This document shows, one piece after another, positions 1-64,000 of a DNA stretch of 64,000 nucleotides. The notes below the pieces were generated by a model that searched no databases, had not been told where the DNA came from, and saw only the letters and a program-made list of their open reading frames with translations. Position 1 is the first letter of the stretch. The number at the start of each line of letters is the position of its first letter. The position numbers and the translations under genes were made by a program. This stretch comes from a virus. Location of the stretch: positions 1 through 64,000 of IMG/VR virus record IMGVR_UViG_3300034071_000286; one strand, written 5' to 3'.

Positions 1-452
1 TTCTCGCCAGAAACCTAATGCGAAAAGATCGTCCTAAACAAATTAAATTTATCATCAACTCTCCCGGTGGAGAAGTTCCCTCAGCTTTTGCTCTAATTGA
101 TACCATCAAAGGTTCAAAGATTCCAGTATTTACATATGGACTTGGTGAGATTGCTTCTTGTGGTTTACTTACGTTTATGGCTGGAGAAAAAGGCCATCGT
201 TACATTACCCGAAATACTGCGATCTTATCGCATCAGTTCTCATGGGGAACTATCGGTAAAGAACACGAACTCCACGCATCAGTAAAAGAGTTTAATAATA
301 CAAGTCAACGTATTATCGATCATTATAAGAAATGCACCGGTCAAACCGAAGCAGTAATTAAGAAATTTCTGTTACCACCAGAAGATGTATGGTTGACGCC
401 CAAGGAGGCAGTGAAATATGGTATCGCAGACCAAATTGTGGATTTCTATTGA
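1..452 (+). CDS. ClpP-like serine protease, 5' truncated by window edge
   Basis: The reading frame is open from the first base of the window, so the true start lies upstream; the ATG at 18 is internal by comparison with ClpP. Counting from that Met, the substrate-strand motif NSPGG lies at residues 14-18, the nucleophile Ser47 sits in GEIASCG, the candidate His72 in SHQFSWG, and the candidate Asp123 in PEDVWLTPKEA. This order and spacing match the ClpP/crotonase-fold peptidase family. T4-like and cyanophage relatives often carry ClpP-like proteases that may act in head maturation or host protein turnover; which applies here is unknown. The next gene starts inside its 3' end. Confidence 0.85.
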   Translation, partial: LARNLMRKDRPKQIKFIINSPGGEVPSAFALIDTIKGSKIPVFTYGLGEIASCGLLTFMAGEKGHRYITRNTAILSHQFSWGTIGKEHELHASVKEFNNTSQRIIDHYKKCTGQTEAVIKKFLLPPEDVWLTPKEAVKYGIADQIVDFY

Positions 453-657
453 GTGGGCAGCAACGATAACTTTAATTATCGCTGTAGCTCTTACTTCATG
501 GAATGTTTATCCCGCTAACATATATATGAGTGCACTAGGTAACTTTCTTTGGTTACTTATGGCTTTGCATTGGAAAAAACTTTCTTTGATTACAATTCAA
601 GCTTTTATCTTACTACTATATACTGGCGGTATGATAAAAGCATTTATGGGAGTTTAA
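418..657 (+). CDS. Small multi-pass membrane protein
   Basis: This 79-residue protein is mostly hydrophobic, with about three short candidate membrane segments (roughly residues 10-28, 36-48 and 55-75) separated by a KK turn. It overlaps the ClpP-like gene by 35 bases. A strong AAGGAGG ribosome-binding site about 10 bases before the ATG decides the start. No enzymatic motif is visible. A holin-like or inner-membrane accessory role is possible but unsupported. The compact overlap suggests co-expression with the protease. Confidence 0.7.
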   Translation: MVSQTKLWISIEWAATITLIIAVALTSWNVYPANIYMSALGNFLWLLMALHWKKLSLITIQAFILLLYTGGMIKAFMGV

Positions 658-658
658 G

Positions 659-754
659 ATGATTACATTATTGAAAAAGATTCTAGTAGCACTAGAGAAC
701 AAACAGACAGCTAGAGAAAAACATTGTGGTATTGGTTATAACGGAGTGAAATGA
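659..754 (+). CDS. Possible 31-residue micro-protein
   Basis: An ATG one base after the previous stop opens a 31-codon frame ending TGA at 752-754. It begins MITLLKKILVALENKQTARE, giving a short amphipathic helix with a basic tail. GGGAG at 647-651 could serve as its ribosome-binding site, and its stop overlaps the next start (ATGA). The tight packing is the only evidence; it may simply be a leader that couples translation to the methyltransferase gene. Confidence 0.4.
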   Translation: MITLLKKILVALENKQTAREKHCGIGYNGVK

Positions 755-1446
755 TGGCTATTATTCGTTTTAGTGATGAAGAAGTATTTGGTACGGATTC
801 ACAAGAGTATGAGATTCTAGTAAACGCAGTCCAGAAGGTAGGTTCAACACCAGGAGCAATCGTAGAGATTGGAACTCGTCGTGGTGGTTCTGCTAAGATG
901 ATTATTGATTATCTAGAAAATAAAAATCGTTCTATGTTCTGTATCGATCCTTATGGTAATATTGAGATTGAATGTACAAATCTTAATATGACTATCCATA
1001 ATCCAGATCGTCAGATCGAAGGCGATAAGATGTCTAAGGAACTTACTTCCCCTCAGCGTTTTGATTACGATAATAACATGCGTAATCGTATTATCCCCTC
1101 ACTATACTTTTATGCATATAATGCCGGTCTAAACTTTACATTCTTCTGCCTAGAAGATACAGAGTTTTTCAAGCGTTATCATGATGGTGTTCCAGTGTAT
1201 AACGATGAGAAGAAGCTAGAGAATGAATATGCTTTTGTATTCTTCGATGGTCCTCACGATAACAAGACGCTAGATATTGAATGCAAGTTCTTTGCTGAGC
1301 GTGCACCAATTGGAGCAGTATTCGTATTCGATGATATCTGGATGTATGATCACGATAAGATCGTAGAGCAGGATTGGTTGTTCCCACGTGGCTTTGAACT
1401 TCTAGAGAAGAAAAACATCAAAGCAAGCTATGTTAAGACCAAATAA
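751..1446 (+). CDS. Class I SAM-dependent methyltransferase (TylF/macrocin O-methyltransferase-like)
   Basis: The 231-residue protein has a SAM-binding glycine loop at residues 38-47 (VEIGTRRGGS), an acidic strand-2 end at CIDPYG (64-69), and later FFDGPHD and VFVFDDIW strands. This order is typical of the Methyltransf_24/TylF-type class I methyltransferases, many of which O-methylate sugars. Two Met codons open the frame; spacing from GGAG (743-746) favours the second, at 754. The sugar-biosynthesis genes downstream make a saccharide substrate plausible, but this is inference. Confidence 0.7.
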   Translation: MMAIIRFSDEEVFGTDSQEYEILVNAVQKVGSTPGAIVEIGTRRGGSAKMIIDYLENKNRSMFCIDPYGNIEIECTNLNMTIHNPDRQIEGDKMSKELTSPQRFDYDNNMRNRIIPSLYFYAYNAGLNFTFFCLEDTEFFKRYHDGVPVYNDEKKLENEYAFVFFDGPHDNKTLDIECKFFAERAPIGAVFVFDDIWMYDHDKIVEQDWLFPRGFELLEKKNIKASYVKTK

Positions 1447-1505
1447 AGGCTTTTCTTCTACCGAAAAAAGGCTATAATACAGTTCCTCAAAATAAGGAAT
1501 AAAAA

Positions 1506-1622
1506 ATGGCATTCAGCGATTTAGAACTACTCGTAAACGCAGACATGTTTGAAAGAGGTTACGATCCAGCAAACATGGATGATGTAGAAGAATATTGGGA
1601 GGATTATCTATATGGGTATTGA
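1506..1622 (+). CDS. Small acidic protein, unknown function
   Basis: The 38-residue frame is rich in Asp, Glu and Tyr; its tail reads VEEYWEDYLYGY. It has an AAGGA ribosome-binding site 6-10 bases upstream and its stop overlaps the glutaredoxin start by 11 bases, as expected for a translated member of the operon. No family is recognised. Confidence 0.5.
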   Translation: MAFSDLELLVNADMFERGYDPANMDDVEEYWEDYLYGY

Positions 1623-1872
1623 GATTTATTCAAAGGATAACTGTACTTTCTGTGAACAGTCAAAGCAGCTTCTTAAGATTCATGGTAGAGATTTCGTTGA
1701 GTATAAGTTGGATAAGGACTTTACTCGTGAGATCCTTCTATCAAAGTTCCCAGAAGCTAAGACGTTTCCAGTGATTGTAATCGATGGTTTCAACATCGGT
1801 GGTTTCAATCAGTTGAAGGAACATCTAGTAACAGATTCAAATAGCGGTTCTTTGTTACTGGAGACTAACTGA
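1612..1872 (+). CDS. Glutaredoxin
   Basis: This 86-residue single-domain thioredoxin-fold protein has the redox motif CTFC at residues 11-14 and the conserved cis-proline strand TFPVIVI, followed by GGFNQL, which matches the glutathione-site region of glutaredoxins. T4-like phages carry such proteins (T4 NrdC) to reduce ribonucleotide reductase and feed dNTP synthesis; no reductase gene lies in this window. Its stop overlaps the next start by one base. Confidence 0.9.
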   Translation: MGIEIYSKDNCTFCEQSKQLLKIHGRDFVEYKLDKDFTREILLSKFPEAKTFPVIVIDGFNIGGFNQLKEHLVTDSNSGSLLLETN

Positions 1873-2150
1873 TGGCTAAAGTAACCTTTGATCGTGATAA
1901 TCTCATCAGAGACTTAAAGAGTAACGCTGTTAGAGTTTACTTCACAAAGGTAAATGGCGATAAGAGAGAGCTTCGTTGCTCTCTCAAGCCAGACCTTCTG
2001 CCACCTCAGACGATTCATGAGCATTTAGACGAAATGCACAATAAGCCTGAGAACAAGGAAACCGTAGCCGTATGGGATCTTGATAACGGAGGATGGAAGT
2101 CTTTCCGTATTGAGAACGTCGAATACGTAGAATTTCTTGATGCGTTTTAA
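1872..2150 (+). CDS. WYL_2-type (Sm-like SH3 barrel) small protein
   Basis: The 92-residue protein has the pattern of the phage WYL_2 family (formerly DUF2693): a KVNGDKRELRCSLKPDLLPP block (residues 27-46), then AVWDLDNGGWKSFRIENV with a short beta-strand end. The family is small, beta-rich and common in phages, with no settled function; nucleic-acid binding is an inference from the SH3/Sm-like fold. It follows glutaredoxin directly. Confidence 0.6.
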   Translation: MAKVTFDRDNLIRDLKSNAVRVYFTKVNGDKRELRCSLKPDLLPPQTIHEHLDEMHNKPENKETVAVWDLDNGGWKSFRIENVEYVEFLDAF

Positions 2151-2153
2151 TGT

Positions 2154-2161
2154 TATAAATA
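2154..2161 (+). promoter_or_regulatory. Late promoter TATAAATA upstream of speD
   Basis: An exact TATAAATA lies 33 bases before the speD ATG, in the short gap after the previous stop. T4-type late promoters are just this -10 octamer, read by the gp55 sigma factor, and a gp55 gene lies at 29621-30187. It would drive speD and probably the heptose genes downstream. Confidence 0.7.
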
Positions 2162-2193
2162 ACATCTTTAACGCTAACGTTCAGGAGAATTGA

Positions 2194-2556
2194 ATGAGCG
2201 AAAACGCCTACTGGGGTTATCACCTTATCGTTAATGCTGGAGACTGCAATAGAGAAGCAGTTACGAACGCAGAAACAATTACTAAATTTGCTAAAGAATT
2301 AGTAAAAAGAATCGACATGGTTGCCTATGGGGAGCCACAAGTAATTCACTTTGGTGAAGGAAATAAAGCTGGTTATACTTTAATTCAGCTCATTGAGACG
2401 AGTAACATCTGCGCTCACCTTTGTGACGAATCAGGTGATATTTACCTAGATGTGTTTTCGTGTAAGACTTTCGATCAGCAGGTTGTTCTTCAGCTTGTTG
2501 ATGATTATTTCTTGCCAACGAGAGTTAATCATCACTTCCTAGAGCGTCAAGCCTAA
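2194..2556 (+). CDS. speD: S-adenosylmethionine decarboxylase-family pyruvoyl enzyme (SpeD)
   Basis: The 120-residue protein has the SpeD layout: GYHLIVNA near the N-terminus (8-15), then the processing region. Ser70, His75 and Cys90 keep exactly the spacing of Ser63, His68 and Cys83 in the Thermotoga enzyme. Ser70 is therefore the predicted self-cleavage site that becomes the pyruvoyl cofactor. The residue before it is Thr69, not the usual Glu. The product would be decarboxylated AdoMet for spermidine, but some SpeD relatives decarboxylate ornithine or arginine, so the substrate is open. A CAGGAG ribosome-binding site supports the start. T4-like cyanophages also carry speD. Confidence 0.85.
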   Translation: MSENAYWGYHLIVNAGDCNREAVTNAETITKFAKELVKRIDMVAYGEPQVIHFGEGNKAGYTLIQLIETSNICAHLCDESGDIYLDVFSCKTFDQQVVLQLVDDYFLPTRVNHHFLERQA

Positions 2557-2572
2557 TAAAAGGAACTTCGTT

Positions 2573-3067
2573 ATGTTAAATACTGGATATTGTACTACTG
2601 CTATACCTGAAGCTTATCCTTATTCGACCGAAAAGGATTGCTATAGACGTAATATAGGAATCACTTTTGGTTCTTTTGATTTGTTCCACGCAGGTCATTC
2701 TATTATGCTAGAGACTTGTAAGAGACAGTGCGATTACCTAATCGTGGGGTTACAAACTGATCCCACGATTGACCGCCCCGCCATCAAGAATAAACCAATC
2801 CAAACCGTATTTGAACGCTACGCTCAACTAGAAGGTTGCCGTTGGGTTGATCAGATTATTCCTTACGAAACAGAACTTGACCTAGTTAATATGTTAAGCG
2901 TTCTAGAAGTCAGAAAGAGATTTCTTGGCGAAGAGTATAAGGGTCAGTTAATTTACGGCCAAGAGATCTGCGAAGAAAGAAAGATCGAATTGGTCTATGT
3001 TGAGCGTAGACATGGTTATTCATCAAGCGAATTGAGAATGAGAGTCAATAATGAGTCATACCGATAA
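2573..3067 (+). CDS. Cytidylyltransferase-fold nucleotidyltransferase, probably sugar-1-phosphate (heptose) NDP transferase
   Basis: The 164-residue protein has the cytidylyltransferase HxGH signature within FGSFDLFHAGH (about 32-42) and the C-terminal YSSSELR motif (compare the STTKI type in TagD and HldE). Glycerol-3-phosphate cytidylyltransferase (TagD) and the HldE C-domain/HldC share this fold, so the sequence alone does not fix the substrate. The adjacent gmhA, gmhB and heptose-kinase-like genes favour heptose-1-phosphate. AAGGA precedes the ATG, and the gene overlaps gmhA by 17 bases. The N-terminal 28 residues before the fold are unusual. Confidence 0.75.
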   Translation: MLNTGYCTTAIPEAYPYSTEKDCYRRNIGITFGSFDLFHAGHSIMLETCKRQCDYLIVGLQTDPTIDRPAIKNKPIQTVFERYAQLEGCRWVDQIIPYETELDLVNMLSVLEVRKRFLGEEYKGQLIYGQEICEERKIELVYVERRHGYSSSELRMRVNNESYR

Positions 3068-3635
3068 TTACTTCACAGAAGTTTCAGTAATCTCTGATGC
3101 TATTGATAAGAATCAGATCGAAGAACTAGCTAAGACAATCAAGGATATTAGAGATCACGCAGGTCGCATCTTCGTATTAGGCGTTGGTGGATCTGCTGGT
3201 AATGCATCCCATATGGTTAACGATCTTCGTAAGCTATGTGGCGTTGATGCTCTATGTCCAACCGATAACGTATCAGAACTAACTGCTCGTACAAACGACG
3301 AAGGCTTTGATACTATATTCAATGAGTATCTAAAGACAAGTCATTTCTGTAGCCGTGACGCTATCTTTATTCTATCCGTTGGTGGTGGTAATAAAGAGAA
3401 GAACGTATCATTAGCGCTAATCAATGCTATTGATCTAGCAAAAGAATACGGCGCAAAGGTTCTAGGTATCGTTGGTAGAAAAGACGGTTACGCTGCAACT
3501 CAGGGTGATAATGTTGTAGTTGTTCCTCCGCTATACGCCGAAAGAGTTACACCTCACTCAGAAGCTTTCCAAGCAGTAGTTTGGCATTGCTTAGTATCTA
3601 ATCCTGTTCTTCAGGTAAAGGCCACAAAATGGTAA
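3051..3635 (+). CDS. gmhA: Sedoheptulose-7-phosphate isomerase (GmhA-like SIS protein)
   Basis: The 194-residue single SIS domain shows FVLGVGGSAGNASHMVNDL (41-59), DNVSELTARTNDEGF (72-86), a second loop LSVGGGNKEKN (109-118) and a catalytic-region HSEAFQAVVWH block near the C-terminus. This matches GmhA, which converts sedoheptulose 7-phosphate to D-glycero-D-manno-heptose 7-phosphate, the first committed step of NDP-heptose synthesis. It overlaps the nucleotidyltransferase upstream and gmhB downstream, so the three are very likely co-translated. Confidence 0.8.
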   Translation: MSHTDNYFTEVSVISDAIDKNQIEELAKTIKDIRDHAGRIFVLGVGGSAGNASHMVNDLRKLCGVDALCPTDNVSELTARTNDEGFDTIFNEYLKTSHFCSRDAIFILSVGGGNKEKNVSLALINAIDLAKEYGAKVLGIVGRKDGYAATQGDNVVVVPPLYAERVTPHSEAFQAVVWHCLVSNPVLQVKATKW

Positions 3636-4171
3636 AAGCAGTATTCTTAGATCGTGATGGTACAATTAACGAACTAGTTCACGGTAGAGAAGACCCAAAG
3701 CACGTTTGTCCTTGGTATTACGCTGAATTCGATTTCATCGATGGAGTTGAAGAGGCAGTCAAGAAGATGCGTTCGCTTGGGTTCTCTCTTCATGTTGTAA
3801 CTAATCAACCAGACGTTGATGATGGTTATACAACAGAAGAGACGATGGATGCTATTCATCTTCTCATTAAGAATAAATTAAACGTTGATACCATTCAGGC
3901 TGCGAGAACTCGTGGCACAGAAGAGTATAAACCAAAATCAGGTATGCTAGATAAGATCGTTAAAGAATGGCACGTTACAAAAGAACGTAGCTGGATGATT
4001 GGCGATACTTGGCGTGACGTTGTTGCCGGACATAATGCCGGAGTAAAGACTATATACCTTGGTGAAATATACAACGCACCTTCGGAATACTTGCATATTA
4101 AACCAGACTTTTATGCTAAGAATCTCCTTGAAGCTGCTAATATTATAGAACAGAATGTAGGTGGACAATGA
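3629..4171 (+). CDS. gmhB: Heptose 1,7-bisphosphate phosphatase (GmhB-like HAD)
   Basis: This 180-residue HAD phosphatase has motif I LDRDGT (Asp8 nucleophile, Asp10 acid/base), motif II VVTNQ, a Lys within YKPKSGM, and motif IV MIGDTWRDV, in the order found in the HisB-N/GmhB subgroup. GmhB removes the C7 phosphate from heptose 1,7-bisphosphate. The typical Cys cluster that binds zinc in bacterial GmhB is not obvious here. Overlaps with gmhA upstream (7 bases) and transaldolase downstream (4 bases) place it firmly in the cassette. Confidence 0.8.
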   Translation: MVKAVFLDRDGTINELVHGREDPKHVCPWYYAEFDFIDGVEEAVKKMRSLGFSLHVVTNQPDVDDGYTTEETMDAIHLLIKNKLNVDTIQAARTRGTEEYKPKSGMLDKIVKEWHVTKERSWMIGDTWRDVVAGHNAGVKTIYLGEIYNAPSEYLHIKPDFYAKNLLEAANIIEQNVGGQ

Positions 4172-4908
4172 TTGAGATTTACGCTGATGGTGCAGACTTT
4201 GAGGGTATTCTAAAGGCTGCTGAGAATCCAAGAGTCACAGGATTCACTACTAATCCAACTCTAATGCGTCAAGCTGGTATTACTAACTACGAGAACTTTG
4301 CCAGATCTATTATTGACAAGTTGGCTTTCCTTCGCCCTGGCACAAATATCTCTCTTGAGGTATTTGCTGACGATACAGACAATATGTATCTACAGGCTAA
4401 GAAGATCGCTGAATGGGGCAAGCAGTATAACTATGATGTATTCGTAAAGATTCCAGTTACAAATACGTTAGGCGAACCAAACTATGGTTTGATTCGTTTG
4501 CTTAACGAAGAAGGTGTTAAAGTTAACGTAACCGCAGTCTTTACTCCTAACCAAACTCATAATATATTAGAGCATATTAATAATCCAGACGTTCCTGTTA
4601 TTATTTCTATCTTCTCTGGTCGTGTTGCTGATACACTACGTAATCCAGTTACATGGACTAAGCAGTGTATTGGTGAAGCAAATAACAAACCAGCAGAGTT
4701 TGATAAGATCAAGTTTCTTTGGGCTTCATGTCGTGAGATCTATCATCTACAGATGGCTGACGAAGCAGGTTGTCATATTATTACGATGCTTCATGATCAG
4801 ATTAAGAAGCTAAATCTACAGGGTAAGAACCTAACAGATTTCTCTAAGGAAACTGTTCAGATGTTTTATAACGATGCTAAGGCATCAGGATATAGGATTG
4901 AAGTATAA
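4168..4908 (+). CDS. Transaldolase (TalC/Fsa-like)
   Basis: The 246-residue TIM-barrel protein opens with IYADGADF, has the TTNPTL strand (27-32), the Schiff-base lysine at Lys94 in VFVKIPVT, NVTAVFT, and a later SIFSGRVADT block, all classic for small transaldolases. Cyanophages carry talC to redirect host carbon through the pentose phosphate pathway. In this cassette it could supply sedoheptulose 7-phosphate, the GmhA substrate. It is slightly longer than typical TalC (about 215-220). The stop shares a base with the next start. Confidence 0.85.
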   Translation: MIEIYADGADFEGILKAAENPRVTGFTTNPTLMRQAGITNYENFARSIIDKLAFLRPGTNISLEVFADDTDNMYLQAKKIAEWGKQYNYDVFVKIPVTNTLGEPNYGLIRLLNEEGVKVNVTAVFTPNQTHNILEHINNPDVPVIISIFSGRVADTLRNPVTWTKQCIGEANNKPAEFDKIKFLWASCREIYHLQMADEAGCHIITMLHDQIKKLNLQGKNLTDFSKETVQMFYNDAKASGYRIEV

Positions 4909-5909
4909 TGAAGGGGTTTGAAGAAAACGAGATTTCAGAAAAGGCTCAGGGAGGAACTGAGCTTGCTAAGCGTAAACTAGCAAACATTCTAGATCAGGAT
5001 CTTCTAGATAATTGTCAGATTATCTGTTCTCGTGAGCGTGAACTAGAAGAAGATAAGATTAGAATTTTCTGGTGTCATGATCTACCAGAAGATCCAGAGT
5101 CTGCTAAGTTTAGAGATCCAGCTTGGAGAGACAGATACCATAAGTTCGTCTTTATCTCTAACTGGCAGTATCAGCGTTATTGTCTGGTTCACGGTCTACC
5201 TATGGATAATAAATCTATTATCCTAGAATCGGGTATCGATCCCGCCCCCGAAAGCGTTCTAGAGAAGCCTAGCGATAAGATTAGACTAGTTTATACGTCT
5301 ACCCCGCAAAGAGGATTAGAAATTCTAGTCCCTGTTTTCGAGCTTCTAGCAACCGATCAGTCAGATATTCATCTTGACGTATTCTCATCGTTTAAGATCT
5401 ACGGTTGGGATGAAGTGGATGCTCAGTTTGAACCTCTATACGATAGAATCCGTAATCATCCACAGATGACCTATCACGGTTTTACTCCCAATGATCAACT
5501 CAGAGAAAGTCTTAACTCGGCTCATATCTTTGCTTACCCCTCTATTTGGACAGAAACATCCTGCAGAGCCATGCTCGAAGCTATGTCCGCTGGTCTGGTA
5601 TGTGTTCATCCTAATCTTGGCGCTTTACCAGAAACTTCCGGTGGGCTAAACGTAATGTACCACGGCAATATGGAAGATAAGAACCTTCACGCTAGTATGT
5701 TTGCTGGTAATCTAAATGCTGCTATTCAGCTTGTTAGAGATAACAACCAAACTAATATGGTTAAGTTTAATAAGCTTTTTGTTGATAGCCGTTATAACAT
5801 TGAGTTTATTAAGAACAAGTGGAACCATATGCTGAAGGATCTAGTCAATCAGTATCCAGATGCTGATTCTAGAAAGTTCCCAGAAAAGATGTTTGTTTAT
5901 AGGACATAA
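4908..5909 (+). CDS. GT4-type glycosyltransferase
   Basis: The 333-residue protein has a two-Rossmann GT-B layout: an N-terminal half ending near FISNWQYQRY, an RLVYTSTPQRGLEIL strand-helix, and the C-terminal donor-binding region AYPSIWTETSCRAMLEAMSAG, which carries the E-x7-E signature of family-4 retaining transferases. In this cassette it is the natural candidate to transfer the NDP-heptose. The acceptor (host LPS, virion protein or modified DNA) cannot be read from sequence. It follows transaldolase with a one-base overlap and precedes the kinase by two bases. Confidence 0.8.
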   Translation: MKGFEENEISEKAQGGTELAKRKLANILDQDLLDNCQIICSRERELEEDKIRIFWCHDLPEDPESAKFRDPAWRDRYHKFVFISNWQYQRYCLVHGLPMDNKSIILESGIDPAPESVLEKPSDKIRLVYTSTPQRGLEILVPVFELLATDQSDIHLDVFSSFKIYGWDEVDAQFEPLYDRIRNHPQMTYHGFTPNDQLRESLNSAHIFAYPSIWTETSCRAMLEAMSAGLVCVHPNLGALPETSGGLNVMYHGNMEDKNLHASMFAGNLNAAIQLVRDNNQTNMVKFNKLFVDSRYNIEFIKNKWNHMLKDLVNQYPDADSRKFPEKMFVYRT

Positions 5910-5911
5910 TC

Positions 5912-6907
5912 ATGATCTTAACAAGAACTCCGCTACGTATTTGTTTCTTTTGCGGGGGTAGCGATATGCCGTCATTCTATGAAAGGGATGACGGTGCCGC
6001 CCTTTCCGTAACGATTAACAAGTTTATCTATGTCTTTGCTCACAAAGTTCCCCATATGGGCGTACGTTGTATGTATGATGACGTAGAAGAACATCACGAT
6101 ATTGAGCAGATGCAGCACGCTATTACTCGTGAGACTTTAAAGTATTATGATATCAATAAAGAGATTACGGTTGCATCAATCTCAGATATTGTAACTAAGG
6201 GGTCTGGTCTTGGTAGTTCTTCTGCCTTTGCTGTTGGTCTAGTGAAGGCACTATCCACTACCAAATATGATAATAGCACTCGTAGATACGTAGCAGAGAT
6301 TGCTTGTCAGATTGAAATGGAAAAGTGCGGTTATCCTGTCGGTAAGCAGGATCAATACGCAGCTGCTTTCGGTGGTTTCAATCTTCTAAAGTTTAAGAGA
6401 AACGGCGAAGTTGATGTTGAAGAAGTTCGCTTAACTAATCCGAACGTTGGCAAGCTTGAAAAGAACCTTATGCTAGTCTATTCTGGTAGAGGAAGAAATG
6501 CTAATAACATTCTTCAGAAGCAGCAAAAGGCTATGACTATTGATATTGAAAAGTTCAATAAAGTAAAGTGTCAAAAGGAAAAAGCTTATACTGCTATGGA
6601 TCTTATTCATAAAGGTAAGCTAGATCAGTTTGGTGAATTACTTCATGAATCTTGGATTGAAAAGAAAACAGTATGTGAAGATATCACTCAAGACTATTTC
6701 GATCAAATCTATACCACGGCTATTAACGCTGGAGCGATTGGTGGTAAACTATTAGGCGCAGGCGGCGGTGGATTCTTTCTTTTCTACGTTCCAGAAAATA
6801 AAAGAACAGCTGTGGAAGGTGCTATCTATACCAATCATAAAGATTGCAGAATTTACGACTTTCAATTTTATGGTTCAGGTAGTAATGTAGTGTATCATCA
6901 CGAATAA
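5912..6907 (+). CDS. GHMP-family sugar kinase, heptose-7-phosphate kinase-like (HddA)
   Basis: The 331-residue protein shows the three GHMP motifs: N-terminal RTPLRICFFCGGSDMPSFY, the ATP loop KGSGLGSSSAFAVGL (about residues 90-104), and C-terminal KLLGAGGGGFFLFYV. The RTPLRI...GGGSD-like start resembles HddA/WcbL kinases, which phosphorylate C1 of D-glycero-D-manno-heptose 7-phosphate to give the bisphosphate used by GmhB. It completes the set of pathway activities between 2573 and 6907. Galacto- or fucokinase activity is a less likely alternative because of the neighbours. Confidence 0.78.
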   Translation: MILTRTPLRICFFCGGSDMPSFYERDDGAALSVTINKFIYVFAHKVPHMGVRCMYDDVEEHHDIEQMQHAITRETLKYYDINKEITVASISDIVTKGSGLGSSSAFAVGLVKALSTTKYDNSTRRYVAEIACQIEMEKCGYPVGKQDQYAAAFGGFNLLKFKRNGEVDVEEVRLTNPNVGKLEKNLMLVYSGRGRNANNILQKQQKAMTIDIEKFNKVKCQKEKAYTAMDLIHKGKLDQFGELLHESWIEKKTVCEDITQDYFDQIYTTAINAGAIGGKLLGAGGGGFFLFYVPENKRTAVEGAIYTNHKDCRIYDFQFYGSGSNVVYHHE

Positions 6908-6910
6908 ATA
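6903..6910 (+). promoter_or_regulatory. Near-consensus late promoter (AATAAATA)
   Basis: This octamer differs from TATAAATA by one base and lies 34 bases before the TTG start of the next gene, the usual distance in this genome. It overlaps the stop codon of the kinase gene. With one mismatch in AT-rich DNA, chance is a real alternative. Confidence 0.3.
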
Positions 6911-6943
6911 CCTTTACGTTCAGTATAGAATAAGGTAATATAC

Positions 6944-7342
6944 TTGTCAGGAAAATCAAATAACGTTATTACATTTCCTAAGCAGCATAACAATTCTGCT
7001 AAGGAACCAAATCTAGAAGATATACATCACAATATGGATATGATGCGTCAATATCATATCCAAGAAACTATATTAAATCTTGCTCCTATCATTTTTAATC
7101 ATTTAGATATAGCAGGATTTGGTTTAGCTGATGATGTTGATGAGGATATCAAAGATGGGGCTTTTCTAATTGAAGCAATTAGATCGTTGCTATGTAAACA
7201 ATATGAGATCTTTCATCCGTTTCAAGTTATAGCTGATAACATATTCGAAGAACCAACTGACGAGAACTCTCCTTATAAAATAGTAGATGAAATCAGTTTA
7301 GATTTAAAAGACCCAGAAGAAGCTGAAGAAACCGAAGAATAG
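6944..7342 (+). CDS. Conserved phage protein of unknown function, TTG start
   Basis: The 132-residue protein begins (TTG)SGKSNNVITFPKQH, and the NVITFPK-type opening is seen in other T4-like small proteins. AAGG at 6932-6935 sits 8 bases before the TTG, and no ATG occurs before residue 31, so TTG is the likely start. The C-terminal third is strongly acidic (DPEEAEETEE). It lies between the sugar cassette and RNase H. No domain is recognised. Confidence 0.65.
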   Translation: MSGKSNNVITFPKQHNNSAKEPNLEDIHHNMDMMRQYHIQETILNLAPIIFNHLDIAGFGLADDVDEDIKDGAFLIEAIRSLLCKQYEIFHPFQVIADNIFEEPTDENSPYKIVDEISLDLKDPEEAEETEE

Positions 7343-7349
7343 GTGTTTC

Positions 7350-8207
7350 GTGATTATCGTTGATCTGAATCAAGTGATGCTATCCAACCTACTAATGCAG
7401 TTGGGAAACCACACTAACGCACAACTCGAAGAGAATATGGTTCGCCATATGATTCTCAACTCTCTTCGATCCTACAGAGTTAAATTCAAAGAAGACTATG
7501 GCGAAATGGTTATCGCTTGTGACAATACAAACTATTGGCGCAAAAAGATCTTCCCATACTATAAAGCCAATCGTAAGAAGAACATAGAAGCCTCAGAACT
7601 AGACTGGAAGAATATCTTCGAGTGTATGAATAAGATTAGATCTGAACTCAAAGAATATTTTCCTTATAAGGTAATTGATATTGAGTCTGCAGAAGCTGAT
7701 GATGTTATTGGCACACTTGTCGAAGAATTTGGTTCTAGCCTAAATACTGGAGAAAAGATTTTGATCTTGTCAGGAGACAAGGATTTCATCCAGTTGCACA
7801 AGTATGCTAATGTTAAACAGTATGACCCTACCAGAAAGAAATGGATCACTCACGACGATCCAGATAGGTTCCTAAAAGAGCATATCATGAAGGGCGACTC
7901 AGGCGATGGTGTTCCAAATATTCTTTCATCAGATAACTGTTTTGTTATCGGAGAAAGACAGAGACCATTAACTGCAAAGAAGATTGAAAAATATATTACT
8001 ATGAATCCTAATGATATGGAAACAACTGTATCAAGGAACTATCATCGTAATGCACAGCTTATTGATCTTAGTTATACTCCTAGCGAAATTCATGAGAAGG
8101 TTATGTGTGAATATAATTCTCAGAACAATCGTGATAGAAGTAAATTGCTAAGCTATTTTATGGCAAATAAACTTAAAAATTTAACTGAATATATTTCTGA
8201 ATTCTGA
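7350..8207 (+). CDS. rnh: RNase H / 5'-3' exonuclease (T4 Rnh-like, FEN family)
   Basis: The 285-residue protein (T4 Rnh is about 305) begins with GTG and reads IIVDLN, supplying the first metal-binding Asp. The other acidic sites are at ACDNTN, SAEADDVIGTL, LSGDKDFIQL and GDSGDGVPN, the ordered metal ligands of FEN/Rnh nucleases. It removes RNA primers from the lagging strand, working with the clamp module encoded at 14902-17218. The helix-hairpin-helix-like region follows GDGVPN. The ribosome-binding site is weak. Confidence 0.88.
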   Translation: MIIVDLNQVMLSNLLMQLGNHTNAQLEENMVRHMILNSLRSYRVKFKEDYGEMVIACDNTNYWRKKIFPYYKANRKKNIEASELDWKNIFECMNKIRSELKEYFPYKVIDIESAEADDVIGTLVEEFGSSLNTGEKILILSGDKDFIQLHKYANVKQYDPTRKKWITHDDPDRFLKEHIMKGDSGDGVPNILSSDNCFVIGERQRPLTAKKIEKYITMNPNDMETTVSRNYHRNAQLIDLSYTPSEIHEKVMCEYNSQNNRDRSKLLSYFMANKLKNLTEYISEF

Positions 8208-8217
8208 GGAGAATTAA

Positions 8218-8634
8218 ATGCAGATTGGACTATGTGAGTTTCTAGCAAAGGTTGCTAAATTAAAGAAGACTCAAGAAAAGATTGACGCAATAAAAGCTAA
8301 CGATAGCATTCAACTAAGAATCATTCTACAGGGTGCTTTTGATCCAAACGTAGTATGGTTACTTCCAGAGGGCGAACCTCCCTATAAGCCAAACGATCTA
8401 GTTGACCAAGAACACGTTCTCATTAGAGAGTGTGAGAAGCTACGTTATTACATCAAGGGCTTCTATGATAACCTACCACAGGCAAAAAGAGAGTCTATGT
8501 TTGTGGAGTTACTAGAAAGAGTTGCACCAGAGGATGCTAAACTTCTATGTGCAATTAAGGATAAGAAGTTACCATTTAACGGTATCACAATCAATCACGT
8601 AAAAGAAGGGCTACCAGGGCTAATTGTAGAATGA
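8218..8634 (+). CDS. Conserved T4-like/cyanophage protein (DUF6433-like)
   Basis: The 138-residue protein has an N-terminal charged helix with KKTQEKIDAIKAND, then a block LQGAFDPNVVWLLPEGEPPY (38-57) that I recognise as the signature of a small family found next to rnh in cyanophages. The function is unknown. GGAGAAT precedes the start. It overlaps the next gene by four bases (ATGA), so the rnh-8218-8631-8834-9058 series is probably one translational chain. Confidence 0.65.
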   Translation: MQIGLCEFLAKVAKLKKTQEKIDAIKANDSIQLRIILQGAFDPNVVWLLPEGEPPYKPNDLVDQEHVLIRECEKLRYYIKGFYDNLPQAKRESMFVELLERVAPEDAKLLCAIKDKKLPFNGITINHVKEGLPGLIVE

Positions 8635-8834
8635 GTAAATCAGCACTAAAGAAATTTCGTAAAAACGATTATTCAGATCACGACGAATACAGCGATAATC
8701 CTCGTGAAAGAGAAAACAAGCGAAACTCTAAAAGAGTTGAGCGTGCATTAAGAACCAGAGATATTTCTTCATTAGTTGAAGACGAAGAGTCTGGTGATGA
8801 TTATCAATTCGAATGGAATAAGGATAGCGATTGA
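8631..8834 (+). CDS. Small highly charged protein
   Basis: The 67-residue protein is basic in the first two thirds (KKFRKND, RERENKRNSKRVERALRTR) and acidic at the end (EDEESGDDYQFEWNKDSD). This polarity suggests an RNA-, DNA- or protein-binding accessory, but no motif is present. It overlaps genes at both ends by 1-4 bases. A diverged gp33-type late co-activator was considered because of the position and acidic tail but is not supported. Confidence 0.6.
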   Translation: MSKSALKKFRKNDYSDHDEYSDNPRERENKRNSKRVERALRTRDISSLVEDEESGDDYQFEWNKDSD

Positions 8835-9058
8835 TGCCTATCTATAAGCTGCGTAATACTCAATCAGGAGAAGAATGGGAAGAACTAATGTCTATCTCTG
8901 AAATGGAAGAGAAGATTGCAGATCATCCTCATGTTGAACTTCTAGTTAACGGAGCGCCCATGGTCACTGGTACCATGGGCAAGAACACTCCTATGAAGAC
9001 TAAGTATAAGGATGCTACTTCGGTAAAGCGTCCATATCTCGATTCAACAGGTGATTAA
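8834..9058 (+). CDS. Small FmdB-like protein without zinc ribbon, copy 1
   Basis: The ATG at 8834 overlaps the previous stop and gives MPIYKLRNTQSGEEWEELMS, which matches the start of the next gene (MPTYRFLNNETGEEYEDFMS). The 74-residue protein continues with a helix and VNGAPMV. The opening resembles FmdB-type regulators, but the CxxC zinc ribbon is missing. Cyanophages carry similar proteins at this locus. The function is unknown. A TTG three bases earlier is possible but less likely. Confidence 0.65.
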   Translation: MPIYKLRNTQSGEEWEELMSISEMEEKIADHPHVELLVNGAPMVTGTMGKNTPMKTKYKDATSVKRPYLDSTGD

Positions 9059-9300
9059 TGCCCACATATCGTTTTCTTAATAATGAAACTGGCGAAGAGT
9101 ATGAAGACTTCATGAGTATTTCTGCTCTTGAAGTTTACCTTGAAGAGAATCCAAATGTAACTCAACTCGTAAATGGCGCTCCTATGATCCATTCTGGCAG
9201 AGGTATGGCTAAACCTGATCAGGGTTTCCGTGATCTGTTAAAACATATCAAGAAGGGAAATAATAAAGGCATTACACGGAGTACCATCAACACATTTTAG
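9058..9300 (+). CDS. Small FmdB-like protein without zinc ribbon, copy 2
   Basis: This 80-residue protein is a paralogue of the preceding gene: both have an MPxY start, a TGEE/SGEE turn, a helix ending in a P-x-V strand, and VNGAPM. The tail (FRDLLKHIKKGNNKG) differs and is basic. It abuts copy 1 by a one-base overlap, so a local tandem duplication is the simplest origin. The function is unknown. Confidence 0.65.
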   Translation: MPTYRFLNNETGEEYEDFMSISALEVYLEENPNVTQLVNGAPMIHSGRGMAKPDQGFRDLLKHIKKGNNKGITRSTINTF

Positions 9301-9307
9301 AGGTAAA

Positions 9308-10069
9308 ATGGAAGAAGAACATATAACAAAAAGATTAACCCGTAGAGAAAAAAGACTTCTTCGCCAACAAGGAAAACCACAAAAAGAGAATTATCAAGAG
9401 AAATTAAATTTCAACTTAAGACACTTTGATCCATTGACTGAAAACCAAAGATGGGCTTTCAAGGCGTTTTCTGAAGATATGAATCTTATGCTCCATGGCA
9501 TTGCCGGTACAGGTAAATCCTTTATGGCAATGTATCTATCGTTGAAACAAATACTAAACGATCCAGAATCTGTTTATAAGAAAATTGTAATCGTTAGAAC
9601 AGTTGTTCCGACTAGAGATATGGGCTTTCTTCCAGGTAACTCTAAAGAAAAAACGAAAGTATACGAAGCACCATATTATGCAATATGTAACGAACTATTT
9701 GGTAGAGGCGATGCATACGACTACCTTAAGAATAAGAATATTGTTGAGTTCATGTCTACATCTTTTATACGTGGTATTACTCTCAACGATTGCATAGTTA
9801 TCGTAGACGAAATGCAGAACGCTACTTTACATGAACTTGATTCCGTTATCACACGTGTAGGTCATAATTGTAAAGTTATCTTCTGTGGAGACTTCAGACA
9901 GTCTGACTTCACCAGAGAACACGAGAAGAACGGTTTAACTGATTTCATGCGTGTTGTTAAAAATATGAGATCATTCTCTCTCATAGAATTCAATGCTGAA
10001 GATATTGTCAGATCTGCTCTCGTTAAAGAGTATATCATTCTTAAAGATAAGATGAGGATTCAAGTATAA
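9308..10069 (+). CDS. phoH: PhoH-like P-loop ATPase
   Basis: The 253-residue protein has Walker A HGIAGTGKSFMA (about 63-74), the PhoH-specific RTVVPTRDMGFLPG block, Walker B VIVDEMQNAT, and FCGDFRQSD. These define PhoH, widespread in T4-like and marine phages, with a likely ATP-dependent RNA-related role that is not settled. The N-terminus has a basic tract (KRLTRREKRLLRQQGKPQK), which fits RNA binding. It shares a base with the next start. Confidence 0.92.
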   Translation: MEEEHITKRLTRREKRLLRQQGKPQKENYQEKLNFNLRHFDPLTENQRWAFKAFSEDMNLMLHGIAGTGKSFMAMYLSLKQILNDPESVYKKIVIVRTVVPTRDMGFLPGNSKEKTKVYEAPYYAICNELFGRGDAYDYLKNKNIVEFMSTSFIRGITLNDCIVIVDEMQNATLHELDSVITRVGHNCKVIFCGDFRQSDFTREHEKNGLTDFMRVVKNMRSFSLIEFNAEDIVRSALVKEYIILKDKMRIQV

Positions 10070-10719
10070 TGGCAGATAAATTCTTTGTCCCAAATTATTG
10101 GCCTAGTCCACTACCCGGAAAGATTCACAACTTTCATTACAAAACAGTAGATAAGTCTATGCCAGATCTTATCGTTAAGTTTGTTCTATCATTAGATGGT
10201 AAAGACTTACTTTATGTTGATTATAATGAAAAGGGAGAATGGGTAGATACTTGGTATCTACGTTATGAGGCGGGCAAAGGGTTAATGGAATGGCGTGATG
10301 ATTATCCAACTGGTGGTTGGTTTACTAATCGCAAAAAAGTAGTTATGAATCCGGGTATAGGTTGGGGAGAATTTGGAGAGATTGGAGGCTTCTATCGTAA
10401 TTTTCCTAAGATGGATCCAATTAGATCTAATCCTCCCCAATTCATGTCTGGAACCCAAACGGTTATTTGGGAATCACATATTCCAGAAATGACTTTATCA
10501 AACGGAGATAGATACACCGATATTATCACTATGGTGTATCAACAATCTTGGGGTAAGAAGACAGCTGGTGCTCGTTATTATATGGCGAAAGGTATTGGTC
10601 CAATCGCACTTAACTGGATAGCACCAGATCCGAATAACCCAAATAACTTCATTACAACTTCTCGTATGGACGCAATATATACGGTGACTGATGGCACACA
10701 GAAAGATATTCAAACATAA
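10069..10719 (+). CDS. Hypothetical Trp/Gly-rich protein
   Basis: The 216-residue protein is rich in Trp, Gly, Pro and Tyr and looks beta-rich (examples: DTWYLRYEAGKG, PTGGWFTNRKK, GIGWGEFGEIGGFYRNFP). It has no signal peptide, membrane segment or catalytic motif I can recognise. A secreted or virion carbohydrate-binding protein is possible from composition only. It overlaps the nuclease gene downstream by 29 bases, so the two are co-translated. Confidence 0.6.
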   Translation: MADKFFVPNYWPSPLPGKIHNFHYKTVDKSMPDLIVKFVLSLDGKDLLYVDYNEKGEWVDTWYLRYEAGKGLMEWRDDYPTGGWFTNRKKVVMNPGIGWGEFGEIGGFYRNFPKMDPIRSNPPQFMSGTQTVIWESHIPEMTLSNGDRYTDIITMVYQQSWGKKTAGARYYMAKGIGPIALNWIAPDPNNPNNFITTSRMDAIYTVTDGTQKDIQT

Positions 10720-11350
10720 TTTTGTCGCAGAAGTAGATGATATTGGTATGGACTATGAAAACGGTAAAAGATATTACTTCTTACCAAACGGTCAGAGATT
10801 CAGATCAGTAACCACTGTTATTTCCGAAAAGGCAGACAAATCTTTTCTTATTGAATGGAGGAAACGAGTTGGTGAAGAGGAAGCTCAAAAAACCACAACT
10901 CGTGCTTCCAAGAGAGGAACTGCCATGCATACCTTGGCAGAGAATTATATCTTAAATAAAGATTACAAAGATGGAGTGATTCCATCTAATCTAGATATGT
11001 TCAATACTATAAAACCCTACCTAGACGAACACGTAGATAACGTCTTAGGGATCGAGTTAGCCCTTTACTCTAATTTCCTACGGGCGGCGGGTCGAACCGA
11101 TCTAGTAGCCGAATATAAGGGTATACCGTCGATTATAGATTATAAGACTTCCGCTAAGAAAAAGAAGGAAGAGTGGATCCAAGATTACTTTATTCAGTCA
11201 AGCTGTTATGCTATTATGTTCGAATGGATCTATAAGATTAAGATTCCACAGATTGTTATCATGATAGCTGTTGATAACGAACCTGCTCAGATATTTGTGA
11301 AGAATAAGGTAGATTTTGTAGATAAGGTTTATGAGACGTTTACCACTTAG
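10691..11350 (+). CDS. PD-(D/E)XK nuclease (RecB/Cas4-like exonuclease)
   Basis: The 219-residue protein carries the RecB-like core: RGTAMHTLAENYI, then GRTDLVAEYKGIPSIIDYKT with the metal-binding Asp residues and the catalytic Lys of the IDYK strand, and a QSSCYAIMFEW helix equivalent to the QxxxY motif. Phage members act in DNA degradation or recombination. It is the last plus-strand gene of this block and converges with the deaminase, overlapping it by 11 bases. Confidence 0.8.
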   Translation: MAHRKIFKHNFVAEVDDIGMDYENGKRYYFLPNGQRFRSVTTVISEKADKSFLIEWRKRVGEEEAQKTTTRASKRGTAMHTLAENYILNKDYKDGVIPSNLDMFNTIKPYLDEHVDNVLGIELALYSNFLRAAGRTDLVAEYKGIPSIIDYKTSAKKKKEEWIQDYFIQSSCYAIMFEWIYKIKIPQIVIMIAVDNEPAQIFVKNKVDFVDKVYETFTT

Positions 11351-11768
11351 TTGGTATCTTCTCACAATACATATAATCATCGTCAGTAGAATACACAACT
11401 CGTTTAATCTTAAAATGACGCAGAGCCTGTTGACAACCAATACAAGGCTCTGCGTATCCATCAGACCACTCTACGTGATCTTTAGTTAGTTTCTTGACTC
11501 TGTAGACGTAGAGCGTCCCTTTCGCCATTTCTTCCTGTTCCACATGGCGCAACGCACTAATAATACAATCGACTTCAGCATGTTTAAATATAGCCTCTAT
11601 GTTCTTTGAAAATCTCTTTTGAAGAGGATGGGTCTTGTATGAATTGTAGCCAACCGAAATAATCTCGTTACGAATAACAAGACTAGCCGCCAACTTTGCT
11701 CTATTGTCGTTATGATTATTTATGGCCATACGTCTAGTAAAAGCCATGTATTTGTGATCACGATTCAT
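11340..11768 (-). CDS. Deoxycytidylate (dCMP-type) deaminase
   Basis: The 142-residue zinc deaminase has HAE at 63-65 (His zinc ligand, Glu proton shuttle) and PCIGC with Cys109 and Cys112. This is the ComEB/dCMP deaminase pattern; phage versions convert dCMP to dUMP for thymidylate synthesis. It is shorter than the T4 enzyme (about 193), lacking inserted loops. The start has no clear AGGAG. The upstream 100 bases carry several inverted repeats, described separately. It could bear on thymine supply if the phage DNA carries modified thymine. Confidence 0.85.
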   Translation of the reverse strand: MNRDHKYMAFTRRMAINNHNDNRAKLAASLVIRNEIISVGYNSYKTHPLQKRFSKNIEAIFKHAEVDCIISALRHVEQEEMAKGTLYVYRVKKLTKDHVEWSDGYAEPCIGCQQALRHFKIKRVVYSTDDDYMYCEKIPTKW

Positions 11769-11778
11769 AATATATTGA

Positions 11779-11843
11779 TCAAGCCCCGTCTAACCTAGAC
11801 AAACTAGACACCTCACGAAACCTGCCACGCAGATCCCGCTTGA
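11779..11843 (-). other. Possible structured leader of the deaminase gene
   Basis: The gap between tRNA-Gly and the deaminase start has TCAAGC (11779-11784) complementary to GCTTGA (11838-11843), enclosing a CTGC/GCAG hairpin (11822-11832) and a GTCTA/TAGAC dyad (11788-11800) followed by a second TAGAC. Read on the minus strand this makes a plausible three-stem junction ending about 10 bases before the ATG. No known riboswitch is recognised, and the pairings are short. Confidence 0.3.
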
Positions 11844-11868
11844 CCTTGCCCTAATATTACCCTCAACT

Positions 11869-11943
11869 TGGAGCGGGCAACAGGATTCGAACCTGCGACG
11901 AACAGCTTGGAAGGCTGACACTCTACCCCTGAGTTATACCCGC
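11869..11943 (-). tRNA. tRNA-Gly(TCC)
   Basis: The minus strand folds into a full cloverleaf: a 7-bp acceptor stem (GCGGGTA/TGCCCGC with one G-T), an ACTC/GAGT D stem, an anticodon loop CTTCCAA giving TCC, and a T arm with TTCGAAT. The discriminator is T and CCA is encoded at 11869-11871. It would read GGA and other GGN codons. Confidence 0.93.
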
Positions 11944-11944
11944 A

Positions 11945-12046
11945 TTAACCGCCAAATAGATCTGCACCAATAAAACCGAATACAATCATAATAATAAAGA
12001 AAGATAAAACTCTGAAAACGACTAATAGTCTATAATCTACTTTCAT
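11945..12046 (-). CDS. 33-residue single-span membrane micro-protein
   Basis: The frame between tRNA-Gly and tRNA-Met encodes 33 residues starting MKVDYRLLVVFRVLSFFIIM, with one continuous hydrophobic segment (about residues 7-27) and a positively charged N-terminus. AAAAGGAC lies 6-8 bases before the ATG, a good ribosome-binding site. It fills the space between two tRNAs exactly. Function unknown; small holin-like or membrane-modulating roles are possible. Confidence 0.55.
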   Translation of the reverse strand: MKVDYRLLVVFRVLSFFIIMIVFGFIGADLFGG

Positions 12047-12058
12047 AACGTGTCCTTT

Positions 12059-12134
12059 TGGAAGCGGAGTGTTGGAATTGCGCCAACTTCTATCGGTTTA
12101 TGAGACCGATGAGATACTATACCTCCCACCCGCT
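12059..12134 (-). tRNA. tRNA-Met(CAT), divergent
   Basis: The minus strand forms a 5-bp anticodon stem TCGGT/ACCGA with loop CTCATAA (anticodon CAT), a T stem GTTGG/CCAAC, and an acceptor AGCGG/CCGCT with G-T then a mismatch. T and an encoded CCA follow. The T loop is CGCAATT rather than TTCRANT, and the D stem has only three firm pairs. A CAT anticodon could also mean a lysidine-modified Ile tRNA. Functionality is uncertain. Confidence 0.7.
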
Positions 12135-12139
12135 AATTA

Positions 12140-12215
12140 TGGTGCCCAAAGAGAGATTCGAACTCCCGACCTACTGATTACAAATCAGTTGCTCTACCAG
12201 CTGAGCTATTTGGGC
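12140..12215 (-). tRNA. tRNA-Thr(TGT)
   Basis: The minus-strand cloverleaf is complete: acceptor GCCCAAA/TTTGGGC, D stem GCTC/GAGC, anticodon stem ACTGA/TCAGT with loop TTTGTAA (anticodon TGT), and T loop TTCGAAT. The discriminator is A and CCA is encoded at 12140-12142. It would read ACA codons. Confidence 0.95.
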
Positions 12216-12223
12216 GTATTAGT

Positions 12224-12619
12224 TTACCAACAAGATTGAACCAGATCTGGATTACCGAACAACTGTCCGAACAGATCGTATGGATCAATATACCAAGCAC
12301 AAACTCTAGGAGGTGGTGCTACAGGAACTGCTACTGGAACCATCATAGTTGAAGTGATTGGTCCAGGTCCAGCAGGATAATACTGAACAGCTACAGGCTG
12401 TTGTATTGGAGCCACTGGAACCGCAACAGGAACAGGCATTGGTGCCGGAGCAACAGGGACTGCTACTGGAACAGGAACTTGTCTCGTAACGGTTTTCTTT
12501 ACTACAACTCTTCTTGGAGTTGAATAATAAATCTTACAACCGTTACACACATCTATCTCGTTGCCCGCATAAGCACTCGATGCTATAAGCAACGATAAAA
12601 CGAGAATGATCTTTTTCAT
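12224..12619 (-). CDS. Exported Pro/Val/Ala-repeat protein
   Basis: The chosen start gives MKKIILVLSLLIASSAYAGN, a textbook Sec signal peptide with cleavage after AYA; GGATGG lies upstream, and an earlier in-frame ATG at 12628 would spoil the signal. The mature part (about 112 residues) contains repeats of the VPVAVPVAP type and four Cys (two in VCNGC near the start, two near the C-terminus). It is likely periplasmic or secreted. It lies directly after another exported gene and probably shares its late promoter. No family is recognised; the repeat may be a flexible linker. Confidence 0.7.
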   Translation of the reverse strand: MKKIILVLSLLIASSAYAGNEIDVCNGCKIYYSTPRRVVVKKTVTRQVPVPVAVPVAPAPMPVPVAVPVAPIQQPVAVQYYPAGPGPITSTMMVPVAVPVAPPPRVCAWYIDPYDLFGQLFGNPDLVQSCW

Positions 12620-12621
12620 GA

Positions 12622-12915
12622 TTACCATCCGTAGTAATATCCATTAGAAGGATAACCATAAGGATAACCATAACCACGTGGTGGAGCATATCCGTAATAT
12701 GGATTATAGCCGTAACCATATCCATAACCGCCAGAAGCTGCTAGTCCACCTAGAACGCCGATAGCTGCACCGATACCCATAGCAGCACCGTAACCGCCCC
12801 ATCCATAACCACCGTAATATCCTCCGTAGTAACCACCACGCCACCAAGCGTTAGCTGGAGCAGCAGTCGTTGCTAGTGTTAGCACGGTTAGTAAAGCAAT
12901 AAGGGTCTTTTTCAT
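12622..12915 (-). CDS. Exported Gly/Tyr-rich protein
   Basis: The start at 12915 (GGAG seven bases upstream) gives MKKTLIALLTVLTLATTAAP followed by ANA, a Sec signal peptide with cleavage after ANA. The mature part is almost entirely Gly and Tyr with Trp and Pro (GGYYGGYYGGYGWGGYG), plus a short hydrophobic Gly/Ala stretch (MGIGAAIGVLGGLAA) resembling a glycine-zipper segment. Such composition suggests an envelope or surface-adhering protein. An ATG at 12927 is less likely. The late promoter at 12960 lies 45 bases upstream. Confidence 0.7.
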   Translation of the reverse strand: MKKTLIALLTVLTLATTAAPANAWWRGGYYGGYYGGYGWGGYGAAMGIGAAIGVLGGLAASGGYGYGYGYNPYYGYAPPRGYGYPYGYPSNGYYYGW

Positions 12916-12959
12916 TTTAATCTCCATAGTTGTGGACTAACCTTAGATCCACACGAGTC

Positions 12960-12967
12960 TATTTATA
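12960..12967 (-). promoter_or_regulatory. Late promoter TATAAATA for exported-protein genes
   Basis: The exact octamer on the minus strand lies 45 bases before the Gly/Tyr-rich gene start and just downstream of tRNA-Asn. It would drive 12622-12915 and 12224-12619, and perhaps read on into the three tRNAs. Confidence 0.7.
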
Positions 12968-12981
12968 GCGACCAACCTAAC

Positions 12982-13057
12982 TGGCTCCCCGAGAAGGACT
13001 CGAACCTCCGACCCAGGCATTAACAGTGCCTTGCTCTACCAGCTGAGCTATCGGGGA
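12982..13057 (-). tRNA. tRNA-Asn(GTT)
   Basis: The minus-strand cloverleaf is complete: acceptor TCCCCGA/TCGGGGA, D stem GCTC/GAGC, anticodon stem AGGCA/TGCCT with loop CTGTTAA (anticodon GTT), and T loop TTCGAGT. The discriminator is G, as expected for Asn, with CCA encoded at 12982-12984. Its 5' end overlaps the last ten bases of the neighbouring coding frame. Confidence 0.95.
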
Positions 13058-13278
13058 ATAACCGTATACTGTACGCCGTACAAATCTCTTAGTTTAGCGT
13101 TAACAACAAAGTTACTCGCCGCTAAGAATATTATACTTATTACCGCTATGAAAATAAAGAGATTCCATATAACATCACCAAGAAGGTTTCTCTTTACTTC
13201 ACAAAATGGTTTCATACACCCCCAAGGGTAGAAGCTAGTTATACGAGAACATGTTCTACACCTGTAATAGGTAGGCAT
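13048..13278 (-). CDS. Zinc-ribbon plus membrane-helix small protein
   Basis: AGGAG seven bases upstream fixes the start at 13278, giving 76 residues: MPTYYRCRTCSRITSF with CRTC, then a GCMKPFC pair that could complete a zinc ribbon, a linker, and one strong membrane helix (IWNLFIFIAVISIIFLAASN). Longer in-frame extension upstream runs through the structured region and is not credible. The stop lies inside the tRNA-Asn 5' end. Membrane-anchored zinc ribbons are uncharacterised in this phage group. Confidence 0.65.
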   Translation of the reverse strand: MPTYYRCRTCSRITSFYPWGCMKPFCEVKRNLLGDVIWNLFIFIAVISIIFLAASNFVVNAKLRDLYGVQYTVIPR

Positions 13279-13332
13279 ATAAACTCCTGTAAAGTTATTC
13301 CGTGGGTGTTGGTGTCTGTTTAAGAACCGTTG

Positions 13333-13490
13333 ATTGAAAATCATTAAAACCCCATTGTGTTTTAATGACCCGGTTCCCCTTGGGCTGGCCTTTCGTCCGG
13401 TTGCGCCGGAAATCTCCATACGGACGGCGTGTATCCAAGGGTGGTGATCTCCCTTACCAACTAGGGTCTTGCGTTCTTTCGCCCAGACCC
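13333..13490 (-). ncRNA. Candidate structured non-coding RNA
   Basis: A stretch of about 160 bases is visibly richer in G+C than its surroundings and packed with complementary segments. GGGTCT/AGACCC pairs at 13464-13469 with 13485-13490, with an inner GCG/CGC. CGTCCG/CGGACG pairs at 13394-13399 with 13421-13426, competing with TCCGG/CCGGA (13396-13410). CCCTTGG/CCAAGGG pairs at 13377-13383 with 13435-13441, competing with AAGGG/CCCTT (13437-13455). A 10-bp hairpin followed by a T run closes the 3' side. No coding frame with a ribosome-binding site fits, and no tRNA, tmRNA or known ribozyme is recognised. Confidence 0.45.
13341..13368 (-). terminator. Possible terminator at the end of the structured region
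   Basis: A perfect 10-bp stem (TCATTAAAAC/GTTTTAATGA, 8-base loop) is followed on the minus strand by TTTTC. The stem is AT-rich, so it may instead be a structural element or processing site. Confidence 0.4.
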
Positions 13491-13502
13491 ACGAAACTTT
13501 AT

Positions 13503-13709
13503 TTAGCCTACGTATGTATACTTCGAAGTCTCACGACCACGAGAATCCTTTGTGGTAACTAGCTTGATGTTTAGACCCTTCTTACGAAGGCTGTAAACTA
13601 GACCATGTGGATTAGCTGCACCGAAACGTGCTGAAATCTGCTTGGCTGTTAGAGCCTGACCCTTAGTCACGAGAGCATTAATAACACGATCTGTCTGAGT
13701 CTTTACCAT
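13503..13709 (-). CDS. Small winged-helix/HTH DNA-binding protein
   Basis: The 68-residue protein reads as a helix-turn-helix: a first helix TQTDRVINALVTKGQA, LTAKQISARFGA as the second helix and NPHGLVYSLRKKG as the likely recognition helix, followed by a wing with KLVTTKDSRGRETSKYTYV. AGGAGAAATATATA precedes the ATG. Such small wHTH proteins occur in cyanophages and may be transcription regulators. The structured RNA follows its stop directly. Confidence 0.75.
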   Translation of the reverse strand: MVKTQTDRVINALVTKGQALTAKQISARFGAANPHGLVYSLRKKGLNIKLVTTKDSRGRETSKYTYVG

Positions 13710-13729
13710 TATATATTTCTCCTATTTAA

Positions 13730-13903
13730 TTAAAGTATGTCAACTACTCTACCACAATCATCAACAGCACGAATGCGTCTCGAAGGAAACTGCCACTGTA
13801 GCTGTCGCATCCCCATTATGATTAACTGGGAATTATTTTGAGTAACGGTATATGTACGCCAGTTTCCCGTCTCGTCTTGGACTTGGAGATTGATGTTGTC
13901 CAT
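13730..13903 (-). CDS. 57-residue conserved-looking small protein
   Basis: The frame begins MDNINLQVQDETGNWRTYTV and ends DDCGRVVDIL. The pattern (an N-terminal strand pair with NW, then SRRIRAVDDCGRVVD) looks like a small beta-rich fold. AAGGAGTAACG lies upstream at a suitable distance. A sigma-70-like promoter precedes it at 13933-13961. No family is assigned. Confidence 0.6.
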   Translation of the reverse strand: MDNINLQVQDETGNWRTYTVTQNNSQLIIMGMRQLQWQFPSRRIRAVDDCGRVVDIL

Positions 13904-13932
13904 AGTCGTTACTCCTTATTTCTAATATATCT

Positions 13933-13961
13933 ATAATATAGTAACTCAACCTAGAAGTAAA
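13933..13961 (-). promoter_or_regulatory. Sigma-70-like promoter (TTTACT-N17-TATTAT)
   Basis: On the minus strand TTTACT (13961-13956) is separated by 17 bases from TATTAT (13938-13933), ending 30 bases before the 57-residue gene. It would drive the small regulators and the structured RNA early. Each hexamer is imperfect and the gap is AT-rich. Confidence 0.4.
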
Positions 13962-13979
13962 TGGTTTTTTTCGATTTTT

Positions 13980-14156
13980 TCAAAATTCTTTTATTTTTTT
14001 TATTAATTCTTCTACGACAACTTGATATTCGGCGTTAATAGCTCTACATGTATTGTAGTTTTCATATTCTCGCTCGTGTAGATAATGATATCTTTTATCA
14101 ATCATCTTTTCGATAAGCTGAACTATCTCTTTAATGTCATTCTCTTGAATCGACAT
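13980..14156 (-). CDS. 58-residue charged helical protein
   Basis: The frame starts MSIQENDIKEIVQLIEKMID and stays helix-forming and charged to the end (EELIKKIKEF). It overlaps the end of the upstream gene by 20 bases in another frame. GGAAGAG lies upstream of the ATG. Function unknown; a short coiled-coil adaptor is possible. Confidence 0.55.
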   Translation of the reverse strand: MSIQENDIKEIVQLIEKMIDKRYHYLHEREYENYNTCRAINAEYQVVVEELIKKIKEF

Positions 14157-14487
14157 CAATCTCTTCCTTCAAGTTTTCAACAACTATGTAATCCGCTTCC
14201 TTACTTAGCTGCATGTGTTCTTCTAATATTTCTCTAACTTTGATAAGTCTATCCTGAATATCATTAATGGTATTATGGACTGCCTTATCATTATGGCCTT
14301 CTTGAAGATCTATTAAAGCCGCATAAAGATTCATATCAGCAGAATAATCTACTTGCCATTTACGCAAAACACCATCTTCTCCATACTGCTCATCTACTTT
14401 TGTAGGAGGAAACAGAATATTTCTGATTAACTCAATCTGTTCTTCTGCTGGTGTTCTTGGTTTCTTTTCAACTTTAAATGGCCACAT
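14137..14487 (-). CDS. Conserved T4-like hypothetical protein next to RegA
   Basis: The 116-residue protein begins MWPFKVEKKPRTPAEEQIEL and contains ILFPPTK and a VDYSADMNLYAALIDLQEG block, then a long helix. Similar proteins beside regA/62 are familiar from cyanophages, always without assigned function. It follows regA by 16 bases and overlaps the 58-residue gene. Confidence 0.65.
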   Translation of the reverse strand: MWPFKVEKKPRTPAEEQIELIRNILFPPTKVDEQYGEDGVLRKWQVDYSADMNLYAALIDLQEGHNDKAVHNTINDIQDRLIKVREILEEHMQLSKEADYIVVENLKEEIDVDSRE

Positions 14488-14503
14488 AATATAATTCCTT
14501 CAA

Positions 14504-14905
14504 TTACTTTTTCTTACGACCCATATTATACTTAGCCTCAAGAGTCCAATCATGCTTTTCTTTATGATTGATGATCTTAATCTGACTCATAGATGCTAAT
14601 GGTTCAGTAATTCTTTCTGGTTCAACTACTTTTAAAAGACCCCATTCCTGAAGAAGATGTGCGATCTTGTTTCTACGACCTCTATCTTCTTCTGAAAAAT
14701 TAGAATCCTTTCCATCAATCAAAAACATTTCTTTGAAATGTACTATGTAATACTTTCCCTGTTTATGAAAAATATGACATGATTGATATAATTTCTTTTC
14801 CTTGCGAGAAGCAACACCAATACGTGTCAAAGTTTCTTTAATCTTTAAAAAATCTTCTTCTTCTGCAAATTTCACCTCTACTAAAGAGTCCAAAAATTCA
14901 TTCAT
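14504..14905 (-). CDS. regA: RegA translational repressor
   Basis: The 133-residue protein matches T4 RegA closely in its middle: EDFLKIKETLTRIGVA, LYQSCHIFHKQGKYYIVHFK and RRNKIAHLLQEWGL. RegA binds early phage mRNAs near their start codons and blocks translation, including those of clamp-loader genes. It sits directly after 62, as in T4, with a four-base overlap. It has an N-terminal extension of about 10 residues and a lysine-rich tail (GRKKK) compared with T4. Confidence 0.95.
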   Translation of the reverse strand: MNEFLDSLVEVKFAEEEDFLKIKETLTRIGVASRKEKKLYQSCHIFHKQGKYYIVHFKEMFLIDGKDSNFSEEDRGRRNKIAHLLQEWGLLKVVEPERITEPLASMSQIKIINHKEKHDWTLEAKYNMGRKKK

Positions 14906-15360
14906 TTTACTCCACCTTTTTCTTTTCTTTTTCTTATTTCATTAATTTGCTCCGCTGTGAGAATCTTTAGGACTTCCTTAGCACGAACAATATTATATTT
15001 ATAGTGCTCAGAAATCAAGGAGATAAGTTCTTGTTCTTTCTCTCTAGCTGCTTTTTCCTGTTTAGTTTCACCTTTTGTATACTGACGACGATATTTTCTA
15101 ACTGCACCATGAAGATAGCTATAGTGCATATGGTTTGAAACCTGATAATTGATATTCATTTCGTTGATAAACGGAACAATATCTTTATGCTTGGAAAGAA
15201 TATTGTTGATTCTCCACTGAGAGTAATCACCATCTATCTCTACCTTTGGTCCATTCATGATGCTATTTTCATAGCGCCAATCATATGCTTCCTTCTTCTT
15301 CGTCTCAACAGATTTCTCTGATTCTCTTTCCTCCATTAGTACATTTAGAAACTTAGTCAT
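14902..15360 (-). CDS. 62: Clamp loader small subunit (gp62-like)
   Basis: The 152-residue protein (T4 gp62 about 187) is identified by position between 44 and regA and by helical composition: KKEAYDWRYENSIMNGPK, SQWRINNILSKH, then a charged C-terminal half. gp62 joins four gp44 subunits to load the gp45 clamp. The sequence family diverges fast, so the call leans on synteny. It shares its start with the gp44 stop (one-base overlap). Confidence 0.8.
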   Translation of the reverse strand: MTKFLNVLMEERESEKSVETKKKEAYDWRYENSIMNGPKVEIDGDYSQWRINNILSKHKDIVPFINEMNINYQVSNHMHYSYLHGAVRKYRRQYTKGETKQEKAAREKEQELISLISEHYKYNIVRAKEVLKILTAEQINEIRKRKEKGGVK

Positions 15361-16298
15361 CAGGCGAACTCACAGTCTTTCATAACTTCAATAAGGAACG
15401 CTAGAAAGTTGATTTCTGGATTAGCAGAAAACGCATTTTGATACTGGTATCTAGCGATATGAAGAATCATCTGAGCACCACCATTCTTAGTGAATACATC
15501 GTTTGATACTTCATAGAACTGATTATATAGTGTATTTACGTCTGTATCTAGGTTACTCTTAACCCACTTACATACTTCTGTATAGTTCTTATCTTTAAGC
15601 AGAGCGATAAGATCCTTGATGGATGATTCCTGTAGGTTAACAAGAATACCCGTATCAATCTTACCTGTAGCAGAATAACGCTGAAGTTCATTAAGAACTC
15701 TACGCCAATCTGGGAAATGCTTATTGATAACTTCTGCTACAACTGCTGGATCGTATTCTACCTTCTCAGCATCAAGAATAAATTTTACTCTCTTGAAGAA
15801 CTGTGTAGCAAGTTTAGCCATAGCCTTCTTGCTGATCTTAAAATCAATTACAGAACATCTAGAATGAAGAGGCTCAATGATACGGTTCTTGAAGTTGCAC
15901 GTAAGGATGAATCCGCAATTTCTGGAAAACTCTTCCATGAAGTTGCGAAGTGCAGGTTGAGTGCTGTTGGCATTAAGGTAATCTGCTTCGTCAAGGATGA
16001 CATATTTTCTCCCGCCAAGCAAACTGACGGATGAGGCAAAGTTGAGAATTTCATTTCGTAAGGTATCGATATTGCCATTCATAGATCCGTTAATTACGAT
16101 ATAGTCACAACCCAACTGTTCTAGCATAGCACGAGCAACAGTTGTCTTACCAACACCGGCTGAACCTGATAGGATTAAGTTAGGGATATTCTTCTGGTCT
16201 ACGAATTGTTGAAACGTAGCCTTTAATTCACAAGGTAAAATAGTATCTTGAATTGTTGCCGGTCGATACTTTTCTACCCAAAGAAATTCTTCATTCAT
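15360..16298 (-). CDS. 44: Clamp loader large subunit (gp44-like AAA+ ATPase)
   Basis: The 312-residue AAA+ protein begins with EEFLWVEKYRPATIQDTILP, has Walker A SGSAGVGKTTVA (about 44-55), Walker B VILDEADYLN, and the sensor/arginine-finger motif HSRCSVIDF. This is the RFC-type clamp loader ATPase that opens gp45 onto primer-template. T4 gp44 is about 319 residues. Transcription order 45, zinc protein, 44, 62, regA follows T4 apart from the inserted zinc protein. Confidence 0.95.
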   Translation of the reverse strand: MNEEFLWVEKYRPATIQDTILPCELKATFQQFVDQKNIPNLILSGSAGVGKTTVARAMLEQLGCDYIVINGSMNGNIDTLRNEILNFASSVSLLGGRKYVILDEADYLNANSTQPALRNFMEEFSRNCGFILTCNFKNRIIEPLHSRCSVIDFKISKKAMAKLATQFFKRVKFILDAEKVEYDPAVVAEVINKHFPDWRRVLNELQRYSATGKIDTGILVNLQESSIKDLIALLKDKNYTEVCKWVKSNLDTDVNTLYNQFYEVSNDVFTKNGGAQMILHIARYQYQNAFSANPEINFLAFLIEVMKDCEFA

Positions 16299-16516
16299 TA
16301 TCTCACCTCAAACATAGCGACGTTAGCGAAGTTAGAACGACCATTGTGCTTTTTCCAACAGTTGATGCACTGGTTTCTAACATTATTAGACGTATGAGAA
16401 GAATAATAAAAGTTGGATATTGGTAGATCTTTATCGCATGTATTACATGTTTTCATTACTACCTCTGGACCAAACAGAGTTTGAATTATTTGATCTTCTG
16501 GCATTCTTCTAGACAT
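16298..16516 (-). CDS. Small zinc-ribbon protein between clamp and clamp loader
   Basis: The start at 16516 is chosen because GGAG lies 8 bases upstream and the earlier frame runs through a terminator. The 72-residue protein reads MSRRMPEDQIIQTLFGPE and then CNTC...CINC with spacing that fits one zinc site. The TCDKDLPISNFYYSSHT part resembles HNH-associated zinc motifs, but no HNH residues follow. It overlaps gp44 by one base, so it may tune clamp-loader translation. Confidence 0.65.
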   Translation of the reverse strand: MSRRMPEDQIIQTLFGPEVVMKTCNTCDKDLPISNFYYSSHTSNNVRNQCINCWKKHNGRSNFANVAMFEVR

Positions 16517-16538
16517 ATCATCGCTCCATAATAAAGAA

Positions 16539-16559
16539 GAAGGGGGATAAACCCCCTTC
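16539..16559 (-). terminator. Rho-independent terminator after the clamp gene
   Basis: A perfect 8-bp hairpin (GAAGGGGG/CCCCCTTC, loop of 5) begins three bases after the gp45 stop and is followed on the minus strand by a T-rich run (TTCTTTATT). Partial termination here would give more clamp than clamp loader. Confidence 0.75.
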
Positions 16560-16561
16560 AA

Positions 16562-17218
16562 TTAGAAAGTTGAAGTGGCTTCAACTGCGATATAATACTC
16601 TACACCATTTCCCACGAACCGTGAGATACCCTTAGATGAAATACTAACATCATAATCGCCGGGAATAATCTTATTGATATTCTCAGCCTTGAAGATAGCA
16701 CGGAAGGTCTTGTCTGTTAGACCGATCTCAATAGAGTCAGTTGTACCAGAAGAAACCTTTGTATCAGCTGCCTGGATATAGATATTCTTACCATCACCAG
16801 TAATAACAATATCTGGTAGATTGAGAATACCGCTAGACTTTTCGATAGTCTTCAGGTCGTCGTTTATCAGAGTAAACTTAACGTCAACCGTTGGAAGGCT
16901 GATTTCGTTCTCTGGTGCCTTAATGACGGTGCTTTCATCGGCATATAGATAATTCGTAACACGACGATTATCCTTAACGTCAACATGACGATTCTTGAAA
17001 TCCAGTTCTGGATCAGTGAACGTGCTGAGAGTAGCAAGAAACCGATCTAGCTCATAGATAGCAAAACGCTTTGGAAAGTCAGTCTTGACGTTTGCCTTCG
17101 CCATGATAGTCTTAGTAGGAGAAATGGTCTTTAGAACATTACCCTCTTGGACTACGATTGAAGAATTAATCTTCGAGAAATTCTTCAGAACATTTACCGT
17201 ATCTACATCAATCTTCAT
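16562..17218 (-). CDS. 45: Sliding clamp (gp45-like)
   Basis: The 218-residue protein (T4 about 228) has the clamp repeat pattern: DTVNVLKNFSKINSSIVVQ near the start, FAIYELDRFLATLSTF matching the gp45 loop region, and a C-terminal SRFVGNGVEYYIAVEATSTF. gp45 trimers tether the polymerase and, in T4, also activate late transcription through gp55/gp33. The position before 44/62/regA confirms the call. Confidence 0.92.
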   Translation of the reverse strand: MKIDVDTVNVLKNFSKINSSIVVQEGNVLKTISPTKTIMAKANVKTDFPKRFAIYELDRFLATLSTFTDPELDFKNRHVDVKDNRRVTNYLYADESTVIKAPENEISLPTVDVKFTLINDDLKTIEKSSGILNLPDIVITGDGKNIYIQAADTKVSSGTTDSIEIGLTDKTFRAIFKAENINKIIPGDYDVSISSKGISRFVGNGVEYYIAVEATSTF

Positions 17219-17235
17219 AATTTAGCTCCGTTATT

Positions 17236-18093
17236 TCACTTCTTCTTTTTACCACCAAGTTTACCCGGATCAGCCGTTGCCGAAGCACCGATTGAAGCCA
17301 AGTCAGCAAGAGAACCGCCAAAAATATAGGTTCCAACATGCTGTAACTTCATCCAAGGACAGAACCACGTACGTAGTCCGATCTCTTGAGCCTTCTGACA
17401 GAACCAATAATCCTCAGAAAGATAACGCTTTGACTTTGGATCTACTTCTGCCTGGAAGAACATTAGAATTTCACGAGTGCCGTCAAAATGCTCTGTACGA
17501 ACATGATCTGGCTTATAAGAATACTGATCCTTATAGGAATCGTAGAACTTCTGCATGGCCTTCTTGGTGACCATCATAAAGCCCGTTCCGATTTCTAATA
17601 CTTCTACCGGATCACTTAGAGGAATACTAGTCTGATCTCCCTTCGGATTAAACACGTAATCACCAACGAACTTCTCAAGAACGTTTGGATCTTCATCGGC
17701 AACGCCCTTATCTACTGCGTGCTTAATCTTCTCCCAAGAGATACACTTCTTAGGATATGGACCACCAATGATATCATACTTCTCTTCCTCATTAGCCTGT
17801 AGTGCCATAAGAGCAATAACGTCTTGAGGATTGAAGCCGATATCAGAATCGATAAACATCATATGCTGAGCGTCGGAACGCATAAATTCATCGCAGCAAT
17901 AATTACGTGCACGTGTAATTAGAGACTCGTTGAATAGATAATAAAACTGAAGTGGAATACCATACTGCGTACAAATAGCAGATAGGTCAGCGCATGACTT
18001 AGCAAACATACCTGCACAAACACCACCATACATAGGAGTGGCTACGAATAGCTTCCTATCTCTCAACTTTTCAACTGGGATCTTAATTTCCAT
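17236..18093 (-). CDS. GT2/GT-A-type glycosyltransferase
   Basis: The 285-residue protein starts with a nucleotide-sugar-binding strand (KLFVATPMYGGVCAGM), has NESLITRARNYCCDEF and the metal-binding FIDSDIGFNPQDV motif (DxD), and a later EIGTGFMMVTKKAM and SEDYWFCQKAQEIG block of the type found in GT-A folds. Related proteins are common in cyanophages. In this position, at the head of the modification region, it may glycosylate modified bases, but LPS or protein targets are equally possible. The tail is lysine-rich. Confidence 0.75.
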   Translation of the reverse strand: MEIKIPVEKLRDRKLFVATPMYGGVCAGMFAKSCADLSAICTQYGIPLQFYYLFNESLITRARNYCCDEFMRSDAQHMMFIDSDIGFNPQDVIALMALQANEEEKYDIIGGPYPKKCISWEKIKHAVDKGVADEDPNVLEKFVGDYVFNPKGDQTSIPLSDPVEVLEIGTGFMMVTKKAMQKFYDSYKDQYSYKPDHVRTEHFDGTREILMFFQAEVDPKSKRYLSEDYWFCQKAQEIGLRTWFCPWMKLQHVGTYIFGGSLADLASIGASATADPGKLGGKKKK

Positions 18094-18104
18094 AATATAC
18101 CTTT

Positions 18105-18293
18105 CTATGCTGTAATAGTATTTTTATATTTGCAAGTTGGACAATGAACTTTTTTTCTAGGAGGGTTTGATAGTAAAATAACACCCGGATCAGAAATAAC
18201 TAATTCATCACCACAAGCTGGACACTGTATACCTGTACCGAACTCTTCTTTTAGCTTTTTCTTATCTGCCTCGTATTGTTCTAGTGTTCTCAT
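18105..18293 (-). CDS. Small zinc-ribbon protein
   Basis: The 62-residue protein has CPAC and CPTC pairs separated by 27 residues, a rubredoxin-like zinc ribbon, after a charged N-terminal helix (QYEADKKKLKEEFG). It overlaps its upstream neighbour by four bases. A DNA- or RNA-binding accessory role is likely from the fold but not demonstrated. Confidence 0.7.
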   Translation of the reverse strand: MRTLEQYEADKKKLKEEFGTGIQCPACGDELVISDPGVILLSNPPRKKVHCPTCKYKNTITA

Positions 18294-18739
18294 TTATTAC
18301 CTTTATAATGATCGTTATAAAGCATCATTAACGTATAATGAAGAACCTTCATAAGGTCATCCTTATTACTGCCCTTCTTCTTGCCGTAACGCCAAAGATA
18401 CTTAATAGCTGTGTTTCGGAAAGTTGGTAAAGAATCACCAAGAGCCAACCAAACATCGAAACATTCTATATTCTGCTCTTCAGTCATATAGTGCTGCCCA
18501 TACGTCTTATCTATATAGGCATGGAAGTCAGCAATAATCTGGTCTTCCTTATATTTATATTTAGGTGGCCATGTTGATGCAGTAAAATGAGCGCCGCTTT
18601 CGTTAACTCTAATTCTCTCTTCTCCACCTACTGACCAAGTGTGACCGTTTTCAAACTTATACTCTTCAGCAGAGCTAACAGAACCTGTTGGTGATGATGC
18701 GAATGGATACATGGTATCTATATTAGGTTTTAGTGTCAT
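18290..18739 (-). CDS. DUF3310-like (SaV-type) protein
   Basis: The 149-residue protein ends in the DUF3310-type pattern FRNTAIKYLWRYGKKKGSNK followed by DDLMKVLHYTLMML, an all-helical segment seen in many phages and often annotated as nucleotide-kinase-like without proof. The N-terminal half (EEYKFENGHTWSVGGEERIR) is unusual. It shares a base with the kinase gene, so the two are coupled. Confidence 0.6.
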   Translation of the reverse strand: MTLKPNIDTMYPFASSPTGSVSSAEEYKFENGHTWSVGGEERIRVNESGAHFTASTWPPKYKYKEDQIIADFHAYIDKTYGQHYMTEEQNIECFDVWLALGDSLPTFRNTAIKYLWRYGKKKGSNKDDLMKVLHYTLMMLYNDHYKGNK

Positions 18740-19275
18740 TATGCCTCCAAAGTCTTCATAATATGATCAACAATAACTTTCTGATCTTCTTTGTTATTGT
18801 TTTTAAACTTAACCGTATTAAACATCAAAACCATATTGGAAAGGATATTAGCAATCTTAGTTTGACGACCCTGTAACCAAGTTTCGTTCTGATCGCTGCC
18901 TCTTTCCTTATATCTTTCTTCTCTGATAGTTTTATCAGTCTCTAGATAGATGATTTCTGTATCATACTTCTCTACGCAATGCTCTAGAAAAGAGGCAGTG
19001 AAGAGCCGGTCACCTTCAAAAAGGACAATAGAATTGTCAGGAAGGGAGGCTAGAAACTTCACTGCCTCTGGTTGAACCGCCATAGACATACGATCTGTGC
19101 CAGAGAAGACTTGACCTTCTTCATACTTGCCAAGAATATATACAAATCCTGATTGATGATATGGAACTAACTTTACTTGATCAAACATAGAAGAAAAAAC
19201 ATTCTTTCTAAGTATTTCTTTCATTAGAGTGGACTTACCAGAACCTGGCTCACCACCGATAGCAAAGATTTTCAT
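18739..19275 (-). CDS. P-loop kinase, candidate 5-hydroxymethylpyrimidine DNA kinase
   Basis: The 178-residue kinase has Walker A GEPGSGKST (8-16), an SGTDRMSM segment (58-65) likely in the substrate site, a second acidic motif FEGDRLF (86-92) and a lid with REERYKERGSDQNETWLQGR. This layout resembles the P-loop kinases proposed, and in phage ViI/M6-type systems shown, to phosphorylate 5-hydroxymethyl-uracil in DNA. The immediate neighbours (aGPT-Pplase-like, PLP, TET/JBP) fit that role. A plain dNMP kinase is the main alternative. Confidence 0.7.
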   Translation of the reverse strand: MKIFAIGGEPGSGKSTLMKEILRKNVFSSMFDQVKLVPYHQSGFVYILGKYEEGQVFSGTDRMSMAVQPEAVKFLASLPDNSIVLFEGDRLFTASFLEHCVEKYDTEIIYLETDKTIREERYKERGSDQNETWLQGRQTKIANILSNMVLMFNTVKFKNNNKEDQKVIVDHIMKTLEA

Positions 19276-20444
19276 CCAAAGAACCTTTCAAGGGTATTCT
19301 TAGTGTTATCGTTAAAGTCGTTCTTAAAGCAATCCCACTCTTCATCCATCATAATAACTTGACCTGTATTTAGGTAATGATTTTGCTTCTCTTTACATAA
19401 ACCCGGATCAGCAGGATTGTCTTCTAATCTAAGATGTTCTGGTAAAGAATCTCTACGCATCTTCCAGAAATGTTGAAACTTATCTCCCCACTCTTCCTCT
19501 GCGTATTTGATTCTATTATACATCATATCCATATAGACGTTTGGATAACGACGATTAGGACGATGCCAAGACTTATAACAACAGAAGGTTGATTCCATCG
19601 TGAAGAAACTAACGTCTGGATGCTTAATCCGTTCTTTAGCTTCCAACAGAAGAGTATCACCTTCTTTAACTAACCATTCAATGGTTTCTTTTTTATAGCC
19701 CTCAAAACCTTTATTCTGAGAAGCCTCTGCATCCCACCAATCTAAATCATCACGACCTAATACTTTACACAGACCGTTACGATGAGACTTTGATCCGCTG
19801 ATATCGTCCAAGAAAAGACTATTACAGTCTATATTAATTCCTTGGATTCGTAAATACTCAAGATATGAAAAAGTTGATAATCTTCCAAAAGATAGAAAAT
19901 TATTTCTTACATGATCCCATACCTTACCAAAATTATAGAATTGGTTGTCATTAGTAGTTAGACAACCAAACATATTCTCTTGGGTTCCGTATTTGTCTAC
20001 GTTATCTTTATACGATTTTACGCAAGAAGGGAATCCTGTTTTTCCAACTTTACAGTATTTTCTATCTGAATCCCACCCACTGCCTGCTTTAAATTTGGGA
20101 TGAACTGTATCCCACCAGTCAGATAATTCATCAACGTTGACATCTTTAAACTTGGGGAATCTCTCGTAGATCATAGAAGATGTAACAATATTCTGAGAGC
20201 ATCCGTTAATGAACGCTATCCACAACTTATCTTCCATGTCCATCCCATAGTATTTCGTTAACCATGGAAAAGCAAAGTATACACCACCGGGATGGCTTCT
20301 ATGTTTAAGATGAAACTCATAAAATCTTAGAAAGACTTCACGGCGATACCGTGGCTCACGAAAGTCCATACCATATTGAAGATCTTTTATTTCTGGTTGG
20401 TTAGTTAATTCAGACCATCTACCTAGCTGCTGCTCACTCTGCAT
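19272..20444 (-). CDS. aGPT-Pplase / HMU-kinase-helical superfamily protein (amino acid or amine:DNA transferase candidate)
   Basis: The 390-residue, mostly helical protein has FYEFHLKHRSHPGGVYF (41-57), FINGCSQNIVTSSM, GRLSTFSYLEYL (187-198) and SKSHRNGL (218-225). I recognise these as marks of the alpha-glutamyl/putrescinyl thymine pyrophosphorylase (aGPT-Pplase) group and the related helical domain of HMU-DNA kinases. Members displace pyrophosphate from activated hmU in DNA with an amino acid or amine. It lies between the kinase (4-base overlap) and the PLP enzyme (11-base overlap). The family call is by motif memory, not alignment. Confidence 0.65.
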   Translation of the reverse strand: MQSEQQLGRWSELTNQPEIKDLQYGMDFREPRYRREVFLRFYEFHLKHRSHPGGVYFAFPWLTKYYGMDMEDKLWIAFINGCSQNIVTSSMIYERFPKFKDVNVDELSDWWDTVHPKFKAGSGWDSDRKYCKVGKTGFPSCVKSYKDNVDKYGTQENMFGCLTTNDNQFYNFGKVWDHVRNNFLSFGRLSTFSYLEYLRIQGINIDCNSLFLDDISGSKSHRNGLCKVLGRDDLDWWDAEASQNKGFEGYKKETIEWLVKEGDTLLLEAKERIKHPDVSFFTMESTFCCYKSWHRPNRRYPNVYMDMMYNRIKYAEEEWGDKFQHFWKMRRDSLPEHLRLEDNPADPGLCKEKQNHYLNTGQVIMMDEEWDCFKNDFNDNTKNTLERFFG

Positions 20445-21558
20445 AGGTAAATTCCTTAATATGAGTTGGGAACTCTCCCAATCTACCTCTTAGCATATCA
20501 TACATCTTTTCTTTACGTGGCTTACTACCAACAATCCATACCATCGTATTCTCACCAAGAATATTAGGCATACGCTCATTAACGTAAGTCATCATCTTGC
20601 CTTCATAGGTAGGATGAAATTCGATTCCACCGTAACTATAAGGCATTTCTTCTTGGTAGTCAACATAATTAGTTGTATGAAGATCATAATGATGCAGATT
20701 AAAATTATAATCTGATGTATTATCTGTAAAGAAAGAAGTTAGACCCGACTCATACTGTTGCTGTTTGTTAGGAGTATCATGATAGATTCTAGTAAACGGC
20801 TTAGTATAAACACCAGATACGTTCTCAATAATATCCAAACGCTCTTCAATGAAGTCTATCTTGTTTGGTCCAATCCCAATAAGATATACGTCTCTGAGAT
20901 TCTTAGGGCGAAATCTAGCAAGACCGTAAAGAATAGAAGTGCAGCTATTACAAGAACCAGCTGGTATAACCAAAGTGGTAATATGTTCTGGTATGTTTTT
21001 AATTTGCTCAGATCCAACATAGTGAAATCTCTCTACTCTTTCTGGTGAGTTTACTTTGTGATCTACTGTGATACCATATTCCAGATAAAAGTAATCCTTA
21101 ACTCTTTCATCCTTAGAAAGAATATCTTGAACTCTTCTCTGTAATACTGGATTATAAGCTATATGCTTATTGATGTAGAACTCGGCACCAAACCAAGTAG
21201 CTGTATTAACATTCTCATGCTTATGAGCTATATCAGCTTTGGTTGAACCGATAACGTGAATACTCTTAAGACCGAAGTGTTCTGCTACTGCAGATCCCAT
21301 AGGTAGCTGTGGTGACTTTACGCTCGTACCAGATATAACACCAATAGGATTCTTAGCAGTCTTAACGTATTGTTCAGTTAACCAAATACACTGGCGTAAC
21401 TTTGAACCGTTAATACCACCATAACCTAAAGGAGCAAACTTATCTTCACGTTTGAAGAATATACCATTTACTTCTTCAACAGGAGTGAGATCGAAAAGAT
21501 AATCTTCCCATTTAATCTCATTCCTGTCTATTGATAACGTATCGAATATTGTATTCAT
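20434..21558 (-). CDS. Fold-type II PLP-dependent enzyme (ACC deaminase/tryptophan synthase beta-like)
   Basis: The 374-residue protein has IFFKREDKFAPLGYGGINGS followed by KLRQ, with Lys53 in the position that binds PLP in ACC deaminase and D-cysteine desulfhydrase, an SGTSVKSPQLPMGSA region, and the phosphate-cup-like PAGSCNSCTS (199-208). Known hypermodifying phages carry PLP enzymes that act on an amino acid already attached to a thymine base. Its overlaps with the aGPT-Pplase-like gene and the dioxygenase gene suggest the same role here. Free amino-acid metabolism is the alternative. Confidence 0.72.
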   Translation of the reverse strand: MNTIFDTLSIDRNEIKWEDYLFDLTPVEEVNGIFFKREDKFAPLGYGGINGSKLRQCIWLTEQYVKTAKNPIGVISGTSVKSPQLPMGSAVAEHFGLKSIHVIGSTKADIAHKHENVNTATWFGAEFYINKHIAYNPVLQRRVQDILSKDERVKDYFYLEYGITVDHKVNSPERVERFHYVGSEQIKNIPEHITTLVIPAGSCNSCTSILYGLARFRPKNLRDVYLIGIGPNKIDFIEERLDIIENVSGVYTKPFTRIYHDTPNKQQQYESGLTSFFTDNTSDYNFNLHHYDLHTTNYVDYQEEMPYSYGGIEFHPTYEGKMMTYVNERMPNILGENTMVWIVGSKPRKEKMYDMLRGRLGEFPTHIKEFTYAE

Positions 21559-22922
21559 TAAGCGAAGCTTTCAAACCCTTTGAAGCCTACGTTAACTACG
21601 CCGTCTTCATCAACAGCATTATGCTTATCTAAGAAATCTCTCCACTCAGTTGACTTCCACATATCTGGAGAGATACCATTCCATAAACGATGCCAACTAG
21701 GATGATTCTGATTATTCTTGCGTTCCTCGACAAACTGCCTACGTAGATTTTCATACTTATAGGACTTAAGCTTTAGCATGTTCTCTCGGAAGTAACACAC
21801 AACCGAAATACGTTCTGCCTTTGGATGGTCAAGAACAATAGGTGTATTGCCGTGAAGAACCTCGTGATTATTAACCAGAAGTAGATCACCGGGACGAACA
21901 TTAACTGCTATCCGATACTCTGGAAATACTAGATAACCACCAGTATACTCTCCACTTCCTAGAACAAGAAGATTACTAAGACCGTCTTGGTAATCACCAG
22001 CATCGTAATGAGCGGCTGTTCTAAAGGTCTTGTTAACTGTAATCGTAGTGAATACAGTATCTGGAACTAAGAACTTTGAATCAATCTTATCAGCTACTGA
22101 TCTCTGATTAGACCAACGCCAAGGTAATAGTTCCTTGAAACCTTTATTCAAAGACTGTAGGAAAGGATATGCCCTTTCGAATAGTTCTGGGTGATGCTCG
22201 GTATAAGCAGTAGGTCTTCCATAAGGAATACGAGGATAACGATCATACCAACCGGCAACACCAGAGAATACTGGCTTAGCATAATTAGTAGTTGAGATCC
22301 ATTCCTTAGAAACACGTAGTGCTTCCGTTCTCTTTTCTTCCAGAGAATAGTTATCTAAACCATCAGCCCATCTATCGAACCAATTTTCGGTATCTGGATA
22401 ATGTTTAGAAATCTCACTTGGAAGCCAAACGCTACCTCTAGTCTCTTCATTATGCTTAAGAGTAGCATAACGCTCTCTGATAGACTTGACGTTTACTTCA
22501 CCTTCGCCAATGAATGAGTTAAGACTAGATCCACCTTCGATGAAATAACTCAATACCGCTGTCTGGTAAGGAGTTACCCATTCTCTAGAATCATCGCCTT
22601 CTAATCCACGAGGACCAGCAGCTAGACCTCTATTAAAGCTCTGAGTTGCTGCACCATGAAGACCGATATAGGCTTCGTCGCACTCTTCCTTGGTGAAGTA
22701 GTTCTTACGAAACTTGAAAGCGATTCTTTTCTCATCAGATCCTGCTTCGCAAGATTCGCAATCTTTCATACCACAGTTAGCTTTAGTGAGCATATCACAA
22801 AGCGGTGGCATATAACAGTCAGTATCTTCTTCTACTAAAACGTCAAAATGACTTTCGTCTACAAATTGACCTTCTAGTTTAGAACAATCTAATCTGTCTC
22901 TAGCAACAATCACATTGACCAT
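21558..22922 (-). CDS. TET/JBP-type 2OG-Fe(II) dioxygenase
   Basis: The start at 22922 (AGGGAT upstream, directly after the previous stop) gives 454 residues. The catalytic half reads TTITVNKTFRTAAHYDAGDY with iron ligands His305 and Asp307, then NLLVLGSGEYTGGYLVFPEY, VRPGDLLLVNNHEVLHGNTP with His357, and the 2OG-binding Arg371 in ERISVV. The FRTAxHxDxGD and HGNTP pattern is typical of the TET/JBP family, which oxidises 5-methylcytosine or thymine in DNA. The N-terminal region has five Cys (about residues 36-58) that might bind metal. No cytosine methyltransferase is visible in the window, which favours thymine as substrate. Confidence 0.82.
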   Translation of the reverse strand: MVNVIVARDRLDCSKLEGQFVDESHFDVLVEEDTDCYMPPLCDMLTKANCGMKDCESCEAGSDEKRIAFKFRKNYFTKEECDEAYIGLHGAATQSFNRGLAAGPRGLEGDDSREWVTPYQTAVLSYFIEGGSSLNSFIGEGEVNVKSIRERYATLKHNEETRGSVWLPSEISKHYPDTENWFDRWADGLDNYSLEEKRTEALRVSKEWISTTNYAKPVFSGVAGWYDRYPRIPYGRPTAYTEHHPELFERAYPFLQSLNKGFKELLPWRWSNQRSVADKIDSKFLVPDTVFTTITVNKTFRTAAHYDAGDYQDGLSNLLVLGSGEYTGGYLVFPEYRIAVNVRPGDLLLVNNHEVLHGNTPIVLDHPKAERISVVCYFRENMLKLKSYKYENLRRQFVEERKNNQNHPSWHRLWNGISPDMWKSTEWRDFLDKHNAVDEDGVVNVGFKGFESFA

Positions 22923-22924
22923 TA

Positions 22925-23299
22925 TTAAATCCCTAAGATGCTTTTGATATCTGGAGCAGTCCAACCTTCTGGTTTTAAAATCTTACCATCTTCACGGCGA
23001 ACTGGCTTACCATCAACTAACTTATCCATATTAGAACGATGGACTTCAGCGAATACTTCGTTTAACGGAATGCCATAAGAAGCAGCAGTCCCACAAACGA
23101 TGTATATAATATCTGCCAACTCTTTTGCAATATTTTCAAGATCGTGATTTTGTTCGCCTTGTAAGTATTCATCAAACTCTTCTTCCAATAATCTCATACG
23201 TAGAATACGTTCTTTATCATCAGGAAACTCTGGCTTAGTGCCTACGTGCTGACCAACTGCGGTCTGAAATTCTTTTACGGAATTAAACATATCTACCAT
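22925..23299 (-). CDS. MazG/PRA-PH-like NTP pyrophosphohydrolase
   Basis: GAGG eight bases upstream selects the start at 23299 (124 residues). The all-alpha core has RLLEEEFDEYLQGEQNHDLE with the EExxE metal-binding helix, KELADIIYIVCGTAASYGIP with the second acidic helix, and a C-terminal SNMDKLVDGKPVRREDGKIL. This matches phage MazG-like nucleotide pyrophosphatases, which may clear non-canonical dNTPs or reshape nucleotide pools. It directly precedes the TET/JBP gene. Confidence 0.82.
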   Translation of the reverse strand: MVDMFNSVKEFQTAVGQHVGTKPEFPDDKERILRMRLLEEEFDEYLQGEQNHDLENIAKELADIIYIVCGTAASYGIPLNEVFAEVHRSNMDKLVDGKPVRREDGKILKPEGWTAPDIKSILGI

Positions 23300-23309
23300 T
23301 ATATATACC

Positions 23310-23891
23310 TCACACAAAGTCGAAATTGATAATACAGCGGTGTCTATCTCTTGGTTGGCTAGAGCAATGGTATCTAGCACCATCAAATATAACCACTCTA
23401 CCCTTTTTAGGGGTAACTCTTTTATGTTCTACTGTGGGAACATTCTGAGAACTAGGCAACGTATTATACCTAGTTTGCTCGTAAAGTATAGTGTCTCCGT
23501 CAGAATCATTCACATAATATACGCAAGCATAATGATCTTGTGGAAGATCTAAATGTATACCATTATGTGGTTTGATAAACTTATCAGCTAACGGGAGTTG
23601 TAGAAAAGATCTATTGAAATGAATATCTTCAAATTCAATAAGTTTCTTTTCCAGAATAGCATTAGCTATCGGAACTGATATTTTCTCATACAGTGGAGAC
23701 GTAACCCCAAAGCTAGGGTGTTTGAACATCATATTAAAACCATACGAAGGAAAAGCTTCGTTGTTAGAATATGACATATCTCTGATGAATCTCCAATTAG
23801 GATAATTCATCAGAGTATTTTCAAATTCGTCTTGTAACTCTACGGGGATAATATCATCATAAACTATAGTTTCTTTTAACTCTGAAACCAA
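23310..23891 (-). CDS. 2OG-Fe(II) oxygenase (prolyl-hydroxylase-like)
   Basis: The 193-residue jelly-roll protein has His113-x-Asp115 (GIHLD), a YVNDSDGDTILY strand, His175 (ARYHCSS) and the 2OG-binding Arg185 (RHRCIINFDF). T4-like marine phages often carry this kind of oxygenase without assigned substrate. Its neighbours make base, amino-acid or protein hydroxylation all possible. It ends 10 bases before the MazG-like gene and overlaps its upstream neighbour by 16. Confidence 0.82.
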   Translation of the reverse strand: MVSELKETIVYDDIIPVELQDEFENTLMNYPNWRFIRDMSYSNNEAFPSYGFNMMFKHPSFGVTSPLYEKISVPIANAILEKKLIEFEDIHFNRSFLQLPLADKFIKPHNGIHLDLPQDHYACVYYVNDSDGDTILYEQTRYNTLPSSQNVPTVEHKRVTPKKGRVVIFDGARYHCSSQPRDRHRCIINFDFV

Positions 23892-24439
23892 GGGGGAACC
23901 TCACGTTTTTTCCATTTATGTAGATGTGCCTTACCCTTTATATAATAGTTTCGATAATTGTCAACTGGATTATCGGAAATAATATATTCTTCTGCCATAC
24001 AAGAAGGCATAGGTGTCATATCCCAATCTTTAAGATTCTTGGGAGGTGATTGTAGCATATAGCTAAGATCACCAGAACACTTATGCTTCTTTTCGTAACG
24101 GTAAGTGTATTCGTCCATTAAGGCGAATAGATGATCGACTAGCCAATTATAATTCTCGACGCTTGTGCGAGTCCATATAGCAGACGGATGATTAATGTGC
24201 GTAGCTGAGTATATAAGTTCTTCACGAGAGTCATCGAGTAACCACCATTTCTTTTTCTTAGTTTTAAGTGTACCATCCTCCTGAAGTATATCAACTTCTA
24301 GTAGGATTTCGTTTCCATCCATCAAACGATGTGCTGTAGATAGAAGCTGAGCAGATTCTAAGATCATCTTAACTACGTGACGATCTACCATCCACTGAGC
24401 AGCTTGAACAGGGTCTTCGCTTAGATAGAAGATATTCAT
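23876..24439 (-). CDS. Conserved T4-like phage protein of unknown function
   Basis: The 187-residue protein starts MNIFYLSEDPVQAAQWMVD followed by RHVVKMILESAQLLSTAHR. This opening is conserved in a family common in cyanophages and pelagiphages. The rest includes HPSAIWTRTSVENYNWLVDH and a YRNYYIKGKAHLHKW tail. Conserved His, Asp and Lys residues suggest an enzyme, but the activity is not established; a DNA-glycosylase-like label is sometimes attached to such proteins, which I cannot confirm. Confidence 0.7.
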   Translation of the reverse strand: MNIFYLSEDPVQAAQWMVDRHVVKMILESAQLLSTAHRLMDGNEILLEVDILQEDGTLKTKKKKWWLLDDSREELIYSATHINHPSAIWTRTSVENYNWLVDHLFALMDEYTYRYEKKHKCSGDLSYMLQSPPKNLKDWDMTPMPSCMAEEYIISDNPVDNYRNYYIKGKAHLHKWKKREVPPWFQS

Positions 24440-24565
24440 TTATTTGTCCCAATATAAGAATAACTTTACCCAAATATATACTAAAAATACTACGATAGTA
24501 AAGAGGACAAGTTCGTTTGCGTCATCGACTCTTTGTTGTAATTCCTTAAATGGGAAATAATTCAT
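24440..24565 (-). CDS. 41-residue single-span membrane protein
   Basis: The frame overlaps the deformylase stop by four bases (ATGA) and ends immediately before the next ATG. It reads MNYFPFKELQQRVDDANELV and then a membrane helix LFTIVVFLVYIWVKLFLYW. This exact tiling between two genes is strong evidence of translation. It lies near the lysin gene, so an accessory lysis role is worth testing; nothing more can be said. Confidence 0.65.
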   Translation of the reverse strand: MNYFPFKELQQRVDDANELVLFTIVVFLVYIWVKLFLYWDK

Positions 24566-25029
24566 TTCTTCCATTCCTTCATTGCTTTATCTCTATGAAA
24601 TTTATTAGCTTTATCGTAAAAACGAATACCATCTAGATGATCATACTCATGTTGAAATACTCTAGCGGTCATACCTGTAAACTGTTTAGTTAGGACTTCA
24701 CCATTAGGGGTATTAAAACGAACACGGATATGCTGTGGTCTTTTTACTTTAACAACAAGACCTGGATATGAAAGACAACCTTCTTCTAGGACAACTTCCA
24801 TTTCTCCATATTGAACAATCTTGGGATTAAAACAAACAAAGTTCTCTGGTGAACCTCTCATGGCGAAAATACGATATGGAACACCAACCTGATTTGCTGC
24901 TACCCCTAGTCCATTTTCATCATACATAAACTTAACTAAGTTCTGTGCGAACTCAATCGGATCGAAAGGTGGATCTTTGAAATCAAAATCTTCACATTTC
25001 TCTAACAAATATCGATCATCAATTTTCAT
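24562..25029 (-). CDS. Peptide deformylase
   Basis: All three motifs are intact in this 155-residue protein: GLGVAANQ (40-47), EGCLSYP (83-89, metal ligand Cys85), and HEYDH (His127, catalytic Glu128, His131). It removes the formyl group from nascent proteins. Cyanophages carry a similar short deformylase lacking the C-terminal helix. It overlaps the lysin gene by four bases. Confidence 0.95.
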   Translation of the reverse strand: MKIDDRYLLEKCEDFDFKDPPFDPIEFAQNLVKFMYDENGLGVAANQVGVPYRIFAMRGSPENFVCFNPKIVQYGEMEVVLEEGCLSYPGLVVKVKRPQHIRVRFNTPNGEVLTKQFTGMTARVFQHEYDHLDGIRFYDKANKFHRDKAMKEWKK

Positions 25030-25736
25030 AGTAAGCTCTTAGCAAATTTCTCTCTGTTAGCCCAGCCGTGGCCAGCACGTGGATTATCCTTAGTATAACC
25101 TCTTGGGCGCTCATAACCAATAGCTATTTCTAGCGCCTCATCAATATTTTTAGATTCCTTTAGTCTCTTACCAAGACTCTTCTCAGAACCTTTAGTTAGT
25201 TCCCAATCAGCAAAACGAATCTGTGTTTCTAGATCGTGGATTGGCTTACCACGTTCCTGAGCAAACTTGAATAGATCAGTTAGTCTACCTGGCTGGTTGT
25301 TATAATCACGCCACTGACCAATACCATAAGCTGTATGGTTATCGCCCCAAATATTAGTGCGAAGATCAGCATATGATTCTTGCATGAACTGACCAACCAT
25401 AGAAGCTGCTTGGTAATCTTTCCAACCAAGATCCATGAAGACTTTTTTAGCAAATACTGGACGCTCTCTGCCCTTTAGGGTATTAGCATCAAACTCTGGA
25501 ACTGGAGTTGGTTTAATTACCTCTACAACCTTCTGTGTTACTTCTTTTGCCTTTTCCACGACAGCTGGTTTAACTTCAGCCGCCTTACTAACTACTGGCT
25601 TGGAAACATTAGATACTATTTTCTTAATAGCATCAATCGTCTTAGGTCCAAGATCACCATCAATTGGACCAGGATCGTAGCCTTTGTTCTTTAATAGCTG
25701 TTGTAATTCTTTAACTAACTTACTGGTCTTAGCCAT
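25026..25736 (-). CDS. Endolysin-like: peptidoglycan-binding domain plus tail-lysozyme domain
   Basis: The 236-residue protein has an N-terminal peptidoglycan-binding fold (VKELQQLLKNKGYDPGPIDG and DLGPKTIDAIKK, residues 8-40), a Lys/Val/Pro-rich linker (41-80), and a C-terminal lysozyme-like domain with VGQFMQESYADL (likely catalytic Glu120) and YGIGQW. No signal peptide is present, so export would need a holin. It could be the endolysin or a virion-associated lysin. It lies in the replication operon rather than among tail genes, which favours endolysin. Confidence 0.8.
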   Translation of the reverse strand: MAKTSKLVKELQQLLKNKGYDPGPIDGDLGPKTIDAIKKIVSNVSKPVVSKAAEVKPAVVEKAKEVTQKVVEVIKPTPVPEFDANTLKGRERPVFAKKVFMDLGWKDYQAASMVGQFMQESYADLRTNIWGDNHTAYGIGQWRDYNNQPGRLTDLFKFAQERGKPIHDLETQIRFADWELTKGSEKSLGKRLKESKNIDEALEIAIGYERPRGYTKDNPRAGHGWANREKFAKSLL

Positions 25737-25739
25737 ATC

Positions 25740-27446
25740 TTACCTCTGAATCTGTGAAAAGTTTTTGATTTTAACAAATTTAATTACGTTGGTGAATTTC
25801 TCATTCATGTGTTCTTTGTGAGATATGATAACGATATTATTATCCTTGGCTATATCTCTGATGATATTAATCAGATATTCTGTTGAATTTAAATCAAGAG
25901 AAGAGTCAAATACCTCATCCATAATTAGTAGATTGGTGTTAATAGAATTGCGCATCTTTGCGATGGCTCTCCACGTGAACAATAATGCTAAATCTATCTT
26001 TTGTTTCTCGCCCTCTGAGAAAGAATCATAAGAGAAATCGTCTCTGTGTCTAGACTTGATTGACTCTTTAAAATTCTCATCTAACTCAAAGGATACAAAG
26101 AAGTCCATAGCTGATAGATATTTATTAATCAGTTTATTTATGATTGGAATATACTGCTTAATAATCTTAGCCTTGATACCGTTATCCTTCAACAACACAG
26201 CAGCAGAACTTAATACATTCTTCTCTTCAATTAGAAGATTATAGTCCTCTGCGATCTTTTCAAGATCCTGTTTAAACCCATTAAGCCGTTCGTCCTTTTC
26301 TATGGACTTAACTTCTTTGAGCTTTTCAACGTCTTTATTTAACTGAATGATATTATTCTTGATAGCCTTAACGCTCTCCATACACCTAATACGTTCTAGC
26401 TTCAACGAATGAACATCAGCCGCTTTATTCATGCTAACAGATAGCTGCTGTTTCTCTTTATCATATTGCTCAGCTAGAGTCTCTAGTCCAGCTTCGTTAT
26501 CAGAGATTTCCTGCTTCTTAATGTTAACAGTCTTATCTCTGAATTCTTCAGCTATATCCTGTTTACAAGTAGGGCAAGTTGTATTCTCTGTGAAGAATTT
26601 AACTTCCTCATTAATAACATTAACTCTAGCTTCAATTCTATGCTTGAGTTTAGAAAGTTTGTTTATTCTTTCGTTAATAGATTGAATGTCTTCAAGATCA
26701 CCTTCCATCTTAGCGATCTTGTCCTCATAATCCTTTAACTCATTATATATAGCAAGACCTTCATCTTCTAGCTTAGAAATCTGCTTCTTCTTTTCAGCAA
26801 TGATCTCACCGGTGTTATTCTGCATCTCAAACATATGCTGTTCGGTGAGTTCAATCTTAGACTCAATAACTTTTCTTTCGGTATTGTTCTTTGTAATCTT
26901 TGAGTCGTTCTCGCTGTTCTTATCTTTTAATAAAGAATTCATAGTCGTAAAGATCTGTAGGTCTAGCAGATCCTCTATGATTTCTCTTTTCTGCTGAGCG
27001 GATAATTGCATAAAAGGTTGGAAAGTAGCCGATCCAAGAACGACCACTTGTGAGAACGACTTGTGGTTAACCTTAATAATCTGCTTCTCAAGAATCTCTT
27101 GATAGTCCTTAGACTCAGCAGATTGATTTAATAGTTTACCGTTTTGATGTACCTCGAATACATTAGGTTTGATGCCTCTAATGATTTTATACTCAATAGT
27201 TCCAATAGAGAATTCAATCTCTACTACTAGGTTCTTTTGAGTAATTGTGTTTAGAAGCTGTGGCTTGTTGATCTTTCGAAAGGGTTTTCCAAAAAGACCA
27301 AAACTCAGAGCATCCAGAATCGTGGATTTCCCAGCCCCATTTATTCCAACTATAAGCGTAGTTGGATTGTTCGCTAGGTCTATCTCTGTGAATACGTTGC
27401 CGGTCGATAGGAGGTTTTTCCATCGGAGTTTTTTAAAGTAAATCAT
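25740..27446 (-). CDS. 46: Recombination exonuclease subunit gp46 (SbcC/Rad50-like)
   Basis: The 568-residue SMC-like ATPase has Walker A GINGAGKSTILDA (about 34-46), long coiled coils around a CPTCKQ zinc hook, the SFSEGEKQKIDLALLF signature, and Walker B LLIMDEVFDSSLD. With gp47 it resects DNA ends for recombination-dependent replication. The length matches T4 gp46 (about 560). It overlaps the next upstream gene by four bases. Confidence 0.95.
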   Translation of the reverse strand: MIYFKKLRWKNLLSTGNVFTEIDLANNPTTLIVGINGAGKSTILDALSFGLFGKPFRKINKPQLLNTITQKNLVVEIEFSIGTIEYKIIRGIKPNVFEVHQNGKLLNQSAESKDYQEILEKQIIKVNHKSFSQVVVLGSATFQPFMQLSAQQKREIIEDLLDLQIFTTMNSLLKDKNSENDSKITKNNTERKVIESKIELTEQHMFEMQNNTGEIIAEKKKQISKLEDEGLAIYNELKDYEDKIAKMEGDLEDIQSINERINKLSKLKHRIEARVNVINEEVKFFTENTTCPTCKQDIAEEFRDKTVNIKKQEISDNEAGLETLAEQYDKEKQQLSVSMNKAADVHSLKLERIRCMESVKAIKNNIIQLNKDVEKLKEVKSIEKDERLNGFKQDLEKIAEDYNLLIEEKNVLSSAAVLLKDNGIKAKIIKQYIPIINKLINKYLSAMDFFVSFELDENFKESIKSRHRDDFSYDSFSEGEKQKIDLALLFTWRAIAKMRNSINTNLLIMDEVFDSSLDLNSTEYLINIIRDIAKDNNIVIISHKEHMNEKFTNVIKFVKIKNFSQIQR

Positions 27447-27874
27447 AGGTATATATGCGGTAGTCCCATTTTAGCACGTTCCAGATTCATTTGGTCCAAG
27501 AATTTGGATAACATATCCCTAACTTGGCTATTGACCTTTTCATTCTGGATCTTTTCAACGTAATTGACAATGTTTTGGTCAGTCACCATTTTCCAGTGTT
27601 CAAGAATCTTGTCTGCATTTTCAACAGCCCAATCCTTCACCAATTGTTCAACGTGAGATTTAAGAACCTGACGCATGATCTCAAAGATCAAAGGCTCTTT
27701 CTCAACTGTTCTGGTATGATAACCAGAGCCTTCTGTTTCTTGCCGCTTCTCAAAGAATACCTTTGGAATAGCCTGATTGACAATATCATACAGATCTTCT
27801 TCTGTAATTAGGTCGCCAATAGGTTGTTGCTTTAGCCGTTCAACAACGTTGTTAACGATATTATTGTTCTTCAT
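27443..27874 (-). CDS. Hypothetical protein between 46 and 47
   Basis: The 143-residue protein is helical and charged, with VVERLKQQPIGDLITEEDLY, a conserved-looking GYHTRTVEKEPLIFEIMRQV segment and an amphipathic C-terminus. No known domain is recognised. It overlaps gp46 by four bases and the 27861 gene by 14, so it belongs to the recombination operon. A 46/47 partner or inhibitor is possible. Confidence 0.6.
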   Translation of the reverse strand: MKNNNIVNNVVERLKQQPIGDLITEEDLYDIVNQAIPKVFFEKRQETEGSGYHTRTVEKEPLIFEIMRQVLKSHVEQLVKDWAVENADKILEHWKMVTDQNIVNYVEKIQNEKVNSQVRDMLSKFLDQMNLERAKMGLPHIYL

Positions 27875-28094
27875 AGTAATCTTCCATTATCACTTCATGA
27901 CCAAGAGCTTCTAGGATTTTTGGGAGAATGACCTTTGGTTCTTCAACGTCAATACCGTCACCAAAATGTCCTCCCTTCCAACCCTCGTAAATTATATTAT
28001 AATCCTTAGTGACCACAACATCAACGTCTTCATATGAACCACAACAATCGCATTCACGCCAACTGCGTAAATATGTGATTTTAATTCTAGACAT
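27861..28094 (-). CDS. Small protein with CxCCG motif
   Basis: The start at 28094 overlaps the previous stop (TAATG) and gives 77 residues beginning MSRIKITYLRSWRECDCCGS; earlier in-frame ATGs lie inside the upstream gene. A Cys triplet (CDCC) could bind metal. The C-terminal part is acidic (EDYYEEQ). No family is recognised. Confidence 0.55.
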   Translation of the reverse strand: MSRIKITYLRSWRECDCCGSYEDVDVVVTKDYNIIYEGWKGGHFGDGIDVEEPKVILPKILEALGHEVIMEDYYEEQ

Positions 28095-28387
28095 TATTCC
28101 GTAACCACTCTCTTCCAATCACCATCAGCAGATTTAAGCCAAAGATTACCATCACGACCAACTGCCATAGTTACGTGAGTTGTATCATCTGGGACATAAT
28201 TATTACCAAGATACATAATCGCCTTATCATTATAATAAGGTTCTTTGTTCTTCTTCATACCCATAAGACGTAATGTGTTAGCATTGTTATCTGCTGGCTT
28301 CTCTTCTGCTTGTGATTCGGAAATAACGGCGGCAGCTACCAAAACTGGTGCTAATGGTAAGAACCCAAATAAATCACGTCTGTTCAT
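28094..28387 (-). CDS. Protein with a twin-arginine-type signal peptide
   Basis: The 97-residue protein begins MNRRDLFGFLPLAPVLVAAA and ends its leader at SESQA, a twin-arginine motif (RRDLF), a hydrophobic core and an AxA-like end. The mature part is about 70 residues, with GNNYVPDDTTHVTMAVGRDG and WLKSADGDWKRVV, beta-rich in appearance. Tat export of a phage protein inside the 46-47 operon is unexpected. Sec export is also possible because the core is very hydrophobic. Confidence 0.65.
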   Translation of the reverse strand: MNRRDLFGFLPLAPVLVAAAVISESQAEEKPADNNANTLRLMGMKKNKEPYYNDKAIMYLGNNYVPDDTTHVTMAVGRDGNLWLKSADGDWKRVVTE

Positions 28388-28390
28388 AAT

Positions 28391-29446
28391 TTACTCCAAA
28401 GTTAAGGCTTCATGATATAGTTCTGCTATTTTGTCTTCTAGTCTATTACGTTCTACGTCTTTTATATCTAAATTCCTAATGTATTTTTTAAAGATGTCAA
28501 TAGTAGATTCCGCTTCATCAATAATATCGTGATCGTCCTCAAGACCTAAATTGAGGTGATCTTCTACTATCTGAATCTCTATGGGATTTTCTTTTTCTAG
28601 ACGTTCTATGAACTTCTCAAACCAATACTGGTTATTGTTCTGCTGAATAATAACCTTAACAATGCATTCCTTATATGGGCTTAAGTTCATTTGATCGATC
28701 AACTTGTGGTATTGATCGTTATATGTAATCTTCTTAAACATACTATAAGGATTCTGTATAAACTCTAGATGTCTCGTTTCCGTGTCAAAAACATGAAAGC
28801 CTCGTGGATCATTATAATCAGACCAAGTAAACTCTGCGTGACTCCCCAGATAATGAATATTGCCGCTGCTTGACCTATGATGATAATGACCACTAGCAAC
28901 GAGATCAAATCTAGTAAAAAGTTTTGGATCCATACCATAAGAGATAATAGATCCTTTATACATTTCGAATCCTTGAATTTCAAGATGTCCGAAACAAATT
29001 TGTGCATCCGTATTCCTCATTAGATCATACGCATGATCCTTATTATCATCGCAAATCCAAGGTAGGAACAATATTTTAAGATCATCAAAAACTACTTCAG
29101 TAGCCTTATCATATATATTTATAGGATAACGATTGAAAAGTTCAATAAAAGAACTAACTTCATTAGTATTTTTATGGTAAGTATCATGGTTGCCTATGAT
29201 CTGATGGTAATCAATACCCCGATCTACGATAGGCTCAATGAGGTCTTTTCTCAACCGATACGCTGAGTTAATGTTGATATACTTACGACGATCTACAATA
29301 TCACCACAGTGAACAACAGTTTTGATTTCGTGTTTATCCAGATAGGAGAAAAACACGTTATCATAAAACTTCTTACTGTAGTCATGGAAAGCTAAACTAT
29401 CGTTACGAACACCAGCGTGAGTATCGGTAATTAAAGCTATCTTCAT
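28391..29446 (-). CDS. 47: Recombination nuclease subunit gp47 (SbcD/Mre11-like)
   Basis: The 351-residue calcineurin-fold nuclease has the five phosphoesterase motifs in order: LITDTHAGV, VHCGDIVDR, IGNHDTYH, CFGHLEIQ and ASGHYHHR. It forms the end-processing complex with gp46. T4 gp47 is about 339 residues. It overlaps a small gene upstream by four bases. Confidence 0.95.
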   Translation of the reverse strand: MKIALITDTHAGVRNDSLAFHDYSKKFYDNVFFSYLDKHEIKTVVHCGDIVDRRKYININSAYRLRKDLIEPIVDRGIDYHQIIGNHDTYHKNTNEVSSFIELFNRYPINIYDKATEVVFDDLKILFLPWICDDNKDHAYDLMRNTDAQICFGHLEIQGFEMYKGSIISYGMDPKLFTRFDLVASGHYHHRSSSGNIHYLGSHAEFTWSDYNDPRGFHVFDTETRHLEFIQNPYSMFKKITYNDQYHKLIDQMNLSPYKECIVKVIIQQNNNQYWFEKFIERLEKENPIEIQIVEDHLNLGLEDDHDIIDEAESTIDIFKKYIRNLDIKDVERNRLEDKIAELYHEALTLE

Positions 29447-29631
29447 TTTCTACCCGTATAAACCTGTCCAAGATCAACATAGTTATACTTCTTGAGTGCA
29501 TCAGAGCAATACTGCTGAATGGCCTCAAGTCTCTGGATAAGAACCAGTCTCTCGTTAGGCGTTAATCCATTATCGCCCAATCTGCTGATAATATCCTTTA
29601 CATTAACAGGGATTAAATGATCATTCTTCAT
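29443..29631 (-). CDS. Small conserved protein between 47 and 55
   Basis: AAGGA eight bases upstream selects the start at 29631 and gives 62 residues: MKNDHLIPVNVKDIISRLGD, then LTPNERLVLIQRLEAIQQYC. Two helices are predicted. A similar small gene sits here in cyanophages. It overlaps the gp55 end by 11 bases. Function unknown. Confidence 0.65.
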   Translation of the reverse strand: MKNDHLIPVNVKDIISRLGDNGLTPNERLVLIQRLEAIQQYCSDALKKYNYVDLGQVYTGRK

Positions 29632-30187
29632 TTTCTTCTTCCTTAATAGAAAACTTTTCAATTCCAGTTAGCTTAGCTGCTTTTTTGGTTTTAGTCAACT
29701 TGTCTTCGAAAGATTTCACGATTTCAACGGAATATTCGTTAGTCTTAAGATGCACTGACTTATTAGCCTCATCGAATACATCCATGAGTAAGAAACTATT
29801 CTCATAGTTCTTATGCTTTATATAGGTCTGCTTCTTCTCTTTCTGAATTCTTCTGAGAAAAGCGTTCCATGCAATCTGAGTAAAATATGCGAATGGATTA
29901 TTCGTCTTGTCTGGATCAAAGTTATCAACTGCTGAGATACAATCCATGATACCATCACTAATCATATCTTGCTTATATGTATACCCTGAGAAGTTTGGTT
30001 TCTTCGCAAGATTATTACAAATCAAAAGAATAGACTCACCAATATACTTTGGGACAATAGGCTTGTCAGCATCAAGCTCAATAGACTGTTTCAGATCATT
30101 CTTGTAATGAATCATAGCTCCATAGAGAGTTTTATTATTGATATAATTTGTCTTTCTCTTTGGCTTCTTTTTTTCTTCCGTATCCAT
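29621..30187 (-). CDS. 55: Late-promoter sigma factor (gp55-like)
   Basis: The 188-residue protein (T4 gp55 about 185) has the reduced sigma-70 region 2: YKQDMISDGIMDCISAVDNF and PFAYFTQIAWNAFLRRIQKE, the -10-recognition part, with a basic N-terminus (KKKPKRKTNY) and an acidic C-terminus likely to contact the clamp. It directs host RNA polymerase to TATAAATA late promoters, many of which occur in this window. AAAGGA lies upstream. Confidence 0.93.
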   Translation of the reverse strand: MDTEEKKKPKRKTNYINNKTLYGAMIHYKNDLKQSIELDADKPIVPKYIGESILLICNNLAKKPNFSGYTYKQDMISDGIMDCISAVDNFDPDKTNNPFAYFTQIAWNAFLRRIQKEKKQTYIKHKNYENSFLLMDVFDEANKSVHLKTNEYSVEIVKSFEDKLTKTKKAAKLTGIEKFSIKEEENEE

Positions 30188-30248
30188 AATATTTTCCTTT
30201 ACTAAAATTTCAACTTACGGTATAATCACTATGTGGTGAATGAAATAA

Positions 30249-31730
30249 CTACTTAATGTCTAAGTGAACTTTATACAATTTATACTTGAACTTCTCTTCA
30301 TTGTAAATCTTGATACGTTCGATAAAGTGCAACAAGGTATAGTTCTTCTTTGATTTCCATGTCATGTCATCAGAGATGTCATATAGAGTTGAAGAAGTCT
30401 TAGTATCTGATTTACGCAATCCACGACCTATTGATTGGAGATTTCTAATCCTAGACTTAGAAGGACTAGCGAAAATAACATTATGAAGATTCTTAATATT
30501 AACACCGGTAGAAAAAGTACCAAAACTAGCAACAATGATAGCATTGGTTTCCTTCTCAACAATTCTTCTAATCTCTTCTCTATCATTACCATCAACTTTT
30601 CCGTGAACAAAGAATACCTTCCTATTTCCTGCTTCTTTAGAAACCATATCTTGTAATACTTTACCATGTTTATCCACAAACTGGAATAATAATAGCGTAT
30701 TACCTTCCAAAGATAAAGCCAAATTTTTAATGAATTTATTCCTTGCCTCTAATCTTACTAGGAAATCCATCTCAGCTTGGTAATCTAAACGGGCTATCAT
30801 TTGTCTAACTTCATCAGGATATGTTAAGACGATAGCTTTAATCTGAAAGTCTGCTAGGTGCTTCTTTTCAATTAGTTCTGATGTTGTAATTACTTTCCTG
30901 ACAGGACCAAACAAGCCTTCAAGAACCAGTTTATGGGTATTTGAACCATCAAGAGTTCCAGTGAAACCAAACCGATACTTACAGTCAGTAAGCTTGTCCA
31001 GTATAGAAGTGAGTGATTTTGCTTGAAATAAGTGAGCTTCATCGCCAATTACTACCTCAAATTGTTCGAAATAAGATTTTGGAAGTTTGAATATAGACTG
31101 CCAGGTGGAAATTGTAATAGGTTTGTCTGATTGTTTATCTTTACCACCAGAAATGCAATGAACGAGCTTAGATGAATTAAACCCGTAGTCAGCAAAATCA
31201 GAGGACAACTGACTGACCAAAGAAGTAGTTGGTACAACGATAAGAGTTTTACGAGCATAATACCTCACGAGCAAATAAATTATAAAAGACTTACCAGAGG
31301 CTGTGGGAGAAAGAAGTAGTGATCTTCTCTCCCTAACAGCATGAACGAATGCATCCATTTGATAATCTCTTGGTTGCATTGTAGGTTTAATATTTAGAAT
31401 GAACTCTTTAGCTTCTTTAAAGGAAAACTCTTCACAGGAAAAATCTGATTGATATTCTAGTTTGTAGGATCTTGACTTACAGAAATCTTCAATATATCTT
31501 ACTAGTCCAGCGTAGATAAGACCAGTCATAGGGTTAAGGAGTCTGATCTTGCCATCCCAATATTTGTTTCGGTATGAAGGCATAAATTTAGCATCTGGAA
31601 CTTCAAAAGTGAAATGCTCACTTAGCTCCATCATGATGCCAGGTTCAGACTTAACCTTTACATATACTTCGTTGAATTTCTCTACTTGTACTAGATCCAT
31701 TAAGAAGATCCCATGATAAACTTCTGCCAA
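30249..31730 (-). CDS. uvsW: UvsW-type SF2 DNA/RNA helicase
   Basis: The 493-residue SF2 helicase has motif I SPTASGKSFI, motif Ia VPTTSLVSQL, motif II IGDEAHLF, motif III GFTGTLDG and motif VI SIGRGLRKSD, with the N-terminal domain characteristic of UvsW. It unwinds branched intermediates and R-loops and shuts off origin replication late in T4. It overlaps uvsY by 31 bases. Confidence 0.94.
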   Translation of the reverse strand: MAEVYHGIFLMDLVQVEKFNEVYVKVKSEPGIMMELSEHFTFEVPDAKFMPSYRNKYWDGKIRLLNPMTGLIYAGLVRYIEDFCKSRSYKLEYQSDFSCEEFSFKEAKEFILNIKPTMQPRDYQMDAFVHAVRERRSLLLSPTASGKSFIIYLLVRYYARKTLIVVPTTSLVSQLSSDFADYGFNSSKLVHCISGGKDKQSDKPITISTWQSIFKLPKSYFEQFEVVIGDEAHLFQAKSLTSILDKLTDCKYRFGFTGTLDGSNTHKLVLEGLFGPVRKVITTSELIEKKHLADFQIKAIVLTYPDEVRQMIARLDYQAEMDFLVRLEARNKFIKNLALSLEGNTLLLFQFVDKHGKVLQDMVSKEAGNRKVFFVHGKVDGNDREEIRRIVEKETNAIIVASFGTFSTGVNIKNLHNVIFASPSKSRIRNLQSIGRGLRKSDTKTSSTLYDISDDMTWKSKKNYTLLHFIERIKIYNEEKFKYKLYKVHLDIK

Positions 31731-32137
31731 TCAATAGCGGACTTGATTAGATACCCTCTATTCATGATGCTTTTAATGATTGAGTCCAGTAAGTCGATCT
31801 TTTCTTGCTGTATTCCGATCTTTAAAGATAAGTTCACAATATCTACATCAGCTTCTAGATACATGGGAATATCACTCTTTAATACCATACCCTTTGGTGG
31901 TAATCTCCAACCCTTATCTTTGGTTTCTTCATTTGGTCCTTGTGTTAGGAACTCATATTTATCAAGCTTAAGCTGCTTCATTTCCGATTCTTGTTTACGG
32001 AGAAGAAGACGCTCTTGTGTATATATTCTATAGTATTTGTGGTGTAGTTTTGGAATTACTAAAGCTTCATCGCCTAATTCAGTTTTATCAACTTTGGAAT
32101 CTGCTTCCCACAGTTCTAGAATTTCTTCTAGTTTCAT
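31700..32137 (-). CDS. uvsY: Recombination mediator UvsY
   Basis: The 145-residue protein begins KLEEILELWEADSKVDKTEL, has helical LHHKYYRIYTQERLLLRKQE and ends KSAIDWQKFIMG, matching the size, start and end pattern of T4 UvsY (137). It loads UvsX on ssDNA coated with gp32. The position next to uvsW supports the call. A good sigma-70-type promoter lies 29 bases upstream. Confidence 0.88.
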   Translation of the reverse strand: MKLEEILELWEADSKVDKTELGDEALVIPKLHHKYYRIYTQERLLLRKQESEMKQLKLDKYEFLTQGPNEETKDKGWRLPPKGMVLKSDIPMYLEADVDIVNLSLKIGIQQEKIDLLDSIIKSIMNRGYLIKSAIDWQKFIMGSS

Positions 32138-32165
32138 ATGTCACCTCATTAATGAATAATGTAGT

Positions 32166-32194
32166 ATTATACTATACTTTATTGATATTGTAAA
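32166..32194 (-). promoter_or_regulatory. Sigma-70-like promoter TTTACA-N17-TATAAT for uvsY-uvsW
   Basis: On the minus strand TTTACA (32194-32189) and a perfect TATAAT (32171-32166) are separated by 17 bases, ending 29 bases before the uvsY start. The -35 lies inside the end of the tail gene. It can express the recombination/gp55 operon before late promoters are active. Confidence 0.65.
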
Positions 32195-32693
32195 GTGTAT
32201 ATTTAAATGTAGCTGTAGCTTCTACGTAATTGACATCAGTATCTGTTGTAGTGAAGTTTAATCCAGATAATGATACGGGGTGGGCGTCTGTGTATACTAT
32301 TTCATAATTAGCCATCTTAGTGCTGGAAAGAACCATAACTGAAATATCTGAATAGATACCTTCACCAGTCCAGCTATCTTTTTGTTGTATTTGATAGTAT
32401 TGATCTGAGTCTTCTGGTTTACCAAGAGACTTAATCCAATTATGAATCTCAAGATAGTTCTGTAGGTCTTCATCTACCTTAAAGGATACATTGAGATTAG
32501 TGTAATCAATGTGATCACCGGGAATAGGCATTCTGACTAGTGGGCTAGGAATATCCACTTGTCTTAACGATATCATAGGAATATTAACTTTTTGGATGAA
32601 GAAATTAACATGAGGCGCTTTCTTAATCGTGAACTTAAAGTTAAGTGGACTAAGAAAGTTCTTATTAGATGGTGTGTTATCTATGGCTGTCAT
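32172..32693 (-). CDS. Tail-tube-fold structural protein (tail terminator/baseplate type)
   Basis: The 173-residue protein shares the layout of the gp19 protein at 39859-40470: an initial beta region (NFKFTIKKAPHVNFFIQKVN), a VDIPSP strand, then DLQNYLEIHNWIKSL aligned with the EDF...FEAWMNG helix. In T4-like phages this fold is used by tube, tube-initiator (gp54) and tail-completion (gp3) proteins. The position between 23 and uvsY suggests the gp3 type, but I cannot decide. A late promoter lies 25 bases upstream with GGAG before the ATG. Confidence 0.7.
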   Translation of the reverse strand: MTAIDNTPSNKNFLSPLNFKFTIKKAPHVNFFIQKVNIPMISLRQVDIPSPLVRMPIPGDHIDYTNLNVSFKVDEDLQNYLEIHNWIKSLGKPEDSDQYYQIQQKDSWTGEGIYSDISVMVLSSTKMANYEIVYTDAHPVSLSGLNFTTTDTDVNYVEATATFKYTLYNINKV

Positions 32694-32717
32694 ATTAACT
32701 CCTAATTAAACATCTAA

Positions 32718-32725
32718 TATTTATA
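32718..32725 (-). promoter_or_regulatory. Late promoter (minus) for the tail-tube-fold gene
   Basis: An exact TATAAATA on the minus strand lies 25 bases before the start at 32693. It overlaps the plus-strand late promoter by four bases, forming a 12-base palindrome. Confidence 0.75.
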
Positions 32726-32729
32726 AATA
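32722..32729 (+). promoter_or_regulatory. Late promoter (plus) for the HNH gene
   Basis: An exact TATAAATA on the plus strand lies 63 bases before the HNH start. The gap between them can form a CCGT...ACGG stem with an inner GGAG/CTCC hairpin (about 32741-32766) ahead of the AGGAGG site. Confidence 0.6.
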
Positions 32730-32792
32730 TTAGAATATATCCGTCACGGAGCGCCAACTCCCACGGATTCTAAACCTGTTAGGAGGTTCAGC

Positions 32793-33104
32793 ATGAGTAT
32801 TTATCCCAGAAAATGTTTGCATTGTCAGGTAGAAATATCTGGACGATTGGATAAGAAATTTTGTTCTAGGAGATGCAAACAAAATTACAGAGAAAAAAAT
32901 AAAAGGAAACCATACACCATTCATAAAAAGATGGTTTGTGAGGAATGTGGATTTGTACCTATACACCCATGTCAATTAGACGTTGATCATATGGATGGTG
33001 ATAAAAAGAATAATAATATAGAAAATTTGAAAACTCTATGCGCTAATTGCCATAGATTAAAAACTAGATTAAAAAGAGATTTTGTTCCATTGAATCATAG
33101 ATAA
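32793..33104 (+). CDS. HNH homing endonuclease
   Basis: The 103-residue protein is on the opposite strand from all its neighbours. It has an N-terminal zinc finger (CLHCQ...FCSRRCKQNYRE) and the HNH core CEECGF, LDVDHMDGDKKNNN, ENLKTLCANCHRLKT. AGGAGG lies seven bases before the ATG. Free-standing HNH genes spread in T4-like phages by cutting relatives that lack them. The location beside the capsid gene fits such a mobile element. Confidence 0.9.
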   Translation: MSIYPRKCLHCQVEISGRLDKKFCSRRCKQNYREKNKRKPYTIHKKMVCEECGFVPIHPCQLDVDHMDGDKKNNNIENLKTLCANCHRLKTRLKRDFVPLNHR

Positions 33105-33109
33105 AAAAA

Positions 33110-33127
33110 GGGGGGCAAACGCCCCCC
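33110..33127 (-). terminator. Strong rho-independent terminator after the capsid gene
   Basis: GGGGGGC/GCCCCCC forms a 7-bp GC stem with a four-base loop, followed on the minus strand by seven T residues. It ends transcripts of gene 23. It starts just after the HNH stop on the other strand, where no T run follows. Confidence 0.85.
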
Positions 33128-33168
33128 AGTTTCTCGCCCCCTTGTTTACGGGGTCTACTTAGCAACTC

Positions 33169-34557
33169 TTACATAAGGTTGTTAACGATGATGCGGCGAT
33201 AATACTTGTTAGTGCTGATTGTGCGACCACCAAGACCCTGGGTTAGACCCTGAGCGAATGGGTTAGCAACAATGCCATAACGAGTCTTGAAGCCGATCTT
33301 TGGCTGGAAGCTTGACTGATCGACTGCGCGAACCATCTGTAGTGGAACGTATGGGCAGTAGAAGAGGCCAGCATCGAATGCGCTTGAACCCTTATAACCT
33401 ACTGTTAGATAGTTACCACCTAGAGCGTATGGATCGATATAAACCTTTAGGCGACCATTTAGAACACCAGCGAAGGTGTTGCCTGTATCGTCAACCTGTA
33501 GGTTGTTTGAGTTAAGGGCTGGAGCGTAATCTAGAACACCGGCCATCTGTAGAGCAGAAGCAACGTCTGAAGAACAGATAACGATGTTACCCTTGCCTCT
33601 ACGAGTCTGCTTGGCGATCTGGTTGGCTTCACGCTCTAGCTGGAACATTAGTCCCTTGAACTTCTCAACTGACCAACGACCGTTTGAGTCGGTGTCAAGA
33701 TCGAAGACGCCAGCTGTCGTGACATTCTCCTGAGCGCCTGGCTCAGCTGTGATGTTGACTGTACGTACAACTTCACGGTTGATTTCGGCTAGGATCTCAG
33801 CGGAGAGAATGTTGGATAGCTCTGTCTCAGCGTCAAGACCGTGAATAGCCTTGAGATCCTGAGCGAGTTCCATGGTGTACTCTGCCTTGAGGGCGCGTGA
33901 TACTGCAGTAACAGTAACCTTCTCGATTGAGAAAGCCATCTGTGGGAATGCAGTATTTGAGTCTGTACCAAGAGCTTCAGCCTGAGCTGTTGACATACCT
34001 GTAGCAGTGTTATAGGTATTTGTAGCTGTTAGTGGTGTTGTATTTGTGGCACCTGGGATTGTACCCTTGAAACCACCGAATGCAACGTTGGCGTCAGCAT
34101 TTGGAACTGTTGAGAATGCAGTGTTGACTTCGTTATAGAATGTCTCTGGACCACCGCTGGAGTTTGACCAGTTGTAGGTTGAGGTATTTGTATAACGTGA
34201 GCGCATAGCAAAGATAAGTCCTGTTGGACCTGTCATTGGCTGAACGCCGCAGATGTCGTAAGCAATGAGGTTTGGCATTGCGCGACGAACTAGAGAAATT
34301 AGAACTGGATCGAATGTATCGATACCACCTGTACCCTGTGTGGATGAAGAACCACCCATTAGGTTAGCAGGAACTAGAGAAGATGTCTCTGTTAGTGTCT
34401 GGAAGTCACCATGAGCAGCTGCTTCACGGAGAGCCTTCTCTGTGTTCTCAAGCATAACTGCTGTGACTGAACGACGATGCTGGTCCTTAATCTTACCAAG
34501 AGCGTCGTGGTCGAGGACTGGTGCCCACTTGTTTTGAATTTCCTCAGCTAGATACAT
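33169..34557 (-). CDS. 23: Major capsid protein (gp23-like)
   Basis: The 462-residue protein starts with KWAPVLDHDALGKIKDQHRR and contains PNLIAYDICGVQPMTGPTGL and IFAMRSRYT, the strongly conserved gp23 block, then SIEKVTVTAVSRALKAEYTM and the C-terminal TRYGIVANPFAQG. It is shorter than T4 gp23 (521), as in cyanophages, which lack much of the insertion domain. The N-terminus would be removed by the gp21 protease. It has its own late promoter and terminator, fitting a very abundant product. Confidence 0.96.
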   Translation of the reverse strand: MYLAEEIQNKWAPVLDHDALGKIKDQHRRSVTAVMLENTEKALREAAAHGDFQTLTETSSLVPANLMGGSSSTQGTGGIDTFDPVLISLVRRAMPNLIAYDICGVQPMTGPTGLIFAMRSRYTNTSTYNWSNSSGGPETFYNEVNTAFSTVPNADANVAFGGFKGTIPGATNTTPLTATNTYNTATGMSTAQAEALGTDSNTAFPQMAFSIEKVTVTAVSRALKAEYTMELAQDLKAIHGLDAETELSNILSAEILAEINREVVRTVNITAEPGAQENVTTAGVFDLDTDSNGRWSVEKFKGLMFQLEREANQIAKQTRRGKGNIVICSSDVASALQMAGVLDYAPALNSNNLQVDDTGNTFAGVLNGRLKVYIDPYALGGNYLTVGYKGSSAFDAGLFYCPYVPLQMVRAVDQSSFQPKIGFKTRYGIVANPFAQGLTQGLGGRTISTNKYYRRIIVNNLM

Positions 34558-34591
34558 TTATTTTTCCTTTCTTAGAAAATAAGCTTATTTT

Positions 34592-34599
34592 TATTTATA
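34592..34599 (-). promoter_or_regulatory. Late promoter for gene 23
   Basis: An exact TATAAATA on the minus strand lies 35 bases before the gene 23 start, in the 44-base gap after gene 22. Confidence 0.8.
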
Positions 34600-34601
34600 T
34601 A

Positions 34602-35792
34602 TTAGGTATTCTTAACTGTTCTGGAAAGTGCAGCAACGTAGCGGTTAACGACTGGGTCAACGCCAACTGTTGATGCGACTTCACCTTCAAATGTTTCTTC
34701 TTCAATGTTTGAAGAATATGAAGTTGTTTCATTCTTAAAATAGTTCTCTTTAACAATCATTAGCTTCTTAGTATATGTGTCAAGATCACCGTCGAACTCA
34801 ATTCCTTCTGCTAGAGCAGAAAACTTATCTTTCTGAGTTAGTGCAAGATCAGAAGATACTTCTTCAAAAATCTCATTTGCTTTAGCTTCTAGAATGAAAC
34901 CTTTTAACTCTGCGTTTTCAGAAATTGATTCGTCAAGTTTTGTCTCAAGAGCAGCGACCTTATCAGCCATTGCTTCGAGAACATCAACCTTATCCTCTGG
35001 AACATTGATATAATGCTCAGCGAATAGGTTCTTCAATCCTTCAATAAACTCTTCAGCGAGTTCATTGCGTAGGGTTGATTCGATAGCTACTTCGTTCTCT
35101 GTCATCCAATTTTCAACAACGTAGTCGAGATATGTGTTGAGCTTTGACGTTAGCTCTTCACCGATAGTAGCAACTTCCTCTGCTAACTTAGCTTCAAACT
35201 CTTCTTCAAGACGTGTCTGCTCAGCAATGATTCTTGCGGCGACGGCGGCTTCAAATAGAGTTGAAACCTTTTCCTTTGTCTCTTCTGAAAGATCCTGACC
35301 ATCAAACATTGCCTCAACGTCTTCCTTGACGCTTAGATGTGGCATTGGATAAGCGGTCTTTGGGCCAGCGCCGAGCTTGGAGTCGATTGTAGCTTGATTA
35401 TGAGCGGAGTTATCACCAACGCCCCAATCCTTACCTGGACCAAACTGAGCCATAGTAGCATTGAACCAATGTGTTAGATCCTGCTTGCTCATTGCGCCCA
35501 TAACGCCCATCATATGCTGCATCATACCAATCTTTGATGCGGCTAGAGCCTTGTCGTCGGCAACGGAACGAGCAGCTGGATGTAGTGAAGAAGCAGCGAG
35601 AGTTTCCTCGTCCATCTTCTTTCCACACTCTTCTTCTTCCTCTTCCTTTTTCTTCTTGCCTTTTACAGACTTCTTGGAAGAATCTTCATCTTCCTTTTCT
35701 TCTTCCTCTTCCTCGTGCTTACCTTCCCAAGCCTTTTTCTTGGCTTCGTCTAGGTTAGCAACGTCTTCAAGGTCGTGTTCGTTATTAGCCAT
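34602..35792 (-). CDS. 22: Prohead scaffold/core protein (gp22-like)
   Basis: The 396-residue protein begins with an extremely charged tract (EEEEEEKEDEDSSKKSVKG, KKKKEEEEEE) and continues with long helices (VEAMFDGQDLSEETKEKVST, AKLAEEVATIGEELTSKLN), the composition of a T4-type scaffold core. It is larger than T4 gp22 (about 269) because of the N-terminal extension. The scaffold is digested by gp21 during maturation. Position between 21 and 23 confirms the assignment. Confidence 0.88.
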   Translation of the reverse strand: MANNEHDLEDVANLDEAKKKAWEGKHEEEEEEKEDEDSSKKSVKGKKKKEEEEEECGKKMDEETLAASSLHPAARSVADDKALAASKIGMMQHMMGVMGAMSKQDLTHWFNATMAQFGPGKDWGVGDNSAHNQATIDSKLGAGPKTAYPMPHLSVKEDVEAMFDGQDLSEETKEKVSTLFEAAVAARIIAEQTRLEEEFEAKLAEEVATIGEELTSKLNTYLDYVVENWMTENEVAIESTLRNELAEEFIEGLKNLFAEHYINVPEDKVDVLEAMADKVAALETKLDESISENAELKGFILEAKANEIFEEVSSDLALTQKDKFSALAEGIEFDGDLDTYTKKLMIVKENYFKNETTSYSSNIEEETFEGEVASTVGVDPVVNRYVAALSRTVKNT

Positions 35793-35822
35793 TGAAATAG
35801 TCTCCTATTGTGAATTTTAATT

Positions 35823-35830
35823 TATTTATA
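35823..35830 (-). promoter_or_regulatory. Late promoter for gene 22
   Basis: An exact TATAAATA on the minus strand lies 31 bases before the gene 22 start and overlaps the end of gene 21. Confidence 0.78.
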
Positions 35831-36503
35831 ATAACTTGGATTTTAGTGCTAATGAAGTTAGATAATTCTCGAAAATAGCTAACTTCTGTTCTTCTAATTC
35901 AGCTTTTGACATCTGATGAACTTCTTGCTTAATAATATGAAGCTGCTCTTCTTGCCAAGTTCCTTTAACTGGATCATAGATCCACTCTACTCCTTCCATA
36001 ATACCTTCAACGAACGCACTTGGAGCGGAAGGATCTGCAACGATATCAGCTGCCGTTGCAATCTTGTAATCTGGCTGAACTTCCATAACGCCTTCTTTCA
36101 TGGGCTTTAATGAACCCATACCACGAGAAGAAACGCCTAGCTTAGCACCAGACTTTAATAGACCTTTAGCGATGTTACCCATTGGAGTATCAGTTAGCTT
36201 TGCCTTACCGATATAATTTGGTCCATCTTTCTTTAATTCAGTGATGATATGTGAAACTCTATCAAGATTGATCTGTGGACCAGCTGGATGTCCTAGCTCA
36301 CCATAGGCACGCTTTGCATCAACAACTTCCTTGATGTAACGAGCAACTTCTTTATCCATGACTTGCTCTGGATAAATTCTACCGTTACGATTCTTGATAT
36401 TACTCTGTAAGAAGATGCCGTGAATATAATGCTCTTTCTCTCCGCTTTCTTTTGCTTCTGAAAGATATTCTACATCTTCAAATAATTCGGTAATGAGTTT
36501 CAT
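35826..36503 (-). CDS. 21: Prohead maturation protease (gp21-like)
   Basis: The 225-residue serine protease has IHGIFLQSNIKNRNGRIYP, the catalytic His in YGELGHPAGPQ, and the catalytic Ser in LGVSSRGMGSL, the ordered motifs of T4 gp21-type proteases. It degrades the scaffold and trims gp23. The size is near T4 gp21 (212). The C-terminal part, a charged helix, is probably self-removed. Confidence 0.94.
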   Translation of the reverse strand: MKLITELFEDVEYLSEAKESGEKEHYIHGIFLQSNIKNRNGRIYPEQVMDKEVARYIKEVVDAKRAYGELGHPAGPQINLDRVSHIITELKKDGPNYIGKAKLTDTPMGNIAKGLLKSGAKLGVSSRGMGSLKPMKEGVMEVQPDYKIATAADIVADPSAPSAFVEGIMEGVEWIYDPVKGTWQEEQLHIIKQEVHQMSKAELEEQKLAIFENYLTSLALKSKLL

Positions 36504-36512
36504 TTCTTTCCC

Positions 36513-36761
36513 TTAATACTTGTAAGCTATAGGAGTTGCTACCATATTAGCGCCTATGATAATATCAGAACCGCTTTTTTGAATAACAATCTCACTATTA
36601 CCCAATACGGTAGTTGATGCGAATTGAACACCGTTAGAATATTTTTGAATTAGAATTGTATTAGCAGTTCCTCTATTAACAACACGAACAAGAACGCTTG
36701 TGTAAACATCGTTTGCTGTGCTATTAATATCGATTTCGTTTCCTAGTAATTTGAATATCAT
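36513..36761 (-). CDS. Small beta-rich protein in the head module
   Basis: The 82-residue protein has alternating hydrophobic strands (DVYTSVLVRVVNRGTANTIL, SEIVIQKSGSDIIIGANMV) and no Cys. It lies between the protease and the 331-residue head-module protein. A head decoration or minor virion protein is plausible by position and fold class. It shares one base with the upstream gene's stop. Confidence 0.6.
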   Translation of the reverse strand: MIFKLLGNEIDINSTANDVYTSVLVRVVNRGTANTILIQKYSNGVQFASTTVLGNSEIVIQKSGSDIIIGANMVATPIAYKY

Positions 36762-37756
36762 TAGAGTGTCCCTGTATCAAGTCTGCCCGTTGACCAACCG
36801 GCTGCTCCCGGTCCAGTGTAATCTGTAAGAGTAGCTGGAGAATTACCAGACTCAGAACGTCCGTGCATCTTCCAAGCTTTGGCGTAAAGAATTTTCATGC
36901 CTTTTTCTTTACCATATTCCTTAACGAAACGCTCTTTATTTGACTTGATCCAATCTTCAATCTTTGGATCTGAAGGAGCAACTTCGTCTAACTTGTTTTT
37001 TGCTTTTTCAATACCAGCTTCTCTCTTATCTATATTAACCATATCAGAAGCTTTTCTATTCATTGGATCTTTGATATTCTTTAGTTTCTGAACTTCACTA
37101 GCTGCCTTTTTAACATATGCAGCTAAAATTCTTCCAGACAATTCATCTAGTTGTTCATCTTCAGTCATCTTCTTTACTAAGAAAGTTGATCCTTTTAACT
37201 TACCGATTGTCTTGTTTGTTCTATCAAGAAGACCAGCTGGTTTGCCTAAACTTCTTGAATCCTTCTTATTTTTCATAAGATGAGAATCTGTAAACTGATT
37301 ACCGACTCTTAGAGCCTTGCCAATCTCGATTCCTTCGTTGGTCTTTTTATCGACAAGTAACTTGCGATCTTTTTTGTCGGTGTAACCTGGGCATTCGTCC
37401 ATACCATGAACTTCACACTGCATACCTTCTTTAGTATTGTTACAACCACAGGATTCAGAGAATGACATAATTGCAGTCTTTTTTTCACCAGCACCTAGCT
37501 TCTGGTTGGTTATATTTGAGTCTGTCTCTTCGTAAACGCTTGCTTCCTGACGTGGATACTTAGCTGGCTTCGTTGAACCAGTATAAACATCGTCGCCATT
37601 ACCAACACGATCTTCGTGCTTCTCTACTGGATGCTTATCGTCAATAAACTTTAGACCATCAGGAGAGTTCCATTGGTACATATCCTTATGGTTTAGCTTA
37701 ACGACCTTGCTGGATTTAACACCAGCTAAAACGTCTTTTAAAGGCTTCTTTGCCAT
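36761..37756 (-). CDS. Head-module protein, likely prohead core/internal protein
   Basis: The 331-residue hydrophilic protein contains a LDELSGRILAAYVKKAASEV block of a kind repeated in prohead-region proteins of cyanophages, a CGCNNTKEGMQCEVHGMDEC Cys cluster, and a C-terminal KIEDWIKSNKERFVKEYGKE segment. It replaces gp68 in this position. An internal head protein cleaved at maturation is likely; the Cys cluster is unusual for that role. Confidence 0.6.
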   Translation of the reverse strand: MAKKPLKDVLAGVKSSKVVKLNHKDMYQWNSPDGLKFIDDKHPVEKHEDRVGNGDDVYTGSTKPAKYPRQEASVYEETDSNITNQKLGAGEKKTAIMSFSESCGCNNTKEGMQCEVHGMDECPGYTDKKDRKLLVDKKTNEGIEIGKALRVGNQFTDSHLMKNKKDSRSLGKPAGLLDRTNKTIGKLKGSTFLVKKMTEDEQLDELSGRILAAYVKKAASEVQKLKNIKDPMNRKASDMVNIDKREAGIEKAKNKLDEVAPSDPKIEDWIKSNKERFVKEYGKEKGMKILYAKAWKMHGRSESGNSPATLTDYTGPGAAGWSTGRLDTGTL

Positions 37757-37757
37757 T

Positions 37758-37991
37758 CTATTCTTCCTCTGATGTTTCTAAAGAATCTTCTTCGTATTCT
37801 GGTTCTTGCTCAGCTTCTGGCTCTTGTTCTGGCTCATAATTGTATAACTGTTGAGCGATTTCAACTTTACGAGCTTCAACTCTATCTCTAATTCTATCAA
37901 CTACGAGATCATTAAAAGCTGCTTCAAACTCAACTGGTTTCTGCTCAGCGGCTGAAATAAGTAAATCATCTAAAGTATATTTATCAGTCAT
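37758..37991 (-). CDS. 67: Prohead core protein (gp67-like)
   Basis: The 77-residue protein has an N-terminal helix (TLDDLLISAAEQKPVEFEAA and FNDLVVDRIRDRVEARK), then a very acidic tail with PEQEPEAEQEPEYEEDSLET. Size, acidity and position directly after the portal gene match T4 gp67 (80 residues), a core protein that is degraded into internal peptides. The call rests on composition and synteny. Confidence 0.75.
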   Translation of the reverse strand: MTDKYTLDDLLISAAEQKPVEFEAAFNDLVVDRIRDRVEARKVEIAQQLYNYEPEQEPEAEQEPEYEEDSLETSEEE

Positions 37992-37997
37992 GATATA

Positions 37998-39797
37998 TTA
38001 TCCTTGCTGTTGTTCTGGTTGTGTACCGGCTGTTCCTGTAACTCTGGTAGCTAGGTCTTTATTCTTAGCTAATACCTGAATTGCTGCCTTGTACTTTTCT
38101 TCATCCTTTGGAGTTCTATTAGGTTTACCAAGCTGCTTCATCTGCTTAACGATGATCTGAGCGTTACGAACCTGCTCCATCTTTTTAACTAATTCTTCGT
38201 CTCTACCCATAGAGCCTTCAGTTCCTGGCATTAAATCTTGTTGTTGATTCATAGCATCTATCTGCTGAACCATCTGGAGATTCTGTTCAATAACTGGGTT
38301 AATCCATCTTGGATCTTGAGACTGATTCTCTGAATTAATTAGAGCATCTTGTACTTCAATATCTTCATCTGATTGATGTAGGATATTCTTACGAATCCAA
38401 GTGTGTGAATAATACTTACCCGCAATATTCTGGAACGCATCGGCAAGCTGAATACGACCCTGAGCAATTTCTGCATCTTTAAGTTCGGTGAAGTAATTAT
38501 CTTTTTCGTAATCGAACTTGATGTCATTAGAGAATATTTTCCAGTCATCAAGAGTCGTGACACCCTTTAGAACTAGTTGCTTCTCTAGCATCTTTAAGAA
38601 TAACTGAGAAAATCTATTTCTTAGTCTTGTAATGAATCTAACGAACTTCAATTCGTCTCTGGTAATTTCTGTTGCTCTACCTAGTGAGAATAGAGCATCT
38701 GAATTAAGTCGTGACACTGGGACGTTTAGAGCGTTCAAAAACTTCTTCTGGAAGTAAAGAACGTCATCCATCTGTCCTAGTGTCTGACCGCCTGGTAGGG
38801 TAGTAACCTCCGTACCTCTACCACCTTCACGACGAGGAAGCCAATAGTCTTCAAGCATCGTCATGAATTTACGGTCGTCTCTAATGTCGCCTGTCTGGGC
38901 GTCATATATTAATCTGTTCTTATGCTTAACCATAATGTCACGGACGTATTGTTCTGCCTTCATCTTAGGTAGATTACCAACGTCAATGTACCAAATACGG
39001 CGTTCGGGCGCACGAGCAAGACGATAAATTACCAAGGCATCTTCCAGTGTGCGCAACTGGTTTAGTGGTTTTATCGCTTTATGAAGATATGAAAGAACCA
39101 TCGTTCCTTGGTTGTCCGTTAGACCAGAAACAACATGAAGAATAGAGTCCTTAGCAATCTTTAGACCGGTGGTTGATGGTCCAACTGCCTTATTGCCAAA
39201 ATTAAATCCCTTATCATTAAAAATAAAATATTCGTTAACAGTTTTTGTTACTACTGCATCGCCTGGGTTATTAGCTTGAACTTTTTTCTTCTGAACTTCT
39301 CTGACCTTACGTATCTTGCGAGGATCGATATATCTAAGTTCTTTGATGCCTTCTTGTGGCGCTCTCTCGTCAATTACTACATGATAGTATAAACGACCAT
39401 CAATATACCAACGACGATAAATCTCATAAGCAAAACGATTAAATTCTAGAATCTTTAAACAATTATCAAACTCTTCACGAATAATCTTCTTAATGTTATC
39501 GTTAATCTTAACATCTTCAAGATTAATTTCTACGACTTTATCTTCATCGATAGCGATTGATTCGTTTACAATCTCATCAACTGCTGAGTCACACTCAGGC
39601 TGAAGAGACATTTCTCTATACTTTGTAACTAATTCTGCTTCAGATCTTACTGTGCCATCTAAGTCTACGTATGTACCAAAAGCACCACCAGCAGAAACGA
39701 CAACAGCCCCATCATCTGAGTCCTTTGGTGGAGCAAATGATGGTAACTCTACGTCCTGCTTCTTTTTTCTGAATTCGAAACCGAAAAACTCTGCCAT
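37998..39797 (-). CDS. 20: Portal vertex protein (gp20-like)
   Basis: The 599-residue protein has the gp20 core: KYREMSLQPECDSAVDEIVN, FAYEIYRRWYIDGRLYYHVV, ELRYIDPRKIRKVREV, RAPERRIWYIDVGNLPK and MLEDYWLPRREGGRGTEV. Twelve copies form the portal through which DNA is packed. It is longer than T4 gp20 (524), with a Gln-rich C-terminal tail. GGAG precedes the start. Confidence 0.95.
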   Translation of the reverse strand: MAEFFGFEFRKKKQDVELPSFAPPKDSDDGAVVVSAGGAFGTYVDLDGTVRSEAELVTKYREMSLQPECDSAVDEIVNESIAIDEDKVVEINLEDVKINDNIKKIIREEFDNCLKILEFNRFAYEIYRRWYIDGRLYYHVVIDERAPQEGIKELRYIDPRKIRKVREVQKKKVQANNPGDAVVTKTVNEYFIFNDKGFNFGNKAVGPSTTGLKIAKDSILHVVSGLTDNQGTMVLSYLHKAIKPLNQLRTLEDALVIYRLARAPERRIWYIDVGNLPKMKAEQYVRDIMVKHKNRLIYDAQTGDIRDDRKFMTMLEDYWLPRREGGRGTEVTTLPGGQTLGQMDDVLYFQKKFLNALNVPVSRLNSDALFSLGRATEITRDELKFVRFITRLRNRFSQLFLKMLEKQLVLKGVTTLDDWKIFSNDIKFDYEKDNYFTELKDAEIAQGRIQLADAFQNIAGKYYSHTWIRKNILHQSDEDIEVQDALINSENQSQDPRWINPVIEQNLQMVQQIDAMNQQQDLMPGTEGSMGRDEELVKKMEQVRNAQIIVKQMKQLGKPNRTPKDEEKYKAAIQVLAKNKDLATRVTGTAGTQPEQQQG

Positions 39798-39814
39798 TTA
39801 AATCTCCAAATATT

Positions 39815-39837
39815 GGAGGGAGAAAAACTCTCCCCCC
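39815..39837 (-). terminator. Hairpin between tail tube and portal genes
   Basis: GGGGGGAG/CTCCCTCC pairs over 8 bp (one G-T) with a seven-base loop, 22 bases after the gp19 stop. No long T run follows, so it may stabilise the abundant tube mRNA or end it weakly before gene 20. Confidence 0.5.
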
Positions 39838-39858
39838 ACAATTATATAATACTTAGTA

Positions 39859-40470
39859 TTAGAATACTGGGCCAACTTCAGTTTCGCCAAGGTATGGTGT
39901 AACCTTACCAGCTGTCTGGAGTGAAGCGTCTTCAATGATTGGTAGCCAATAATCGTATGAGAAGTTAACTGTGAACTCTTCAACTGCATTAGCTGTATCC
40001 CAACCTAGTGAAATACCGCTAACCTGAGTTGGGAATGCACCAACTAACTGACATGTACGAAGAATAGCACCGTCTTTACCAAACTGCGTAACGTCAACTG
40101 CGAGAGCCTTATAGCCTTCAGCTGATGCTTCTGGTAGACGAATGTTTGACTGAACAGTGTTAATACCGTTCATCCAAGCTTCGAACATTGAACGAACTGA
40201 GAAGTCCTCATCGTTCATTACTGTGATTGACCAATCAGCGTAGCTTCTTTCACCAGCAACCTTGATCTTTCTACCGAAATATGGAACTTCGATATTAGAA
40301 ATCGTTGATTCTGGTAACTCAGCTGCCTTACAAGTAAATACAAACTTGCTAAGAGCGATTGGGTTAACAGGAATCGCTGGTGGAGGAGTTACGACTACTT
40401 GGAATAGGGATGGTCTGGCACCTCCATATGTCAGACCATTTGCTTTGAAACTATTAATATTAAAGGGCAT
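39859..40470 (-). CDS. 19: Tail tube protein (gp19-like)
   Basis: The 203-residue protein (T4 gp19 163) has CKAAELPESTISNIEVPYFG, RSYADWSITVMNDEDFSVRS followed by MFEAWMNGI, and a C-terminal VEEFTVNFSYDYWLPI strand, the tube-fold pattern. Hexamer rings form the inner tail tube. It lies directly after the sheath gene, as in T4. Confidence 0.93.
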   Translation of the reverse strand: MPFNINSFKANGLTYGGARPSLFQVVVTPPPAIPVNPIALSKFVFTCKAAELPESTISNIEVPYFGRKIKVAGERSYADWSITVMNDEDFSVRSMFEAWMNGINTVQSNIRLPEASAEGYKALAVDVTQFGKDGAILRTCQLVGAFPTQVSGISLGWDTANAVEEFTVNFSYDYWLPIIEDASLQTAGKVTPYLGETEVGPVF

Positions 40471-40499
40471 CTATATTACTCCTTTTGAGTTTTTATTCT

Positions 40500-40507
40500 T
40501 ATTTATT
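40500..40507 (-). promoter_or_regulatory. Near-consensus late promoter (AATAAATA) for gene 19
   Basis: The octamer lies 30 bases before the gp19 start, in the expected place, with one mismatch to TATAAATA. It overlaps the sheath stop codon region. Confidence 0.45.
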
Positions 40508-43043
40508 AGAACTTACCAACTACTTCAGAGAATTGTACACCGGTGGGTACAGCAATGAAGTTTAGCTGGATGAAGTTAATACTTCTCGAAGGTTTAATAT
40601 AGATATCACCGACGAACTGATTGCTATCAACAATCGCAGGTGTATTATTAGTATCATCGCAGACAACATAGAAGTCTGTGATACCACGACGACCCTTGAT
40701 CGTGCGTAGATATGGAGTTACTAGATTTCTGAACTGTGCTCTTGTGAAAGCATCGTTGAAGTCGAATAACTGATACTTAGCAGCTGTGGAGATAGCTTTC
40801 TCTAGGACAATGAACAATCTGCGAACATTGATATGATCGAATGCAGATGGTTTTGCCTGTAGAGTCTTATCGCCATAAAGAACCGTTCCCTGACCTGGGA
40901 ATGTTACAACTGGGTTAATACCGTTGCTGAATAGAACGTCTCTTTCAGACTTGCGTGGATTCCAAGCAAGCTTAACGAGATTCTTGATCTGACCACGGTT
41001 GAAACCAGCTGGTGACCACCAAGCGTCGTTTGTGCTATCTGTTCTAACACATAGACCGGCAATATCGCCGTTTAGTGGAACCCAACGGTAAAGATCGTTA
41101 TACTTATCATACTGATACTTATAACCAGAGTCAAGAACTGCATAGGATGAACTATGGACAGCGCCTCTCCAAGCCTTAACGGTTAGAGCTTCTGCACCAG
41201 AGTTATTGATAACAGTTGACTTATCTGGTGATAGTAGAGCAATACAATCTCTTCTTGTTTCGCAGATATTATCAATGATATAGTTTGCTAGCATGAAGTT
41301 AGATACTGTTGTTCCGTTAACTACTGTGGTTCCACCGATTGGCTTACCCTGTAGAACTAGAGAAATATCAATATCTTCTGCTGATGTGAATAGATCGTAA
41401 GCAGAACCTAGAACTGCTAGAGTTGCATCGTTTTCGCTTAGACCGTCTGTACCATATACTAGATTGATATCAGCTGGTGCTGTAGCGGTTGAAGAAGCAA
41501 CATTTAGAGCAGTTGCAGATGGAGCAACGCTACGGTCGTTAGCCCACCAGACATACTTTGATGACTGATTGATAACGTCTTTATAGTAATTGCCTGTACC
41601 ATCGTTGTTCTTAGCGTCTGTAGCTCTTGAAAGACCCTTATAGACTTCAAGAATGGTGCCTGGTGTACCACTGAAACCACCATCGTTATCAACGACTACT
41701 ACGTGTACTTCGTCCTGAGCAGCTGTATTACCGTTATAGAGAACGTAATCAGACTGACCTGGAGCAGAATCAACAACGTTGAAGAACTCCCAATTACGAT
41801 CAACTGTATCTGATGTATAATTGGTACGAAGTCTGAATGGATCTTCAAAGTTAATTCTTAGGACGTTAGTATTAGCTGCGAAAGAACCAAGTGAACCTGG
41901 GGTTGCAGCAATATCTAGTTCGTCACCGAATGCAGTAGTGGCTAGTTTGAAGCCAATTGAGTTAGCCTGAACTACGTGATAGTTTGTACCACCAACTAGA
42001 CCAGAAACGGCTGGTGCTGTTGTATTGGCATAAACGATAACGTCACCGTTGGTATATGGATTACCTGTAAGTGTGATGAAGTTTAGGTTGCTGTTAATGG
42101 CTGTATTACCATCGAACGTTAGACTGGCTGTGTTAACGAATGAGCTATTTGAACCAACTTCTACGCTTATTACCTGTAGATACTGAAGACCAATCGTGCT
42201 GTTACCAGCTAGGATCTGATCGCCTACAGTAATACCTGAAGCAAGAGTAGCGGCTGCAGCGTTGGTTGTACCTACGAACTTAACTGTTGCAGAATTAGCA
42301 CCAACTCTAAATTCAACCTTTGTGCCAGTGGCTGCTAGGTTTGAAGAATAGCTATTAGCTGTATCGCAAACACCGATTCTTAGTGAGTTACCAAGATCAC
42401 CTGGATACTTTGCAACATACATGAGGTCAGAATCGAAATTACCATCCTTTGCAGTATAGTCGTTTTCGTTCTTTACGATCTGATTAACTAGATTTGCAAC
42501 ATAAGCGGAGGCGCTTGATGGATCGAAGCCAACTGCGGTATATGCTGTTTCTGGACGAGCAAAATAATAGCTTACGTTTGCTGATGTAGCAGTGGTGTTC
42601 TGTGAAAGAGTAACGTGAGTTGAATTCTTTGTTAGAACAGAAACCGTTGAAACAAGATTCATAGCTGCAGTGTTGCTAACTGTAACTAGATACATGCCAA
42701 CAGAAATGGCTGAAGTATCACCAATCTGGATGATGCTGTTGGCGCCAGAAGTGTTGCCTGAAGCTACTGGAGTTGCACCAGTTGTGTCAGCAGCACGTGA
42801 AATATATAGACGGTTTGAATATGATAAGAAGTTAGCTGCCGTGAAGAACGTTTCAGCATTAAAATTTGAAGGTTTAGCAAATCTTGAAACTAGAGTATTC
42901 TCAGAATCAACGAGAACTCTCTCTCCTACTGGACCCCAACGGAATACGCCAGCAAAGGCACCGTCTGAAGTGGCTACAGCAGGAACGACCGTTGTTAGAT
43001 CGATTTCTGATACATTAACCCCTGGTGATAGTTGAAAAGCCAT
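40506..43043 (-). CDS. 18: Tail sheath protein (gp18-like), enlarged
   Basis: The 845-residue protein begins with SPGVNVSEIDLTTVVPAVAT and GAFAGVFRWGPVGERVLVDS, the sheath N-terminus, and ends with ARNxFN-type elements (FTRAQFRNLVTPYLRTIKGR and GITDFYVVCDDTNNTP) of the conserved C-terminal handshake domain. It exceeds T4 gp18 (659) by nearly 190 residues, in the middle, rich in Asn, Thr, Ala and Ser. These probably form surface-exposed domains of the sheath. A late promoter lies upstream. Confidence 0.95.
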   Translation of the reverse strand: MAFQLSPGVNVSEIDLTTVVPAVATSDGAFAGVFRWGPVGERVLVDSENTLVSRFAKPSNFNAETFFTAANFLSYSNRLYISRAADTTGATPVASGNTSGANSIIQIGDTSAISVGMYLVTVSNTAAMNLVSTVSVLTKNSTHVTLSQNTTATSANVSYYFARPETAYTAVGFDPSSASAYVANLVNQIVKNENDYTAKDGNFDSDLMYVAKYPGDLGNSLRIGVCDTANSYSSNLAATGTKVEFRVGANSATVKFVGTTNAAAATLASGITVGDQILAGNSTIGLQYLQVISVEVGSNSSFVNTASLTFDGNTAINSNLNFITLTGNPYTNGDVIVYANTTAPAVSGLVGGTNYHVVQANSIGFKLATTAFGDELDIAATPGSLGSFAANTNVLRINFEDPFRLRTNYTSDTVDRNWEFFNVVDSAPGQSDYVLYNGNTAAQDEVHVVVVDNDGGFSGTPGTILEVYKGLSRATDAKNNDGTGNYYKDVINQSSKYVWWANDRSVAPSATALNVASSTATAPADINLVYGTDGLSENDATLAVLGSAYDLFTSAEDIDISLVLQGKPIGGTTVVNGTTVSNFMLANYIIDNICETRRDCIALLSPDKSTVINNSGAEALTVKAWRGAVHSSSYAVLDSGYKYQYDKYNDLYRWVPLNGDIAGLCVRTDSTNDAWWSPAGFNRGQIKNLVKLAWNPRKSERDVLFSNGINPVVTFPGQGTVLYGDKTLQAKPSAFDHINVRRLFIVLEKAISTAAKYQLFDFNDAFTRAQFRNLVTPYLRTIKGRRGITDFYVVCDDTNNTPAIVDSNQFVGDIYIKPSRSINFIQLNFIAVPTGVQFSEVVGKF

Positions 43044-43091
43044 TTTTATTATCTCCCTTTATGCGAGAACTTATGTTTTAAACATTTTTTA

Positions 43092-43099
43092 TATTTATA
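43092..43099 (-). promoter_or_regulatory. Late promoter for gene 18
   Basis: An exact TATAAATA on the minus strand lies 49 bases before the sheath start, in the 68-base gap after gene 17. Confidence 0.78.
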
Positions 43100-43111
43100 A
43101 AATAGGCTTTC

Positions 43112-44758
43112 TTAGAAATCTTGAGGATTGCTCCAAATCCAGCTGTCAGCTACATACTTTTCATAGTCTTCTTCTACAAATTCATCGTCTCTTCCATTAT
43201 CCACGAATCCGAAAGGAGCCATGTCCTGCTCCATATCTTCCTCTGTTTTTTCCCTTAGAGACATCAAAGTATTAATGTCAGTGTAGTCTTTGAAGTATTG
43301 CTGGTCTGAAAGCCAAGCAAACAAAACGAGACACATTACCATATCGTCGTGCTTGCCTGGTTCAGCCTCATAAGAAGTTCCCTTCTTAGAAAACGTCGAA
43401 AGCTCATTTATTGTGTGGAAGTCGTTTAACACTAGTTGGTTCTGTTCAACAAGAAGTTTCAAAATTGAACAACCAACAGACTTCACAATCTTTGTGGTTC
43501 TAATACCCTTGTCGATCTTACCGCCTGATGCAAAACCACCTGTAATTCTTTTACCTGATCTACCTGCGTTCTCTGTGAATAGAACGTTTTCATAAGAAAA
43601 ATCATATTGTAGAGTGTGAGCTACCTGCTCACCAATATCATTCACTTCAACAAGAACTGATGCATTGTTATATGCTTTAGCTGTTCTGTGAATAATATCA
43701 GCATAATCTACCGGTGCAACAGCATTATTTCTGAATACACAAACTTGATTGTATGGCATCTTGGTCACATCTAATAACTGAAATGCCGAATAGTCCAGAC
43801 CCTTACCACGAGAAACGTCACATACCATAATATACACATGACCTTCTTCTGGCTTAATATATTGAATCATGCCATCACGTTCGACCATTGGTGCTTGGTG
43901 AACTAATTCTTTGAGTTTCCAACCAGCAATCAGTGTACCAGAAGATCCTAGAAACTCACAGTTATATTCCTGATCGAACTTCTCAACATCGAAGTTCATA
44001 CCTGCAATGGTACTTTTCCTCCATTCTTCGTCTCTGCCTGGAACCTCTTTCCAGTTAACTAGAATAGGGCTGTAACCATTCTTATTTTCAATAGCGTTAA
44101 TCCAAGTGGCATAGAAGTGATTCAACCCATTCGGGGTAGAAACTAGAATAATCTTTGATTCTGTGCCTGATGAAATTGTAGGATAAACTGATGTAAAGAA
44201 TTCATCCCAGTTTTCAATAAACGCTGCCTCATCGATGAATAGTAGGTTAATAGAGAAACCACGGATGGCGCTGGCAGAAGTAGCAGCAGCGATAACACGG
44301 CTGTTATTTTCGAGAACGAACGATCCTTTGTTCCATTCAACAACGCCCTGTTGTAACCATTTAGGCAGATGCTGATATGCAAGCTGAACACGACCTAGAA
44401 TTTCTCTGGCCGTATCACCCTTGTTGGCTAGTAGAGCAACAACTTTATCTGGATTGAAAATAATATACCAAAGAATAAAAGCACAAGTCGTGGTAGATTT
44501 ACCAGCCTGTCGAGCGGTAGTTACAATACTATAACGATTGTCCTTGAAGGATTTAACCATATTCTTCTGGTAATCATACAACTTGAAGCTCGTTAGACCT
44601 TCATCGACGTTGATGATTTTCATATAGGTTTCTGTGAAGTATACGGGGTCTTGAGAACACTTGACGTATTCTTGAACGAGATCAGGAGTCCATTCTATAT
44701 TTTGATTTGATCTCTTTAGATTAACATTACCCTTATAACCAGCATCGCTATTAGTCAT
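43112..44758 (-). CDS. 17: Terminase large subunit (gp17-like)
   Basis: The 548-residue packaging motor has Walker A TTARQAGKSTT, Walker B LLFIDEAAFI, the coupling motif ILVSTPNGLN and the RNase H-fold nuclease acidic site VCDVSRGKGLDYSAF, with further Asp residues in KHDDMVMCLVLFAW. It cuts concatemers and drives DNA into the prohead. T4 gp17 is 610. It overlaps gp16 by eight bases. Confidence 0.96.
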   Translation of the reverse strand: MTNSDAGYKGNVNLKRSNQNIEWTPDLVQEYVKCSQDPVYFTETYMKIINVDEGLTSFKLYDYQKNMVKSFKDNRYSIVTTARQAGKSTTTCAFILWYIIFNPDKVVALLANKGDTAREILGRVQLAYQHLPKWLQQGVVEWNKGSFVLENNSRVIAAATSASAIRGFSINLLFIDEAAFIENWDEFFTSVYPTISSGTESKIILVSTPNGLNHFYATWINAIENKNGYSPILVNWKEVPGRDEEWRKSTIAGMNFDVEKFDQEYNCEFLGSSGTLIAGWKLKELVHQAPMVERDGMIQYIKPEEGHVYIMVCDVSRGKGLDYSAFQLLDVTKMPYNQVCVFRNNAVAPVDYADIIHRTAKAYNNASVLVEVNDIGEQVAHTLQYDFSYENVLFTENAGRSGKRITGGFASGGKIDKGIRTTKIVKSVGCSILKLLVEQNQLVLNDFHTINELSTFSKKGTSYEAEPGKHDDMVMCLVLFAWLSDQQYFKDYTDINTLMSLREKTEEDMEQDMAPFGFVDNGRDDEFVEEDYEKYVADSWIWSNPQDF

Positions 44759-45170
44759 TCTTAGTATTCATATCCTTGATCATTTTTTGTAATTCAGCAG
44801 TTGAGCCAACGAAAAGATTATTGTTAATAGTCTTAGCCTTTTCATTGGTTGGTGCATCAGCTACATCTATTTCTCTTATTTTAGTTTGAAGTTCCAACAG
44901 ATCTTTGTTAGCTTGAATCATAGTTTCCATCATTTTAGATAGAACTTCAAACGCTCGTGGATGTTGGGAAGATGCAGCTATTTGACCTAACTTATCCATG
45001 GCCTCTTTACCACTTTGTATTACTTCATACAAATTGGATCTAGCTGCCTCGAAATCGTTTCTAGCACTATCGTCATGAGCTTTCGCTAACATGTTATCTA
45101 TAGTTTTTTCAAACTCTAGAGCAGGTAGCCCTAGAGCTTTACCCATAGGGTCATTATCTTTTTCAGTCAT
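44751..45170 (-). CDS. 16: Terminase small subunit (gp16-like)
   Basis: The 139-residue protein is helical, with a central coiled coil (ARNDFEAARSNLYEVIQSGK, MMETMIQANKDLLELQTKIR) like that of T4 gp16 (164), which forms rings that regulate the large subunit. It overlaps genes 17 and 15 by eight bases each. The GLPALEFEKTIDNML start is typical of cyanophage gp16. Confidence 0.85.
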   Translation of the reverse strand: MTEKDNDPMGKALGLPALEFEKTIDNMLAKAHDDSARNDFEAARSNLYEVIQSGKEAMDKLGQIAASSQHPRAFEVLSKMMETMIQANKDLLELQTKIREIDVADAPTNEKAKTINNNLFVGSTAELQKMIKDMNTKND

Positions 45171-46023
45171 TTACCTCATCTTCTTCATATATCATAGTAA
45201 TAAAGCCATAATCATCTTCAGCGTCTATTTCTACATATGGTAAAGTATCTATACTCGTATTAGGAGCGCCATAGTAATTTATTGGATTACCGTTAGCGTC
45301 TAATCCTGGTTGTACCGTGACTCTCTCTGCAATCGGCGTGATACCTCTACCTTCAACGGCTGTGTTTGTTGCTGGAATGTAGAAGTTAGTTTTAACAAAC
45401 TTAATAATACCAGAAGACTTAACTGGACCATAGATGTATCCTTTCAGTGTGAAATCTAATTCCCAAATAATAGCCCTTCTATCCTTAAATTCACCGTCAT
45501 AGTTATCACTATAACCAATATTATTTAGAACGATTGGGATGTCAATCTTAACTTCAACTTCTGGAATTAGATTTACGGTTGTAGTCCAGTCTGGAGTGAA
45601 ATAAGGTAGAATTTGTTCTATGATCTTAGTTCCATCCTCAACATTCTTAGCGTAAACGAACGCCTTGAAATTTATATTATATGGGACTGGATTATATTGG
45701 TATTTAAATTTACTAGCATCGGTATCGCTTCTATATGAACTTTTACCGACTGTGTTTAACTTTCTAGAACCATCATATGACATCTTTCCCATTTCGAATG
45801 AGATCATAGGAAGTGGTGTTGTCGCTGATGGTCTATCAATTCCAGGATCTTGCATAACACGAGCAAGCATCTTATCTTTAGCCGCATACGTTACAGGAAC
45901 TCTTAATAACGATGTAACATTGCCATCTTTATCCGTTCTAGTGATACGGATATTATTCAGTAGCGTTCCCATAAGAATAACATATTTACGAATAAGACTG
46001 AAATAGAATGTTTGATTAAACAT
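45163..46023 (-). CDS. 15: Tail sheath stabiliser / tail completion protein (gp15-like)
   Basis: The 286-residue protein begins MFNQTFYFSLIRKYVILMGT, the same pattern as T4 gp15, followed by RVPVTYAAKDKMLARV, QYNPVPYNINFKAFVYAKN and IIEQILPYFTPDWTTTVN. gp15 caps the tail and joins it to the neck. T4 gp15 is 272. The start overlaps the gp14 stop by one base. Confidence 0.93.
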   Translation of the reverse strand: MFNQTFYFSLIRKYVILMGTLLNNIRITRTDKDGNVTSLLRVPVTYAAKDKMLARVMQDPGIDRPSATTPLPMISFEMGKMSYDGSRKLNTVGKSSYRSDTDASKFKYQYNPVPYNINFKAFVYAKNVEDGTKIIEQILPYFTPDWTTTVNLIPEVEVKIDIPIVLNNIGYSDNYDGEFKDRRAIIWELDFTLKGYIYGPVKSSGIIKFVKTNFYIPATNTAVEGRGITPIAERVTVQPGLDANGNPINYYGAPNTSIDTLPYVEIDAEDDYGFITMIYEEDEVND

Positions 46024-46751
46024 TAAATGTTCCCTTCGCTAAATGGATCTATTGAAGAGAAATCAACGAATAAATCAGACTCCCTTTGAATCTCATCGTT
46101 ATCAGCTGCTGGAACTAGATCTGACATAGATGAATTTTCAAGAACTAGATATTCATCGTCTTCTGTTAAGATACCATCAGACGTTTCGGTTTCAATTAAC
46201 CAATCTAGAATATTAGTGCTTAGTTTCTTCTCAAGACTATCTATTTCAGGTATACCAGTATTCATTCTTTCGCCTGAATACTCGAATAGTTCACAAACCA
46301 TTTTCCAAGTATACAATTTACCCAGAGGATAAAACATCTGGAATTTTTCAACATATTTGATCTGAAAGCATTTACCATTAAGAGGAAAATAAATTAAATC
46401 TCCTTCGTTGGGTCTTACTTGTGTTGTGTTATTTCCTACCTCTTCAGCAAATATTCTCTGAGCAACAGAAAAAGTAACTTGATTTCTAATCTCAACGCCG
46501 AACTTAGATAAAAAATCACCATCTCCGGTAAACCCATCTACGGACTCAATATACATTGCTATAGGATATGCAACATCATACGAAGATTGGTCATCTGCTC
46601 CGTATACATCGTCATAATTGTTCAGTTTTCTGGGTATATATTGAACGTCATGGCCGTAAATAGAAATTGACTCTATAATCAAATTTTCTAAAAGAAACTG
46701 TTCTTGGCTGGCTTGGAAATTATTAAAGAAAAAATTGGTACTGCCTGACAT
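46023..46751 (-). CDS. 14: Neck protein (gp14-like)
   Basis: The 242-residue protein has NFFFNNFQASQEQFLLENLI, ESISIYGHDVQYIPRKL and a later QIKYVEKFQMFYPLGKLYTW block, all typical of gp14 (256 in T4), which builds the neck that receives the tail. The start overlaps the stop of an inserted homing-endonuclease gene by one base (TAATG). Confidence 0.92.
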   Translation of the reverse strand: MSGSTNFFFNNFQASQEQFLLENLIIESISIYGHDVQYIPRKLNNYDDVYGADDQSSYDVAYPIAMYIESVDGFTGDGDFLSKFGVEIRNQVTFSVAQRIFAEEVGNNTTQVRPNEGDLIYFPLNGKCFQIKYVEKFQMFYPLGKLYTWKMVCELFEYSGERMNTGIPEIDSLEKKLSTNILDWLIETETSDGILTEDDEYLVLENSSMSDLVPAADNDEIQRESDLFVDFSSIDPFSEGNI

Positions 46752-47338
46752 TATTTTCTTCCTTTAATCCAGCCTTCTGGTTCCGTTCCTGGAAAATATA
46801 AACCGCTTGAGTTATTGTTAGGATTATGGAACCAACTTTTCCCTAATTTAGCTTGCGATAGTTTATATTTATGTTCTTCTTTGAACTTTCTTCCTTGCGC
46901 CGATAACGACATTTTTCTTTTAGTTTCTTCGTTATGGGGTGTTCCCCATCTATTGTTTTTGAAACCAATTTTACTATTTTTCATTTTAAGTCTTGATTTT
47001 TGGGATACAACTTTACCCTTTTCGCTTTCGCTGATTTTTCTTTTTGTTGACTCTGTGTGACGTTTTAAAATATAACAACCATTGTTATTGTGCATGTTAT
47101 AAAACTGTTCATCAAGTCTGGCGTTCACAGCTTGAAGTATTTTAGTTTCAAACTTTCTCATATCAGACAAATCACCTTCAGCGATAATCTGTCTACTAAA
47201 ATCTTTAGGACGTTTGTTATACTCTTCCATCATATACTTGCTGGAACAAATATATCCATCATCAGTTGATCCTTTATGAGAACCAACATATAACATATTT
47301 GTTTTTTTATCCGTCCAACAATAAACGAAAGCTTCCAT
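46751..47338 (-). CDS. GIY-YIG homing endonuclease (SegA-like)
   Basis: The 195-residue protein starts with a variant GIY-YIG core (VYCWTDKKTNMLYVGSHKG), a conserved RKFETKILQ helix holding the catalytic Glu, and an N-terminal domain of about 100 residues. NUMOD3-type DNA-binding repeats follow (TESTKRKISESEKGK, NEETKRKMSLSAQGRKF, EEHKYKLSQAKLGKSW). It sits between genes 13 and 14, which are adjacent in T4. The PGTEPEGWIKGRK tail resembles homing-endonuclease ends that bind target DNA. Confidence 0.88.
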   Translation of the reverse strand: MEAFVYCWTDKKTNMLYVGSHKGSTDDGYICSSKYMMEEYNKRPKDFSRQIIAEGDLSDMRKFETKILQAVNARLDEQFYNMHNNNGCYILKRHTESTKRKISESEKGKVVSQKSRLKMKNSKIGFKNNRWGTPHNEETKRKMSLSAQGRKFKEEHKYKLSQAKLGKSWFHNPNNNSSGLYFPGTEPEGWIKGRK

Positions 47339-47348
47339 CGAGTCCGTC

Positions 47349-48089
47349 CTAACCTATCATATCGGTTGCAGGCAAGCTGTATGTGTAAATCATTTCTCTC
47401 TCAAGATCAGCTCTTTCGGTGGTAGCTTCGTCATAAATCTTTTGACCGTTAAAGGTTAGTCCACCTGGCATTTTCATACCTTCGAACTTTTTAAGATTTT
47501 GACCCCACTGTTGTTTAATTAGGCAAGAAGCATAACGCTGTAACCAACGATCTCCCCAAGCCTTCGTATAAACGTCTGGATCAACAACTTGATATGCTTC
47601 TACTATAATATAGTTACCGGGAGAAATCTGATCCCATGACATATCAATATAAAGCTTATTCATATGACGGTTATATCTTAGTGGTTGCTTGCCAATTAAC
47701 ATCTGCTCAAGGAATTGAACATGACTCATAGCCATATAATATGGAACCATAGAGACTGATGTTAGGGTATAAAGATCGTTTAATGCGATCTGATAACGAA
47801 TATTGAATAGGTTATTAAGACCTAAAGCTGATCCTAGATCGAATATATTAACAACGCCAATAATATTATCTGGCATAGTGATATATCTGTTTGATATATC
47901 GGTGGAGTCAACTATCTTTTTATAATAGGTTTTCTCTGAACCATCAAAGTGATAATCCCAGTAGTAACGTAATGCTTCATCAATACGATCAGAAACCTGA
48001 TCATCGTCTACGTTAATTTCAATAACTGGTTTACCTAATTTTCTTAGGCAATACTCTGCGAATTCAGATCTAGAAGTTGGCACTGACAT
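47349..48089 (-). CDS. 13: Neck protein (gp13-like)
   Basis: The 246-residue protein has SRSEFAEYCLRKLGKPVIEI and NVDDDQVSDRIDEALRYYWD, then GNYIIVEAYQVVDPD and WLQRYASCLIKQQWGQNLKK, matching gp13-type connector proteins (T4 309). It joins the portal to gp14. It ends 11 bases before the endonuclease start and follows the S74 fibre gene. Confidence 0.92.
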   Translation of the reverse strand: MSVPTSRSEFAEYCLRKLGKPVIEINVDDDQVSDRIDEALRYYWDYHFDGSEKTYYKKIVDSTDISNRYITMPDNIIGVVNIFDLGSALGLNNLFNIRYQIALNDLYTLTSVSMVPYYMAMSHVQFLEQMLIGKQPLRYNRHMNKLYIDMSWDQISPGNYIIVEAYQVVDPDVYTKAWGDRWLQRYASCLIKQQWGQNLKKFEGMKMPGGLTFNGQKIYDEATTERADLEREMIYTYSLPATDMIG

Positions 48090-48090
48090 A

Positions 48091-49365
48091 TTACTTGCCC
48101 TCTGTTAGTTTAGATTCTAATTCTTCAACTTTAGCTGTTAATTCTTTGATACCTTCAATTAACAGAGGAACGATTTTCTCGTATTGAACTGTCATATAAT
48201 GTTCACCGGTCTTAGAAATAGTATTACCATCTTTATCGTTTGCTAAGTCAAATGGTGCTGGCTTAACGACTTGTGGAAGAACTTTCTTGATTTGTCCGGC
48301 AAGAACACCAACCTGTTCGCTTTTATCTGTGTAACCAAAAGATGCGGCAAGATCGTTACTGTTGTATAAAACACCTGAAATTTGTTTAATCTTAGCTAGT
48401 GCGTCTTTAATTACTGTAATATTTTCTTTCAATCTTTCGTCAGAATAGAAAGCGGTAATATTCTGTGTAGCGTTAATATAACCTGCACCTTGGTTATAAG
48501 AAGTACCAACACCAAGACCCTGAGTCGTATAACAGAAAGAACCGCTACTAACTGGACCAGTTAATGTACCAGAAGCTGTAATCCAGCTACCGTAGTTACC
48601 AAGATCGTTAGTGAAAGAGGAAAGGTTTGTTGGTCTTCCAGATACATTAGTCCAAGCTACGCCACCTGATGTACCAGTAACGCTAATAGACCACGTACCA
48701 CTGTTTTTAACAACTTGTGTTCCATTAACATATAGTTCAGCTCCTGGCATATAATAACTAGTACCATCATAATAAACATATCTATTACCGGCACTATTTA
48801 AAAACAATACACCGGAAGCTCCACCAGAACGATAGCAATATAAATCACCAGCTGCTACAGTTAGATTTCCGTTAATTGTTCCAGAAGATGCGGTAAGAGT
48901 TCCACCAGTTAGGTTTGTAGCATTTGTAGCACTACTAGCACTGCCGGACGATGTTGAATATGAAGCAGAATTTACATTAAAGTTTGATGGATTATAAACG
49001 TAAATATTTGTACCATCATTTGAACCCCAAAGCCATGATGGCTGACCTGACTGACCAGACCAGTTAAATGTCATAGCTGCACCAGAACCACCGCTCTGTG
49101 CTAAAGTAGATGCTTTTGTAGAGGTTCCAGCATTACCAGTAACGCTAATAGACCATGTACCACTATCGTTAAGAACAGCTCTTGTTCCACCCTGTGTGAT
49201 ATTACCTGATGCGTTGAATGTGCCTGTGACTGAAAGTTTGTAGGAAGGATTTGCGTCACCAAAGCCAACGTTACCGTTAGAAGCGAAATAAGAAGCAGTT
49301 CCTAATGTTAGATTATTTGCCCCGGCTACTATACCGTTCTTAACGATAAAATCTTTATCTGCCAT
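48091..49365 (-). CDS. Tail fibre protein with S74 intramolecular chaperone
   Basis: The 424-residue protein starts ADKDFIVKNGIVAGANNL and has a Ser/Gly/Asn-rich beta shaft, then ends in an S74 chaperone: YSDERLKENITVIKDALAKI, then GVLAGQIKKVLPQVVKPAPF and a C-terminal coiled coil. In this family the chaperone trimerises the fibre and cuts itself off just before the Ser of SDERLKEN (about residue 308). The exact late promoter at 49401-49408 precedes it. Confidence 0.9.
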   Translation of the reverse strand: MADKDFIVKNGIVAGANNLTLGTASYFASNGNVGFGDANPSYKLSVTGTFNASGNITQGGTRAVLNDSGTWSISVTGNAGTSTKASTLAQSGGSGAAMTFNWSGQSGQPSWLWGSNDGTNIYVYNPSNFNVNSASYSTSSGSASSATNATNLTGGTLTASSGTINGNLTVAAGDLYCYRSGGASGVLFLNSAGNRYVYYDGTSYYMPGAELYVNGTQVVKNSGTWSISVTGTSGGVAWTNVSGRPTNLSSFTNDLGNYGSWITASGTLTGPVSSGSFCYTTQGLGVGTSYNQGAGYINATQNITAFYSDERLKENITVIKDALAKIKQISGVLYNSNDLAASFGYTDKSEQVGVLAGQIKKVLPQVVKPAPFDLANDKDGNTISKTGEHYMTVQYEKIVPLLIEGIKELTAKVEELESKLTEGK

Positions 49366-49400
49366 GGTTCACTTTCCCCTCTGGTTAGTGTTTTTATCTT

Positions 49401-49408
49401 TATTTATA
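49401..49408 (-). promoter_or_regulatory. Late promoter for the S74 fibre and neck genes
   Basis: An exact TATAAATA on the minus strand lies 36 bases before the S74 fibre start. It sits directly downstream of a terminator. Confidence 0.8.
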
Positions 49409-49415
49409 TAATAAA

Positions 49416-49438
49416 AAAGGGACCGAAATGGTCCCTTT
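49416..49438 (-). terminator. Rho-independent terminator after the 59-residue gene
   Basis: A perfect 9-bp stem AAAGGGACC/GGTCCCTTT with a five-base loop is followed on the minus strand by a run of T. It closes the fibre-array transcript four bases after the stop at 49443. Confidence 0.85.
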
Positions 49439-49442
49439 AATT

Positions 49443-49622
49443 TTAGTTGATAACCTTGTCCGATAATGGCCCTTCAGGTGGTGGCGATCTCAGCTGAGCG
49501 TCAGCCTGCATCTGAACGGCATTAAAAGTTCCCATTGCTGTTTCGATTGGTAGCTTAACAAGGCCACCCATAACAACGTTTAGCTGTTCAATCGTCAACT
49601 CAAGTTTTACAGTCTTATCCAT
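49443..49622 (-). CDS. Small protein of the fibre region (59 residues)
   Basis: The frame reads MDKTVKLELTIEQLNVVMGG, LVKLPIETAMGTFNAVQMQA and ends PPEGPLSDKVIN. AGGAG lies about 10 bases upstream of the ATG. A similar short protein, with an ELT...QLN...GL..LP pattern, accompanies tail-fibre genes in other marine phages. The function is unknown; a small tail chaperone or capsomer clip is possible. Confidence 0.7.
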   Translation of the reverse strand: MDKTVKLELTIEQLNVVMGGLVKLPIETAMGTFNAVQMQADAQLRSPPPEGPLSDKVIN

Positions 49623-49639
49623 AATTTACTATCTCCTAA

Positions 49640-50002
49640 TTATGTATTGCTAGTTGCCGTATTTGGCGCTGGTGCCCATGGTAGATTTGCTTCTACTACA
49701 GGATTCTTTTTATCGTCAATTTGCTTCTGAATCTGTGTATTGACGTGTTCTTCGTATGAACCAACAACTACTGCCTTAATCCATGTAAGAACATCAGCTT
49801 CTGTTAGCTGATTAAATGGAATAAAGGATGTATTTGCTGGCATCGTATTGGCAGTAAATGGAGTGGCTCCAGAGAAAGTTCCTTCGTTTCCATTACCATC
49901 GTTGCCAATCTTTTTCCAATATGTCTGAACTACAACATCGTCAGCAGAACCGACTGTTGTAGTCTTTAGACCGGTGACTTCCCATGTATATGTTACTGCC
50001 AT
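49640..50002 (-). CDS. Conserved virion-region protein (YTWEV start)
   Basis: The 120-residue protein begins MAVTYTWEVTGLKTTTVGSA and has QTYWKKIGNDGNGNEGTFSG, a pattern I recognise from many cyanophage and pelagiphage fibre regions, with an Ala/Pro-rich end. No function is known. It has its own exact late promoter at 50045-50052. Confidence 0.65.
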   Translation of the reverse strand: MAVTYTWEVTGLKTTTVGSADDVVVQTYWKKIGNDGNGNEGTFSGATPFTANTMPANTSFIPFNQLTEADVLTWIKAVVVGSYEEHVNTQIQKQIDDKKNPVVEANLPWAPAPNTATSNT

Positions 50003-50015
50003 TTTAGTTTGCCTC

Positions 50016-50468
50016 TTATAAATTTGATGCTGATCTAAAAAAAGTATTTATATCTTCTTCTGTCATCCCAAATGCTGTGCCAATCACACTTGTTAGTGGA
50101 TGGTTTCTTTGAAACTCTGTTGCTCCAGACAAAAGCATTTCTGCATTGAACTTGTCTGTGGGGTCTGTGATTGTATCAACAATAGCCTGTAGTGGAGCAG
50201 GAATAAAACCTGTCTTAACTGCCTGTAGAGCATCCTCTTGTGAAATGAAACCCTGAATAGCCGCCTGTTGAAAGAACTGACGGTCAGATATAAAAGTAAT
50301 GATACGAGTATCATCTTCGTCATCGGCAGGGTCTGGTGTATTACCTTGCGCCAACCAAAGCTGAAATTCAGCCCATGCTTCTGTCTTATCCTGACCGATG
50401 ATTTCCCAATCAGAAGTGCGCCAGAATGTTTCAGTATCATCTTTATGTCTTTTCTTATATAGCTTCAT
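50016..50468 (-). CDS. Hypothetical protein next to the long fibre gene
   Basis: The 150-residue protein has a KKRHKDDTETFWRTSDWEII start, a DPADDEDDTRIITFISDRQF segment and a helical C-terminus (TEFQRNHPLTSVIGTAFGM). The position right after the 1280-residue fibre and the single-base overlap suggest a fibre-assembly helper, which is inference. No domain is recognised. Confidence 0.6.
   Translation of the reverse strand: MKLYKKRHKDDTETFWRTSDWEIIGQDKTEAWAEFQLWLAQGNTPDPADDEDDTRIITFISDRQFFQQAAIQGFISQEDALQAVKTGFIPAPLQAIVDTITDPTDKFNAEMLLSGATEFQRNHPLTSVIGTAFGMTEEDINTFFRSASNL
50045..50052 (-). promoter_or_regulatory. Late promoter for gene at 49640-50002
   Basis: An exact TATAAATA on the minus strand lies 43 bases before the start at 50002, inside the end of the 150-residue gene. 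Confidence 0.65.
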
Positions 50469-53400
50469 TATTTTCTTCCATATACCTTAACGTAACCAGA
50501 TATTGTGCCAGAAGAGGCATAAATTCTGAAACCAGAAATCGCAGAGTTAAATGATAGCAAACCAGTAAAGTTTATCTTGTTACCACCATCAATCGTAGAA
50601 TCCCATGCACCAGCAATACCAGTCATAATTGGCATAGTATCTGTTCTTGATGGATATACAATAGAAGCAATACCTGTAATACCGGCATAGTTACGAATAC
50701 GACCACCACAACCTATATCAATATAGCTGTTTGGTCCATAACCTTGTGAACCACCAGCATTCCAGATGGCAGAGTATGTTCTATAGTCACCAGCCGCCGT
50801 TCTCCATGCGCCACCAACATAGAACTGCATATAGATACCAGCACTCATTGAACCGGGAACAACTTGGAATTGAATTTCATATGCTTTATATGTGCTATCA
50901 TTAAAGCATGTTGTCGATTCAATAGTAGATGCACCAGATGCTGAAAGATCAGCAATAAGAATTGAACCGCCGTTATTAGAGTTAGAATATCTAATCCAGC
51001 TACTGAAACTATTACCAGTGATGTTTCTGGTATATAGTTCATGTGCTTTATCTTCCCAACCCCATGCAACTTGAACACCCCAATAGTTAGAAGAATTAGA
51101 GTGTCTGAAGTTTTGTTGAACCCACCAACCACCGCCAGTAGGACAGTTTGTACCAGAGTTTAAGTCACCACCATAACGGAAAGAGTCGGCGGGTGTGTTT
51201 TGGAAATCTGAATCCCAGTTACCAGAACGTCCTGTGCTTTGAATGCCAGAAAGTCTAGAAGCACCAGCAAGATTGGCATAATAGGCTGTATCGTCAGTAT
51301 CATAAAATATAGGTGCTCTAATTGAAGTTCCTGAATAGAAGAAACCAGAACCACCTTGATACACATTTGCATTACTATAATAATTTAAATAGATCATATT
51401 TCCTGATTTGCAATCAATATGCAAATTACCATCGGTCGCACAAACAGACGCTTCATCAGACGGACGACCGTTTGTACCTACCCATAGATATCTATTCCAA
51501 GACGCATTTGGACCAAAATAAGCACCACCTCTAATTCTTAGTGCTTGGTCTGATGTAGAGTTTGGATCTATGTAGTAGCCAGTATCGTCAGAATCATAAA
51601 ATACTGGCGCTCTCCAAGAACCAGATGCATACCCATAACCAAATACAGAAAACTGTGCAGTTTCACCATTTCCACCTGGTCCGAATTTTGCTATATTTGA
51701 CCAGCTTCCGATAGTTCCTGTTGTATATTGAACATATAATGGAACGCCATTTCCATCGTCCCATTTTCTAAATCTGTGACTATAATAACCATTAGTATAG
51801 TTACCATTAATAACAAATCCTTGGCCATCTTGTAAAACAGAAGATCCATAAGCTGTATTAAAGGTTATAAGACCTGATATTTTTGATGATGAATTAGGAT
51901 CAATATAATAAGTTGTATCATCGTAATCATATATTACAGGCGATCTAAATTGAACTGGTGCGTAAACAACTCTATCTGTTCCTATTGTAAGTCCAGAAGA
52001 TCCGCCGCCAGGCATAAAATATAGATTTTTAGACGAACCGCTATATCCATAATACATTTCACCAACATTGGTTGAAATGACCATATTAGAGCCATCATTA
52101 CGAATCCAAGCTCCTGTTGATGGATCACCATCGCTTAATGTAATAGCTGTATTGTCGGTCGATGGTCTGACTGTAAATTTACCTAGTGGTGATTTAGTAT
52201 TAATACCAACATTACCTCCAGAAGCAATCCATAAACGAGAAGGATCGTTACTGGTCATGATACCAAAACCGGTTGAACCTACAGTACCAACAACTGCTGT
52301 ATTTCCAGCATAATTACCGTTTAGACGAACATCACCACCGCCGCCGTAAGCTCTGAATTGATCTTGTGAATTTATTATTCCATTAACATCTAATGCATAT
52401 GCTGGCGATGTTGTAGAAACACCAACGTTACCATTCGCCCCAATATATAAACGTTGTGTCCCGGCAGTTCCAAAACTTGTAGAACCAGAACCGTCATTAT
52501 TGTTAATATAGAATGAACCATTTTTATACTTAACCATATCAACAGTAGTAGCAGCACCACCAGAACTATTAGCAGTAATAAAACGCATAATAGCACCAGC
52601 ACTTACACCAGTATCCGTATTTTGCAGATCAAAATATCTTAAAGTATTAGCTGCAGCAGATTGATTTCCAACTTGAAGATCACCGTTATTTGTAAAAGAT
52701 GCACGAATTGTATTGTTTGAGTAAATATTAAATGTATGATTAGATACGGTGCCAATAGAACCAGAAGAACTAGAGGTGTTATAAAGAATAGACGTTACTG
52801 TACCATCTGTGACTTTTAAACCATCATTAGTGCTACTGTTAATGTTTAATTTGCTTGATGGTGATGTAGTTCCAATACCAACATTACCATTAGCTGAAAT
52901 ATCAATACCAGTTCTTGAATTAGTTGTACTAACTGCATAAATTTTTATACCAGTACCAATTCCACTATCATTACCGGCTTGAATATTATAATACAAATCT
53001 GATGGATTTGAGGTGCTAGTAAAAGAATAAAAATGAGAAGTTCTAGGAAACGCATTACCAGCAGATGAGTTTGCGAACACCCCCGGCGCAACAAATTGCC
53101 AACCATTCCAATAAGGATTAGATGCGTTATTAGAACCTACAACCGCAACATAAGCAGAACCATTAGCTGAAGGTTTATAAAAACTAGCATAAGCCGCAAC
53201 AGAAGAATTAAACGTTATAGATGATGAGTTAGCTACAACATTAACAGTAGAATTACCTACAGATACATATGAAGATGAAGATACATTACCGCTTAATAAC
53301 GTAGTATATGCGCCAGAAGTATTAGCAACAAACCAATTAGCAGTAGTATTACCACCATAAAAGTTATTTGCTTGGAAGTTAGCTAAACGAAAACTAGTGT

Positions 53401-54310
53401 TACTTGTATCAATGTATGGACTAGCATCTGGTTCTGGACCATAGTTGTCAAATACTTTCCATATACCATCGGTTGCATCTCTAAAGATACCAGTATGAGC
53501 ATAAGTACCATCGTTATAATTACCAGCAATACCAATATCTGGATTACTAACGTCATTATTAGAATTAAGATAAATCATATTATCAGACACTGATAAGTTA
53601 TTAGCGCCGATAATATTGACGTTACCAGAAACTACTAGATTTCCAGTAAGAGTCATTCCGCCAAATTCTACCGTATCTGTATTACGAACATTCTGATTCA
53701 TACGGTATGGTAATCTAGCTTCTGCTAGTGTACCAGTATTAACGTTTGTAGCATTGGAAGCGAATACTGTAGCGTTAGTATATGCAGCAGATGCATTAGC
53801 GACTATTGCCGAGTTAGCAGTTCCTATTTTCGTATCTGTGTAGCTGACAGCATTAGTATATGCAGTAGCAGCGTTTCCAGTAATTGCAGAATTAGCTGTA
53901 CCAATCTTGGTATCAACATAAGAAACAGAATTACTATAAGCCGCTGAAGCATTGGCCACAATAGCGCTATTAGCTGTACCAATTTTAGTATCTGTATATG
54001 AAGTAGCATTACTATAGGCAGCACTAGCATTAGCTATAATAGCACTGTTCGCAGTTCCTATCTTTGTATCAGTGTATGTTACTGAATTACTATACGCAGA
54101 AGATGCGTTAGAGGTAATTTGTCCTTGAATAGTCGATAAACTAGACCCACCTAGATAAGCAGCATTATTAGCATCACCAGTATATCCAGAAGAGTTAATA
54201 GTAATACCCGCAACGTTAACAGAAGTGATCGCAGTAGAGTTTACTGTGATTGAATTAATGATAACATTTGCGTTATTAGCTAGTCTGGATAAGTCATTGG
54301 TTACTGACAT
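50468..54310 (-). CDS. Long tail fibre/adhesin (1280 residues)
   Basis: The protein has modules in order. An N-terminal region (1-68) is followed by four copies of a 26-residue repeat with TDTKIGTANSAI (69-182). Beta-structured shaft segments follow, with a recurring VGIGTTSP-type motif. Then come at least three FYDxDDTxYYIDP modules (for example YDYDDTTYYIDPNSSSK and FYDSDDTGYYIDPNSTSD). A C-terminal region, distinct from the others, contains RYGGDLNSGTNCPTGGGWWV, probably a receptor-binding tip. Marine myoviruses have such Asn/Ser/Gly-rich fibres. The gene is the largest in the window. Confidence 0.85.
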   Translation of the reverse strand: MSVTNDLSRLANNANVIINSITVNSTAITSVNVAGITINSSGYTGDANNAAYLGGSSLSTIQGQITSNASSAYSNSVTYTDTKIGTANSAIIANASAAYSNATSYTDTKIGTANSAIVANASAAYSNSVSYVDTKIGTANSAITGNAATAYTNAVSYTDTKIGTANSAIVANASAAYTNATVFASNATNVNTGTLAEARLPYRMNQNVRNTDTVEFGGMTLTGNLVVSGNVNIIGANNLSVSDNMIYLNSNNDVSNPDIGIAGNYNDGTYAHTGIFRDATDGIWKVFDNYGPEPDASPYIDTSNTSFRLANFQANNFYGGNTTANWFVANTSGAYTTLLSGNVSSSSYVSVGNSTVNVVANSSSITFNSSVAAYASFYKPSANGSAYVAVVGSNNASNPYWNGWQFVAPGVFANSSAGNAFPRTSHFYSFTSTSNPSDLYYNIQAGNDSGIGTGIKIYAVSTTNSRTGIDISANGNVGIGTTSPSSKLNINSSTNDGLKVTDGTVTSILYNTSSSSGSIGTVSNHTFNIYSNNTIRASFTNNGDLQVGNQSAAANTLRYFDLQNTDTGVSAGAIMRFITANSSGGAATTVDMVKYKNGSFYINNNDGSGSTSFGTAGTQRLYIGANGNVGVSTTSPAYALDVNGIINSQDQFRAYGGGGDVRLNGNYAGNTAVVGTVGSTGFGIMTSNDPSRLWIASGGNVGINTKSPLGKFTVRPSTDNTAITLSDGDPSTGAWIRNDGSNMVISTNVGEMYYGYSGSSKNLYFMPGGGSSGLTIGTDRVVYAPVQFRSPVIYDYDDTTYYIDPNSSSKISGLITFNTAYGSSVLQDGQGFVINGNYTNGYYSHRFRKWDDGNGVPLYVQYTTGTIGSWSNIAKFGPGGNGETAQFSVFGYGYASGSWRAPVFYDSDDTGYYIDPNSTSDQALRIRGGAYFGPNASWNRYLWVGTNGRPSDEASVCATDGNLHIDCKSGNMIYLNYYSNANVYQGGSGFFYSGTSIRAPIFYDTDDTAYYANLAGASRLSGIQSTGRSGNWDSDFQNTPADSFRYGGDLNSGTNCPTGGGWWVQQNFRHSNSSNYWGVQVAWGWEDKAHELYTRNITGNSFSSWIRYSNSNNGGSILIADLSASGASTIESTTCFNDSTYKAYEIQFQVVPGSMSAGIYMQFYVGGAWRTAAGDYRTYSAIWNAGGSQGYGPNSYIDIGCGGRIRNYAGITGIASIVYPSRTDTMPIMTGIAGAWDSTIDGGNKINFTGLLSFNSAISGFRIYASSGTISGYVKVYGRK
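53765..54106 (-). repeat. Four 78-bp coding repeats in the long fibre gene
   Basis: A 26-residue unit (…YTDTKIGTANSAIxANASAAYSNA…) recurs four times with period 78 bp and small differences. Such repeats change copy number by recombination or slippage and set fibre length. Confidence 0.75.
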
Positions 54311-54331
54311 GTTTTACCTTTTTATTGGTAT

Positions 54332-54613
54332 TTAGGTATTTGCTACTGGAATAGTGGCTAGTGCCTCTTCATTTCTCTGAGCGGCTGTTTTTACCCAACC
54401 ATTATCAAAAGCTGCTGCTACGATTTCATCCTTAGAACCGGGAATTGATTGACCAGCTTCTAGAAACTTTTGAACAGCAACTGCTACGATTTCATCAATA
54501 GCAATTCTTGCTCTTTCGTGTGCTGCGTTCTGAATCCAATCATCAACAGAAGCTGCGGCATACTGCATAGCTAGATCTTCAGTTGCTGTGTAAGTAATTG
54601 TATAATTTGCCAT
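54332..54613 (-). CDS. Small helical protein in the fibre array
   Basis: The 93-residue protein starts NYTITYTATEDLAMQYAAAS and continues with helical segments (HERARIAIDEIVAVAVQKFL) and an Ala-rich end. It sits between two fibre genes. It resembles small phage tail proteins by size and position only. No signal peptide or known domain is visible. Confidence 0.6.
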   Translation of the reverse strand: MANYTITYTATEDLAMQYAAASVDDWIQNAAHERARIAIDEIVAVAVQKFLEAGQSIPGSKDEIVAAAFDNGWVKTAAQRNEEALATIPVANT

Positions 54614-54636
54614 TGTTTACTCCTTGATTGACATAA

Positions 54637-56259
54637 TTAACTTAATAAAGTGATTGATAGCGAGCATCTAGTATCGCCTGAACATTCTAAAGTTCCACTA
54701 CCAGAAACTGCAAAAAGAGCGACGTCTATATAATCTGTGGCGCTTCCATTGACGACGCCAGTTGTACTGAATTGTTGATATGCTAGACCAGAACCTGTTT
54801 GGAAGGTGCCAAATTGCCCTGAACCATTTACTCTAATATACAAATTATAATATTGAGCCGAACCTCCATTTAACTGAATAGAAGCTGTTACCAGATATTT
54901 ACCTGCCACTGGCATCGTGAATCTGTATGTTGAAGTATTAAAATGGCTGCCAATATTAGATAGTGCACTATTATATGGAATTACTTGGTTTCCATTAACT
55001 ACAGTGACATTACCAGCGCTGGAAACTGCTCTACAATAAGGTTGATTCGGACTAATAACATTACCGTTCACATCAATAATTGTTCTGGCAGTATTGTTAG
55101 TTCCCAGAACAAGAGATGAATTATCTATATTAATTAGATGAAGACCGCTATATCCGTATGTTGAACCAGCTTTCCATCCAATATATGATCTATCTGAACT
55201 ACCATCACTAGAATTGATAAGACCTACGACATGCAGTTTTTGAGTTGGGGATGCAGTCCCAATACCGATGTTGCCATTAGCGGCAATTCTCATACGTTCT
55301 ACGTTTGAATTAGAACCAGCATAACCAGTGTTGAAAGCTACATAATTAGCTTGTTGCGATATTGTTATTCCTTTTGAATAATTATCAGAATCAACAACTC
55401 CAATTTCAGTAAAACCCCCAACACCACCAACGCCATAACCTTTGACATAAGACCCATAAGTGGATCCTAAAGTAGCGTCGGTTATTTTTATTACAGAAGA
55501 ATTAGCATCTCCATATACGTGCAGTTTAGAACTAGGCGTGGTCCCTATACCAACGTTGCCGTTTGCAGAAACATAAAATTTAACTGAATTGTTTGTTGAT
55601 AAAAATACGCCAGCAGCGCCTGGAGTGCCAATACCAAAATCTGTATTACTACCGGAAGCAACACGATTAGCAGTCCCAATATAGCCTGTTATCGAAGATC
55701 CATTGAAATATGTAGAATAGAAACCGTTTGAAGAAGTTGATTCAAACCCAACAATAGCTCCGTCGGCTGCTGCAGCTACATATAGTGGATATGCTGGATT
55801 ACTATTTCCAATACCAATATTACCATTCGCTGCTATCATCACTCTGTTTGAATTGTTTGAAATAATATATAAAGGAACTGCAGTCGTAGTACCAAGCTGA
55901 AAATAGCTACCACCAACAGCTCTATAAACACCAAAATTAGTCCCGTCGCCAGAAAGCGTTACTGTTCCGTCTCCAGAAGGAGTAGACAGAAACAATCTGG
56001 ATGTATTTGATGTAGTTGTACCGAAATATAAATTGGCATTGATTATAGCATTATTGCTGATAAATGTAGTGCCATTTATAGAAACTTTATGGACAGGAGC
56101 AGTATTACCAAAACCAATATTATCGTTGGCTGAAATGAAAATATCAGTTCCACCATTGGCAGCAAGTTGCAATGAACCGTTCGAGGAAAGAGTAATGTTA
56201 GTACTATTTCCTGTGGTTCCGCTTAGACCTATTGCTTGACTTAGTAATTTACTTGTCAT
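54637..56259 (-). CDS. Tail fibre/adhesin with C1q/TNF-like C-terminal domain
   Basis: The 540-residue protein begins MTSKLLSQAIGLSGTTGNST, has repeated ANGNVGIGTTPSSKL-type shaft modules, and ends in a jelly-roll-like domain: FNTSTYRFTMPVAGKYLVTA, later YNLYIRVNGSG and SATDYIDVALFAVSGSGTLE. This resembles C1q-like trimerising tips found on many marine phage fibres, which are likely receptor-binding. The same end-domain recurs at 56285-58579. Confidence 0.82.
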   Translation of the reverse strand: MTSKLLSQAIGLSGTTGNSTNITLSSNGSLQLAANGGTDIFISANDNIGFGNTAPVHKVSINGTTFISNNAIINANLYFGTTTSNTSRLFLSTPSGDGTVTLSGDGTNFGVYRAVGGSYFQLGTTTAVPLYIISNNSNRVMIAANGNIGIGNSNPAYPLYVAAAADGAIVGFESTSSNGFYSTYFNGSSITGYIGTANRVASGSNTDFGIGTPGAAGVFLSTNNSVKFYVSANGNVGIGTTPSSKLHVYGDANSSVIKITDATLGSTYGSYVKGYGVGGVGGFTEIGVVDSDNYSKGITISQQANYVAFNTGYAGSNSNVERMRIAANGNIGIGTASPTQKLHVVGLINSSDGSSDRSYIGWKAGSTYGYSGLHLINIDNSSLVLGTNNTARTIIDVNGNVISPNQPYCRAVSSAGNVTVVNGNQVIPYNSALSNIGSHFNTSTYRFTMPVAGKYLVTASIQLNGGSAQYYNLYIRVNGSGQFGTFQTGSGLAYQQFSTTGVVNGSATDYIDVALFAVSGSGTLECSGDTRCSLSITLLS

Positions 56260-56278
56260 TTAACTGCCTTTTTGATAT

Positions 56279-56286
56279 TATTTATT
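56279..56286 (-). promoter_or_regulatory. Near-consensus late promoter (AATAAATA)
   Basis: The octamer lies 20 bases before the 540-residue fibre start, one mismatch from TATAAATA. The short distance to the start makes it less certain. Confidence 0.35.
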
Positions 56287-58579
56287 ATCCTAAGAAATAA
56301 CCCCACTGGTTCCACTGACCACCATAGAGGTTAGCGCTATCGGTTCTATAAAAAGCAAAACCGATAGTGTCATTTACTGCCATATCTACTATTACTGTAA
56401 TATTAACTAATGTGTGTTGAGAAGAATCATAACCAGATTGGACTTGTTGACCATAAGATGCACCATTTTTCCAAATAGAAGATGTAAATACTCCTGTATG
56501 AGGATAAAATAATCCATAACATCCTATCATATATTTTCCAGCAACAGGGGCAGTGAACAATCCAGTAGAAGTATTATAATTAGCATTAGAAATAACTGCT
56601 GATGATGGTTTGGAAACCACCCATGTTGTTGCAAGGGTAGTACCGCCAGAATAAAACCATGCATGTTGGTATGGTTTTCTTACCTGACCGTTAGCGTCTA
56701 TTAATAATCTTTGTAGACCTTGAGTTCTGAAGTCATGAAAACCAGATGCTCCAGTCATATATCTGTGGGCTAAATGATTATTTGTTTGATCAAAAATTTC
56801 CCAAGAAGAGGCGCTAGATATACCCATACCAGCATATATATTTGTAGAAACGCCAGAACCATCTTTACTGGTCATGTCTAAAGAACAATAACCATTGTTA
56901 GTAGTTGCTTCCATCTTTACTCTAAGAGAACCATCAACAATATGGACTCTTCTAGAAGCAGTTGGAGCGTTGGTACCAATACCAATATTTCCTGTTGTTT
57001 CAATACGCATACGCTCATTTGTTAGCACGTAACCAGGAGTTCCTGCTGATCTAGCAGTGGCAAAAGCTATTGATCCAGTTGATCCTATGACTGAAACATT
57101 AGAAGATGGCCCATCACCAGAACACAAACTTAATTCTGATATAGAAGCAGAAGAATTAGCTTCAACAATTCTAATAGCAGCAGCATCATCATTTTGAAAA
57201 ATAGCAATATCATAACTCGCTAATCTTTGATCGTAAGTTGTGCCTAATACTTGTAAAGCACCAGTTGTTAATCCAGTACGAATTATATTATTAGCATAAG
57301 TCTGTATAAGACCTGTATTTGATATCAAAAGTCTTGTAGATGAAGCAGTAGAATCGTATATAGAAAACTCACCAGCACCGGAAGAATAATTAGATCCAAT
57401 TCTATAGGTTCTTCCGTTTGTAGAAGAACTTATGAAACTCATAGAAGTTCCATTATTGTTACTTGATGTGAGTCTTATCAGATCGCCGCCTTGATCGTTG
57501 CTAGTAATGTGTAACTTTGTGACTGGATTTGTGTTACCAATTCCAAAATTACCATTAGCAGCAAAGATGGCCCTAGTAGAACCACCAGCAGAAACAGAAA
57601 CAGAATTAACATAATATAGATTCAAGATACTTGAAGCAACCTGTAGATAAGCTGTACCAATACCGCTGTTATCTGCCAGTGATACGAATGGGTTGGACCC
57701 ACCAAAAACTCTTAAAGAACTGTTTGTTGCGATTACACCGGGAACGGTTAGCTTATAGTCTGGTGTTGCTGTACCAATACCAACATTACCGTTAGCAACA
57801 ACATAGGCGGCTGTTCCAATAGTAAACGTATTAGAAGCAATAGCATTGATAGTTGCTGGCCCAGAACCAAAAGTAACATTAGAAGAACTATTAGAAATCT
57901 TCAAGCTAGTTTCTGTAACAACAACATTAACAGTGGAATTTCCAATAATTAATGACGAACCATTCAGAGCGATATTACCAGCAGAAATCTGAGTGTTAAC
58001 AGTGCTATTACCAACAGTAACATTACCTGAAATTGTCCCACCAGTTAGCGGTAAGAAGTTCACAACAGCCATAGTTCTTAAAGAGAAAATCTGAACAATA
58101 TCACCAGCATTAACACCAATATCCAATACAACTGACGTTCCGTTAGTTGCTGTATAGTCTGATTGTGGAATGTTGATACCATTAACAGATACCAGAATAG
58201 TTCCATTAACATAAGAAAGAGTATTAGAATTATCATCAACACCAGTAAAGGTTGTTTGGCCTGATGATGCAGTATAAACATAGTTTACAGCATTAGTAAC
58301 CCAGTCTGCTGTATCAAAAGTAGAAGCAGAAGCAACAAATAGAACGTCATTAAGGGATGCTGCTGATTGTAGAACGATAGTTGAACCATCGATGGCAGTA
58401 TAGTCAGATGTTGGAGTTAGACGGCGACCGTTGAGGAACACATCGCAGAAGCCAACAGAATAGTTTAATACATATTTGTTATCGTCAACGCCAGTAAATG
58501 TGGTCTGACCATTCGTTGATGTGAACGTAAAGTATTGAATCTGACCTTGACCCGGAGTCTGACCGATATATCCTGCCAT
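56285..58579 (-). CDS. Tail fibre/adhesin with two N-terminal knob modules and C1q-like tip
   Basis: The 764-residue protein opens GYIGQTPGQGQIQYFTFTST and has two tandem copies of a module with NGQTTFTGVDDN and a VFLNGRRL...SDYTA core (about residues 20-175). A shaft with ANGNVGIGTATPDYKL units follows, and a C-terminal domain with YNTSTGLFTAPVAGKYMIGC and later SSQHTLVNITVIVDM like a C1q fold. The duplicated N-terminal module also occurs in 61894-63198. Confidence 0.82.
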   Translation of the reverse strand: MAGYIGQTPGQGQIQYFTFTSTNGQTTFTGVDDNKYVLNYSVGFCDVFLNGRRLTPTSDYTAIDGSTIVLQSAASLNDVLFVASASTFDTADWVTNAVNYVYTASSGQTTFTGVDDNSNTLSYVNGTILVSVNGINIPQSDYTATNGTSVVLDIGVNAGDIVQIFSLRTMAVVNFLPLTGGTISGNVTVGNSTVNTQISAGNIALNGSSLIIGNSTVNVVVTETSLKISNSSSNVTFGSGPATINAIASNTFTIGTAAYVVANGNVGIGTATPDYKLTVPGVIATNSSLRVFGGSNPFVSLADNSGIGTAYLQVASSILNLYYVNSVSVSAGGSTRAIFAANGNFGIGNTNPVTKLHITSNDQGGDLIRLTSSNNNGTSMSFISSSTNGRTYRIGSNYSSGAGEFSIYDSTASSTRLLISNTGLIQTYANNIIRTGLTTGALQVLGTTYDQRLASYDIAIFQNDDAAAIRIVEANSSASISELSLCSGDGPSSNVSVIGSTGSIAFATARSAGTPGYVLTNERMRIETTGNIGIGTNAPTASRRVHIVDGSLRVKMEATTNNGYCSLDMTSKDGSGVSTNIYAGMGISSASSWEIFDQTNNHLAHRYMTGASGFHDFRTQGLQRLLIDANGQVRKPYQHAWFYSGGTTLATTWVVSKPSSAVISNANYNTSTGLFTAPVAGKYMIGCYGLFYPHTGVFTSSIWKNGASYGQQVQSGYDSSQHTLVNITVIVDMAVNDTIGFAFYRTDSANLYGGQWNQWGYFLG

Positions 58580-58589
58580 TTATTGTTCC

Positions 58590-60011
58590 TTAAATTTTAT
58601 ATGTTATAGCGCCTATTAGATAACCTGATTGGCCTGTTGCTAATGTTCCTGCGCCAAATGCAGGAGAACCACCATTGTCTGTTCTATTACCTGTTAAATA
58701 TAATCTGGATGTTCCCGCGAATGTTTCCACATTAACTCCATAACTACCAGCAGGATTTGAAACTCCAAACTTTTCGCTTACTACACCAGCTTCGTATTGA
58801 GATTGTGAACCAAATGGTAATCCTCCTATCCATAGGTTACCAGAACCAATATTTGTTAAAGAAGACCATCTTAAATCAAAATTGAGAAATACCACATTAC
58901 CAATTTTTGTATATCTTCCTGCCTGTAAGCTATAAGTTAAAGTTGGGTTTGTTGTTGAACATTCTAGTGTTGGTGTCCAAGTTCCTTCCTCATAATCATC
59001 AAGGGTGTTGGCGTCAGTGCTTGCAACTTGTGTGGCAGGAAACTGTATTCTACCACCAGTCAAACCTAATACACCGTCAGAATTCAATCTCATACGTTCT
59101 GTGGTGCCTGTGGCCAAGCCACTTGCTCTGCCTGAAAATACCAAATCACCAACACCATTGGCAATGCCGTTTGTATAAAACAACTTCATAGCCCAAACAG
59201 GCAGATATGTTCCATTATCATTTTTGGTAGAAAAATACAAAGCCCCGCCGCCGCCATAATAACCATCTTTGGCAGCTATCATTATAGAAGCATCATGATA
59301 TCCAGAATCAGAAATATTATTAGAAGTTTGACCAATACCCATAACCATAAGTCTGGAATTCTGGGGTACATTATTAGAACCAATAGTAACACCATTACCT
59401 AATGGTTGTAATATCAGAGCATATGTAGCAAGAGTAGAATTAAAATAAGCTCCCTGCATCCATATATGAGAGTTTGCAAACTGCCCGATAAAAAGACTGT
59501 CGCCGCCACTATTACCAATTCGAAGTGCTGCTGTTGATGTTAAGTCGTTAGCTACAAGATTTGCACCTGCAACAAGACCACCGGCATGGGTATAGCCTGT
59601 TGCTCTAAATGTTCCTGTGACATCAAGTTTGTATGATGGATTAGTAAGACCAATACCAACGTTGCCGCTGGGAGTTATTCTCATTTGTAATTGACCATTG
59701 GCGCCAAAATCTAACAAACCAGTAGATGTTAGATTATACATACCCATATTATTACCGTCATTGTAAATATAACCAGCGCTGGTGGCGCTATTACCTAGTC
59801 GTAACAATCCACCACCAGTATTTCTTACTTCTAATGTCGTATAATTTGGATAACCAACAGGGGCATTAGTTCCAATACCAACATTGCCATTAGCAACAAC
59901 ATACATTGCTGTGCCAACAGTCATAGTATTGGTTGACACAGTGACGTTGGCTGGAGTTATAGCTCCAGTACCATCAATTAGTGCTGTTGTTAATGACTTT
60001 GATATTGGCAT
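58590..60011 (-). CDS. Tail fibre/adhesin with DDYEEGTWTP-type C-terminal domain
   Basis: The 473-residue protein has the NANGNVGIGTNAPVGYP-type shaft and a C-terminal domain beginning ASTDANTLDDYEEGTWTPTL and continuing RYTKIGNVVFLNFDLRWSS and GNLWIGGLPFGSQSQYEAG. The same domain occurs in the fibre at 60334-61563. It probably forms the receptor-binding tip. It follows the 88-residue gene by three bases. Confidence 0.82.
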   Translation of the reverse strand: MPISKSLTTALIDGTGAITPANVTVSTNTMTVGTAMYVVANGNVGIGTNAPVGYPNYTTLEVRNTGGGLLRLGNSATSAGYIYNDGNNMGMYNLTSTGLLDFGANGQLQMRITPSGNVGIGLTNPSYKLDVTGTFRATGYTHAGGLVAGANLVANDLTSTAALRIGNSGGDSLFIGQFANSHIWMQGAYFNSTLATYALILQPLGNGVTIGSNNVPQNSRLMVMGIGQTSNNISDSGYHDASIMIAAKDGYYGGGGALYFSTKNDNGTYLPVWAMKLFYTNGIANGVGDLVFSGRASGLATGTTERMRLNSDGVLGLTGGRIQFPATQVASTDANTLDDYEEGTWTPTLECSTTNPTLTYSLQAGRYTKIGNVVFLNFDLRWSSLTNIGSGNLWIGGLPFGSQSQYEAGVVSEKFGVSNPAGSYGVNVETFAGTSRLYLTGNRTDNGGSPAFGAGTLATGQSGYLIGAITYKI

Positions 60012-60014
60012 CGA

Positions 60015-60281
60015 TTACTCTGCTACTGGTGGGGTTGCAACGCTGGCTGCTATCTGTGCTTCATAAGCAGCAATGACTTCTGGAGTCCATGTTACATCAG
60101 CAATATCCTGAACATTCTGAGGCATCTCTGAAATGTCTGAACCGGGAGCAAAAGACCAACGGTGATAGGTCTGTGCGATTTGTTCGCCGTCACGAAGGAC
60201 TCTTGTTGCTTCTCTTACAAGAAGGGTGCCGTTCTCTGTGACTGTGATTTGATCGATTACTTTAGTTTCTGTTAGTGCCAT
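60015..60281 (-). CDS. Small fibre-array protein (88 residues)
   Basis: The protein reads ALTETKVIDQITVTENGTLL, VREATRVLRDGEQIAQTYHR and WSFAPGSDISEMPQNVQDIA, a pattern seen in small tail or assembly proteins beside fibres in other phages. It probably serves as a fibre accessory. It lies between two fibre genes and is preceded by a 7-bp hairpin at 60304-60324. Confidence 0.65.
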   Translation of the reverse strand: MALTETKVIDQITVTENGTLLVREATRVLRDGEQIAQTYHRWSFAPGSDISEMPQNVQDIADVTWTPEVIAAYEAQIAASVATPPVAE

Positions 60282-60303
60282 TTTATTTACCTTTCTGTGT
60301 CCG

Positions 60304-60324
60304 ACTACGCTAATCCGGCGTAGT
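60304..60324 (-). other. Hairpin between fibre genes
   Basis: ACTACGC/GCGTAGT forms a perfect 7-bp stem with a seven-base loop, nine bases after the upstream gene's stop. No T run follows on the minus strand, so a processing or stability element is as likely as a terminator. Confidence 0.4.
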
Positions 60325-60333
60325 TAATTAGGG

Positions 60334-61563
60334 TTAACTTATCTTATAAGTGCCTGAAAAACTAATTTTTGAAATGTTGCCATAAGATGACCAAGCTATT
60401 GTAGAAAGTGCGCCTGGTGCCGATGACGTTATAATAGCTGAGCCACTATCATAAACACATCCATACATGGCTGTAAATGTGTCACCCGAAGATGGATAAC
60501 AATAACCACCTAAAGTTTGATAGGCATATCCGTTGGCTAAACCAGCAGCGGAGAATGGTAATCCGGTTATAAAGACTGTTCCTGAACCACCTGTACCTTT
60601 ACTTGAAAGTAGAATGGTACATCTGACATAGACTAGATCGCCTATCTTAGTATATGTACCAATTCTAGAACTGTATGTAACACCGGTTGGTGGTGTGTCG
60701 GCAGTAAATACTGGTGTCCATGAACCTTCTTCATAATCATCAAGAGTATTGGCGTCAGAACTTGCAGATTGTGTAGTAGGAAAAGTAATACCAGTACCAC
60801 CAGCAGAAGTATTTCCACCTTTTAAACATACTGTTCCGGCGGGACTATATACAGCAAATACATTAGTAAAATTACCACCAGTAGAATTTGTCCAAGAATC
60901 ACCAAAACCGATTTCAAACTGCCCACCATTAAAACTTCTTATTATACCTGGTTTATTAACTCCACCAGAATCTTGATTACCCATGAGCAAATATTGAGCA
61001 CCACCAGAAGCAGTAATAGCCATCGAAACAGTAGTAGCAATACTATGATTTGGCGAAGAAACTCCAACTCCTAAATTACCTGCAGGAATAAGAACATTAC
61101 CATTACCAGTAATATTAAATAAAGCACCACCACCAGCATTAGAAATTTGAAATGCGTTGGCCGATGGAGAACCTAACCAAACACCATTAGTGTTTTCGTT
61201 ATATCTTAAACCTATAGAGAATGCTTCGTTAGCACAAGCAAACTGTGCTCTGCCATTTCTTAAGTCTAATTTAAAATTAGGGGTAGCTGTACTAAGTCCA
61301 ACATTACCATTAGCAACAAAATAATTTGAATTACCAACCGTGAACGTATTAGTATATGATCCATTAGCGTAAACAGCAGAGTTTACGTTTAAATTACCTT
61401 CTGTTTTACCAAAAGCGTAAGTTGAATTATTAGCAGTACCCGTAAACACAGTGGAGTTAACAGTAGCACCACCAATAACAATGTTGTTACCGCTAATAGT
61501 TCCTTTAGTGCTAATTGTTCCTACTGGAACGTCTGCTGTTTTTGGACCGATATATCCGCTCAT
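60334..61563 (-). CDS. Tail fibre/adhesin with DDYEEGSWTP-type C-terminal domain
   Basis: The 409-residue protein opens SGYIGPKTADVPVGTISTKG, carries ANGNVGLSTATPNFKL shaft units and the C-terminal domain ASSDANTLDDYEEGSWTPVF, TYTKIGDLVYVRCTILLSS and GTVFITGLPFSAAGLANG. It is a clear paralogue of the fibre at 58590-60011 in the tip domain. It overlaps the next gene by four bases. Confidence 0.82.
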   Translation of the reverse strand: MSGYIGPKTADVPVGTISTKGTISGNNIVIGGATVNSTVFTGTANNSTYAFGKTEGNLNVNSAVYANGSYTNTFTVGNSNYFVANGNVGLSTATPNFKLDLRNGRAQFACANEAFSIGLRYNENTNGVWLGSPSANAFQISNAGGGALFNITGNGNVLIPAGNLGVGVSSPNHSIATTVSMAITASGGAQYLLMGNQDSGGVNKPGIIRSFNGGQFEIGFGDSWTNSTGGNFTNVFAVYSPAGTVCLKGGNTSAGGTGITFPTTQSASSDANTLDDYEEGSWTPVFTADTPPTGVTYSSRIGTYTKIGDLVYVRCTILLSSKGTGGSGTVFITGLPFSAAGLANGYAYQTLGGYCYPSSGDTFTAMYGCVYDSGSAIITSSAPGALSTIAWSSYGNISKISFSGTYKIS

Positions 61564-61880
61564 GTGAGCTCCATCACACTCATCACTGCATCAACACTAC
61601 TCGCAGTGTTTGAAACAACATATATTGAGTGACCGGTTTGAAGGGCAATTTTATTAATTTCCAAAGAACCACCAACAGGAATTGGCGCCAATGATACAAT
61701 AGAAGTATTATTGGCGCCATTGTTATGATAAACATTGGCAGTAACTGGGGATGTAGTAATGTTTGATAATGATAGGGTCAACATCATAGCATTTGTTGAC
61801 GAAGGAACTGAATAAGAACCAACCTGAGTGTTGGATGTTCCCACTGCCCTACTTTGATAATTTTTAAAAGCTGCTGGCAT
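61560..61880 (-). CDS. Small beta-rich virion protein
   Basis: The 106-residue protein has AFKNYQSRAVGTSNTQVGSY, ANVYHNNGANNTSIVSLAPI and a C-terminal VYVVSNTASSVDAVMSVMEL-type strand set. Similar proteins (an attachment or clip for fibres, or a decoration) are common in phages of this group. No catalytic motif is visible. It overlaps the fibre at 60334 by four bases. Confidence 0.65.
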   Translation of the reverse strand: MPAAFKNYQSRAVGTSNTQVGSYSVPSSTNAMMLTLSLSNITTSPVTANVYHNNGANNTSIVSLAPIPVGGSLEINKIALQTGHSIYVVSNTASSVDAVMSVMELT

Positions 61881-61893
61881 TTTCTAGAGTTCC

Positions 61894-63198
61894 TTAACTT
61901 AATGCGACTGCTATTGCTAGGGCTGTGGTTGGGTTATAATCTACGCCATTAACATACACTGACGTACTATTTATAACACAATTCACTGAAGAGTTCCCTA
62001 AGAAAATAGATGTTGGTGTTATATTTGCTGTTCCTGTAGTATTAGAAATCTGTAATACTGATGTATTAACAGTTGAATTAACTGTTGAATTTCCAATGCT
62101 AACAGTGGTATTAACAGATACGTTCGTAAATGCACCAGTGTTAGCTGTTACCGACCCTATTGCACCAGGTGATGCCCATGTATATCCAAGAAGATTATTG
62201 GCATTATTAGCAGTTAGAATTGCAACGTTACTGGCTAATCCGGCAGAAGTCTGATAGTTCGAAAGGTTAGCTTGTAATTGTGCATTAGAAACAACGTTAG
62301 CAGCAGACGTTCCGCCTATGTATAAAGAATTATTAACTGTTCCAATTATAGTCTGCGTAAATGTATGAGTATTGGTCCATGTATACTGTGCTGTAGTATC
62401 AATAGATAATAATAAAGAAGTTTGATAACCAAAAATATCTACTATGAAATTATTTGCTGGAGTTGAAGTAAAATCTACAGTGCTACCAGAAGAAATAATA
62501 ACGTCTGTTCCTGGTATCTGTTTAACACCATTTAGATATACTTGAATCTGATATGGAACGTATCCACCAGAAATCGTAAAACTATTTGCTGTACCATTCG
62601 CAGTAAATTGTTGCGACGTTGTTGTTGATACACCATTAGCGTAGAGCGTACCAATACCAACAACGTCAATTAGAGCGCCATTAACTGGAGCAGTTGTAAA
62701 ACTAAACGTACCACCATCGGTAACGTCTACGTCAACTCCATTACGAAGCATAACGCCGTTTATGAATACTGATATATCGTTTGGTCTATATCCACCAGTT
62801 ACGATGTATGTATTTGACGTGCCATCGCCTACGTATTGTTGTCTTACATCCAATATACCATTCGCTGAACCACCACCGGTTCCCCAGTAAACAGCAGAAC
62901 CGTTTGTAGATAATACTTGTCCTGATGTACCAAACTCGCCGTTTGCGAAGATACCGCCCGTAAAAATAATATTGTTGACCGTAGCGTTTGAAGCAACGTT
63001 AACTACGTTAAGAGTTGTATTTGTGGAAACGTTTAGGGAGTTTAGATTGGCACCAGTTTCAAAAATCTGACTACCATCAGAAGAATATAGTTTTTTATCG
63101 GATAAATTGATAGCAAGTTCGCCAATTGAAAGCGAAGCTGTATTAGGAACTTTACCTGCGACGCTTGAACGACGCAGTTTGAAAATCGTATTAGCCAT
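61894..63198 (-). CDS. Tail fibre/adhesin with virion-attachment N-terminus
   Basis: The 434-residue protein begins ANTIFKLRRSSVAGKVPNTA and SLSIGELAINLSDKKLYSSD, the kind of N-terminal domain that ties fibres to the baseplate in other phages. It then has two knob modules (VFINGVMLRNGVDVDVTDGG and VYLNGVKQIPGTDVIISSGS) like those in the 764-residue fibre, and a shaft rich in NSTVN repeats. It is the likely base member of the fibre array. Confidence 0.8.
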   Translation of the reverse strand: MANTIFKLRRSSVAGKVPNTASLSIGELAINLSDKKLYSSDGSQIFETGANLNSLNVSTNTTLNVVNVASNATVNNIIFTGGIFANGEFGTSGQVLSTNGSAVYWGTGGGSANGILDVRQQYVGDGTSNTYIVTGGYRPNDISVFINGVMLRNGVDVDVTDGGTFSFTTAPVNGALIDVVGIGTLYANGVSTTTSQQFTANGTANSFTISGGYVPYQIQVYLNGVKQIPGTDVIISSGSTVDFTSTPANNFIVDIFGYQTSLLLSIDTTAQYTWTNTHTFTQTIIGTVNNSLYIGGTSAANVVSNAQLQANLSNYQTSAGLASNVAILTANNANNLLGYTWASPGAIGSVTANTGAFTNVSVNTTVSIGNSTVNSTVNTSVLQISNTTGTANITPTSIFLGNSSVNCVINSTSVYVNGVDYNPTTALAIAVALS

Positions 63199-63215
63199 TC
63201 TAGGCTCTCCTAAAG

Positions 63216-63231
63216 CTCAGTATATACTGAG
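63216..63231 (-). other. 16-bp perfect palindrome between fibre and coiled-coil genes
   Basis: CTCAGTATATACTGAG is a perfect inverted repeat four bases beyond the end of the 63236-63763 gene. It could form a small hairpin or be a protein site. No T run follows. Confidence 0.45.
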
Positions 63232-63235
63232 TATA

Positions 63236-63763
63236 TTAAAATTCATCAATTGATGCTTTTTTAGCTGCCTTTTTAGTATCGGAGCCTTTCATAGATCTAA
63301 GTTCTTCCATTTCTCTATGAATGCTATTCAACTCTTCGGTCTGACGTTGTAGTTCTCTTCTAGATTCTTCAGAAGATCTTCTATAATCGTCAATCTGACC
63401 TTTTACAGTAGAAAGCTCATTACCAAATTGATTCTTTTCAACAAGCGTCTCACTAAGTTCTTTTTCTAGTTGTTTGATTCGATTCTCATATTGAGAAACT
63501 CTCTCTTCAAACATTTTCTTATCAACGGTTAACGCATCTAGCCCCTTAACTGCTTGATCCATACTTCCATTAAGAACTTTAATCTGATCTTGTGATTCTT
63601 CGTATTTAGTTGAAATATCTTTAACTACGTTACCAAGAATCATTGATCTAATTTCGAGATCAATACTTTTCCTTATATATTCCAGCATAAGCTGTTCTTG
63701 TTTTTGAACGTATAAGGTTAAGTATTGATTCTCTTTATTGTCTACCTTTTCATCATTATCCAT
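63236..63763 (-). CDS. Coiled-coil structural protein
   Basis: AAGGATAG selects the start at 63763, giving 175 residues from MDNDEKVDNKENQYL. Most of the protein is one long coiled coil (KYEESQDQIKVLNGSMDQAV, ENRIKQLEKELSETLVEKNQ, RRELQRQTEELNSIHREMEE) with a basic end. It lies between two virion genes, so a tail, baseplate or fibre linker is likely. No other domain is visible. Confidence 0.7.
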   Translation of the reverse strand: MDNDEKVDNKENQYLTLYVQKQEQLMLEYIRKSIDLEIRSMILGNVVKDISTKYEESQDQIKVLNGSMDQAVKGLDALTVDKKMFEERVSQYENRIKQLEKELSETLVEKNQFGNELSTVKGQIDDYRRSSEESRRELQRQTEELNSIHREMEELRSMKGSDTKKAAKKASIDEF

Positions 63764-63779
63764 AATATATCTATCCTTA

Positions 63780-64000
63780 TTAGAACGAACCACCGTCCAG
63801 AATATCATAAACTAGAGCAGAGCCGTTCGATTGTAGAACGTAGCCACTTACGCCTAGAGTTAGTCTGTTATAACCATTGGTTACGTTACCAACTAGGATT
63901 GATTGATCAATCGTGTCCTTATATCCTGTACCACCTTCTGTTCCTGCTAGAGCAGTTGAGAGCGTAAGAGTATTAGCTACGATATGAACGTTAAGTGAGC
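63780..64000 (-). CDS. Fibre/virion protein, C-terminal part (truncated by window edge)
   Basis: The minus-strand frame is open from the window end to TAA at 63780-63782. The visible 72 residues include SILVGNVTNGYNRLTLGVSG, YVLQSNGSALVYDILDGGSF at the end. The G...GYVLQSNGSA pattern is like the VLSTNGSAVYW element of the 61894 fibre, so this is probably another fibre or baseplate-attached protein. The start lies beyond the window. Confidence 0.7.
   Translation of the reverse strand, partial: SLNVHIVANTLTLSTALAGTEGGTGYKDTIDQSILVGNVTNGYNRLTLGVSGYVLQSNGSALVYDILDGGSF

Follow-up and report, generated by a model that had tools for sequence, protein, structure and literature searches.

A short stretch in the DNA of a T4-like phage, lying between a wHTH-like gene and a zinc-ribbon gene, is crowded with inverted repeats. 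It raises the question of whether these repeats are the trace of an RNA and, if so, on which strand that RNA lies, of what kind it is, and how it might act. The phage is represented by a 97,777-base virus record (IMGVR_UViG_3300034071_000286), the first 64,000 nucleotides of which are here termed the window; its large terminase is closest to those of the Sinorhizobium phages phiN3 and phiM12 (58-59% identity). A sequence-only reading of the window had proposed a structured non-coding region of unknown type that might serve as a switch or regulatory RNA. A real, conserved, structured RNA is almost certainly encoded at this locus. Its fold is conserved, its strand is established, and the family to which it belongs spreads over nine lineages of viral contigs.

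The locus and the strand of the RNA

As the sequence-only reading had noted, strong inverted repeats lie between the two genes, and several are perfect (CCCTTGG/CCAAGGG, CGTCCG/CGGACG, GGGTCT/AGACCC, and TCATTAAAAC/GTTTTAATGA, among others). The description of the region as GC-rich holds toward one side only: G+C is about 50% at the RNA locus and 27-42% in the genes on one side, whereas the tRNA stretch on the other side is similar to the locus. The plus strand was considered as the RNA strand and rejected; its folding z-score is the better one (-3.6 versus -1.2 for the minus strand), but the wobble combinations found across relatives favor the minus strand. When the paired cells are read in the minus sense, they include 21 G-U and only 4 A-C combinations, and the RNA is therefore assigned to the minus strand. 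The minus-strand folding energy is within chance (equaled by 26 of 200 shuffles), so that the case for the RNA rests on covariation among its relatives.

A family of related RNAs in uncultured viruses

The family comprises the window and 18 other virus contigs, all from uncultured viruses (loci in such contigs carry L numbers). Through the upstream neighbor gene, three contigs were found in which the region is identical, and one more, L005/L060, in which the RNA is about 80% identical. When a viral collection was scanned for exact matches to the shared motif GCGAAAGNNCGCAAGACCC and variants of it, related elements came to light in the otherwise unrelated contigs L064, L065, L068, L069, L089, and L098. 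These elements, together with L060 and the window, were used to build a covariance model (R1) of the 110-nt core; the core of the window (13376-13484), itself part of the model, scores 114 bits (E 1.9e-25). Searching with R1 brought up eight contigs that had not entered the model: L118 (E about 1e-8), L128 (E about 1e-9), and L162, L174, L180, L191, L201, and L213 (E 1e-13 to 1e-16). The weakest member scores 46 bits, and the best non-member among some 200 other loci scores 23 bits. Each record that was searched whole holds a single copy.

Other searches returned no further members. A blastn search with seven members against 50,697 phage records gave no real match, and no candidate from pattern scans of bacterial and archaeal genomes qualifies. 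A covariance search of 396 genomes of a Sphingomonas' order found none, with few candidates scored per genome and no positive control. Relaxing the invariant GCAAGACC added no member among 54 new loci (80 of 102 stretches listed).

The RNA is absent from close relatives at the same site. The isolates most closely related to the window phage lack it, as do cyanophages and T4, and the Manatee Spring phage MW202675, near L162 (capsid 94% identical), has no match to it. The Roseobacter phages CRP-3 and CRP-212, whose RNR genes are 80-82% identical, have other sequence in the corresponding gap. In its distribution the RNA behaves as an accessory gene. The gap that follows the RNR gene of CRP-3 measures 226 bases and apparently contains an unannotated small ORF starting MSNPTLTRAFNKG (L319, 2925-3085 of MK613345.1), at the site where L065 has the RNA.

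Architecture of the RNA

All lineages share one architecture (Table 1): a closing stem P1, stems P2 and P3, a pseudoknot, a stem P4 around a three-way junction, a hairpin P7, and the single-stranded UUAAACG. The pseudoknot, of six pairs, joins the P3 loop to the linker just before the P1 3' strand, and the three-way junction inside P4 consists of P5 and hairpins a and b. P2 reads GC[G/U]-RAAGAN-[C/A]GC in most members, with AAGA between P2 and P3, and P3 occurs as CCCU/AGGG, CCCG/CGGG, CCCC/GGGG, and CCUC/GAGG. The loop of hairpin b usually contains GCAA. P4 is interrupted in L180 and the L162 group, and the whole RNA ranges from 138 to 199 nt across the family.

Table 1. Features of the RNA element and its immediate surroundings in the window
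Feature	Position	Strand	Remarks
wHTH-like gene upstream of the RNA	13503-13709	-	PHROG of unknown function
GCTAAATA, T4-type late-promoter-like	13500-13507	-	3 nt upstream of P1; overlaps stop codon of upstream gene; putative function
Whole RNA element, 199 nt	13298-13496	-	P1-to-P1 extent in all members
P1 5' strand TTTCGTGGGT	13487-13496	-	9 versions in 9 lineages, 97% paired; repeat I1
P2 5' strand GCG	13480-13482	-	third pair G-C or U-A
P2 3' strand CGC	13471-13473	-	conserved loop AAAGAN
P3 5' strand CCCU	13463-13466	-	fourth pair U-A, G-C, or C-G; 100% paired
Pseudoknot 5' strand GUUGGU, in P3 loop	13456-13461	-	9 versions in 9 lineages, 100% paired, 0/5000 shuffles; repeat I5
P3 3' strand AGGG	13451-13454	-	followed by conserved AGANNA
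P4 5' strand CCCUUGG	13435-13441	-	8 versions in 9 lineages, 0/5000 shuffles
P5 5' strand GCC	13426-13428	-	opens three-way junction; 9 versions, 100% paired
Hairpin a UCC-GUAU-GGA	13415-13424	-	covarying; absent from L118 and L128
Hairpin b UCCGG-CGCAA-CCGGA	13396-13410	-	9 versions; conserved GCAA in loop
P5 3' strand GGC	13388-13390	-	conserved GAAA just before
P4 3' strand CCAAGGG	13377-13383	-	repeat I3
P7, variable hairpin GAACCG...CGGUUC	13324-13376	-	repeat I7; length differs among members
Single-stranded UUAAACA (consensus UUAAACG)	13317-13323	-	conserved
Pseudoknot 3' strand ACCAAC	13308-13313	-	conserved pairing with P3 loop
P1 3' strand ACCCACGGAA	13298-13307	-	pairs with P1 5' strand
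Zinc-ribbon ORF (76 aa)	13048-13278	-	19 nt downstream of P1; context, outside the RNA

The limits first proposed for the element, 13333-13490, have to be redrawn, as they cut off the 3' strands of both P1 and the pseudoknot, which are visible as repeats I1 and I5. The hairpin and T run that had been taken for its end lie inside it: a scan for terminators finds none, and the segment is an expansion of P7, enlarged in the window phage by an AU-rich inner hairpin that is absent in L060 (80% identical).

Covariation

Compensatory change was counted in two alignments. The first (A5) contains 13 sequences aligned by MAFFT without reference to structure, with 41 pairs scored. Standard combinations fill 82.4% of its paired cells, and double changes occur in 29 of the 41 pairs (92 such cells), values that none of 500 shuffles reached; sliding the partner by one column lowers pairing from 82% to about 50%. 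The second is a hand alignment of 15 sequences, checked letter for letter against the contigs, with statistics calculated from one sequence for each of the nine lineages. Strands pair better with their own partner than with that of another lineage in the pseudoknot (100% versus 59%), P4 (93% versus 70%), P5 (100% versus 45%), hairpin b (92% versus 51%), and P1 (97% versus 61%), and for each of these no shuffle among 5000 did as well. P3 and hairpin a were matched by 10 and 8 of 5000 shuffles, respectively, and P2 is too uniform for such a test to tell anything. Since knowledge of the structure guided the hand alignment, the MAFFT alignment gives the more independent result. Pseudoknot pairing is 75% in the plain MAFFT alignment and 100% in the hand alignment, because some MAFFT rows are off by one there. 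A 16-row alignment (A4), in which L118 and L128 are misplaced, was left out of the counting.

The claim of a structured non-coding RNA of unknown type, which the sequence-only reading had staked on compensatory changes in homologues, is thus strongly supported. A minus-strand open frame (13048-13419) does cover part of the region, as a portion of a protein-coding gene might. Across the nine lineages, however, length changes are not multiples of three and stem substitutions are paired; covariation refutes both a coding origin and chance inverted repeats, and neither deserves more than a trace of credence.

The same comparison bears on the proposal of a switch, in which competing pairings would choose between two mutually exclusive folds. 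The alternatives CGTCCG/CGGACG and AAGGG/CCCTT are indeed present in the window sequence. Their competitors, TCCGG/CCGGA (hairpin b) and CCCTTGG/CCAAGGG (P4), covary, whereas the alternatives are lost in relatives, and a single fold is kept by compensation throughout. Such a switch is exceedingly improbable.

Expression of the RNA

The late-promoter-like element upstream of P1 recurs outside the window. In the window, L089, L118, L128, and L180, five contigs in all, the sequence NNTAAATA (TAAATA) is found 2-5 nt upstream of P1. T4 late promoters consist of TATAAATA, with transcription starting about six bases further on, and this spacing would place the start of the transcript on the first bases of P1. 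The window contains TATAAATA 11 times on the minus strand and twice on the plus strand, several of them shortly upstream of structural genes. At the other end of the RNA, seven T follow P1 directly in L128 and after two bases in L118. A discrete minus-strand RNA, as had been anticipated, fits this anatomy, and from these signals we infer that the RNA is probably both late and discrete.

In L064, L068, and L069, a CTTGC...TAT-like segment upstream of the RNA is shared with Sphingopyxis phage VSN-002. A strict sigma-70 scan upstream of the GC-rich members found no promoter, which counts against the explanation favored below. In VSN-002 itself, a 377-base intergenic stretch (L102, 3015-3391 of MZ127829.1) has the promoter-like segment and the same 5' end, GGCGCGGCGGCG, as these three members, then continues in different GC-rich sequence with no match to R1 or Rfam. 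This stretch is possibly another RNA gene.

Genomic neighborhoods

The genes around the RNA vary widely among members, although gene calls are rough in the GC-rich contigs. A zinc-ribbon gene and genes for tRNA-Asn, -Thr, and -Gly lie beside the RNA in the window, L060, and L201; the zinc-ribbon homologue is directly downstream in L201 and more distant in L060. In L180 the RNA sits in a tRNA cluster, with 12 tRNAs in the locus. It directly follows tRNA-Arg near capsid genes in L174 and L191, and directly precedes tRNA-Ser in L089/L231, with a permuted tmRNA nearby. A glycosyltransferase gene lies downstream in L118 and L128, whereas L065/L226 have RNR upstream and PhoH downstream. In L064, L068, and L069 the RNA follows spanin genes and is itself followed by convergent genes, and in L098 it is convergent to an endolysin gene.

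Two of these contigs contain other structured RNAs. The permuted tmRNA gene in the phage contig of L089 (L231, 299-707, minus strand, IMGVR_UViG_3300025781_000084) matches RF04321 at 390-675 with 99 bits, has the ARAGORN tag peptide VNANFIASNDNDFVAMKMAA, and lies about 0.8 kb downstream of the phage RNA and tRNA-Ser. The tRNA cluster of L180 also includes a DUF3800-IX RNA (L232, 779-845, minus strand; RF02968, 49 bits, above the cut-off).

Proximity to downstream genes is what a cis-acting leader would show, that is, a riboswitch-like or translational control element at the 5' end of short late mRNAs, which would control the following gene upon binding a ligand or protein. Five T4-like contigs (window, L201, L118, L128, and L180) have a small ORF whose start lies 18-20 nt beyond P1, with an intervening Shine-Dalgarno-like sequence in three of them, and this spacing also weighs against action in trans. 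A PhoH-like ORF begins 6 nt after P1 in L065, the seven T after P1 in L118 and L128 resemble an attenuator, and a pseudoknotted core with invariant loops is typical of aptamers. Yet the downstream neighbors share nothing: they include the zinc-ribbon gene, two other small ORFs, PhoH, a capsid-region gene, and the tRNA-Ser gene of L089, and the recognized downstream genes of L064, L068, L069, and L098 are convergent. Riboswitches hold a constant position before functionally related genes, and the genes downstream of this RNA are unrelated or absent; nor is any conserved alternative pairing seen that could be an expression platform. A cis-acting leader is accordingly rather unlikely, and the lack of any downstream gene shared by all members favors action in trans.

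The tRNA genes that lie within a few nucleotides of the RNA in L089, L174, and L191, together with the compact pseudoknotted core and its invariant single-stranded bases, would also suit a ribozyme or RNA-processing element acting on itself or on neighboring tRNA transcripts. Several members have no tRNA in the examined locus, however, and no Rfam ribozyme matches. In the T4-like members cleavage would not be needed, since the likely transcription start coincides with the RNA 5' end. This is a quite improbable reading.

Little more can be said for an orphaned guide or scaffold RNA whose partner, an RNA-guided nuclease or repressor (IscB/TnpB-like) or another bound enzyme, is not encoded with it. 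The size, closing stem, and pseudoknot are similar as a general resemblance, but no HEARO match appears in Rfam and no variable guide segment is seen beside a constant scaffold. The only nucleases recognized beside the RNA are a convergent HNH endonuclease in L068 and, within the tRNA cluster of L180, a homing endonuclease, and the likelihood of this origin is very small.

A probable standalone accessory RNA

The locus is best explained as the gene for a standalone accessory phage RNA, which folds as described and probably works in trans on a putative partner. In T4-like phages the RNA would be synthesized late, from a promoter with its start at the first bases of P1, and the paired ends would keep it stable. 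Acting in trans, which is itself somewhat better than an even prospect, would most likely involve binding a host protein or ribonucleoprotein of the infected cell. The RNA may be gained and lost as accessory cargo, as phage tRNAs are.

It is uncommon to find new RNA families that are so complex and show firm covariation, and where a pseudoknotted core has invariant loops, these usually denote a specific binding or catalytic job. The RNA recurs in T4-like and several other phage types, often beside tRNA genes and in one case close to a tmRNA encoded by the phage, and from this neighborhood its function could bear on the phage takeover of translation. It is possible, as a tentative suggestion, that the RNA is a new device (protein-binding, ligand-sensing, or catalytic) carried with tRNAs and acting on host translation or defenses late in infection. 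The consensus, model, and coordinates make this one testable. Phage structured RNAs as such are already known.

Comparison with known RNA families

No tRNA or Rfam family fits the locus. Among the members searched, nothing in Rfam 15 matched at the position of the RNA, either above the gathering cut-off or with a low E-value, the sole hits being chance-level ones to eukaryote families, and tests with ARAGORN and Rfam for tRNA and tmRNA found only neighboring genes. RNase P, group I intron, tmRNA, HEARO, and Y RNA were also considered, again with no Rfam match. Nothing was found in the literature that describes the family.

Two RNA motifs of T4-like cyanophages were compared directly. The manA RNA, pseudoknotted and about 190 nt long, occurs in T4-like cyanophages and aquatic metagenomes (PMC2864571). 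It is like the phage RNA in size, pseudoknot, and setting, yet differs in sequence and arrangement, and the two are distinct in both search directions: the 192-position manA model (RF01745), which detects its positive controls in P-SSM2 and P-SSM4, finds nothing at E values up to 10 in 15 RNA-bearing records, and R1 has no hit in two manA-carrying phages. The wcaG motif, also from T4-like cyanophages (PMC2864571), is only 98 nt; its 98-position model (RF01761) finds one true hit in S-SRM01 as a positive control and gives weak chance hits elsewhere, with none at the RNA in any member.

T4 itself encodes two stable RNAs, C and D (species 1 and 2), in its tRNA cluster; they are small and structured, measure 119-139 nt, and have no clear function. 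R1 finds nothing in T4, and the phage RNA has no sequence match to either. GOLLD and ROOL, too, often lie near tRNAs. These ornate phage-linked RNAs without known function (PMC12286853) are several times longer than the phage RNA and have no Rfam match here. Set against Rfam 15, the phage RNA fits no catalogued family, and it appears to be new at the level of the RNA family. With a conserved secondary structure and compensatory change in phage homologues, it would belong to the broad kind of phage structured non-coding RNAs, and it resembles the T4 stable RNAs or GOLLD in setting while being a member of neither.

Follow-up and report, generated by a model that had tools for sequence, protein, structure and literature searches.

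To our knowledge, the thymidine hypermodifications that have been proven chemically all begin from 5-hydroxymethyl-2'-deoxyuridine (hmdU) made as a free nucleotide, and the steps in phages ViI and M6 are reportedly also described in pathway papers from 2018 and 2022. Iyer et al. are said to have predicted in 2013 that hydroxymethyl bases made by TET/JBP dioxygenases are the starts of complex modifications, and the Pfam family TAGT ('TET-associated glycosyltransferase', PF20691) is named for its association with TET. Phage TET enzymes that act on 5-methylcytosine (5mC) have already been published. For the Rhodococcus phage Tonitrus (2025), the annotation lists a TET-like protein, an aGPT-Pplase2 and a 5-hmU kinase (PMC11955845).

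Here, we analyse a 64,000-nucleotide stretch (the window) of a 97.8-kb virus contig and argue that a four-gene cluster within it quite likely makes a hypermodified thymine after replication, through the successive action of a TET/JBP dioxygenase, a kinase, an amino-acid:DNA transferase (ADDT) and a pyridoxal-phosphate (PLP) enzyme, although no chemistry is available.

A four-gene cluster in a T4-like phage

The cluster comprises the following genes.

21558..22922, minus strand: TET/JBP dioxygenase, 454 aa from the ATG (PF12851, PHROG_24024, intact ligands)
20434..21558, minus strand: fold-type II PLP enzyme, 374 aa (PHROG_3650, homology to Vi01 orf226, fold, K53)
19272..20444, minus strand: ADDT, 390 aa (PF18724, model matching gp46/PUGT)
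18739..19275, minus strand: P-loop kinase, 178 aa (PF18751, co-occurrence with ADDT)

All four open reading frames are intact, and adjacent genes overlap by a few bases or abut. Read along the minus strand, a MazG-like gene (22925-23386) precedes the TET, PLP, ADDT and kinase genes, and a DUF3310-type gene follows them; the small overlaps among the four resemble one transcription unit. The same group was found together again in dozens of contigs and the run is therefore not due to chance, which bears out the overlapping hypermodification cluster described in the initial annotation.

Over the 9000 bases that were compared, the window does not differ from a 168.6-kb contig (G001), which encodes core replication genes; the window phage is T4-like and belongs to a probable methane-oxidiser lineage. 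G001 also carries an AmoC/PmoC gene on its minus strand (PF04896, E=2e-107; L107:11453-12214, G001 ~31.5-32.2 kb), from which we infer that the host of the lineage oxidises methane or ammonia and is probably a methanotroph. Freshwater phages of methanotrophs are known to carry pmoC (PMC7674155), and G001 does likewise.

Three neighbouring proteins were recorded in passing. Just upstream of the cluster, 23310-23891 encodes another protein resembling 2OG-Fe(II) oxygenases (PF13640, slightly under the cut-off), which is present in only some TET relatives and whose family, PHROG_274, bears the name 'DNA endonuclease V'. A conserved 187-aa protein at 23876-24439 has a weak pyrimidine-dimer glycosylase match (PF03013, E=0.016) and might be relevant if hmdU must be kept or removed. 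Adjoining the sliding clamp, 17236-18093 encodes a distant glycosyltransferase-like protein (PHROG_1574) that is kept in nearly all T4-like relatives and also in Caulobacter phage Cr30.

Families of the four proteins

The initial annotation had named a TET/JBP dioxygenase, a fold-type II PLP enzyme and a P-loop kinase, and our searches agree on all three. In a profile search the dioxygenase matches PF12851 with E=6.8e-25 (87.6 bits against a curated cut-off of 34.9), and it matches PHROG_24024 with E=2e-142. Its iron triad (H305xD307...H357) and 2-oxoglutarate residue (R371) are all intact and conserved across relatives. These residues are counted from the ATG at 22922; the open reading frame listing places the start at a TTG at 22964, but we prefer the ATG, which fits the PHROG match: this starts only at residue 15 of the TTG-initiated protein. 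Specificity for T or C could not be read from the base-contact residue three positions after the HxD aspartate, because this position varies among relatives; in the window it is D, as in Naegleria Tet1. We propose that the enzyme is a thymine hydroxylase acting on DNA, an activity that is inferred, as there is no chemistry for any member of this TET clade. The TET/JBP homologues of DLP6, Cr30 and S-CBWM1 (L001, L002, L007) are mislabelled 'SNF2 DNA repair protein' in their records.

The 390-aa protein had been described as an aGPT-Pplase or HMU-kinase-helical-type protein, a label that came near without being exact. Its score against aGPT-Pplase clade 3 falls just under the cut-off (23.6 against 25 bits) and a profile search found no HMU-kinase helical domain in it, while the Pfam family 'Amino acid:DNA transferase' (PF18724) matches with E=5e-22 (79 bits against a cut-off of 26.2). 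Modelled with AlphaFold2 from 14 related sequences (pLDDT 88.7), the protein has a single real match family in the PDB by fold search, 8z2n/8z2m, a Pseudomonas phage enzyme known as 5-phosphomethyl-2'-deoxyuridine glycinyltransferase or gp46/PUGT (E=0.009, probability 1.00, modest TM-scores of 0.45/0.58); the next different protein has a probability of 0.02. PUGT emerged only from the fold search, since the ADDT profile found no relevant match among PDB sequences. The profile score and fold match together rule out both earlier assignments, and they predict that the protein is an amino-acid:DNA transferase, 27% identical to the Vi01 ADDT. We propose that it moves an amino acid onto 5-phosphomethyl-dU, with both the substrate and the amino acid being inferred. 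At two other loci (L072:1758-2798 and L073) a gene beside ADDT clusters with ADDT, in L072 without a Pfam ADDT match, and is possibly a diverged duplicate.

The PLP protein matches PHROG_3650 with E=1e-122, and its model folds as a fold-type II D-cysteine desulfhydrase/ACC deaminase (E ~1e-9 by fold search; E=4e-4 for the profile against ACC deaminase). The NGSK lysine (K53) is invariant and the GSCNS phosphate loop largely conserved. Over 378 columns the protein is 47% identical to orf226 of Vi01, whose DNA contains 5-(2-aminoethoxy)methyl-dU, or 5-NeOmdU (PMC11721090). The proposed reaction, trimming of the amino-acid adduct by decarboxylation, is inferred.

The kinase matches PF18751 (E=1.2e-12 by profile search), contains the P-loop GEPGSGKS, and belongs to the same family as gp4 of Mycobacterium phage Bane1, which adjoins the Bane1 ADDT and TET. 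A search against the PDB found nothing. The 5-hmdU kinases of Vi01 belong to PF18748 and PF18747 (HMUDK/HMUD2), of which the window kinase is not a member and to which it has only a weak profile link. Because the families differ, its proposed role as a 5-hydroxymethyl-dU DNA kinase is inferred from context. Public records and PHROGs give hypermodification kinases the name 'terminase small subunit', examples being Bane1 gp4 (L006:2884-3483), Vi01 orf67 (L112:1704-2366) and PHROG_800, where profiles show PF18751 or PF18748.

These assignments bear on whether the cluster modifies the phage genome at all or targets host DNA, RNA or a small molecule. Nothing direct favours the latter beyond the versatility of 2-oxoglutarate oxygenases and PLP enzymes, whereas ADDT and TET are DNA-modification families and the DNA of phage DLP6, with a related TET (48% identical to that of the window), is restriction-resistant (PMC8228603); we regard such a target as highly improbable. 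As DLP6 lacks ADDT, its resistance, which we count as a phenotype in favour of the proposed pathway, bears on TET only, and in the literature on DLP6 we found no enzyme-by-enzyme restriction result that separates T from C.

Source of the hydroxymethyl group and cassettes behind TET

PF00303 covers thymidylate synthase, dUMP-hydroxymethylase and dCMP-hydroxymethylase. No PF00303 protein was found in G000, in the relatives of 168.6 kb (G001), 162 kb (G002) and 147 kb (G003) or in other partial relatives, nor in the complete Bane1 genome. Among 14 TET-bearing contigs and genomes only Cr30 has one, a canonical thymidylate synthase (373 bits) alongside its TET and ADDT. ThyX occurs in 9 of the 14 (G001 and eight others), including the 168.6-, 162- and 147-kb relatives. 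Apart from Cr30, the ADDT-bearing genomes divide: TET is missing from Vi01, Vibrio D509 and Erwinia Bue1, which encode a divergent PF00303 protein (49-56 bits), whereas G001-G004 and Bane1 encode TET without a PF00303 protein. At L064 and L065, PLP (43%) and ADDT (37%) proteins resembling those of the window occur without TET, whose place is taken by an HMUDK kinase, an HMUDK helical domain and a thymidylate-synthase-like gene, indicating that the same downstream enzymes follow either hydroxymethyl source. A weak BLAST match had suggested that L064 combines TET with a thymidylate-synthase-like gene; the protein concerned is actually an HMUDK helical domain.

The cluster might still be ViI-like, with hmdU entering as a nucleotide through a hydroxymethylase encoded off the known contigs or an unusual ThyX, and TET serving another step. 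The contigs of the relatives are linear and showed no terminal repeats, so that a small part of these genomes may be missing and completeness is unproven, and the ThyX that is present has not been assayed for its reaction. We nevertheless find this very unlikely given the lack of PF00303 in the three large relatives and in complete Bane1, and given that TET stays constant whether an ADDT or a glycosyltransferase cassette follows it. The gene content, the protein families, the intactness of the catalytic motifs, co-inheritance and the lack of another hydroxymethyl source in the near-complete relatives are all observed.

TET could also act on 5mC, with the cluster decorating 5-hydroxymethylcytosine with an amino acid. 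In principle TET accepts either 5-methylpyrimidine, there are the published phage enzymes with this activity, and in phage Melnitz an HhaI-type methyltransferase adjoins a distant TET. Against this, no C5-methyltransferase (PF00145) was detected in any of the 14 contigs and phage genomes carrying the window's TET, with Melnitz as the positive control, and ADDT and PLP are homologous to thymidine-pathway enzymes. We therefore set 5mC aside as the main substrate and judge this alternative unlikely. The initial annotation had left the substrate as T or 5mC; these two observations, the presence of ThyX, the restriction of PF00303 to Cr30 and the division of ADDT phages between TET and PF00303 narrow it to thymine as the likely substrate, still without chemistry, and 5mC from a host enzyme is not excluded.

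Viral contigs were scanned with TET, PLP and ADDT and all genes were clustered. Across about 30 distinct relatives TET is retained and the genes downstream of it change. In the T4-like relatives TET is fixed between MazG-side genes and sliding-clamp genes, and the genes behind it vary among the following cassettes.

TET-associated glycosyltransferase (PF20691) alone, in sister loci such as L012
PLP, ADDT and kinase, the window type
c27 (a 250-aa gene with a weak rRNA-dimethylase match), ADDT and kinase
glutamine amidotransferase, acetyltransferase, ADDT and kinase
N6/N4-methyltransferase-like gene, ADDT and kinase
inositol-phosphate synthase with ADDT and kinase
group-1 glycosyltransferase

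PF20691 is absent beside the window TET, which is followed by the PLP, ADDT and kinase genes. All distinct TET-ADDT loci with a readable cassette have the kinase (26/26), while sugar-type loci have neither kinase (0/6) nor ADDT (0/6); L075 is among the loci counted. Among cultured phages Cr30 is an exception, as the region flanking its ADDT holds no PF18751 kinase (a local, not genome-wide, result), and a kinase without ADDT occurs in one cassette type. For loci found by TET alone, ADDT/kinase co-occurrence gives a Fisher's p of 9e-5, which is only indicative because the loci are related. The ADDT tree follows the cassette (10 label changes against a minimum of 8; 0/200 shuffles as low) whereas no such agreement is seen for the TET tree (21 changes, shuffled mean 22.3; 42/200 shuffles as low). 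Moreover, closely related TETs serve a glycosyltransferase in L012 and an ADDT cassette in L027 and L029, which fits a common hydroxymethyl product.

Several loci stand out individually. In L040 and L041 the kinase is alone behind TET; their DNA might bear phosphomethyl-dU itself, or ADDT might lie elsewhere. A myo-inositol-1-phosphate synthase-like gene adjoins a divergent ADDT and TET in L018 (2734-3861) and L048, suggesting an inositol-phosphate cap. In phage C48C1 (L005:11356-13388) TET precedes an unknown gene and then one resembling UDP-galactopyranose mutase, which suggests a furanose sugar cap.

We lean somewhat towards a broader reading, which the evidence does not exclude, in which TET is a hub: a JBP-like enzyme would hydroxylate phage thymine and at least six interchangeable cassettes would set the cap. 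The caps would be glycosyl, ViI-type aminoalkyl, an amidotransferase/acetyltransferase product, methyltransferase-like or inositol-phosphate-linked.

Proposed pathway and comparison with known systems

For the window's cluster we favour modification of thymine in finished DNA. Ordinary dTMP would be made by ThyX and the phage DNA replicated with T, after which TET/JBP would hydroxylate some thymines to 5-hydroxymethyl-dU. The kinase would convert this to 5-phosphomethyl-dU, ADDT would replace the phosphate with an amino acid (the precedents being serine or glycine), and trimming of the adduct by the PLP enzyme, probably a decarboxylation, would yield something like the 5-(2-aminoethoxy)methyl-dU of ViI. 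Protection from host nucleases is the likely role. The kinase, ADDT and PLP steps are modelled on the published ViI and M6 pathways (PMC6449724, PMC11721090); the first step, all substrates, the order of steps, the amino acid, the product and the role are inferred.

The initial annotation had placed hydroxymethylation by TET in finished DNA and called it a different entry route. Entry through TET is supported by agreeing profile, structure and genome-content evidence, chemistry being absent, but its novelty is smaller than claimed, as a published prediction of this route came earlier. As far as we have checked, what looks new is the coupling of a ViI-type PLP/ADDT module to TET as hydroxymethyl source, the swapping of cassettes, the mutual exclusion of TET with divergent PF00303 genes, and the argument for thymine.

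If hmdU is made by TET within DNA, the modification need not be complete, can select its sites and need not depend on the nucleotide pool, in which it would resemble base J; cultured phages would then allow a direct test of thymine oxidation by a phage TET/JBP enzyme. The exchangeable cassettes hint at several unsought DNA bases and at enzymes for DNA labelling. Were TET indeed a hub, bacterial viruses would own a base-J-like entry route and an undescribed set of DNA bases.

Among known systems, the ViI type (Ackermannviridae) is alike in its PLP enzyme (47%), ADDT (27%) and P-loop kinase. It differs in its hydroxymethyl source, a thymidylate-synthase homologue rather than TET, and in its kinases, PF18748/PF18747 rather than PF18751. 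With the M6/PaMx11 type the window shares the gp46/PUGT fold, in its ADDT model, and differs by having a PLP enzyme and TET entry. The same three-enzyme core recurs in Bane1, whose gp2-gp4 match PF12851 (below the cut-off), PF18724 and PF18751 in a row, and in Tonitrus as TET, aGPT-Pplase and kinase; in contrast to both, the window adds a ViI-type PLP enzyme and its phage is T4-like. Phage 5mC systems have a TET-family enzyme in common with the window and, unlike it, a C5-methyltransferase. Base J of trypanosomatids (JBP1/2 and a glucosyltransferase) begins with TET/JBP thymine hydroxylation, as proposed for the window; its cap is glucose and that of the window an amino acid, whereas the window's sister loci carry the PF20691 glycosyltransferase.
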